Source: Candidatus Hydrogenedentota bacterium
GTDB lineage: Bacteria; Hydrogenedentota; Hydrogenedentia; Hydrogenedentales; CAITNO01
DNA length: 32,852 nt
Direction of reading: 5' to 3'
Assembly: GCA_012523015.1 (NCBI GenBank)
Contig: JAAYJI010000085.1
Location: forward strand, 1 to 32,852
Below the pieces are notes generated by a model. It was given only the letters and a program-made list of their open reading frames with translations, was not told the origin of the DNA and did no database searches. The position numbers and the translations under genes are program-made. Positions within the stretch are counted from its first letter, which is position 1, and each line of letters starts with the position of its first letter. Positions 1-32,852 of the stretch are shown here, one piece after another.

Positions 1-82
1 ACAAATAAAAGACGAATTCTTTGAAACTAACAACCCTTCATCATCAACATCTCTCATAATTCAGTTCTCCTTGCCCTCTACA

Positions 83-346
83 CTAATTTAAAGAAGGTAA
101 CTGTATCAAGGTTGTTGTCAGAGAGGGATCAAAACCCATGCCCTCATTCCATGTCTCCGTCTCGCTCGCATCAATGTCATTGGTAAGGATATAGGTCCCT
201 GACAAAGGCCAGCCACCTTCATTACCAATCTTTTGCAACTCTTCAACCGTAGCGATTTCTATGGTTGCTGCTCCGGCGTAGCGCGCTACACCGCACAAAC
301 ACATGAGTCCCGCCATTACATACCGATACCATTGATTCCCATTCAT
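83..346 (-). pseudogene. Truncated N-terminus of a GLUG-repeat secreted protein
   Basis: The 87-residue frame starts with a signal peptide (hydrophobic VMAGLMCLCGVA, then AGAA). It continues with a segment closely matching residues about 35-75 of the GLUG protein encoded at 3161-6499: ELQKIGNEGGWPLSGTY against ELQKIGNDAGYPLNGDY, and NDIDASETETWNEGMGF against KDLDASESALWNDGAGF. The resemblance stops just after GF, and the frame ends 15 codons later. I see no GLUG motif in the other frames of bases 1-140. It is therefore best read as the broken head of a paralogue whose repeat region was lost. It lies in opposite orientation to the full-length gene. A very short expressed secreted peptide is possible but unlikely. 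Confidence 0.7.
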
Positions 347-752
347 GACTTATCTCCATAATTTGTTGAGAGCCCGATTCAACACTTAAGAGGTGTTACC
401 TTATTTATGAGTTTTCTTTATATTGCATAGCACTGCCGGTCAAGGCTGCGCCGGCGTTCAGGGGAAGTTATTGGCGATGGAGGAGATCTCCGAATTTCGA
501 CGGTAAGAGAAAAGACATATTCATAGGATCAAGGTATGAAGAAGAAGAGGAAAGTAGATTATAATAAGGTGAGAAAGAAAAGATTCCTCTTTGACGATAC
601 ACTCTTTTTCCCGATAGGAGCCGGGGCTTAAAGCCTATGAATTTATTAGCGATCATAAAGTCGACCTGATTTTCAATTTATCTTGCATTTCATTTCTTTA
701 TTAAAGTAACAAGATCAACTTAATCATAATTTCTGAAACGGGAGATTTTTTT
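347..752. other. Gene-free, AT-rich intergenic region
   Basis: About 400 bases separate the GLUG gene fragment from the methyltransferase gene. A 62-codon minus-strand frame (468-656) has a Ser/Tyr-rich low-complexity product, no visible family signature and no clear ribosome binding site, so I do not call it. A short palindrome (GGCTT A AAGCC) lies near 626-637. I looked for cobalamin and SAM riboswitch signatures because of the downstream methyltransferase and saw none. The promoter of the 753-2982 gene pair presumably lies in the AT-rich last 100 bases. Confidence 0.5.
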
Positions 753-1646
753 ATGGCAACACTCCTCGATACACTGAACGAGAAAAGAATATTGGTATCA
801 GATGGAGGCTGGGGTTCCTTCCTCTTTGCGCGCGGTTTGAAACCCGGGGACTGTCCGGAACTATGGAACCTTGAGCATCCCGAGGAAGTGCGCACGATTG
901 CAAGCATGTACGCCGAGGCAGGCGCTGATATAGTCTTGACCAACAGTTTCGGCGGCACGGCACTCAATCTTGCTCAATACGGCTTGGCAGAACGCTGCGT
1001 GGAAATTAATCGCAGTGCAGCACGCCTTTCCCGAGAAGGCGCCGGGGCGGATGTGTTGGTTCTCGCTTCCATAGGACCCAGCGGCAAAATGCTTCTCATG
1101 GGCGACATATCGGAAACGGAACTTTACGACAGCTTCGCAGAGCAGGCCCTTGCTTTGGCAGCGGGCGGTGCCGATGCCATCATCGTGGAGACCATGACCG
1201 CCTTAGACGAAGCGGGCTTAGCGGTAAAAGCTGTTCATGAAAACACGCAATTGGACATTGTGGCGTCCTTAACTTTTATGGACACGCCCCACGGCTATCG
1301 CACAATGATGGGTGTTTCTCTTGAAGAGATGGTCCCTGCCATGCTGGAAGAGGGCGCTGCTTTACTGGGTGTGAATTGCACTTTGGGTTCCAAGGAAATG
1401 GTGCCCCTGGTCGGAGAACTGCATGCTTTAGCGCCGGACACGCCGCTCTTGGTTCATCCCAATGCGGGCCAACCGCAGTACCAATCCGATGGCAGTGTAT
1501 ACTATCCTGAAACGCCGGAAGAGATGGGCGCGGCAACGGCCGACTTGATCGCTGCCGGCGCGTCCATCATTGGCGGCTGTTGCGGTACGGGTCCGGATCA
1601 TATCCGTGCCATCCGCGCCGCCGTAGATCTTAGCCTGAACCAATAG
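753..1646 (+). CDS. Homocysteine S-methyltransferase family protein
   Basis: The 297-residue cytosolic protein is a single homocysteine-binding (beta/alpha)8 barrel of the kind that forms the N-terminal module of cobalamin-dependent methionine synthase and also occurs in betaine- and S-methylmethionine-homocysteine methyltransferases. The family's three zinc ligands are visible: Cys209 in GVNCTLGS and the Cys276-Cys277 pair in IIGGCCGTG. The N-terminal glycine-rich loop SDGGWGS (16-22) is also present. Its length suits a stand-alone barrel; the folate, cobalamin and activation modules of full-length MetH are absent, so the methyl donor cannot be read from the sequence. The start is preceded by a GGGAG box. 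The stop lies 7 bases before the maturase gene, so the two are probably co-transcribed. I cannot tell whether it makes methionine or demethylates another methyl donor. Confidence 0.88.
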   Translation: MATLLDTLNEKRILVSDGGWGSFLFARGLKPGDCPELWNLEHPEEVRTIASMYAEAGADIVLTNSFGGTALNLAQYGLAERCVEINRSAARLSREGAGADVLVLASIGPSGKMLLMGDISETELYDSFAEQALALAAGGADAIIVETMTALDEAGLAVKAVHENTQLDIVASLTFMDTPHGYRTMMGVSLEEMVPAMLEEGAALLGVNCTLGSKEMVPLVGELHALAPDTPLLVHPNAGQPQYQSDGSVYYPETPEEMGAATADLIAAGASIIGGCCGTGPDHIRAIRAAVDLSLNQ

Positions 1647-1653
1647 GCAGCTT

Positions 1654-2982
1654 ATGATGCATTCTTCAGCTTATGCGAATCGGCCTTTTCATGTGATGGT
1701 CAAACCGGTGGGTTCCTCGTGCAATCTACGGTGCAGCTATTGCTTTTATCTGGAAAAGAAAAAACTATATCCCCATCGTCGGGAACCGAAAATATCGGAC
1801 AGTCTCCTCGAAAGCTTTATAGAACAACATTGTGCTGCACAGGCGCGCCAATCGGAAATTCATTTTGCTTGGCAAGGTGGTGAGCCGACCCTCGCGGGGC
1901 TGCCCTTCTTCAAAAAAGTCATTGCCCTCCAACAACGCTATGCTCAAGGCAAAGCCGTTAAAAACGCATTGCAAACCAACGGCATCCTGTTCGACAACGA
2001 ATGGGCAGATTTCCTCAAAGAACAGGATTTCTTGGTGGGACTTTCTCTCGACGGACCGGAACGTTTTCATGATCGCTACCGCCGTGATCCCTCAGACGGG
2101 CCCACTTTTCAACGGGTCATGGAAAGTCTGCGTCTCTTGAAAGAGCACGATGTAGCCTTCAACATTCTCGCTTGTGTAAATCGGCAAACAGCACAAGCGC
2201 CCGAAGATGTGTATCGCTTTTTGCGTGCCCATGGTTCGGGATTTATCCAATTCATTCCCATTGTCGAGCGCCGTGTTGTACAGGCGTCTGAGGACGCGCT
2301 GACGCTCGTCGCTCCCGATGATCCGGTAGAGGCAGCCGTCACGGAATGGAGTGTGCGTCCCCGCGACTACGGACTTTTCCTCCAACGCATATTCGACTTA
2401 TGGGTACGCGAAGATGTGGGCCGTGTCTTCATCCAGCTCTTTGATACTGCCTTGGAAGCATGGCTGGGCTATGAACCGAGCCTGTGTTTTTTCAAGGAAT
2501 GCTGCGGTGATGCGTTGATCTTAGAATATAACGGCGACCTCTATTCCTGCGACCATTTTGTATATCCTTCCCATCTCTTAGGAAATCTCAACGATCTTTC
2601 CCTCATCGAATTGGCGCGCTCCGCCCAACAACAGCGCTTTGGTGAGGACAAACGGGATCGATTGCCGCAGCAATGCCGTGCGTGCCCCGTCAACTTTGTG
2701 TGTCATGGGGAATGTCCGAAGCATCGATTTTTGCGGACTGCAGACGGTGAAAAAGGACTCAATTATCTCTGCGAAGCCTACCGTCATTTCTTCGCCTATA
2801 TCAATTCTTACATGCGTTTCATGGCGCAGGAACTGCAACAGAACCGAGCGCCTGCCAATATTATGGAACAGCTCCGGCGGGCTGAAACAACGAAGAAAGA
2901 ACAATTGGAACCCAATGCCCCGTGTCCTTGCGGCAGCGGCAAAAAATATAAGAAGTGCTGCGGAACAAAAAGCAAGTCTTGA
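1654..2982 (+). CDS. Anaerobic sulfatase-maturating enzyme-like radical SAM/SPASM protein with SEC-C tail
   Basis: The 442-residue protein carries the radical SAM cluster CxxxCxxC at Cys23, Cys27 and Cys30 (SSCNLRCSYCFYLEK), followed by WQGGEPTLAG typical of anSME enzymes. The C-terminal SPASM region has many cysteines (CFFKECCGD, YSCDHFVYP, CRACPVNFVCHGECPKHR) that should bind two auxiliary 4Fe-4S clusters. Such enzymes oxidise a cysteine or serine of type I sulfatases to formylglycine in the cytosol under anoxic conditions. Residues 424-436 form an added SEC-C zinc motif (CPCGSGKKYKKCC) joined by a charged linker; SEC-C is best known from the SecA tail, where it binds SecB and ribosomes. 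No sulfatase lies in this window, so its substrate must be encoded elsewhere. It follows the methyltransferase gene by 7 bases. Assignment to the anSME branch is firm, substrate less so. Confidence 0.88.
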   Translation: MMHSSAYANRPFHVMVKPVGSSCNLRCSYCFYLEKKKLYPHRREPKISDSLLESFIEQHCAAQARQSEIHFAWQGGEPTLAGLPFFKKVIALQQRYAQGKAVKNALQTNGILFDNEWADFLKEQDFLVGLSLDGPERFHDRYRRDPSDGPTFQRVMESLRLLKEHDVAFNILACVNRQTAQAPEDVYRFLRAHGSGFIQFIPIVERRVVQASEDALTLVAPDDPVEAAVTEWSVRPRDYGLFLQRIFDLWVREDVGRVFIQLFDTALEAWLGYEPSLCFFKECCGDALILEYNGDLYSCDHFVYPSHLLGNLNDLSLIELARSAQQQRFGEDKRDRLPQQCRACPVNFVCHGECPKHRFLRTADGEKGLNYLCEAYRHFFAYINSYMRFMAQELQQNRAPANIMEQLRRAETTKKEQLEPNAPCPCGSGKKYKKCCGTKSKS

Positions 2983-3160
2983 TCGGAAATGCCCATTAAA
3001 GAAACGGGCTCGACAAGGGGAACTTCTTTTGTTTATGGTTCCGAAAACCGATATGATGATTTCATGATCGCATGCTGTAGTCTGATGCAACGTGTGGCTT
3101 AGGGCGTGTAGGAACAGTTCCCTTTCCGCCCCCCCTCACGACGCATCAAAAGGAATTGCC

Positions 3161-6100
3161 ATGAGCATTTACCATCACTCACGCGCTATATGTGGTTGTC
3201 TTCTTCTCCTGCCGCCCTTGCTCTTCTACAGTGTTGCCGCGGCGGCGCCCCTGCCTATTTCGTCCTTAGGAGAACTTCAAAAGATCGGCAATGATGCGGG
3301 CTACCCCCTTAACGGGGATTATGTGCTCACTAAAGATCTAGATGCTTCGGAAAGTGCCTTATGGAATGACGGTGCCGGATTCATTCCTATTGGCTACAAT
3401 TCCAACCGCGCTTTTACCGGACAATTCGACGGACAGGGTCATGTCATTTACGGGCTTCATATCAATCTTCCCGAACAAAATAATGTAGGACTCTTTGGTT
3501 ATGTCGGCGTCAATGGTTCCGTCAGCAGCCTCAGCGTCGAAAACCAGCATATCATCGGCAGATCCGCCGCCGGCGGCGTGGTCGGCGTGAATGCGGGCGT
3601 TATAAACGACTGTTACGCCACTGGTACGGTAGAAAGCTTTGATTATGCGGGAGGACTCGTCGGATGGAACACCGGTATCATCCATCGAAGCTATGCCGCA
3701 TCTGAAGTCATGGTTGTGAGAGAAGGCGGCGGATTCATTGGCACAAACTGGGGCTATGTATACGACTGCTACGCCACCGGTTCCATTACGGGCACCACCT
3801 ATGTGGGCGGGCTCATTGGCCGCCATTACGGACGTCTCTACGCCTCTTATGCCACAGGAGCGCCGCAGGGCAGCACCTTTGTGGGCGGACTCGTCGGATC
3901 CAATGAAGGGATGATTGACTGGAGCTTTTGGGACACAGACAGCAGCGGACAATATGAACGTACCGGCGGGCGCGGCTTGCCTACCGAGAAAATGCAGCAG
4001 ATCTCCACCTTTCAAATTGCGGGCTGGTCGGGCCGCGGCTGGGTCATGGAAGAAGGCGATTATCCCCATCTCCAATGGGAGGCTTTGACACTTCCTGAAA
4101 TCCCTCCGTCGGGACCGCCGCCCTTCCCCGGCAACGGCAGCGCAGCGACTCCCTACCAAATTGGAACGGCCGCACATTTTGCGTTGCTCAGCCAGTACGC
4201 CGCCGTGCTGAGCGCCCATATTGTGATCACCGCAGACTTGGATTTGTCTGACACGATCTTATATCCCATCGGCGAGGGAAGCGGCTTTCGAGGCGTTTTT
4301 GACGGCGGCGGACACGTGCTGCGTCACGCTAAAGTCATCGAACCCACGCGCCGCTATGTGGGCATCTTTTCCGCGCTCGGCGAGGGGGGCAGCATACATC
4401 ATATTGACCTTGAAGATTATTATATGGAGGGCAACGACTACGTGGGCGGACTGGCGGGTAATGCAGAAAAAGCGGTGATAAGCGATTGCTACGGAGAGGG
4501 TGTGGTTGTAGGCAATACCAATGTGGGGGGATTGATCGGCTACAACAACAACGGCTCCGTGGTCTATTGCAACGGCTACACTTCCCTGACGGGAAGCGAA
4601 AATGTGGGCGGTCTCATAGGCGGTAATTACTTGGGGACGATCAGCGATTGTTCCGCCATCAGCACCATTGACGGCAATTCCTACATGGGCGGGCTCATGG
4701 GATTAAATTATATGGGCAGCCTCAGCAATTCTTATGCGGAAACAGAAATTATTGCCAACGCAAATTCTTCCTCAGTGGGCGGACTCATCGGGTACAACGG
4801 ATTTGGAAGCGTCGTGACCGCCTGCTATAGCGCGGGAGAAGTCATGGGGGAAAAAAACATGGGCGGGCTCATTGGCGATAACAAGGATGGAACCGTCAAT
4901 GGTTGCTATAGCAGCTGCTCCGTTGCAGCCATCTCCTATGTGGGCGGACTCGTCGGCACGAACTCTCTTAACAGCGCCATCAACGCTTGCTATGCACGGG
5001 GTGCGGTATTCGGCGAAACGCACGTGGGCGGACTGGTCGGCTACCATCCGGGCTCAATCTTGTGGAGCTTTTGGGATCGGGAGACCAGCGGCCAAGAGGA
5101 CAGTTACAGCGGGCAAGGCTTAAGCACTGCCGAGATGACAAGTCTGGACGTTTTTCAGAATGCAGGATGGGGCGACTGGAATTGGGTCATGGTGGAAGGC
5201 GAATATCCGCGTCTACTCTGGGAACGCCCGACATGGCCCCTCATAGCGGATCCGGTCCTCCCCTTTTCAGGACAGGGCACTGCAGCGGATCCTTTCAAGA
5301 TCGGCACTGCCCAAGAATTCGCCCTGCTGAGTCAATACGCACAAAGCCTCACTGCTCACATAAGATTGCGTTCTGATATCGATCTGCTTGATCTCCCTCT
5401 TCAAAGCATAGGCGAAGGATCGGGCTTTCAAGGTGTCTTTGACGGCGCCGGATACGTCCTGCACAACCCCGGCATCCTCATGCCTACCCGCAAAAATGTG
5501 GGACTTTTTTCGGTCTTGGGTCAAGGAGGCATCATCCAAAATCTCAAGGTCCAATCAATTAGGGTTGTGGGTCGAGAAAATGTGGGCAGTCTGGCAGGCG
5601 AAAACAGGGAAGGAACCATTCGCAACTGTCAGGTACTGGGCTCCGTGTCCGGTGTCAGCACGGTGGGTGGATTGACAGGACAGAACGACAAGGGCGTTGT
5701 CGAAAACAGCCGTATGATCGGGCTTATCACCGGTGATTCTTATGTTGGCGGTCTCATCGGTTTTAATAAACAAGGCAGCCTTGAACGCTGTTACGCCCAA
5801 GGCATTATCGTGGGCGGTCTCTATTCCTCTTGTATAGGAGGCGGCATTGGCTACAACTCAGGTCTTGCACAAGACTGCTATTCGGGAGCGAAGGTATCAG
5901 GCTATTATTACGTGGGCGGATTCGCCGGATACAACTTTTACGATGGGAGCATCGCAAGGTGTTACGCGTGGGGCACGCTGAAAGGCAACGGCGCTGTTGG
6001 AGGACTGGTCGGCGACAACGTTGCGGGCAGTGTCAGCGCCTCTTTTTGGGATGTGGAAAGATCAGGAATAGAAAGCGGAAACGCAGGAGAAGGCCACAGC

Positions 6101-6499
6101 ACCGCGTCCATGACCTGGCCTTATTACGACGGCTTCCTCTACGCCGACTGGAATTTTGCAACCATATGGGCACACGACAATGTTGAGCCTTTGAATCAAG
6201 GATATCCTTATCTGCGCAATGTACTTCCCACCGACGACTATCTCGCCTTGGAAGGTGATGTGGCACCACGTCCTGACGGAGACGGTAAATACAAGGTTAC
6301 GGACTGGCTGCAGCTCGGACGCTTTGTGGTGGGCTTGGATATACCGGAATCGGAAAGTGAATTTCAACGCTGCGACTGCGCACCCCGTGAAACAGGCGGT
6401 GACGGCAGATTAACGACGGCGGATTGGATACAGGCAGCCCGTTATGCCGCAGGATTGGACATGCCGAAGGAAGCGTGGGGCCCCATAACGCAGCAATGA
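3161..6499 (+). CDS. Large secreted GLUG-repeat protein with dockerin-like C-terminus
   Basis: I chose the ATG at 3161 because an AGGA box precedes it and it begins directly with a signal peptide (CGCLLLLPPLLFYSVAAAA). The longer frame from a GTG at 3092 would add 23 uncharacteristic residues. The 1112-residue product has three similar blocks of roughly 300-380 residues. Each opens with an ELQKIGN or EFALLSQY segment and a DLD stretch, contains 5-8 GLUG-like motifs (VGGLIGYN type, about 19 in all), and closes with SFWD, AGW and a YPxLxW-like ending. This predicts a right-handed beta-helix or solenoid. The tail (about 1030-1106) has two EF-hand-like repeats, GDVAPRPDGDGKYKVTDW and GGDGRLTTADW, each followed by an aromatic helix ending AGLD or VGLD, resembling dockerin type I. 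It is probably cell-surface or extracellular, for adhesion or polysaccharide contact; no catalytic motif is visible. Confidence 0.85.
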   Translation: MSIYHHSRAICGCLLLLPPLLFYSVAAAAPLPISSLGELQKIGNDAGYPLNGDYVLTKDLDASESALWNDGAGFIPIGYNSNRAFTGQFDGQGHVIYGLHINLPEQNNVGLFGYVGVNGSVSSLSVENQHIIGRSAAGGVVGVNAGVINDCYATGTVESFDYAGGLVGWNTGIIHRSYAASEVMVVREGGGFIGTNWGYVYDCYATGSITGTTYVGGLIGRHYGRLYASYATGAPQGSTFVGGLVGSNEGMIDWSFWDTDSSGQYERTGGRGLPTEKMQQISTFQIAGWSGRGWVMEEGDYPHLQWEALTLPEIPPSGPPPFPGNGSAATPYQIGTAAHFALLSQYAAVLSAHIVITADLDLSDTILYPIGEGSGFRGVFDGGGHVLRHAKVIEPTRRYVGIFSALGEGGSIHHIDLEDYYMEGNDYVGGLAGNAEKAVISDCYGEGVVVGNTNVGGLIGYNNNGSVVYCNGYTSLTGSENVGGLIGGNYLGTISDCSAISTIDGNSYMGGLMGLNYMGSLSNSYAETEIIANANSSSVGGLIGYNGFGSVVTACYSAGEVMGEKNMGGLIGDNKDGTVNGCYSSCSVAAISYVGGLVGTNSLNSAINACYARGAVFGETHVGGLVGYHPGSILWSFWDRETSGQEDSYSGQGLSTAEMTSLDVFQNAGWGDWNWVMVEGEYPRLLWERPTWPLIADPVLPFSGQGTAADPFKIGTAQEFALLSQYAQSLTAHIRLRSDIDLLDLPLQSIGEGSGFQGVFDGAGYVLHNPGILMPTRKNVGLFSVLGQGGIIQNLKVQSIRVVGRENVGSLAGENREGTIRNCQVLGSVSGVSTVGGLTGQNDKGVVENSRMIGLITGDSYVGGLIGFNKQGSLERCYAQGIIVGGLYSSCIGGGIGYNSGLAQDCYSGAKVSGYYYVGGFAGYNFYDGSIARCYAWGTLKGNGAVGGLVGDNVAGSVSASFWDVERSGIESGNAGEGHSTASMTWPYYDGFLYADWNFATIWAHDNVEPLNQGYPYLRNVLPTDDYLALEGDVAPRPDGDGKYKVTDWLQLGRFVVGLDIPESESEFQRCDCAPRETGGDGRLTTADWIQAARYAAGLDMPKEAWGPITQQ

Positions 6500-6568
6500 G
6501 TTGTACCGTCTTCGTGCCCAACGGCAATCACAGCGACAACAGATGCTGATGCGCGTCAGGCGCTTCCG

Positions 6569-7375
6569 TCAATCGAAAGCAACGGAAAGAATCATCATCA
6601 ATGCAAAACCGCAGAGTAAGCCGATGGTGGGAATGTCGGTTCCCTGCCGCTGACTTTCCGGAATCAATTCTTCTGCCACCACAAAGATCATCGCCCCTGC
6701 GGCAAAAGCCAAGGCAAAGGGAAGAATGGGCAGTGCAATGACCACCAAAAAAGCGCCCGCCACTCCCGCGATAGGCTCAACAATCCCCGACAATGAACCT
6801 AAAACAAAGCTCTTCATCTTGGACAAGCCTTCACCGCGCAACGGCAGCGCCACAGCTGTACCTTCAGGAAAGTTTTGAAGAATGATACCAAGCGTCAAGG
6901 TGACGGCTCCGGCGAATCCTGCGCCGGGGATACCGGCAGCCGTCGCGCCAAAGGCTACGCCTACCGCCAATCCTTCGGGGAAATTGTGCAGCGTAATCGC
7001 CAATACGAGGAGCGTGCTCCGGCGCCACGAAGTCTGCATCCCTTCCGGGTCGCCATCGGAAAAATTCGGGTGCAGATGAGGCAGGATATGGTCGATAAGC
7101 AGCAGACATCCGCCGCCCAACAAAAAGCCCACCGTCGGCGGCAGCCAAGGGATGAATCCTAAACTGCGGCTGATTTCAACGGAAGGGACGAGCAGTGAAA
7201 AGAAACTGGCGGCAATCATCACGCCCGCAGCAGCGCCCAACAGGCAGTCGAGCACTTGTCTGTTCACTTCTTTGAAAAAAAATACGGGCGCCGCGCCCAG
7301 CGACGTAGAGACGGCTGACAGGAGCGTTGCAACGAGTGCTTGCAACACGGGATGTGCTTGTACTAAGGCTTCCAT
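6569..7375 (-). CDS. ZIP-family divalent metal transporter (GufA/ZupT-like)
   Basis: The 268-residue protein has about eight hydrophobic segments and the two ZIP signatures that form the binuclear metal site in the membrane: HNFPEGLAVG and, one helix later, QNFPEGTAVALP. A later helix carries VAEELIPES, which also fits the family. ZIP proteins move zinc, iron or manganese into the cytosol; the exact metal cannot be read here. The loop with HILPHLHPNFSDGD is His/Asp-rich, as in many ZIP cytosolic loops. The gene is transcribed away from mntP, with about 150 bases between the two starts, so shared metal-dependent control is plausible. I saw no Fur, MntR or Zur operator that I could defend. It converges with the GLUG gene, 69 bases apart, with no evident terminator. 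Confidence 0.9.
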   Translation of the reverse strand: MEALVQAHPVLQALVATLLSAVSTSLGAAPVFFFKEVNRQVLDCLLGAAAGVMIAASFFSLLVPSVEISRSLGFIPWLPPTVGFLLGGGCLLLIDHILPHLHPNFSDGDPEGMQTSWRRSTLLVLAITLHNFPEGLAVGVAFGATAAGIPGAGFAGAVTLTLGIILQNFPEGTAVALPLRGEGLSKMKSFVLGSLSGIVEPIAGVAGAFLVVIALPILPFALAFAAGAMIFVVAEELIPESQRQGTDIPTIGLLCGFALMMILSVAFD

Positions 7376-7522
7376 TTATTTTCTCAAACTGACCCATGCA
7401 CCCATGCTTACACAGTGAATACCGGCGCGGGCAGGCACAGCAGATCTGTTTTCTTTATCAAAGGGCTTGATTTTCGCTACAATTGACTGCATTATATCTT
7501 TCACGTAAACAGGAGTCAACCG

Positions 7523-8104
7523 ATGCCTTTTTGGTTATTGGCAGGCGTGGGAGTCGGACTTGCCATGGACGCCTTCGCCGTTGCCGTGTGCGTAAGCGTC
7601 AACCTTCCCCGCACAACACCACGCCAAATCTTTCGCCTATCCTTTCATTTTGGATTTTTCCAAGCAGTGATGCCGCTGCTCGGCTGGATATCGGGACGGT
7701 ATACCGTATCTTTTATGGCTGAAATCGATCACTGGGTCGTCTTTTTACTTTTGTGCGGCATCGGCCTCCATGCACTGTGGGGCGCCTGGGCTGACAGCGA
7801 GGACAAAGAAAAAAAATGTATGGATCCCACGCGGGGATGGCATCTTATTTCTTTGTCGCTGGCAACGAGCGTAGACGCCTTCGCCGTGGGGCTGAGCTTT
7901 GCCATGTTGTCCGTTAATCTTTGGTATGCCGCCGCGCTCATCGGCATTATCACGGCGGGGCTCACCATGTTCGGCATGTTTTTCGGCAGTATGCTCGGCC
8001 GTTGTTTCGGCACCGCCTCAGAAGTTTTCGGCGGACTCATCCTCATCGGTATCGGCTTCAAAATCTTAGTGGATCATCTCATGAACGAAGCATTGCCTTT
8101 TTGA
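7523..8104 (+). CDS. mntP: MntP-type manganese efflux pump
   Basis: The 193-residue inner-membrane protein matches the MntP (formerly DUF204) family in length, about six hydrophobic segments and internal duplication. The repeated motifs AMDAFAVAV and SVDAFAVGL place aspartates at positions 16 and 118, the same positions as the transport-critical aspartates described for Escherichia coli MntP. MntP exports Mn2+ to relieve manganese stress. The start is supported by AGGAG eight bases upstream. The gene is divergent from the ZIP transporter, pairing a probable metal importer with an exporter. I looked for a yybP-ykoY manganese riboswitch in the 150-base leader and saw no recognisable core. Confidence 0.93.
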   Translation: MPFWLLAGVGVGLAMDAFAVAVCVSVNLPRTTPRQIFRLSFHFGFFQAVMPLLGWISGRYTVSFMAEIDHWVVFLLLCGIGLHALWGAWADSEDKEKKCMDPTRGWHLISLSLATSVDAFAVGLSFAMLSVNLWYAAALIGIITAGLTMFGMFFGSMLGRCFGTASEVFGGLILIGIGFKILVDHLMNEALPF

Positions 8105-8143
8105 AGTTTCGTCTTTTTAAAAAAAAGATCGAGGCTCCCATGT

Positions 8144-8168
8144 TTTGTCGATAAATCTGCTATATAAT
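8144..8168 (+). promoter_or_regulatory. Candidate promoter for the purine permease gene
   Basis: A perfect TATAAT lies at 8163-8168, about 50 bases before the permease start, in an AT-rich stretch. No good -35 hexamer sits at 17-base spacing; a TTGTCG at 8145-8150 is too close. A GGGAGAG ribosome binding site precedes the ATG at 8221. I saw no purine riboswitch fold in the leader. Confidence 0.35.
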
Positions 8169-8220
8169 AAATAGTGTGGACAGTTAACCAACGCTACATT
8201 TTTATCGGGAGAGCGGAACC

Positions 8221-9573
8221 ATGCTTAACAGCTATTTTGGTATCGGCGACGCCGGTTCAACCCTACGGCGTGAAGTGATTGGTGGGTTCACCACCTTCGC
8301 CACCATGAGTTATATTGTTTTTGTGCAGCCCACCGTCCTTGCCATGACCGGAATGGATTTTGGATCGGTCGTGTTGGCTACTTGTATTTCCTCCGCCTGC
8401 GCCTGTCTGCTCATGGGGCTCTTTGCCAATTATCCCATCGCTCTAGCACCGGGCATGGGCGAGAATTTTCTGTTCGCCTACACGGTCTGCGGAGCCATGG
8501 GCTTTGCGTGGCAGTCAGGCTTGACGATTGTGTTGCTTTCCGGAATCCTATTCATGCTCTTGTCGCTCTTTCAGTTTCGCGAAAAAGTGATGGATGTATT
8601 TCCCTTGTGTTTGAAAAACGCTATCGGCCCTGCCATCGGTCTGTATATTGCCTTTGTGGGGCTTCAGTGGGGCGGCATCGTCGTTTTCAACAGTGCTACC
8701 ATGGTCGCCGTGGGCAATTTGAAACACGCCACGCCGCTCATCGTCATTGCGGGCTTCTTTCTCATTGCCACCTTATCCGTTTATCGGGTTCATGGCGGTA
8801 TCTTAATCGGTATCCTCTTCACAGCAGGACTGTCTGTTTTATTTAAAGTAATTCCGAGCACCCCTTCCGAGTTCAGCTGGTCTACACAGACTTTCTTCAA
8901 CCTGGGATTCCGCGAATTGTGGGATCGGCGCTTGGACGCCCTGCTTGCCATTGCCATCTTTTTCTTCTTGGATCTCTTTGATACCGTCGGTACGCTAGTC
9001 GGGGTCAGTACACAAGCGGGATTGATGAGCGAGGACGGGAAACTGCCCCGTGCGGGGCGGGCATTTTTTGCCGATGCCATGGGAACCTGCATCGGCGCTT
9101 GCTGCGGCACCTCAACGGTAACCAGTTTCATCGAAAGTGCGGCAGGCGTGGCGGCAGGCGCAAGAACGGGGCTCGCCGCCATTGTGACGGGACTTTGCTT
9201 TTTAGCGGCCATTTTGTTCCTGCCCGTCATTGCGGTGGTGGGAAGGGATGTGGGGCCCGCCTATTATCAGGCGCTGGGCATTGAAGGAGCCCATGTTGCC
9301 ATGTATCCCGCCGTAGCGCCCGCGCTGATCGCCGTGGGATTTCTCATGCTTTCGCCTTTAGGACGCGTTAAATGGGAGGATATCACGGAGGGACTTCCCG
9401 CCTTTTTGACTATTGCCATGATGGTATTGGGTTATGGGATTACGGAAGGCATCGCGGCAGGCTGTATCTCTTTCGCGTTGATCAAGACGGTAGCGGGCCG
9501 TTGGCGCGAAGTACACGCCATCATGTATATTACGGCACTGGCCTTTTTGCTGCGCTATGCCTTGTTGAAATAA
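8221..9573 (+). CDS. AzgA-type NCS2 purine (adenine/guanine/hypoxanthine) permease
   Basis: The 450-residue protein has 12-14 hydrophobic segments and the signatures of the AzgA branch of the nucleobase-cation symporter-2 family: the N-terminal EVIGGFTTFATMSYIVFVQP, the ALAPGMGENFLFAY segment, and the substrate-site region DLFDTVGTLVG followed by GTSTVTSFIESAAGVAAGARTG. Such proteins import purine bases with protons across the cytoplasmic membrane. Family members differ in preference between adenine and guanine/hypoxanthine, which I cannot resolve here. Length is normal for the family. It stands alone, downstream of mntP, and converges with the lipoprotein gene. Confidence 0.93.
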   Translation: MLNSYFGIGDAGSTLRREVIGGFTTFATMSYIVFVQPTVLAMTGMDFGSVVLATCISSACACLLMGLFANYPIALAPGMGENFLFAYTVCGAMGFAWQSGLTIVLLSGILFMLLSLFQFREKVMDVFPLCLKNAIGPAIGLYIAFVGLQWGGIVVFNSATMVAVGNLKHATPLIVIAGFFLIATLSVYRVHGGILIGILFTAGLSVLFKVIPSTPSEFSWSTQTFFNLGFRELWDRRLDALLAIAIFFFLDLFDTVGTLVGVSTQAGLMSEDGKLPRAGRAFFADAMGTCIGACCGTSTVTSFIESAAGVAAGARTGLAAIVTGLCFLAAILFLPVIAVVGRDVGPAYYQALGIEGAHVAMYPAVAPALIAVGFLMLSPLGRVKWEDITEGLPAFLTIAMMVLGYGITEGIAAGCISFALIKTVAGRWREVHAIMYITALAFLLRYALLK

Positions 9574-9575
9574 AA

Positions 9576-9654
9576 ATCGGGACTGTTTCGACATTGCCCG
9601 TGCCGCAGGCGTGTGAAACGCCGGGGAAGGCTTTGCGTCGCGTACAGTCCCGAT
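9576..9654. terminator. 79-bp element with 11-bp perfect inverted ends (terminator or structured RNA)
   Basis: ATCGGGACTGT at 9576-9586 is repeated as its exact reverse complement at 9644-9654. Between the arms lies a smaller hairpin (GGCGT-GTGAA-ACGCC, 9609-9623). On the minus strand the closing arm is followed by TTTTTATTTC, so it could end transcription of the lipoprotein gene, whose stop is 32 bases upstream. The long interior is unusual for a simple terminator, and the ends also look like those of a very small inverted-repeat element, although no target duplication is visible. Confidence 0.5.
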
Positions 9655-9685
9655 GGATACTTGATTGACGAGGGATCAGCGCGGA

Positions 9686-10111
9686 TCAGATACCGTCAGG
9701 CGCCAGTTCGAGGATCAGCCAGCCCCCTTCTTCTTTTTTCAGTTTCAGTTCAATGCTGACCGCTCCGGGAGGGCCCGCCAGATCAACGGGATAGACGGTT
9801 GCGGTGCCGTCTTCGTTCATTTCAATTTCCATATCTTCAAAAGTTACGACACCGTCATCAAGATAGCCTGCATCAATGGCGGCCTGCAGCAATTCCCGTC
9901 CTTCCGCTTTGCCGCCCACTTCAGGATGATAAAAATCTTCAGAGAAGGTGCTCATCAACAAGTCAATATTTTTGCTTTCCAAGGCGACTTTCATGTTATC
10001 CAGCGTGGACTGGATCATTTCGGCATCGGAGGGCGCATTGCCGGCAGTGACACAGCCGGTGACGACTGCAGTAATCAGGCAAAGGGCTGTTAAAACGGCT
10101 GCTTTTTTCAT
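9686..10111 (-). CDS. Small NTF2/SnoaL-like predicted lipoprotein
   Basis: The start chosen (10111) has a GAGGAA box and begins a lipoprotein signal: MKKAAVLTALCLITAVVTGC, with a TGC lipobox Cys at position 20. An upstream in-frame ATG at 10294 would add 61 residues with no signal character. The 141-residue product, anchored in a membrane facing the periplasm, has AEMIQSTLDNMKVALESKNID followed by a beta-rich half ending KEEGGWLILELAPDG. This layout resembles the SnoaL/DUF4440 branch of the NTF2-like fold, small cone-shaped domains that bind ligands or protein partners. No catalytic residue can be named. It is a single gene with no functional neighbours. Confidence 0.75.
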   Translation of the reverse strand: MKKAAVLTALCLITAVVTGCVTAGNAPSDAEMIQSTLDNMKVALESKNIDLLMSTFSEDFYHPEVGGKAEGRELLQAAIDAGYLDDGVVTFEDMEIEMNEDGTATVYPVDLAGPPGAVSIELKLKKEEGGWLILELAPDGI

Positions 10112-10430
10112 AGCTAGTTCCTCGTTTGGTTGGTTGAATGAACAGCGGCGACCTGTGTTAGAACAACTGACACGGTCGAATGACCACTTCTCACAAGCCT
10201 TTGACTCTCCCCGGGAAGATCGGGTTTCGTTTCTCCCATAGAGCGGAAAGGTACTACTCGCCTGCGCAAGCAGGATTGTATCTAAGGCTGTCATGATACC
10301 AAATCAACGGCGTATAAGACAATTGACAAGCGCCGACAAGCCATGTTATCCGTGGCGGAGCGAAGAATGGCGTGGGAAAGCGAGGCTAGAAACAGGGTTG
10401 AGAACCGGCGGACGGAGATGTTTTCCTCTA

Positions 10431-10502
10431 ATGGACAGGATGGACAGGATGGACGCGATGGACGCGATGGACACGATGGACAGGATGGACGCGATGGACA
10501 GG
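10431..10502. repeat. 9-bp minisatellite, eight units
   Basis: Eight consecutive copies of ATGGACNNG occupy 72 bases. Variation is confined to positions 7-8 (AGG, AGG, GCG, GCG, ACG, AGG, GCG, AGG). The regular variants indicate expansion by slippage or unequal exchange. It lies in non-coding DNA. Confidence 0.9.
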
Positions 10503-10527
10503 AGACGCACAAAGCCTTCCGGTGTAG

Positions 10528-10547
10528 GGGCGCGATTTATCGCGCCC
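10528..10547. repeat. GC-rich palindrome with 8-bp arms
   Basis: GGGCGCGA and TCGCGCCC flank a TTTA loop. The wider string GTAGGGGCGCG...CGCGCCC resembles dispersed palindromic intergenic repeats seen in many bacterial genomes. No T-run follows on either strand, so it is not an obvious terminator. Confidence 0.6.
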
Positions 10548-10712
10548 GAGGTGTTTGTATCGCTAAGACGCTGCGTTACGCGTGCTGGCTTGAGTACCCA
10601 CGTTGGATCCCAAAAGAATTCGCCAAAGTAGGCGCGCTCATGAAACACAGAAACCTTCATAACAACAGGATCCAAAAAGCGGGGGCTTGACATTATCTCT
10701 TGATGCCGACTG

Positions 10713-10786
10713 ATAGCGAGCCGATCCGCGGCAGTGGAACATTATGGACTCCTTCGGGTTTTTGCTTAGAACTATTGTACCGAAGA
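10713..10786 (-). mobile_element. Internally deleted IS30-type element end
   Basis: Bases 10739-10786 match 32805-32852 at 43 of 48 positions, covering the leader, AAGGAG ribosome binding site and ATG of an IS30-type transposase. The adjoining 10713-10741 matches the part of that gene encoding CSITADRLAI (ATAGC, AGCCGATCCGC). About 150 bases lying between these two parts in the right-hand copy are missing here. The join falls at a short shared ACA, consistent with a microhomology deletion. Confidence 0.65.
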
Positions 10787-10862
10787 TCTCTGTGATGTCC
10801 GCTTTTTTAGGATCGCTTGCATTTCAACCTTGAATCCGCCCCCTTGAATCCACCCGCAAAAA

Positions 10863-10893
10863 ATGACTTTTTTATATTCTAATGTGTTATAAT
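10863..10893 (+). promoter_or_regulatory. Candidate promoter for the 1355-residue secreted protein
   Basis: A consensus TATAAT sits at 10888-10893, about 80 bases before the start codon, in an AT-rich tract. The best upstream partner is a TGACTT-like hexamer near 10864, at a slightly long spacing. A GAGAAGGG box precedes the ATG at 10972. Confidence 0.4.
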
Positions 10894-10971
10894 TTTACAA
10901 GATTCATAGGCACTTGTATAACAAAGCAGAGGTAAGGATCAACGTCTAAAAAAAGAGAAGGGTAAAGACAA

Positions 10972-13900
10972 ATGAAAACAAAAAATATGCACTTGTTTTG
11001 TACAGCCGTCTTGTTGGCTGTGCTCTGTTGTATCGGAAGCGCCGTTGCACAAATAGATCTCGTCAAAAATGGGTCTTTTGAGGTAGATCCCTTGCCGGGT
11101 AGTCCCGGTTACACACAAAACATCTCAGGGTGGACGGTCGCCGGTCAAGCCATTTTGAATGGCACGAGCGGACCCTTCTATACCAGCAATTTGGGAACCA
11201 TACCACAGGGCAGCAAACTCTCCGGTATGCAAGGGGCGGGCTCGCTCTCCCAAGCCATACTCGGCTTGGCACCGGGCGCCTCCCACACCTTTTCTTTTTA
11301 CTACAATCTTCGTACCGGCAACCCGGGCATGAAGCTTACCGTCAAACTCGGTACGCAAACACTTTTTGGTCCTACAGTCATTACCACAAAAAGCAGCTTT
11401 ACGTCATTTTCCTTTCCTTTTACCTATAATCTCGCATGGGGCAATGTACTCAAGTTTGAATTTTCAGAGCCCCAAGGGGATAACACGATCATGATCGATA
11501 ATGTTAAGCTGACCACTACGGCCACGCCTCAAACTTTCAAAGTTACGCCCAGTATTTCCGGCGGCAACGGCACCGTTTCACCCAACACGCAACAGACCGT
11601 GTACGCCCACGGCTCTTCCGCCTTCACATTTACGCCCGCGGCCGGCTATCGCCTCTATTCTATTTTGGTCAATGGCGCACGCAGCAATGTCTTACCCTTT
11701 AATTACACGATTAAGGATATTACGGCTGACACAACAATCGTCGGTTCTTTTTCACTTCCGGAATGGAGTTTCAACACAGACAATTTCTTAGAGGGTTGGG
11801 AACCCTTGGTTCAAATTGCTGATTGGGAGGTCTCCAACGGCACATTACGATACAACATTGAATCCGGTGCCGCAGACCCTTCTTGGACCTCACAACCCCT
11901 GAATTTGCAGCGCAGCAGTTTCCGATGGATGAAAATCATTGCAAGAAATGACACAGGCTGCGACGGTTCAATCATCTACTTTGACGACAACACGATTCCG
12001 GGCTTTGCTGCAGGACATGAAGCCTTTTTTAGAATCACCCCCAAGGATACCCAATTAAGCGAATATTGGGTAGATTTTGAGGAAAAAGCGACGTGGAACG
12101 CAGCCACCACCATTGAACGCTTCCGATTCGATTTCCCGGATCAAAAAATCGGCAGCTCCGGTTCGTTAACCGGCAATGGCACCTTTGTGGAAGTGGATCA
12201 TATTGCCCTACTGCCCGCCAGCCAAGGACCGCCCCCGCCCACAGCATCCTCCATAAAGCGCGAGAGTCCGTTGATTGCCCCCCCTGCCTATACGAAGGGA
12301 GTGGTAGCCTGGGAAGTACGCCTCAATCATAATATTGACATTACGACCCTAGGGTTGGACGATGTGGCCATAACAGCAACAGGAACCGCCGCGGCAACAT
12401 TGACCGGGGCAACATTAAATCCGACCCAACTGCTTCTCGGCTATACAACGACCGGAACCGGCACAGTCCGACTTGATCTTGTTTCCGGCGGCACGGCTCG
12501 TGACATTGCCGGTCAACCCTTCGTCAGCTACACCGCAGGCGAAGTGTTTAACGTCGACAACGACGGGCCTGCCATCACCATCGGCGCGCCCTCCAAATCG
12601 GTCACCAACACAGGTCCCGTTACCTATACGGTCACCTACACAGATTCGGGAAGCGGCTTTAGCGCCTGCACCCTTGCGGCCGCCAATATCACGCTCAACA
12701 AGACGGGAACTGCAAACGGCACGGTACAAGTGACCGGCTCCGGCAATACGAGAACGGTAAGCATCAACAATATTACCGGTAATGGTTCCTTGGGAATCAG
12801 TATTGCAGCAAACACCGCCACGGACACCTTGGGCAATCTCAGCCTTGCCAAGGGACCGAGCGCCACCTTCACCGTCGACAACGTACTGCCCACCGCAACC
12901 TGCAAAGATCTCACCGTGAAGCTCAGCGCCCCCCAAATCAACGCCCAAGCTATTGATGACGGCAGCGCGGACAATGGCACTATTGTGGAATATCTGATCG
13001 ATGGCGCCTCCAACAAAGTCTTTAACTGCAGCCATATGCCCTCAACGCAAGTCACTTTAAGCGTAAAAGATGGGGCTGGCAACATAAGCACCTGTCAATC
13101 CCAAGTCACCGTGGAAGACGATATTGCGCCTGTCATCACGCTGAACGGAGAAAACAATGTCACCGCGGAATGCGGCGCGAAATACACGGATGCCGGCGCA
13201 ACGGTTGTCGACAACTGTGACAGCAGCGTAACTGTCACGGTCGACAATCCCGTAGACACAGACGTGGTAGGAAGCTATACCGTAACCTACACAGCAAAAG
13301 ATGCAAGTGGGAACGAGACCACACAAACCCGCTCCGTCACTGTTCAAGACACCTTGAAACCGGTCATTACACGGGGTGGTGTGAATAACGTCACTGTTGA
13401 ACTGGGCAATACTTATACCGATGCCGGTGCGACTGCACTTGATCAGTGTGAAGGCACTTTGACCGACTCCATCGTCACAGTAAACCCTGTGGACACGAAC
13501 CAAGTCGGCACCTATACGGTGCGCTACAACGTTTCCGACGAAGCCGGCAATGCCGCAAATGAAGTGACCCGTATAGTCCACGTACGGGACACACAAAATC
13601 CTTATCTCCTTGGCGTCAGCGTAATAGACGGCAGCACCGTATCCCTTAGCTTTAACAAAGACATGGGCCAAAACGTAATGGCTGCCGAAAGTTACAGTGT
13701 ATCCGGTTCAGGACGCGGCACGTTAGATGAGCATCCGAACTCCGTCACAGTAGGCACGGGAAATAGCTATCTGCTGCACTGGTCCCCTACGCAGGAAATG
13801 CTTACAGGCGGTGATATTACCATTACCGTAGCCGCAACCGTAGCCGACATTTATGAAAATACAATGGATGAGGAAGGCAGGGTCATGACCGATCTCGGCG

Positions 13901-15039
13901 GCGCAGTCGGCGAAGCGCCGATCATCGACAGCTGTCCTGCAGACCGAAGCTTAGGCAGCGACGAAAACTGTCAGGCGGCCGTGCCCAATTTGATCCCCGA
14001 AATCACAGCCCACGACAACTGCACCGCTACCGCCAGTCTCATCTTCACGCAAGATCCTATAGCCGGAACACTTATCGATGAAACGACGGAAGTGACGCTC
14101 ACCGTTAAAGATGAAGTCGGTCATGAAAGTCCATGCACGTTGATACTGACGGTAGAAGATCAGACGGCGCCCACAGCCCTTTGTCAAGATCTAACTGTTT
14201 ACTTGAGCAGTCCTTTCCTGAGCGCAGCCATGGCAGACGCCGGTTCCTCCGACAATTGCGGGATTACGTCCCTGCTGATCAATGATGAAACCGGACTATA
14301 CTTCGGCGCCAGCGATATGGGTGAACATGAAATTACCCTCCAAGTCGCGGATAGTGCCGGTAATAGTGACAGCTGTACGGCAGCGCTTACCGTTGTGGAT
14401 GACATTGCACCCGCCGCACACTGCAAAGATATTACGGTCTACTTGAGTGCGCCTACCATCACCGCGGCCGCCATAGACGACGGAAGCACCGATAACGTGG
14501 CTATTACATCCATGCTGATTAACGGAGCCGAACAACTCAGCTTCGACACAGGCGACGTCGGTACGCAAACGGTCACCCTGCGTGTGGAAGATGCTGCGGG
14601 CAACGCCGATGAATGCGATGCCCTCATCACCATAGTCGATGATTTGCCCGACGAAGGTGAAACGCCTTCCGGCTTCCAAGTCACCGCTGTTGGCAATACA
14701 CATATTTTCGTTTCAGAAGGAGCCTCGGCAACCTTCACCGTGACGGTATCGGGAGCGCAGAGTCTGCCTTCTTACCAGTGGTACCGCCACACGGAAGACA
14801 AAGCGCTCAATGCGATTCCCGACGCCATAAGCGCAAGCTACACCATCGGCAACGTATCGGAAGAAGATTTAGGTGAATACCAATGTGAAGTCTACGATTC
14901 CGTGGCGGACGAAACCGCATGGTCACCCATCTTCATCCTGTCCTTGATCTCGGGAGTTCCGACTTCCGCACTTGCGGGACTGGCGCTCATCGCTGCCTTA
15001 ACCGGCCTTGTCGGCGCACGAACACTGCGCAGAAAATAA
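10972..15039 (+). CDS. Large secreted multi-domain Ig/HYR/DUF5011-type protein with C-terminal sorting-like signal
   Basis: The 1355-residue protein has a signal peptide (LFCTAVLLAVLCCIGSAVAQ). Next come a DUF642/carbohydrate-binding-like domain (about 28-185, starting LVKNGSFEV), a B-repeat-like domain (190-260, ISGGNGTVSPN then PAAGYRLYSILVNG), a possible jelly-roll module (262-425) and several Ig-like modules. Two DUF5011-like repeats (around 720-880) share KYTDAGATVVDNC or TYTDAGATALDQC and end in GSYTVTYTAKDASGN-type strands. Three HYR-like units with DNC/DNV motifs and a final Ig domain (YQWYRH ... GEYQCEVYD) follow. The end, VPTSALAGLALIAALTG then ARTLRRK, is a short Pro motif, one membrane helix and a basic tail, like IPTL/PEP-CTERM-type sorting signals. 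It is probably an exported surface or adhesion protein; no enzyme motif is seen. A strong terminator follows. Confidence 0.85.
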   Translation: MKTKNMHLFCTAVLLAVLCCIGSAVAQIDLVKNGSFEVDPLPGSPGYTQNISGWTVAGQAILNGTSGPFYTSNLGTIPQGSKLSGMQGAGSLSQAILGLAPGASHTFSFYYNLRTGNPGMKLTVKLGTQTLFGPTVITTKSSFTSFSFPFTYNLAWGNVLKFEFSEPQGDNTIMIDNVKLTTTATPQTFKVTPSISGGNGTVSPNTQQTVYAHGSSAFTFTPAAGYRLYSILVNGARSNVLPFNYTIKDITADTTIVGSFSLPEWSFNTDNFLEGWEPLVQIADWEVSNGTLRYNIESGAADPSWTSQPLNLQRSSFRWMKIIARNDTGCDGSIIYFDDNTIPGFAAGHEAFFRITPKDTQLSEYWVDFEEKATWNAATTIERFRFDFPDQKIGSSGSLTGNGTFVEVDHIALLPASQGPPPPTASSIKRESPLIAPPAYTKGVVAWEVRLNHNIDITTLGLDDVAITATGTAAATLTGATLNPTQLLLGYTTTGTGTVRLDLVSGGTARDIAGQPFVSYTAGEVFNVDNDGPAITIGAPSKSVTNTGPVTYTVTYTDSGSGFSACTLAAANITLNKTGTANGTVQVTGSGNTRTVSINNITGNGSLGISIAANTATDTLGNLSLAKGPSATFTVDNVLPTATCKDLTVKLSAPQINAQAIDDGSADNGTIVEYLIDGASNKVFNCSHMPSTQVTLSVKDGAGNISTCQSQVTVEDDIAPVITLNGENNVTAECGAKYTDAGATVVDNCDSSVTVTVDNPVDTDVVGSYTVTYTAKDASGNETTQTRSVTVQDTLKPVITRGGVNNVTVELGNTYTDAGATALDQCEGTLTDSIVTVNPVDTNQVGTYTVRYNVSDEAGNAANEVTRIVHVRDTQNPYLLGVSVIDGSTVSLSFNKDMGQNVMAAESYSVSGSGRGTLDEHPNSVTVGTGNSYLLHWSPTQEMLTGGDITITVAATVADIYENTMDEEGRVMTDLGGAVGEAPIIDSCPADRSLGSDENCQAAVPNLIPEITAHDNCTATASLIFTQDPIAGTLIDETTEVTLTVKDEVGHESPCTLILTVEDQTAPTALCQDLTVYLSSPFLSAAMADAGSSDNCGITSLLINDETGLYFGASDMGEHEITLQVADSAGNSDSCTAALTVVDDIAPAAHCKDITVYLSAPTITAAAIDDGSTDNVAITSMLINGAEQLSFDTGDVGTQTVTLRVEDAAGNADECDALITIVDDLPDEGETPSGFQVTAVGNTHIFVSEGASATFTVTVSGAQSLPSYQWYRHTEDKALNAIPDAISASYTIGNVSEEDLGEYQCEVYDSVADETAWSPIFILSLISGVPTSALAGLALIAALTGLVGARTLRRK

Positions 15040-15058
15040 CCTCTTAATAAAGCTAAGA

Positions 15059-15094
15059 CGCCGGCGGCTCACACAAGTCGTCGGCGCTTTTTTT
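15059..15094 (+). terminator. Rho-independent terminator of the large secreted protein gene
   Basis: An 11-bp stem (CGCCGGCGGCT at 15059-15069 with AGTCGTCGGCG at 15076-15086, two G-U pairs) is followed by C and seven T residues. It lies 20 bases after the stop codon at 15039. Confidence 0.85.
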
Positions 15095-15110
15095 ATCCCC
15101 GCTGCGACAC

Positions 15111-15157
15111 AAAAAAACCCTTGCCGCAGACTCCCATCAGTTGGGCTGCGGCAAGGG
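15111..15157 (-). terminator. Rho-independent terminator of the Gfo/Idh/MocA operon
   Basis: A perfect 12-bp stem (CCCTTGCCGCAG at 15118-15129 and its complement at 15146-15157) is followed on the minus strand by seven T residues. It sits 20 bases past the stop of the dehydrogenase gene ending at 15177. It stands back to back with the plus-strand terminator. Confidence 0.88.
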
Positions 15158-15176
15158 CGCTGTCCTTATCTTAGTC

Positions 15177-16160
15177 TTAGAGTTTCACCGCGGCACCGCT
15201 GCGGAAAGACTCATACGCGGCAAGGGTCACTGCCGTGGCATGCAAACCGTCAACGCCGTCAATAGTCGGCTCTCGTTTCTCGCGCACCGCTTCCACAAAG
15301 TCGCGGATCAAAGCGAGGTTTGCATCATCACCCCACGGGACCCAGTTGACCCGCCCTGCTTTGCCATCATAAAGCGTCACTTTTTGGTTGAAGGCATCCA
15401 CATTAATCACGCCGCCTTCGCAAATAAATTCGAGGGTCACATCGCCCCAAGTGGGATAGCAATCGGGGCGGCTCCAACTCGCGAGATGTCCAACCTGGAC
15501 GCCGCCTTTCATCTCCAGATGCAGGCTGCCGAGATCGTCGGTTTTCAAGGTCTTTTGATGGAGCTGATTGCCCAGTTCGCAATAAACGCGTGTGAATTCT
15601 CTGTCAAGCATCCAGCGCAACAGATCGACTACGTGCACCGTGTGATCCATCGTCGCGCCGCCGCCGCTCAGCTCGTCATCGGCAAACCAGCCGCCCGGAG
15701 CTTTACCGTGATTGGTGCAAGACACGGCGTAAACCTCTCCAAATTCGCCGGAATCGAGTTTCGCTTTCGCCTCAACAATGGGCAGTGCATAGCGGCAAGG
15801 AAAAGCGGTGCCCAGCCCTACGCCTGCCTTTCTACATGCAGAAACCATAGCGCGCGCATCTTCAAGGGTCGGAGCCAGCGGCTTTTCACACAAGACCCAT
15901 TTGCCTGCAGCCGCGGCCGCCTCCACCAACCCTCGGTGCTTGGTGTTTTCAGAGGTTACAATAACCGCGTCCAGATCAGAGGCAAGAAATTTATCTAAAT
16001 TACCGATAAAAGGTGTTTCCAGTTCCTTCGCCTTGGCTCGGCCGCGCCTGGCGTTATCATCCCAGATTGCGGCAAGGCTAGCTTCGGGAATTGCCTGTAC
16101 ACAAGCGGCATAGCTGTCCGCGTGAAGGTGAGCAAAGCTCATAATGCCAATCTTAACCAT
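15177..16160 (-). CDS. Gfo/Idh/MocA-family oxidoreductase
   Basis: The 327-residue cytosolic protein has an N-terminal Rossmann half, starting KIGIMSFAHLHADSYAACV in place of the usual GxGxxG loop. It carries the family catalytic-lysine motif CEKPLAPT after a predicted substrate-binding strand, and the C-terminal alpha/beta half with the histidine motif DHTVHVVDLLRWM. Such enzymes use NAD(P) to oxidise or reduce sugars, inositols and related polyols. The substrate cannot be assigned from sequence. A GGAATTC-type ribosome binding site precedes the start. It is the second gene of a pair, 15 bases after the preceding dehydrogenase gene, and a strong terminator follows. The atypical AHLHAD segment in place of a clean dinucleotide loop is common in the less studied branches of the family. 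Confidence 0.88.
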   Translation of the reverse strand: MVKIGIMSFAHLHADSYAACVQAIPEASLAAIWDDNARRGRAKAKELETPFIGNLDKFLASDLDAVIVTSENTKHRGLVEAAAAAGKWVLCEKPLAPTLEDARAMVSACRKAGVGLGTAFPCRYALPIVEAKAKLDSGEFGEVYAVSCTNHGKAPGGWFADDELSGGGATMDHTVHVVDLLRWMLDREFTRVYCELGNQLHQKTLKTDDLGSLHLEMKGGVQVGHLASWSRPDCYPTWGDVTLEFICEGGVINVDAFNQKVTLYDGKAGRVNWVPWGDDANLALIRDFVEAVREKREPTIDGVDGLHATAVTLAAYESFRSGAAVKL

Positions 16161-16175
16161 GATAGAATTCCTTTC

Positions 16176-17150
16176 TCAAAGGTTGACCGGTTGCCGCAGC
16201 CTTGCGGATTTCAGAGCCGCTTCTGCAATCATAACAGCACGCAATCCATCTTCCGGACAGACACGGGGCATGGATTCACCCCGTATCCAGCCGAGGAAAT
16301 CTTCCCATTCCAGCTGATAGGGGCTCACCGAAACAGGATTTGACGGGACGATCATACTCGGGCCCGCCGCCGCTTCCCGCGCCTGCGCGCTGAAGGGAGC
16401 TTCGTTGCTGTCGAATTCGATCATGCCCGATTCGCCGCAAATTTCCACCTTGACCCGGAAGCCGGTCGGATGCGCCCACGTACCGATGACCGTAGCGATC
16501 ATACCGTTTTCCATACGCAACGTCACTTGCGAATAATCTAACTGCACCGGTTCCTTCCGACGCAGTGCTTGGCAAAAGAGGCGTTCCGGCTCGCCAAAGG
16601 CGTAGCGGAGCCAATCCAGATCATGGATCATGGAATCAAGGGTTACCCCGCCGCTTTGCGCATAATCACGAAACCAACTGCCGGGCGTGCCGGGGAAAAT
16701 CCCGCCGCGGAACATCTTGATCCAGCCCGGTTTTCCAATAGCGCCGCTTTCCATCTGTCTGCGCATTTCTTCAAACTCTTGGAAATAGCGCACCACGTGA
16801 CCTACAAAAAGCTTGACACCTGCCTTTTCCGCCGCAGCAATGGACTGCTTGCACTCTGCCACGGTACGCCCGAAAGGCTTCTCACAAAAGATATGCTTAC
16901 CGGCAGCGGCAGCCGCTTTCACCAAATTCTTGTGGGTCGGCGTCGGCGTCGTGATCACCACAATATCCACATTCTTCGCCTTCACCGCAGCCATGGGATC
17001 GTTCATGGCTTTCGCGTCGAAGTCCTTCGCCAAGGCGGTCGCAGCAGCAGCGACCTTGTCGGCACAGACCGTGATACGAAGGCCGCAATTGCTTGCCATT
17101 TGTGCGTGGAGCCGGCCCATGCCGCCACATCCGAGGATTGCAACATTCAT
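16176..17150 (-). CDS. Gfo/Idh/MocA-family oxidoreductase
   Basis: The 324-residue protein opens with a standard dinucleotide-binding loop (VAILGCGGMGRLHAQM). It has CEKPFGRTVAEC with the catalytic lysine, and DSMIHDLDWLRYAFG containing the family active-site Asp/His region. It is a cytosolic NAD(P)-dependent dehydrogenase of sugars or polyols, specificity unknown. A GGAGGAG box lies directly upstream of the ATG at 17150. It is followed by a second, clearly divergent family member 15 bases downstream, so the two may act as sequential steps on one substrate. A weak hairpin with a T-run separates it from the isomerase-like gene just upstream. Confidence 0.92.
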   Translation of the reverse strand: MNVAILGCGGMGRLHAQMASNCGLRITVCADKVAAAATALAKDFDAKAMNDPMAAVKAKNVDIVVITTPTPTHKNLVKAAAAAGKHIFCEKPFGRTVAECKQSIAAAEKAGVKLFVGHVVRYFQEFEEMRRQMESGAIGKPGWIKMFRGGIFPGTPGSWFRDYAQSGGVTLDSMIHDLDWLRYAFGEPERLFCQALRRKEPVQLDYSQVTLRMENGMIATVIGTWAHPTGFRVKVEICGESGMIEFDSNEAPFSAQAREAAAGPSMIVPSNPVSVSPYQLEWEDFLGWIRGESMPRVCPEDGLRAVMIAEAALKSARLRQPVNL

Positions 17151-17183
17151 AAGGGTTCTCCTCCCTGTTCAGGTTTGGATACG

Positions 17184-17212
17184 AAAAAAAATTCAAGAGC
17201 AATTCCCTTGAA
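17184..17212 (-). terminator. Weak terminator after the TIM-barrel isomerase gene
   Basis: TTCAAG and CTTGAA arms (17192-17197, 17207-17212) form a short A/T-rich stem followed on the minus strand by eight T residues. The stem is weak, so read-through into the dehydrogenase pair is likely. Confidence 0.5.
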
Positions 17213-17227
17213 CTAGCTTTGCCAACA

Positions 17228-18049
17228 TTATGATTGAAGAGCGATAATGGCTTCAAGCGACGTGTGTACGTGGCGAAGCATCACTTCCAGACTATGCGTA
17301 TAGGGACCATATTCCGCGGTAAGAGCGCCGTCAAATCCAATTTCGGATAAGGCGTCCACCACGGCAGGCCAGTTGACATCCCCTTCCATGAGCATGACAA
17401 AACCGTCGAAGTTGCCCGCCGACGCACGGAAGTCTTTCGCGTGAACAGCGCGCACACGGCGGCCAAGGATACGCAAATACTGTTCGGGATAACCGTAAAG
17501 AATGATATTGCCCGTATCGATGTACGCCCCCACATACTCACTTTCGCATTGGTCGATGAAGTCGCGCAGCTCCACGGGGCTCAAGAGAAGTTTGTTCCAC
17601 ACGTTTTCAATGCCGATCCCCACTTTCAGCGCTTCCGCCCTTGGCACAAGCTTCTGTACCGAGTCTAAAATATTTTCCAACGCAAGATCATAGGAGACCT
17701 CAGCGGAAACGATGCCCGGCACCGTGAGTACCGTATGGGCGCCCAGCCGATGCGCTGCCGTGAGGGCGCGCTCCATCAACGCCACACCCTTTTCCCGAAT
17801 AGCGGGATCGGGCGCGCTCAGAGGATATTCCCAGCCCAACCCCGTGCCCACTGTCGCGAGTTCGAGTCCAAGTCCTTCCGCTTCTCGGCGCAGCGCCGCC
17901 GCCTCGCTTTCGCTGATATCCAAAGACAAGGGACCGTCAGTACCCACACACACCTCAAACGATTGAAAGCCGAGGCGCGACGCAATTTGCATGGCTTCCA
18001 AAACCGGCATATCTTTGGGGAACGCCCACTGATTGATTCCTGTAAGCAT
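17228..18049 (-). CDS. Xylose isomerase-like TIM-barrel sugar isomerase/epimerase
   Basis: I chose the ATG at 18049 because a GAGGAG box sits just upstream; the ATG ten codons earlier would bury that box inside the gene. The 273-residue product fits the AP-endonuclease-2/xylose isomerase-like barrel. The expected metal ligands are visible: Glu148 (GIENVW), Asp178 (YIDTGN), His203 (AVHAKD) and Glu246 (TAEYGP). Relatives include IolE/IolI-type inosose dehydratases, hydroxypyruvate isomerases and sugar 3-epimerases, usually with Mn2+ or Co2+. It precedes two Gfo/Idh/MocA dehydrogenase genes on the same strand, a pairing common in inositol and rare-sugar catabolism. The exact reaction cannot be named. 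Confidence 0.87.
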   Translation of the reverse strand: MLTGINQWAFPKDMPVLEAMQIASRLGFQSFEVCVGTDGPLSLDISESEAAALRREAEGLGLELATVGTGLGWEYPLSAPDPAIREKGVALMERALTAAHRLGAHTVLTVPGIVSAEVSYDLALENILDSVQKLVPRAEALKVGIGIENVWNKLLLSPVELRDFIDQCESEYVGAYIDTGNIILYGYPEQYLRILGRRVRAVHAKDFRASAGNFDGFVMLMEGDVNWPAVVDALSEIGFDGALTAEYGPYTHSLEVMLRHVHTSLEAIIALQS

Positions 18050-18294
18050 GATCTCTTTCTCCTCATCTGGGTTCGGCATTCACAACACAAATACGGGCCC
18101 GCACAGATCGGCGCAAAAGGCTGTGCCCTTCACCCTGCCGCGTCCGAGGACATGTATTCGTGAAGGCTCCACCTTTCCTGCTTCGCCGGGCAGCTGTCAT
18201 TTCCTGAACAAATCAAAAAGGAACCATCACATTATATACAATAGAGGCAGGTTGTGGATGAAATGAATACCGCGGCCCTTTATACCTACGCGCA

Positions 18295-19023
18295 ATGAAA
18301 GGAAATAGTGTGCTTCGAAAAGATGAAATCGTAATCTTGGTGGTCGGCAAACCCGGATCCTCACGCAGTGCCCTTTGCAAGGCGCTGCAACAGGAAGGCT
18401 ATCAAACGAAAAGCCTGGCGACCGGCACCGAAGCACTCGACTATATCTTTGATAAACCGCCCCAACTCATACTCCTGGATTGGACCTTACAGGACATGTC
18501 CGGCGCTGATTTCTACAAGCAACTTAATGAAGACAGAAACATCGCGCTGCTGCCGCTGATCATACACACCTCCCGCAGCAAAGAGGAAGATATCATTGCC
18601 GGACTCAGAGCCGGCGCCGATGATTTTATCGCCGGACCTATCAGCGACGCCCTCCTCGCAGCACGGGTTCACGCGCTGCTGCGGCGCAGTCTCTATGACA
18701 TGGTGAATGAACAAATACCCCTGCGCTTCGGGGCACTGGAGATCCATCCGGGACGCAGAGAAGTCACCGTTAACGGAAAAGTCATCCGCCTCACCGCTTC
18801 GGAATACTCTATTCTATATTTATTGGCGCGGCGGCCGGGCTGGATTTTCACACGGGAACGGATCGTGAATGTGGTGCGCGGAAGCCACTACACCGTGACC
18901 GAACGCGCCGTCGATGTACAGATCTTCGGACTGCGCAAGAAGCTGGGGAAAGTGAGCGCTTGCGTCCAGACCGTACACGGCGTGGGCTATCGCTTTAGTG
19001 ATCTTGCTGAGGATGCCAAGTAA
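18295..19023 (+). CDS. OmpR-family response regulator with an atypical receiver domain
   Basis: The 242-residue protein has a receiver-like domain (about 11-128) and a winged-helix DNA-binding domain (about 143-236, with LTASEYSILYLLARRPG, TERAVDVQIFGLRKKLG and VHGVGYRF). Asp62 (LILLDWTLQDMSG) occupies the phosphorylation site and Thr92 the switch Ser/Thr position. The Mg2+-binding acidic pair is replaced by Gly18-Lys19 (VVGKPGSS), and the usual lysine before proline near the end is Gly114 (FIAGPIS). Phosphorylation by a kinase is therefore doubtful. No histidine kinase gene is adjacent. The ATG at 18295 has no ribosome binding site, whereas a GTG at 18310 has AAAGGA before it, so the first five residues may be untranslated. 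Its targets could include the divergent isomerase gene. Confidence 0.88.
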   Translation: MKGNSVLRKDEIVILVVGKPGSSRSALCKALQQEGYQTKSLATGTEALDYIFDKPPQLILLDWTLQDMSGADFYKQLNEDRNIALLPLIIHTSRSKEEDIIAGLRAGADDFIAGPISDALLAARVHALLRRSLYDMVNEQIPLRFGALEIHPGRREVTVNGKVIRLTASEYSILYLLARRPGWIFTRERIVNVVRGSHYTVTERAVDVQIFGLRKKLGKVSACVQTVHGVGYRFSDLAEDAK

Positions 19024-19032
19024 GGAACTGCG

Positions 19033-20469
19033 TCAGCAGCTGGACGCACCGCGTGCCGCACGACCCTCTGCTTTGCCAAGGTGCAGAATGATAAAGGTCA
19101 GCACCGCCGTCGTGACCACGTAGAGTACGTAGAGCGCGATAATGGTCATGGGCATATGCCACGGCACAAAGCGGTTCACCGTGCCTTTAAAATAGTCATG
19201 GTGCATCAAGGTCTTCAAAGTCGCCATGATGAAAGAAGCCCACAACAAGAGTAAATATAGGCGCGATACGGGGCGCGGTCCTTTATCCAAGAAATGTACA
19301 CAGACCGCCACGATTCCCACGACAACAATAAGAATGCTGAGCTGCATCCAAAGGGGTGCCGCCCAGCCAAGCATATTCTCACAGTTTCGGTTAAAATCAA
19401 GAACGGTATGAAAAAAAGTAACCGTTATGGCAACATGCCACGCAGCGCTGCGGCAATAAAGCGCCAACCCAATGCACAGGATACCGAAGAACAGAAAGTT
19501 GTAGAGAACTTGAAGCACATCGTCCGCTGCCAGACCAGGCAGGCATGCACAGCCTTCAAGACATTGTTCCCACTTGGGAAAGACCACGAAAAAGCCGATT
19601 ACAAAAAGCAGCAGAATGACCGGCGCGATCCAGCCCCCCGCTCCGTCTTTTGTTTCCGCAACGCCATGGGTCTTAAGCCGATCGCGATGGAGCCACGCCG
19701 CTAAGCCGAAGACAAGACCGAGCATGGCGCCAAAGAAACATTCCATGAGCTTCCACCAATCAATGACCGCCGCCGGCGCGTAGCTGCTGCGCCCGAAAAT
19801 AAGAAAGAGGCAGCCCGCTCCGAAACCAATGGCTCCGCCCACCAGCCCCCACAGGGCGAAGAAGAAGGGCACAGCTCGTTGCTTGCCCCTGCCCTTATAG
19901 AGGATCCACACGATGAAGGCGATGGCTGCGCCGAGCAAGCCCGCCCACACCTCATCCCTCGGTTTATCAAAAGGATTGGAAAAATAGATCAGCCGTGAAG
20001 CATTGATCAGCTTCCAGCCGGGATAAAAGCAGAGCAGCGCGAGCAACAAGCCCATGAGAAGCGTACCCCTGCTGTATTGCGCGCGACAGAGTCCCGCGCC
20101 CAAAATCGCGCCGCCCAACAAGCCCCAGATCCCGCCCTTTAAGGCGACACCGAGGAGCCCCCACGCCATGGTGTTTGGATCGCAGGCAAGCCCCAGCGTC
20201 TGACCGTAGGTCATCTCACCGCCGCAGCCCAGACCAATGGCGCCGAAGAGGGCGGCCACAGCCGCCTCATGCCGATCATGGCGCAACAGCAGGCTGAGAC
20301 TCAAGGCAATAAAGGCGCCGGGAATCATCGCTGCAAAGGGGCCGCCGCCGATGAAGCCGCGCCACGCCCAGCCCAGCATGACGGCAAGGACGGGGAACAC
20401 GATAAAGAGCAAACGCGAGGGCAGCGGCGTTTCTAACGAAGAGGGTACATTGAGTTGCTCAGTGGTCAT
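19033..20469 (-). CDS. Polytopic membrane protein of unknown function
   Basis: I do not recognise the family. The 478-residue protein has about 12-14 predicted membrane helices with glycine-rich helix pairs, such as WGLLGVALKGGIWGLLGGAILGAG and FFFALWGLVGGAIGFGAG. It has a conserved-looking loop GCGGEMTYGQTLGL near 80-93 and a Cys-rich extramembrane loop (EQCLEGCACLPGLAADD) near 315. The N-terminus carries no cleavable signal. AAGGAG precedes the start. The gene lies 76 bases downstream of the GH88 gene on the same strand, so it may be co-expressed with it and could be a transporter or membrane-bound partner for the released sugars, but no transporter signature is visible. It converges with the response regulator gene, stops 9 bases apart, with no terminator visible between them. 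Confidence 0.8.
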   Translation of the reverse strand: MTTEQLNVPSSLETPLPSRLLFIVFPVLAVMLGWAWRGFIGGGPFAAMIPGAFIALSLSLLLRHDRHEAAVAALFGAIGLGCGGEMTYGQTLGLACDPNTMAWGLLGVALKGGIWGLLGGAILGAGLCRAQYSRGTLLMGLLLALLCFYPGWKLINASRLIYFSNPFDKPRDEVWAGLLGAAIAFIVWILYKGRGKQRAVPFFFALWGLVGGAIGFGAGCLFLIFGRSSYAPAAVIDWWKLMECFFGAMLGLVFGLAAWLHRDRLKTHGVAETKDGAGGWIAPVILLLFVIGFFVVFPKWEQCLEGCACLPGLAADDVLQVLYNFLFFGILCIGLALYCRSAAWHVAITVTFFHTVLDFNRNCENMLGWAAPLWMQLSILIVVVGIVAVCVHFLDKGPRPVSRLYLLLLWASFIMATLKTLMHHDYFKGTVNRFVPWHMPMTIIALYVLYVVTTAVLTFIILHLGKAEGRAARGASSC

Positions 20470-20545
20470 CTATAGAACTCCTTAAAAAAACAGTTTCGGA
20501 ATGTGGGAAGGCCGCTTCACATCAATCCTAAAAAGAAATAACTAC

Positions 20546-21901
20546 TTATCCGTAAAAATACAAGGTAGGTTGATTCTGAATCATGCGTTGCAAATAAACC
20601 GCCAGTTCCATGGCGTGATAATCGCCCCACATAGACGATTCTCCTTGGGGAACCGCTTTGCCCGGCGGCAGATAGTCCCAGCCATTGGGTCGATGATAGA
20701 TGCTGTGTAAGATGAGGCCCTGATGCGCGCTGTCCTCGCTTAAATAGGGCGCGTTGAAAAGGCTTTGCGCCGTCTTCAAGCCGCACTGTGTATAAACGGT
20801 GCCCGCATCACCCAAATAACTGCCCAGACGCAGCAAAGCCTGGGCACATATCACGGCGGCGGAACTGTCCACAGGCTCATGCGGATTATCCGGTTCCGAG
20901 GGACGATTGAGATAATCGCCGAGCTGATACAAGCCCGGCGCGCCTGTATCCCAATAAGGCACGCCGTCCGTAGGCGTGTTGTCCAAATAGAAATCAGCCA
21001 TCGCCTGCGCGCCCGCCAACATTTCCTGAATAAATACTGCGCCGTCTTCAACCTCTTCCAAGGAGCGCCGATGATCGCGGAAAAATTCCAACTGCTCCAC
21101 ACAGCCCAGAAGCCCCCACGCCAGGCCACGGGTCCACGTAGTGAAGGGCGCATAGCCCTGCTGCGTTGCCGCACAGCGATACTGTCCGTCATTCACACTG
21201 AAAATGCTTTCATGGGCAACACGGCCGCGCACATCGTATATGTCCCGCCCTTCCCCGAAATACACATTGTATTTCAGCGTGGCGCGTATATGCTTGACCG
21301 CACGATCAAGCAGAGAAATACGCCTGTCGTTTTCGCCCAGCAGAACCTGACCCAAATGATGACCCAGCACAAGAATGCGGCAGGAACGGATCGTGTCTAC
21401 AAAGAGCGACTGGGGCCCGTTAAAAGAATAGATGAAGCCGCCGCCATCGGCAGTATCGCTCCAGCGTGCTGCCTGCACCGCTGCCGACACGCGCAGCGCC
21501 AGCTCATAAAGACGCATATTCTCTTCCAAATCCTTACTGCGCCCCTCATGGGCAAGGCGCAGCAAATTACCGTAGGTAGAGATGTTGTTGAAACCGTGAT
21601 CATGGACACCGTGATGGGTCAGATGGGCTGCCATTTTATTAAGCGTATCGTCGCGGCCCGACGCGAATAAGGCTTCGTCTCCTGTCCCATCAAATTGCAG
21701 CAGCCTGCAGCCATAGAGGAATCCCTGAGTCCACTCTGTCCAGCCGCGGCTTGTATATTTTCCGGCTTCTGTGAAGACAGGCGTGCCCCGCTCGCTGTCC
21801 CAATCTTCTGCCAAAGAAAATAACTTCGACTCTGCCAGGGAAAAGAAACGATCCAAAGCGGGCGTCAACGCCGCTGCTTCCAAGTCATAGCGATCAATCA
21901 T
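20546..21901 (-). CDS. Glycoside hydrolase family 88 (unsaturated glucuronyl hydrolase-like)
   Basis: The start at 21901 has AAAGGAG seven bases upstream; the frame is open further back but only into the preceding gene. The 451-residue product is an (alpha/alpha)6-barrel enzyme. The two aspartates expected for GH88 are seen at Asp101 (HGVHDHGFNNISTYG) and Asp169 (SLFVDTIRSCRILVLGH), plus the signature TWTRGLAWGLLG. Such enzymes hydrate the 4,5-double bond of unsaturated uronic acids at oligosaccharide ends left by polysaccharide lyases (glycosaminoglycans, ulvan, xanthan and the like), releasing the keto-acid. No signal peptide is seen, so it probably acts in the cytosol on imported oligosaccharides. 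Its first 8 bases overlap the end of the HAD fusion gene, indicating translational coupling. GH105 is a less likely alternative. Confidence 0.87.
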   Translation of the reverse strand: MIDRYDLEAAALTPALDRFFSLAESKLFSLAEDWDSERGTPVFTEAGKYTSRGWTEWTQGFLYGCRLLQFDGTGDEALFASGRDDTLNKMAAHLTHHGVHDHGFNNISTYGNLLRLAHEGRSKDLEENMRLYELALRVSAAVQAARWSDTADGGGFIYSFNGPQSLFVDTIRSCRILVLGHHLGQVLLGENDRRISLLDRAVKHIRATLKYNVYFGEGRDIYDVRGRVAHESIFSVNDGQYRCAATQQGYAPFTTWTRGLAWGLLGCVEQLEFFRDHRRSLEEVEDGAVFIQEMLAGAQAMADFYLDNTPTDGVPYWDTGAPGLYQLGDYLNRPSEPDNPHEPVDSSAAVICAQALLRLGSYLGDAGTVYTQCGLKTAQSLFNAPYLSEDSAHQGLILHSIYHRPNGWDYLPPGKAVPQGESSMWGDYHAMELAVYLQRMIQNQPTLYFYG

Positions 21902-23384
21902 GTGCCTGCTCCTTTCTCTGCGCTTCCTCATGTCGGGAGAGGGGCATTTCCCCAACACGAAAACCATCCAACACGAAACGCACGATGTTTTTATGCACGG
22001 TCTGTTCCAAGGCGCGCATGGCTGCCCACAAGAAAATCAGCGTCCAACGGAACGCTCCCGTTTCCAAAAGGCCGGCGGGCCGGAAAATCGATAGTACCAA
22101 TACCAACAGCAAAAACAAAATTAAACGCCATGCTTGTCGATTAAAACGCTGCCAATATCCGCCCATACGATAGATGGTATAGTTGGCAGTTATCGATAGC
22201 ACCTGCGCCGTTAACAGCAAAATTCCCACTCCGTTGAGGGACACCAGGAAGGCAAAAGAAAAGCATTTGAAAAGATGCAGCAGGGGAAACAAGGGGATGC
22301 GCTTTTTAGGCGTCACATGGTTAAACACCCAAAAGACGAGGGACAAGGCAGCCAAGATAAGCAGCCAGCCGCCAAAGTCATAGCCGTATCGGTACAGCGT
22401 TTCGGGCTCCTGCCAAAGGGCGGGACTATGAAGCATGAACAGACCCACAAGGGCGCTGCCCAGCGCCCACAGCCACGCCTTGCCCTTTGAAAAGCCGCGA
22501 AACGATGCTGCCTCGTTCGTCACCACAGGCCGTTGCTCATAATCCGTCGCCACGCGGTCATTCTCGTAATACCCAATTTCATAGATAGAGAAGAGCGACA
22601 AAAACAGCGCCGGCAGCGCAAGCGTATGCTGCCAAGAAAAGCTATAGGCAAGCCAAAGAAGCGCCAGATCTTCAAAGACAAGTTGCGTTGTGAAATAACG
22701 GCAGCCCGGATATTTCCCCTCCACCGTGTAGCGCAGCGGCACATAGAGGGAAGAGAAGGCGCGACACGGCACCATGTCCCACTGCAGGATATGGGAATCG
22801 GTAATGGCTGCCGCCACTTCAGCGTCATCGTCACTGTCTGTGATGAAAAGGGCTGACGACCACTGTTCTTTGGGCAAAACCGCTGCTAGGGCGGCGCATT
22901 TCCCAATGACCCGCAAATTCCGCCAAGGGGGCACCACGCGAGAGCACACCACCGGCACATGACCAAGTCCCGCCGCGGCAAGGAGCGGCACAATAATATG
23001 TTCGAAACCGTAACTCAGAATGATGAGCGGTTTATCGGCCGGCAGCGCCTCCAAGAGTACAGGGTTCATAGACGGGCGGCCATAACGGCGGGCGGCGCGG
23101 CGCCACAAGAAATGATTCCACGGCAGCAACAGCGTACACAGCAGGATACGGAGAAAATCACGCTGCTTATCATAAACAACCAAGCGCAGCCCTGCCAGCA
23201 CACGAAGAAGCCAGTCACTGCAGGCAACCAGCAAGAATACAAGCAGGCGGGGCCGCAGACTATCCAAAAAAACTTCCGTGGAATTATCTAAAAACAAGGT
23301 CTGATCAAAATCAAGGACTACAGCACTGCAACGCTTGAAATCCAAGCCGGCAACAGCACTACTTTTTTGATGTTCCCTGTTCAT
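21894..23384 (-). CDS. HAD-like hydrolase fused to a UbiA-like membrane domain
   Basis: The 496-residue protein begins with a HAD-type domain (about 18-205). The DxDxT motif VVLDFDQTLF has Asp25 and Asp27, LSYGFE is the probable motif II, and ITDSDDDAE near 181-189 the acidic motif IV. A hydrophobic C-terminal half (about 240-475) has some eight helices. Within it, YEIGYYENDRVATDYEQRP has the ND...D spacing of the first UbiA prenyltransferase motif, though the match is partial. Known HAD-UbiA fusions act on polyprenyl-phosphate-linked sugars or lipids, so a role in polyprenyl-linked glycan or lipid synthesis is possible. The final codons overlap the GH88 start by 8 bases. The start lacks a clear ribosome binding site, and a 9-bp tandem repeat lies about 50 bases upstream. 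Confidence 0.75.
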   Translation of the reverse strand: MNREHQKSSAVAGLDFKRCSAVVLDFDQTLFLDNSTEVFLDSLRPRLLVFLLVACSDWLLRVLAGLRLVVYDKQRDFLRILLCTLLLPWNHFLWRRAARRYGRPSMNPVLLEALPADKPLIILSYGFEHIIVPLLAAAGLGHVPVVCSRVVPPWRNLRVIGKCAALAAVLPKEQWSSALFITDSDDDAEVAAAITDSHILQWDMVPCRAFSSLYVPLRYTVEGKYPGCRYFTTQLVFEDLALLWLAYSFSWQHTLALPALFLSLFSIYEIGYYENDRVATDYEQRPVVTNEAASFRGFSKGKAWLWALGSALVGLFMLHSPALWQEPETLYRYGYDFGGWLLILAALSLVFWVFNHVTPKKRIPLFPLLHLFKCFSFAFLVSLNGVGILLLTAQVLSITANYTIYRMGGYWQRFNRQAWRLILFLLLVLVLSIFRPAGLLETGAFRWTLIFLWAAMRALEQTVHKNIVRFVLDGFRVGEMPLSRHEEAQRKEQAHD

Positions 23385-23431
23385 GGCACTTGTTTCTATG
23401 ATCCATTACGAACGCAGTGACAGCAATAGGC

Positions 23432-23467
23432 ACAGACAGCACAGACAGCACAGACAGCACAGACAGC
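23432..23467. repeat. 9-bp tandem repeat, four units
   Basis: ACAGACAGC is repeated four times without variation in the gap between the third Gfo/Idh/MocA gene and the HAD fusion gene. It is the second 9-bp tandem array of the window and, like the first, lies between genes. Confidence 0.9.
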
Positions 23468-23528
23468 GCTGACCCATGACCGATGAACAACACCGGTACC
23501 AACGACGACAACGACCGACACCGTAGCC

Positions 23529-24575
23529 TTAGAGTTTGATGATCCGTCCTGTCTCTGCCGCTTTATAGATCGCCTCGATCAATGCCACAGCATTACGGCC
23601 TTCCCGCCCGTCGATAAGCGGCGCACGATCCCTTCTCAGGGCAGTGGTGAAATCAGCGATCTGACGGCGATGACCTTCCGTCTTGAGACTGCTCAAAGGA
23701 TCTGCTGCGCCGGAGCCCAGCTCAGATTCTCGGTTTAATTGCGCCTCGATTTTCGCGTCAACAGCGCGGCGTTTATCGAATTTCCAAAATTTAATCGCGC
23801 CGTCTTCCGTGAAGACGCTCCCCTTCGATCCGTGAATCTCAATACGCGCAGCGTGTCCTGGGAAGATGGCGGTGCTCCCTTCGATCACGCCAAAAGCACC
23901 GCTCTCAAATTGGAGCATTGCCGTCGCTGTGTCTTCCACTTCAAGCCCTTCATGAAGGCGTCGCGTCATTTGCGCTTGTACCGTCTTCACAGGCCCCATG
24001 AACCATTGCAGCAGGTCAATTTGGTGGATACCCTGATTCATGAGCGCGCCGCCGCCGTCCCATTTCTTCGTGCCCCGCCAAGCGCCGCTGGCATAGTATT
24101 CCGCAGATCGATACCATTTAATATAGGCATCGCCCAGTACTAAAGTACCGAAACGGCCTTGATCCAAGGCTTTTTTGATGAGCGCAGAATCGTCGGCAAA
24201 TCGACTTTGGAAAATGCAGCCCAGCCGAACACCCGCTTTCTCCGTCGCAGTGATGATACGGTCAATGCGTTTGGTCGATACGTCCAGCGGCTTTTCAGAT
24301 AAAATATGCTTGCCCGCTTCCGCACAAGCAACGGCAATTTCCATACGCATGCCGCTGGGCACACAAAGACAAATAGCCTGAATATCTTTGCGTTCAAGCA
24401 TTTCCCGATAATCGGTATACATTGCCGCATCGTATTGGTCGGCGAGCCCTTTCGCCGTAGCCTCAACCACATCCGACACCGCCACCAGCTTCGCCGAAGG
24501 CACATCAGCAATCGCCGCCGCATGAACCGGACCAATATTACCGCAACCAATAATGCCATAACCGATCTTTGCCAT
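23529..24575 (-). CDS. Gfo/Idh/MocA-family oxidoreductase
   Basis: The ATG at 24575 is preferred because AAAGG lies six bases upstream; a TTG two codons earlier is too close to that box. The 348-residue product has the dinucleotide loop YGIIGCGNIGPVHAAA, the catalytic-lysine motif LSEKPLDVSTKR, and MNQGIHQIDLLQWFMGP, the active-site histidine region of the family. It is a cytosolic NAD(P)-dependent sugar or polyol dehydrogenase with unknown substrate. It is more canonical than the two family members at 15177-17150 and diverged enough from them to suggest a separate substrate. It lies upstream of the HAD/GH88 pair on the same strand, separated by about 145 bases containing a tandem repeat. Confidence 0.92.
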   Translation of the reverse strand: MAKIGYGIIGCGNIGPVHAAAIADVPSAKLVAVSDVVEATAKGLADQYDAAMYTDYREMLERKDIQAICLCVPSGMRMEIAVACAEAGKHILSEKPLDVSTKRIDRIITATEKAGVRLGCIFQSRFADDSALIKKALDQGRFGTLVLGDAYIKWYRSAEYYASGAWRGTKKWDGGGALMNQGIHQIDLLQWFMGPVKTVQAQMTRRLHEGLEVEDTATAMLQFESGAFGVIEGSTAIFPGHAARIEIHGSKGSVFTEDGAIKFWKFDKRRAVDAKIEAQLNRESELGSGAADPLSSLKTEGHRRQIADFTTALRRDRAPLIDGREGRNAVALIEAIYKAAETGRIIKL

Positions 24576-24682
24576 AATCAACCTTTCTTTTCCTAGCGTC
24601 TCTAAAAAAACTTCAATCCATAGTGTACCTGCCCGCCGGGGGAGATGTCCACAGACGGCGGCAGCACAGCGCGACGGAGCCT

Positions 24683-25414
24683 TTAAAACGCTTCATCTTT
24701 ACGTAAAAAACGCCACTTCCCGTAAGGAAGGGACGACAACAGAATCTTGCCAATGCGCACCCGCTTCAAATGAACCACCTCCAGACCGACGAGGGCGCAC
24801 ATGCGCCGAATCTGGCGCTTCCGCCCTTCCCACAAAATAAATTGCAAGCGCTGTCCAGACAAAGGGGTGACCTGTGCAGGCTTCAGTATCTTGTTGTCCA
24901 AAGAAAGACCATGGTTTAACAGAGACAGCGCTTCATCGGTAATCCGCCCTTTCACACGTACCAGATATTCTTTGTCGATCTTGTTGTTGCTGCCGATGAG
25001 GCTTCGCGCAATACGCCCGTCTTGGGTCAACACCAAGAGACCTTGCGAATCACTATCGAGTCGGCCCGCCGGCGCAAGCCCCCTGAAAGGCGGACGGGGA
25101 GCACGCTCCGAATCCCGGTCTCCGCCCCATAAATTGCCCTGCGTAATGAGTTGCACCGCAGGCACACAGCCGGGCTCAGGCTGCCCCGAAACATAGCCCA
25201 CAGGCTTATTCAAGAGTACCGTGATTTTTTCCGCCAAGGCAGAGACAGCCCGTTCATCCAACCGGATATGGGCATCAGGGGCTACGCGGGTCGCACATAC
25301 ATCCACACAAACGCCGTCCACATAGACCCAGCCCTGTTCGATAAACGATTCGGCTTCACGGCGCGAACAGATACCCCGTGATGCCATCAATTTTGCTATG
25401 CGTACCGCTTCCAT
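24683..25414 (-). CDS. RNA pseudouridine synthase, RsuA/RluB/RluF family (RluF-like)
   Basis: The 243-residue protein has an N-terminal S4 RNA-binding domain (about 3-50, [21 protein letters not shown]) and the catalytic domain with the motif [15 protein letters not shown], in which Asp120 is the nucleophilic aspartate. Later motifs [10 protein letters not shown] and [23 protein letters not shown] are typical of the family. The Ser in place of Thr after the catalytic Asp (DSQGL) and the overall pattern resemble RluF, which modifies U2604 of 23S rRNA, though RluB-like activity (U2605) cannot be excluded. It appears to be a housekeeping gene with no functional tie to its neighbours. Confidence 0.9.
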
Positions 25415-25511
25415 AGCCTCTATTATGCCTTATGCCTTCCGAGCCGACAAAAGAAGCGCCCCCGCACCGCCGCCGCGCCCCTGCCGCGCCCCTGCCTCGA
25501 CCCGAAGCCCA

Positions 25512-26462
25512 TCAGACAGATGCTTTTTCCGGTAACCGGTCCCCTGCCGCATCATGGCGCTGCCACCATGCCGCAAGGAGGCTCGCCGTAAGGATGCAAA
25601 CAAACACAAAGATCGCCGCAGGAACAGCAGATTTTTTTTCCAGATGATTGAGCGCAAGCACTACGCCAAGCCCGGCGTTTTGCATACCAATCTCAATGGC
25701 GAGGGTTCGCCGCCGTTGTTGATTCATGCGGAACAACATGCCCACACCATAGCCGCCGACCATGCCGTATACATTCAGGATCAGACAGGCTGCCAACACC
25801 ACCACCGTCATAGACGCGAGATAATCACGGTTCATAGCAATGACCATGCTGCAGATAAAGACGATGAAGGTGGCGGAAATGGCAGGGAAGACCGGCAGGA
25901 TCCGCTCAATCGTGCCCTTAAATTTGTATTTGACCCACAAGCCCAACAAGAGCGGCGCCACCACCGTTTTAATCACGCTCAGGAACATGGCAAGAAAAGA
26001 GACATCCATCCGCGCGCCCGCAAGGAGCAGCGTCAAGCCCGGCGTGAGGATGGGACAGAGCAGCGTCGAAACCGTCGTGAGAGATACGGAATAGGCGACA
26101 TCCGCCTTCGCGATATAACTCATCACATTGCTCGCCATAGCGCCGGGCGCAGCGCCTGTTAATACGAGCCCCACAACCAGCGCATCGGGAAGATGGAGCA
26201 GCCTCCCTACCCCGTACGCGCCCAAGGGCATGATCATAAATTGGGCGGCACTGCCCACCACCACGGGCCACGGCGCCTGCACAATACGTTTAAAATCTTC
26301 AAGCTCAAGCGCCGCACCAATGCCGAACACGGTCAGCGCGAAAAAGGAATTCATCCCCGGCTGCAACACCAAAAAAGGTGCGGGGAAAAGATAGGCTAAG
26401 ATACCGAATGAGACCACCCATACGGTGAAATAGCGCGTATACCACGCCAAAATCTGTTTCAT
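25512..26462 (-). CDS. Bile acid:sodium symporter (BASS) family transporter
   Basis: The 316-residue inner-membrane protein has nine to ten hydrophobic segments and the BASS-family core: GIGAALELEDFKRIVQAP, then GLVLTGAAPGAMASNVMSYIAKADVAYSVSLTTVSTLLCPILTP, which contains the discontinuous helix forming the sodium and substrate site, and a second such helix near EIGMQNAGLGVVLA. Bacterial BASS proteins import organic anions with sodium; known substrates of the superfamily include bile acids, pyruvate, pantoate and 2-keto acids. The substrate here is unknown, but an organic acid would suit the uronate and polyol theme of the neighbourhood. A GGCGG-type box precedes the ATG. Confidence 0.9.
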   Translation of the reverse strand: MKQILAWYTRYFTVWVVSFGILAYLFPAPFLVLQPGMNSFFALTVFGIGAALELEDFKRIVQAPWPVVVGSAAQFMIMPLGAYGVGRLLHLPDALVVGLVLTGAAPGAMASNVMSYIAKADVAYSVSLTTVSTLLCPILTPGLTLLLAGARMDVSFLAMFLSVIKTVVAPLLLGLWVKYKFKGTIERILPVFPAISATFIVFICSMVIAMNRDYLASMTVVVLAACLILNVYGMVGGYGVGMLFRMNQQRRRTLAIEIGMQNAGLGVVLALNHLEKKSAVPAAIFVFVCILTASLLAAWWQRHDAAGDRLPEKASV

Positions 26463-26606
26463 CGTGTCCGCCTTTATTTGCCTGATGCAGCGCGAAGTAA
26501 AGGGATAAGACCGCGTCGGGTCTCATGCCAAGCTGCCCATGCCGCACGCTGCACACAAGACGGCATCAGCCTAAGTTTTAAAGTGTACCACTATTGCTAT
26601 TTCAGG

Positions 26607-26643
26607 CAAAAAAAAGCGGCGCAAGTCCTCACCCTTGCGCCGC
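26607..26643 (-). terminator. Rho-independent terminator of the capsid module
   Basis: A perfect 10-bp GC-rich stem (GCGGCGCAAG at 26616-26625 and its complement at 26634-26643) with an 8-base loop is followed on the minus strand by eight or more T residues. It lies 23 bases after the stop of the last module gene at 26667. Confidence 0.92.
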
Positions 26644-26666
26644 ACCCATTCACCCCAAACCGGAGA

Positions 26667-27029
26667 TTAAGCTTGCTTCAGTTTTTTGACAATACGACCC
26701 GTCCACAGATCGATAAAGTCGTTCCCCAGCGTCTCCACCAAATCCACTCCCCGCCGGCGGGCAATATCAACCGCCCGATCCCGCGCCTGTTTCCGCGCCT
26801 CTTCCTGCTCCCCGGCACTGAGCCGACCCGAAGGATCCTGCTCTTTTAACGCCCGCACGTATTCACGATAGGTCGCGTCCACCGCCGCCTCCAAGGCTTC
26901 CAGCGCATCATTGACTTTACGCTGCCGCATCCCGCGCATCCATTCATGGCTCTTCAATAAGGTCCACAGTGCGCCCACGATGGAAGCAACACAAGCGAGC
27001 ACTGCCTCAGAATGTAATAGACTCATCAT
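26667..27029 (-). CDS. Holin-like small membrane protein (phage LLH-type)
   Basis: The ATG at 27029 has GGAGG nine bases upstream; the frame continues three codons further to a TTG that overlaps the spacing region. The 120-residue product has one N-terminal membrane helix (about residues 7-26, EAVLACVASIVGALWTLL) followed by a long charged, probably coiled-coil, cytosolic part (VNDALEALEAAVDATYREY, ARKQARDRAVDIARRRG). This is the layout of LLH-type phage holins and related small lysis proteins. It is the last gene of the module, 17 bases after the M15 endolysin gene, as expected for a lysis pair. Pore formation is inferred from layout only. Confidence 0.7.
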   Translation of the reverse strand: MMSLLHSEAVLACVASIVGALWTLLKSHEWMRGMRQRKVNDALEALEAAVDATYREYVRALKEQDPSGRLSAGEQEEARKQARDRAVDIARRRGVDLVETLGNDFIDLWTGRIVKKLKQA

Positions 27030-27046
27030 TGATATCAACCTCCTTT

Positions 27047-27511
27047 CTATTGTTGACCGCGGAAACGATTGTCCACATGGACATGACCGTCTGCATAATC
27101 GTCCTTGACCCAGTCAAAATAACGACGGCAGATTTTCCCCACCGTTTTTTGCGCAACAACACGACCCGTTTCCGCCTCCTTTGCGATAAGATCGACTGCG
27201 ATACCGCCGAAGCGGTTGAGGTGGTAGGATCCACGGGACACCAGTCCCCCATCTTCCGTCCACCCCAGCTGTTTCGCGAGCCGCTCATTATCCTGCTCCG
27301 TCCTCACTGCGCTCGTGATAATCACGTAGACAGTCTTACCATAGTAAGCGCCCAGATCACGCCGCGTCCGTTCGAGGCCCTCCAAAAGTGTGGGATGGAC
27401 CATCGCCAGCCCTTCGGCATTTTCAAATTCACGCAACTTAAAGTTCCCGTACAACACGCCGTCCACCTTCGTATGCAAGACTACATTGTTTCGGTTTTTC
27501 ACTACTGCCAT
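27047..27511 (-). CDS. M15-family peptidoglycan peptidase (endolysin)
   Basis: The 154-residue protein shows the zinc site of M15-type D-Ala-D-Ala or L-Ala-D-Glu peptidases: SYHLNRFGGIAVDL with His97 and Asp107, and GHVHVD with His145 as third ligand. The preceding VIITSAVRTEQDNERLA matches the family's S-x-x-R-T/S region. Stand-alone single-domain M15 enzymes of this size are common phage endolysins that cut the peptide stems of peptidoglycan. No signal peptide is present, so release would depend on a holin, and a holin-like gene follows directly. GGAGAGGA precedes the ATG. Confidence 0.87.
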   Translation of the reverse strand: MAVVKNRNNVVLHTKVDGVLYGNFKLREFENAEGLAMVHPTLLEGLERTRRDLGAYYGKTVYVIITSAVRTEQDNERLAKQLGWTEDGGLVSRGSYHLNRFGGIAVDLIAKEAETGRVVAQKTVGKICRRYFDWVKDDYADGHVHVDNRFRGQQ

Positions 27512-27571
27512 GATCCATCCTCTCCTTTCCCCACTTGTTTCTGCAGCTTCATCCCCGGTCTACCCGGCTTA

Positions 27572-28615
27572 TCAGGACGCATTCGACAACACCACGCGGG
27601 CATGCTCATAAAGAATCGCAAAGTCCGTGATCACCGTCAGGTAAGCACGATCCCATTGCTGGTGGATGATCTTGTCATTCTCAAGAAGCAAATCTTGTTC
27701 CGTCAACTTCTGTACGGCATAATTCGCGTCCAAGATCGTGATGCGATCTTCAGGCTGATCGGGCATGGGCACCACTTTCATGCCCAGCGGCGTGGGCAGC
27801 GCACCCGTCCTCGCAAAATCAAAGAGCATGGCATTGGACATCTCTTCCATCGTCAGCAGCGCCACAGAGGCTTGCGGCCCCGTCAACACGTGGGTAGGCG
27901 TGAAATGATTGCTCAAAGCCAACTGTAAATAGCCGATGACCAGATCCCGGTAGCACCAAGATCCCGACTCTTCGCTGTCCATAATCGCCGGCGCAGTAGC
28001 GCCCGAGCTGTCACCGAAAGCGAGGACATGGGCAAGCCGCGCATCAAGATTACGTCCAAGCCGCTCGCCCATACGACGCAAATGAATGCGTAGCAAATCG
28101 ACGGACATGCGGCGGATGACCTCATAGGAGGCAATGACGCCGCGCCCTTTTTTGTCCACGCGCACCACGCGGTCGCCGTAGCGTATGGTCGATTCGGGAA
28201 TGGCAGCGCCTTCCGCCACGGGGCGCAGCGCCTCCTCTTCCTCCTCCTCATTCACATAGGGCATGTCGTAAACGGCGCCGTTGATCCGTTCATCCCGCGC
28301 GATCAGCGACGGGTAAGCGGGTTTATGGCGCATACCGGAGAGCACCGCATCCCGCACCACCTCGGGGAAAAGCCACTTCGCAGAAGGATCGCTGTGGAAG
28401 AAGCGTTCCACTGTGATCCGTTTCAAATCAATGCCGAACTCAGCGGCGCAATAATCTTCCAAAGATGTATCCAAAGCCCTGAAATACTGACCGTGCGTCA
28501 AATCCAGCTCAGACAGCTTCTCATACAATTCCCGGCCCCGCAACGCGCGCAGTTGTTCCGGCGTACGGCTCAAAAATACAACCTGTTCCTTCACTAAATC
28601 ATCCCGTTGACTCAT
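27572..28615 (-). CDS. Phage major capsid protein (HK97-fold type)
   Basis: The 347-residue protein follows a protease and a decoration-like gene, as major capsid genes do. The N-terminal about 100 residues are helical and charged (LVKEQVVFLSRTPEQLRALRG), acceptable for a scaffold-like or delta region. The core has VIASYEVIRRMSVDLLRIHLRRMGERLGRNLDARLAHVLAFGDSS, characteristic of the long spine helix and following region of HK97-fold capsids. THVLTGPQASVALLTMEEM and LGMKVVPMPDQPEDRITILDANYAVQKLTEQDLLLE follow, as in the A-domain and P-domain strands. An acidic run EEEEEE sits near residue 119. AAGGAG precedes the start. Encapsulin-like shells share this fold, but the portal and protease neighbours favour a phage-type capsid. 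Confidence 0.85.
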   Translation of the reverse strand: MSQRDDLVKEQVVFLSRTPEQLRALRGRELYEKLSELDLTHGQYFRALDTSLEDYCAAEFGIDLKRITVERFFHSDPSAKWLFPEVVRDAVLSGMRHKPAYPSLIARDERINGAVYDMPYVNEEEEEEALRPVAEGAAIPESTIRYGDRVVRVDKKGRGVIASYEVIRRMSVDLLRIHLRRMGERLGRNLDARLAHVLAFGDSSGATAPAIMDSEESGSWCYRDLVIGYLQLALSNHFTPTHVLTGPQASVALLTMEEMSNAMLFDFARTGALPTPLGMKVVPMPDQPEDRITILDANYAVQKLTEQDLLLENDKIIHQQWDRAYLTVITDFAILYEHARVVLSNAS

Positions 28616-28642
28616 TTCTTGTCTCCTTATCTTTCTTGTTGA

Positions 28643-29023
28643 TTACAGAAGTACTTCCACCGTAGTTGACGCAGCGTTCACCTGAACCACCATCCCTCGC
28701 GCCGTCGCCTCCTCGGAAAGCTCCACTTTCCCCGCCTCTTCCGAAGGGATCACACCCGAAACACCGTCTACCTCCGGAGCGCTGCCCGAATAGGGAAAGC
28801 TGCAGATGCCGCGCACACGGATGGGCACCAAGGTACCCGTCCGGTCGCAGTCCACCATCACTTCTCCAAAAACGATATCGCCCTCTTCAAACACATTGCT
28901 CACTTCATAGTCACTCGTGAGTTTGACCGCCTCGCCCGCGCGCAGCGCCACCGTTCCCGACGGCTGCGTACGACAACTAACGATCAAGCTGCTGATTGGT
29001 CCACCAAAGCCTTCATTCGTCAT
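28643..29023 (-). CDS. Capsid decoration-like protein (DUF2190-like)
   Basis: The ATG at 29023 has AAAGGAG seven bases upstream, so the seven codons before it are excluded. The 126-residue product is predicted mostly beta-stranded (SNVFEEGDIVFGEVMVDC, GTLVPIRVRGICSFPYSG, MVVQVNAASTTVEVLL). Its size and position directly before the major capsid gene suit head decoration or cement proteins such as the DUF2190 family. The similarity is of layout rather than of strong motifs, so another small head protein is possible. It lies 27 bases before the capsid gene. Confidence 0.65.
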   Translation of the reverse strand: MTNEGFGGPISSLIVSCRTQPSGTVALRAGEAVKLTSDYEVSNVFEEGDIVFGEVMVDCDRTGTLVPIRVRGICSFPYSGSAPEVDGVSGVIPSEEAGKVELSEEATARGMVVQVNAASTTVEVLL

Positions 29024-29089
29024 CTCAATCTCCTTTCTGAACATCTTGTTCTTTGCCCGACCAAGGGCACTTGCTCACACCACAACCAC

Positions 29090-29791
29090 TCAATGCTTCT
29101 CTCCCACGATGCGCCGGATCCGGCTCCTGCGCTCCTCTTCCCCGTCCACATCCAAAGGCTCAGGCCGAGACACAGGCTCCGGCGGCAGCTGCCGGTCGTA
29201 GCGCGTCTCCACCTTCGCGAGGCGCTCGTCGATCTCGCACAAGGTCATCCCCTCCAGCAGCCGACGCCAGCCCGTCTCATCAAAATCGTCGCCGTCCAGC
29301 GTGCGGCTCAACCCGCAAAAGCGCAGGATCGACCGTGACCGCGCCCGCAGCCCATCCTCCACCAGCGCCGACAAAGACGCCCGCTCCTTGCCGTGCTCCT
29401 GAAGCGTCGAAGCGAGGGCGCGCATTTCCTCCACACCGGGGCTGGAACAGCGTTTTAACGAAAGCTCAACCGTTCCCGACGGACTCATCAACAAGAGGGA
29501 ACAGTCCCGGTCGCTGCGCTGCTGCCACGCATAGACGCCTTCGTTTTCTCGGCGCGTGTCGCCGTCCTCGCTGAGCCACTTCAGTGGATGGGGCATTTTC
29601 TCCGTCGCCCAACAGCCCGCTTCCAAGGTCTCACCTGCAATGCGCCATCCCGTCAAGTGATCGCCCTGCTCTAAGCGCAGATCGAAATGGGGCCCGTCCC
29701 CGTCGTGATGGCGCTGCAAGACAAAGCGTCCCGCCTCCTTCGCAGGCGCCGGATCCTGCACTTCTCGAATTGCCGTAATTTCCCAATACAT
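29090..29791 (-). CDS. LigD 3'-phosphoesterase-domain protein within the capsid module
   Basis: The N-terminal part (about 20-112) of this 233-residue protein matches the LigD_N 3'-phosphoesterase (PE) domain. FVLQRHHDGDGPHFDLRLE contains His28, His35, Asp37 and Arg39, and MPHPLKW contains His68. These reproduce the order and approximate spacing of the manganese-binding and catalytic His/His/Asp/Arg/His set described for Pseudomonas LigD (His42, His48, Asp50, Arg52, His84). GWRIAGETL takes the place of the family's SWAVPKGP. PE domains trim 3'-phosphates and 3'-ribonucleotides from DNA ends during end joining. No polymerase or ligase domain and no ku gene is present. The C-terminal half is helical and charged, unrecognised, and may tether it to the particle. 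A GAGGAGA box precedes the ATG. It sits between the XhlA-like and decoration genes, an unusual location for this domain. Confidence 0.75.
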   Translation of the reverse strand: MYWEITAIREVQDPAPAKEAGRFVLQRHHDGDGPHFDLRLEQGDHLTGWRIAGETLEAGCWATEKMPHPLKWLSEDGDTRRENEGVYAWQQRSDRDCSLLLMSPSGTVELSLKRCSSPGVEEMRALASTLQEHGKERASLSALVEDGLRARSRSILRFCGLSRTLDGDDFDETGWRRLLEGMTLCEIDERLAKVETRYDRQLPPEPVSRPEPLDVDGEEERRSRIRRIVGEKH

Positions 29792-29874
29792 CTTCGTTCT
29801 CCTCTATCGTTGCGGCTTATCCAATACAGGGCATCCGTACCCTGTCTTAAATACTCCTTTGTCCCGTCACACCT

Positions 29875-30072
29875 TCAGCCGATGAGCTGGCGCGCAAGGG
29901 TGATGACCATGCCCGCCAGATTGGCAATCAATATGGTCGTGCCCCGGCTCAGCGTAGCCTCCAAACGGCCCATGCGCTCCTTCAACTCCCGTACCGATTC
30001 CGAGAGGGCGCGGAACTCCACTTCCGCCGCACGCTCAAAAGCGCAGCGGCTGCTGCATTCTTTCTTGTCCAT
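29875..30072 (-). CDS. Small XhlA/holin-accessory-like membrane peptide
   Basis: GGAGG eight bases before the ATG at 30072 marks the start; the frame is open upstream only into unrelated sequence that overlaps the protease gene. The 65-residue product has a Cys-containing N-terminus, a heptad-rich helix (ALSESVRELKERMGRLEATLSRG) and one C-terminal membrane helix (TILIANLAGMVITLARQL). Coiled coil followed by a single membrane helix is the layout of XhlA-type phage lysis accessory proteins and some holins. It lies between the protease and the LigD-domain gene, away from the endolysin. A structural role cannot be excluded. Confidence 0.65.
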   Translation of the reverse strand: MDKKECSSRCAFERAAEVEFRALSESVRELKERMGRLEATLSRGTTILIANLAGMVITLARQLIG

Positions 30073-30098
30073 CCCTTGATCCTCCTTGTCTTTCACGA

Positions 30099-30797
30099 TT
30101 ATTCTAGCGCCCACGTCGTACCGGTCACGGTGATGGGCTGATGATAGGCTTCCCGAGCGGCGCATAACGCTTCCATGGGCTCTAAAAGACCGGCGCCCTT
30201 TTGACCGCGCTCCTGCGCCACGAAGCGTGTCCCCTGCGAGCCCGCAGGCACCACCGAACCTTCCAACACCTCCAACACATCGCGCATAATGAAATGACAT
30301 TGTTTGTCGCCGTAGCTGCGCCCGGGAACATGAGAGCAGCGGCGCAAATCGCGTCCACACACGGAACATTCGGGCAGCCGAAAGGAAAAGGCGATAGACG
30401 TTTCCCGATAGACGCCCCCTTCAATGTTCAAAATAAAATCCTTGTTTTGTTCCGAACGGAGCACGTAGACTTCCGGGGGCACCGACAGATAATCTCCGTC
30501 ACGGTGCAGCCGAGAGCGGAAAAAGGTGCCCCGCGGCAGCGAGCCCGCCAAATCATGACGCTCCATCAGCGGCCGGCCCGGCGTCAAGCCATTAATCCGC
30601 TCCAGCTCCTTTTCCGGGAAGCGGCTGAAATGACGATCTACTTGGTTGTTGCACAGATCCATCGTGAATAACGCCACCTCCTCCGCCGTCAGCCTGCGCA
30701 GCGCGAAATGATTGACCGCTTTCATGGGGTCGTCTTTTCCCAACGCCGCCGGACGAACCTGTCCCCGCTGACTGAATACAAAGGCTTTCATTTCCAT
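30099..30797 (-). CDS. Phage prohead protease with Cys/His cluster
   Basis: The 232-residue protein resembles herpesvirus-type/HK97-like prohead proteases. PLMERHDLAGSLPRG supplies a candidate catalytic histidine (His81) and YRETSIAFSFR a candidate serine (Ser134), with a later VLEGSVVPAGSQGTRF strand typical of the family's third motif. Between them is CSVCGRDLRRCSHVPGRSY, a CxxC...CxH cluster (Cys145, Cys148, Cys154, His156) like the zinc-ribbon-type insert known in a subset of phage proteases. Such enzymes cleave scaffold and capsid N-termini during head maturation. The gene lies between portal and capsid, as expected. GGAGG precedes the ATG at 30797; a second ATG two codons later is equally usable. 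Confidence 0.8.
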   Translation of the reverse strand: MEMKAFVFSQRGQVRPAALGKDDPMKAVNHFALRRLTAEEVALFTMDLCNNQVDRHFSRFPEKELERINGLTPGRPLMERHDLAGSLPRGTFFRSRLHRDGDYLSVPPEVYVLRSEQNKDFILNIEGGVYRETSIAFSFRLPECSVCGRDLRRCSHVPGRSYGDKQCHFIMRDVLEVLEGSVVPAGSQGTRFVAQERGQKGAGLLEPMEALCAAREAYHQPITVTGTTWALE

Positions 30798-30849
30798 TCT
30801 TTAATCCTCCTCAATGTTAAAAACCACGAACACAAGCCCAACCCGACCC

Positions 30850-32100
30850 TTAAAAGCTTCGAGTCAGTTCTTTTGCTTCCTCAAGAGTGATGAGCCCACC
30901 GTCCAGCAAGCGCAAGGTGCTGTCAATTTCTTCCGACCGTGCGCGGGCCTCTTTCAAAATATCCACCGTTCGATTACTCTTCATCACAACCTCCGCCCGC
31001 GCATCCACACCATGCAGCGATAATTCAAGATTGAACAACCGTTCCAGCAGCTTCTTCACGCGCCGGTTCACCGTCTCAACCTGCCGATTTACCACTTCGA
31101 ATTGCGCGGTGCCGTAGGTTTCCGTGGAACCATAGTTACGCCCCATCAACACCGGCATCATGTGCATGCCTGTAATCATCTGTTCTTCCACCGCCTTCTG
31201 ATTGTCATAAAAGACCTGATGCTGTTGGTTGCCGTTTAAGACGGAGACCTCCACATTGTTGAAGGTGACCAGATTGCTGTTGGGGCGGGTGCTGCCCATA
31301 GAGGCACGGATTTGTGATAACTCATCGAGGACACGTTTTTCATAAGCCGCAGCCGTCTCCTGCGGACGAGGCTCGCCGGGGTTATATTGAACGTGCAGTT
31401 TGTTCCAGCCCGCGTTGTGCGTAGCTGACGCCATGTCGGTCAACAATTGCTGTTGGATACGCACCACGTCGGGCAAAGCGCGCAGCATACTCCGACCGTA
31501 GGGATTGGTACCGTCCCGATCCAGACCCATGTAGAACAGCAAATCTTTCGGCAGGCGGAGCGCCTCCTCTTCATGAAGTTGATAGGCTTCCAGGCCGCCC
31601 CCTTGATTACGAAAACGCAAGGTCCAGATGTCGACGGGCACGATATTATGCACCCTGCGCCGTGCCCGGCCCGGCACCACTTCGAGGGCTGCCGCGCCAA
31701 AGGTAAAGAGCGACGCGTAGAAGATATCGAGGAGCCCCGTTAATCCGCCGTCATGGGCGTTCACCCGCGATTCCAAGGCGTCCAAAATCGCTCTGCCCGA
31801 TTCGGCATCCTTGCCCGAAAGCCGCAGCGTGTATCCCGAGTGACACAAGCGCTTCCACGTCCATACGGCATCGGAGATATCCGGCACCGCGTCGCGCAAA
31901 ACACGATAAATGCGCAGCATCTCAAAGGGGGTACCGTTAGGCAGTGCAATAAAATGGTTGAGCGACGAAGGGCCGCCGCCCCATTCTTCGGGCCGAGAGA
32001 CGCTCTGCAGCAGCGCCGCTCCTTGTCCCATCTTTCTTTTCCCCGACCAAGGCCGAAAAAAACGTGCCGCCCACTTTTTTATCTTTGTCTCTTTTTTCAT
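30850..32100 (-). CDS. Phage portal protein
   Basis: The ATG at 32100 has GGAGG eight bases upstream; the open frame extends five codons to a TTG that overlaps that box. The 416-residue product has the portal architecture. A basic N-terminus is followed by a wing region with YRVLRDAVPDISDAVWTWKRL and LLDIFYASLFTFGAAALEVV. Next come DLLFYMGLDRDGTNPYGRSMLRAL, a short stem stretch IQQQLLTDMASATHNAGW, the crown-side helices EEQMITGMHMMPVLMGRNYG, and a Gln/Glu-rich C-terminal helix (VVNRQVETVNRRVKKLLERL). Portals form the dodecameric DNA channel at one capsid vertex and dock the terminase. No terminase gene lies upstream, where one would normally be. It is the first gene of the transcription unit. 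Confidence 0.85.
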   Translation of the reverse strand: MKKETKIKKWAARFFRPWSGKRKMGQGAALLQSVSRPEEWGGGPSSLNHFIALPNGTPFEMLRIYRVLRDAVPDISDAVWTWKRLCHSGYTLRLSGKDAESGRAILDALESRVNAHDGGLTGLLDIFYASLFTFGAAALEVVPGRARRRVHNIVPVDIWTLRFRNQGGGLEAYQLHEEEALRLPKDLLFYMGLDRDGTNPYGRSMLRALPDVVRIQQQLLTDMASATHNAGWNKLHVQYNPGEPRPQETAAAYEKRVLDELSQIRASMGSTRPNSNLVTFNNVEVSVLNGNQQHQVFYDNQKAVEEQMITGMHMMPVLMGRNYGSTETYGTAQFEVVNRQVETVNRRVKKLLERLFNLELSLHGVDARAEVVMKSNRTVDILKEARARSEEIDSTLRLLDGGLITLEEAKELTRSF

Positions 32101-32616
32101 CGGTGCTGCCTCCAAAAGCCTGTTGAGTTTCGCAGTGTCATGCTTTTACTATTAATAGGCAATGATTAGCACTTTTTGAAAGAGGCTATCGATGAAAACA
32201 CCTGATGCCATTGGCTTTTCCCCATTCCAACGCCCGAAAAAGCCCTATATACAAGTATACCCATAAGTTTACCCATATATGAAAGACAAAAATAAATTTT
32301 TACCCTTTAGTATCAAGGGTAAACGAAGTATAAAGACCCTTTTTCCTGCCACAGCCCCAAAAAATGAATTCACTCTTTTTGAATAAACTGCCGGCAGCAT
32401 CGCAACGGAGCACACTTAAAACCGGCGCGGCAGATTTCATAACGCTCCATCATGACGGCTACCGCCTCCGCCAAATGAATGGCAGTCCGACCTGTACCGG
32501 CGCGGGCAAAGCCCCAAAAGCCTGTCTGCATTGGGTCACCGTGTCTAAAATGCTGCCTCTAGAGAAGCGCTTTCCCGCCTTGATTTGAAGCGGATCTAAA
32601 ATTGCATTCTGCAGGT
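32101..32616. other. Gene-free leader of the capsid module
   Basis: This roughly 515-base stretch lies between the portal start and the IS30-type remnant. It is AT-rich around 32240-32340 and holds the GGGTA-box cluster described separately. A plus-strand 74-codon frame (32364-32588) and a minus-strand 65-codon frame (32459-32656) overlap each other and show no recognisable family or good ribosome binding site, so neither is called. Notably no terminase or integrase gene, or remnant of one, is visible here. Confidence 0.55.
32254..32323. promoter_or_regulatory. Cluster of four GGGTA boxes upstream of the portal gene
   Basis: A 12-bp tandem pair (AGTATACCCATA, AGTTTACCCATA; 32254-32277) is followed by a perfect 9-bp inverted repeat (TTTACCCTT at 32299-32307 and AAGGGTAAA at 32315-32323). 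All four arms share TACCC/GGGTA. The AT-rich setting about 150-220 bases before the portal start suggests operators or iteron-like protein sites controlling the module. On the minus strand TATACT and TATATA offer -10-like hexamers within and after the tandem pair. Confidence 0.6.
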
Positions 32617-32808
32617 TCAAACTCGAATAGCAAGCCGATCCGCAGTAATAGAACAATAGCGACCGCGTACACTATTACGGCGCAATTCACGGCCCATACT
32701 ACTTTTATGAAAACCAAGTATCAGCGCTATTTGTCGGTTGCTCAATCCTTGGCTTTTAAGTGTTTCTAGTTTTATACGGTCATCTCGTGTAAAATGGTGG
32801 TGGGACAT
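32617..32808 (-). pseudogene. Truncated IS30-family transposase N-terminus
   Basis: AAGGAG precedes the ATG at 32808, so the longer frame from 32832 is not used. The 63-residue product is a helix-turn-helix head (DRIKLETLKSQGLSNRQIALILG then HKSSMGRELRRN, then RYCSITADRLA), the usual first 60 residues of IS30-type transposases. It stops directly after ADRLAIRV, whereas the family runs over 300 residues with a DDE catalytic core that is missing here. The downstream minus-strand sequence shows no continuation in any frame that I can recognise. The element is therefore dead, unless its ends are moved in trans. Confidence 0.8.
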
Positions 32809-32852
32809 TATGGACTCCTTCGGGTGTTTCAACAGAACTATTGTACCGAAGA
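32627..32852 (-). mobile_element. IS30-type element remnant at the window edge
   Basis: The stretch holds the transposase head plus its leader (32805-32852), the latter matching 10739-10786 at 43 of 48 positions. It runs off the window, so the outer terminal repeat cannot be seen. Orientation is the same as in the internally deleted copy near 10.7 kb. Confidence 0.65.

Follow-up and report, generated by a model that had tools for sequence, protein, structure and literature searches.

A dispersed, phage-derived head, lysis and terminase gene system of Candidatus Hydrogenedentota is a candidate gene transfer agent

Gene transfer agents are described as particles whose proteins derive from tailed phages, which encapsidate mostly random host DNA and whose genes are fully endogenised, often at several loci. 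In addition, their heads are too small for the whole gene set, they are inherited vertically and co-diversify with the host, and they deliver DNA to other cells (PMC9662315). The RcGTA of Rhodobacter capsulatus (Rhodogtaviriformidae) has phage-derived head and terminase genes that are distributed over several loci and vertically inherited (PMC9662315). Outside Proteobacteria, the agent of Brachyspira (VSH-1/BhGTA) probably has its terminase and structural genes spread over several loci (PMC9662315), and in the BaGTA of Bartonella the capsid system is coupled to phage-type, run-off replication (PMC2697382). As for Hydrogenedentota, no paper linking this phylum to gene transfer agents was found in the open literature, a scope that left subscription papers and preprints largely outside. 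The eight-gene unit analyzed here is best explained as the operon for the head and lysis proteins of a domesticated phage system, which is dispersed over the chromosome, vertically inherited across Hydrogenedentota and most likely a gene transfer agent. The system is apparently undescribed and is best called a candidate gene transfer agent.

The analyzed stretch of 32,852 nucleotides (the window) corresponds to the whole of contig C85, part of a metagenome-assembled genome of 3.7 Mb (G000). The unit lies within positions 26607-32323; it is real and intact and is no stray prophage. As the first-pass annotation had stated, it consists of eight consecutive, tightly spaced open frames, and all eight intact genes are located on the minus strand. 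The first gene (30850..32115, with a probable ATG start at 32100) encodes a portal protein conserved in 27 aligned genomes and similar to phrog_3753 (E 6e-39). Its match with PF06074 (Portal_Mu) falls below the cutoff (E 2e-4), and the Pfam family Phage_portal (PF04860) has zero matches in the whole G000 genome. The next gene (30099..30797) encodes a prohead protease-like protein that matches phrog_16951 of unknown function (E 3e-36); residues H81 and S134 are conserved in the alignment, and the counterpart at this position in Candidatus Lindowbacteria matches the head maturation protease family phrog_80. These genes are followed by the ORF of a 65-aa coiled-coil protein with a membrane-like helix at its end (29875..30072), whose operon position is conserved according to phmmer, and by the gene of a protein with a LigD-type 3'-phosphoesterase fold and a helical C-terminal part (29090..29791), assigned from its predicted fold and invariant residues.

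The remaining four genes encode a head decoration protein (28643..29044; phrog_4588, E 7e-10), an HK97-fold major capsid protein (27572..28615; phrog_3922, E 1e-48; PF25209, E 2e-10), an M15 peptidase-like endolysin (27047..27511; phrog_894, E 1e-6) and a holin-like protein with a single N-terminal membrane helix (26667..27038). The profile of the capsid family matches the HK97 gp5 structures at 8e-5, and residues H97, D107, H143 and H145 of the M15 protein are conserved. The holin-like protein shows a weak match with phrog_13712 (E 0.0012) and has a conserved operon position. The initial assignment of a portal, protease, capsid, decoration, M15 and holin set is confirmed, the holin match being weak. 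The same applies to the strong terminator and box-rich leader reported earlier: an intrinsic terminator with a strong hairpin (10-bp stem followed by T8) was found at 26616..26643 on the minus strand, and the leader at 32255-32323 contains inverted and direct GGGTAAAC/GGGTATAC boxes.

Since only about 0.5 kb of the contig remains upstream of the unit and the flank is otherwise unassembled, the upstream surroundings were never seen. The very end of the contig (32617-32850, minus strand) holds a truncated HTH_38 frame similar to the beginning of an IS30-type transposase. Elsewhere in the window, the plus strand encodes two secreted repeat proteins of very large size (3092-6499 and 10972-15039), of which the first has a dockerin-like end. 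A tandem 9-base repeat of the ATGGACACG type at 10431-10503 lies inside an open frame that reads M-D-x repeats, and simple repeats akin to it are also present in relatives.

The identity of the fourth gene product had been missed by the first-pass annotation. Its similarity with PF13298 falls below the cutoff (E 0.004). The AlphaFold model of the protein (pLDDT 91.5) has as its seven best PDB fold matches only LigD 3'-phosphoesterases, the top one at 4e-5 with a probability of 1.0; no viral structure matches the protein confidently. Residues H28, H35, D37, R39 and H68 are invariant across 20 homologues, so that both the barrel fold and the catalytic His, His, Asp and Arg that define the LigD 3'-phosphoesterase superfamily were recovered. 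The fold and the H, H-x-D-x-R pattern are common with the archaeal stand-alone enzymes 3p4h and 3p43 and with Pseudomonas LigD (3n9b). Unlike these enzymes, the protein is encoded in a phage-head operon and has an extra helical domain; its histidine spacing is shifted by one residue, and its activity is predicted only. As a guess, it could trim or heal DNA ends at packaging.

The distribution of the system was surveyed in 68 Hydrogenedentota genomes, 38 of which are at least 90% complete (high-quality). The capsid gene was found in 52 of the 68 genomes and 34 of the 38 high-quality ones, almost always as one intact copy, with 59-83% identity. More distant relatives (45-47% identity) occur in Candidatus Lindowbacteria and in two unassigned or doubtful records. 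No capsid relatives turned up when 2.9 million viral contigs were scanned twice, and a phage collection contained only relatives with 29-34% identity, which are gut phage records. Synteny across related genomes, one of the checks proposed at the outset, is conserved: in more than 40 loci the gene order is portal, protease, coiled coil, phosphoesterase, decoration protein, capsid, t1, t2, t3, t4, M15 and holin. In the capsid tree of 41 genomes, the nine GTDB family labels are explained by eight changes, which is the minimum; none of 200 shuffles gave a value as low.

Genes t1-t4, located between the capsid and endolysin genes in most of the phylum, form a tail-type module. Protein t2 resembles a distal tail protein (Dit-like; PF22768, E 2e-5), and t3 carries a staphylococcal-nuclease domain (PF00565, E 1e-5 to 6e-7), which was detected within this tail-type protein in two of the t3 homologues scanned (for instance, in locus L031, 6839-8680). 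Neither a tail tube nor a tape-measure protein was recognised in the operon. When whole genomes were searched with t1-t4 together, these proteins turned up in 46; they are missing genome-wide from the genus of the window (four genomes), from Hydrogenedens (also four genomes) and from G012 and G013, which are relatives of the window's genus. In the window's family, the other members retain just t1 and t2, and the tail-less genomes of the window's genus and Hydrogenedens still keep the head, terminase and lysis genes. Because t1-t4 occur both in other families and within the window's own family, the simplest reading is that the module was lost in at least two lineages. The earlier statement that tail genes are absent thus holds genome-wide for the tail module of the relatives, the search elsewhere in the G000 genome having returned none, and fails as a description of the ancestral state.

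The terminase was recognised through the Lindowbacteria locus, where the large terminase subunit (TerL) gene lies 2 kb after the capsid gene. A relative of this TerL occurs in 55 of the 68 Hydrogenedentota genomes (37 of the 38 high-quality ones), the count of 55 being an upper bound since a few of these are other, sporadic terminases. As a rule TerL is remote from the head operon: most genomes have the two on different contigs, and the distance is 50 kb in G057 and 14 kb in G047, whereas in G035 about 1 kb separates TerL from the holin gene. In G000, the genome of the window, TerL was found on contig C160, where it adjoins rpoB and rpoC, so the reported lack of a terminase is correct for the neighbourhood of the unit and incorrect for the genome. 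TerL is preceded there by genes encoding a small-terminase-like protein (p89) and a 3D-domain wall protein (PF06725, E 1e-15). Five of the six best PDB matches of the predicted p89 fold are the HK97 small terminase, with Foldseek probabilities of 0.90-0.98 and E-values of 0.1-0.8.

The TerL of G000 has zero Pfam matches and is similar to phrog_2 (2e-22); Walker A, Walker B and nuclease aspartates are retained in 19 aligned sequences. Two other ways of finding TerL were discarded: Pfam Terminase_6N matches just 11 of the 68 genomes and misses the conserved TerL, and phrog_2 gives mostly weak matches outside sporadic phages. The TerL tree of 20 genomes explains eight family labels by seven changes, again the minimum, and capsid and TerL distances are correlated (Mantel r 0.54, p 0.0005). 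The TerL of G015, a genome without a capsid gene, forms a very long branch. The association of capsid and TerL presence across the metagenome-assembled genomes is not significant (Fisher p 0.17), a test that is uninformative because almost every genome has both genes and most of the absences reflect gaps in assembly. A second, unrelated and sporadic TerL of 646 aa is encoded in G000 beside an HTH/metalloprotease-like gene (locus L109 on C311, 2035-3975); it is probably a fragment of an ordinary prophage.

Pairwise dN/dS values, calculated for each gene as had been suggested, indicate purifying selection, being below 1 throughout wherever dS is unsaturated. They were 0.03-0.16 for the capsid and 0.055-0.14 for TerL, and the maximum among all other genes, 0.66, comes from one holin comparison with very few changes. 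Tail-type genes are under purifying selection where they are kept. In the tail-less genus, selection on the capsid and TerL is no weaker than on a neighbouring transporter gene, with values between G000 and its sister genome G007 of 0.068, 0.055 and 0.084, respectively.

The leaders of the head and terminase operons have ATATATGGGTAAACTKATGGGTATAC in common. Its 23-base core occurs at exactly four G000 sites with up to three mismatches, and at none in the reversed control. The predicted operator GTAAAC-N6-GTATAC of the head operon (32255..32272, no strand assigned) is one of four exact GTAAAC-N6-GTWTAC sites in the 3.7-Mb genome, which precede the head operon, the terminase operon and two replication genes; within 1.76 Mb of DNA scanned, the palindrome was found only in such leaders. 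A second inverted repeat with GGGTAAA half-sites (a TTTACCC...GGGTAAA stem) lies upstream of the operator at 32299..32323. The four leaders align along their length, and a second common element, GTGCTAAT followed by CCTATTAATAGTAAAAGC, is located about 100 bases downstream in all of them (32142..32172, minus strand, in the head operon) and is probably the core promoter.

The count of operator sites covered 17 genomes of the window's family. G007 contains exactly two exact sites, which precede the head and the terminase operon, respectively; G009 and G017 have a site before the head operon and G019 before the terminase operon. For further exact sites in G008, G009, G013, G016, G017, G018 and G019, no connection with the system was recognised. 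Comparison of the leaders in 13 genomes revealed a shared operator in G000 and G007 only, with nothing beyond chance in the other families, and a motif-free test recovered the same dyad in these two genomes. The shared operator was seen within one family only. A leader motif of G001, GTAGACTCCGGAGTCTAC, was considered as a second regulon and rejected as a dispersed repeat, since its five genomic copies have common flanks and adjoin unrelated genes. These copies (L204-L208) are palindromic, with A and T tracts around GTAGACTCCGGAGTCTAC.

The two other operator sites of G000 belong to DNA replication loci with the operator and promoter of the head and terminase operons (L138, 6165-9103; L139, 3-993). 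The site on contig C157 precedes the gene of a 915-aa CHC2-zinc primase with TOPRIM-like and DUF3987 domains, and that on C165 a gene pair ending in a Prim-Pol start cut by the contig end. The primase and zinc-protein loci were rejected as members conserved in the phylum, strong primase matches being patchy or multicopy and the zinc protein being present in 5 of the 68 genomes. Related primases adjoin phage-type integrases in G007 and G013. Integrase-bearing elements with primase-DUF3987 or Prim-Pol-DUF3987 genes were observed in related genomes (L160, L161, L163 and L169), and these look like phage satellites or small integrative elements. Since related primases reside in such elements, the operator-bearing loci may be satellites under the control of the agent, exploiting its regulation for packaging, or replication genes recruited by it. 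It is a tentative suggestion that in the window's lineage the agent works without its own tail and that its operator also drives the two phage-type replication loci (CHC2-primase/DUF3987 and Prim-Pol).

According to the mechanism proposed here, a regulator acting at GTAAAC-N6-GTWTAC would switch on the head operon together with the unlinked packaging operon (TerS-like p89, 3D-domain wall protein and TerL). A prohead would be built from the portal, protease, decoration and capsid proteins, and TerL would pump chromosomal DNA into it until the head is full. In most lineages, a short tail or baseplate (t1 to t4) would be added, a step lost in the window's genus. The M15, holin-like and 3D proteins would then lyse the cell, and the released particles might deliver the DNA to other cells.

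Three of the six described features of gene transfer agents were found: particle proteins of tailed-phage origin (portal, capsid, decoration, terminase and Dit-like matches), full endogenisation over several loci (head and terminase operons at separate chromosomal sites) and vertical inheritance with the host (minimum family-label changes on both trees). The other three concern packaged DNA, head size and delivery; the formation and release of particles, the packaging of host DNA and its delivery are inferred. The dispersal of the system over loci makes joint packaging of all its genes unlikely. The gene-transfer-agent-like particle that the first-pass annotation had listed among its alternatives is well supported: the genes are inherited vertically throughout the phylum and are under purifying selection, and the separate loci share their regulation. 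The lack of any detectable tail gene for delivery in the window's genus and Hydrogenedens counts against it, as do the single-family operator, the weak holin match and the inclusion of other terminases among the 55 TerL genomes.

All parts of the system being of tailed-phage origin, with distant relatives in gut phage records, the unit might be taken for a prophage, conventional or cryptic, or for a widespread phage lineage that has integrated repeatedly. An ordinary prophage is marked by adjacent integrase and replication genes and sporadic distribution; however, neither was found beside the unit, the genes occur as one copy per genome throughout the phylum, the capsid and TerL trees are congruent with host families, the terminase occupies a separate locus and viral-contig relatives number zero. 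This reading is already contradicted and highly improbable. A phage satellite that borrows the terminase of a helper, another earlier alternative, would agree with the distance of the terminase from the unit in most genomes and with the sporadic TerL on C311. Such a satellite would be devoid of its own large terminase, whereas nearly all high-quality genomes have a dedicated TerL that is inherited in line with host families and shares its operator with the head operon; moreover, the unit has its own full head set and no integrase. Since every lineage carries a terminase of its own, whose inheritance follows that of the capsid, the satellite is contradicted and can hardly be the explanation, and a domesticated shell without packaging is disfavoured.

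More weight, at a low probability still, is given to a domesticated capsid serving another purpose, in which the head and terminase would package DNA in order to discard, protect or export it, or would carry protein, with no delivery of genes to other cells; tail loss in several lineages would then mark a change of function. The disappearance of t1-t4 from the window's genus, its relatives and Hydrogenedens under continued selection on head, TerL and lysis genes is consistent with this, as is the phosphoesterase built into the head operon. However, the retained portal, TerL, TerS-like and lysis genes point to DNA packaging and release, and in the greater part of the phylum tail-type genes are retained and under purifying selection. 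The gene transfer agent, if confirmed, would be conserved throughout an entire phylum of uncultured bacteria; it would have relatives in genomes of the Lindowbacteria type, while none of the characterised agents is recognisably related to it. The repeated loss of tail genes, with selection maintained on the genes for head, packaging and lysis, would amount to a natural experiment, and comparing tailed and tail-less lineages would be an approach to why bacteria keep gene transfer agents. It would also show why such systems escape notice, the terminase having no Pfam match and lying far from the capsid genes.

Among known systems, gut phages with phrog_3922-type capsids (e.g., MT121964.1) have a homologous capsid, but they are separate phage records, none of which is closely related to the Hydrogenedentota lineage. 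The likeness to VSH-1/BhGTA, which belongs to a different host phylum, is drawn by description and not by gene content. The coupling of a capsid system to phage-type replication recalls BaGTA, whereas in Hydrogenedentota it is two primase genes at unlinked sites that carry the operator, and this in one genome only. Like RcGTA, the Hydrogenedentota system combines phage-derived head and terminase genes at several vertically inherited loci; in contrast to RcGTA, again by description and not by sequence, its operon includes a gene for a LigD-type phosphoesterase and has no recognised tail tube or tape measure, and its terminase is encoded apart from the head genes.
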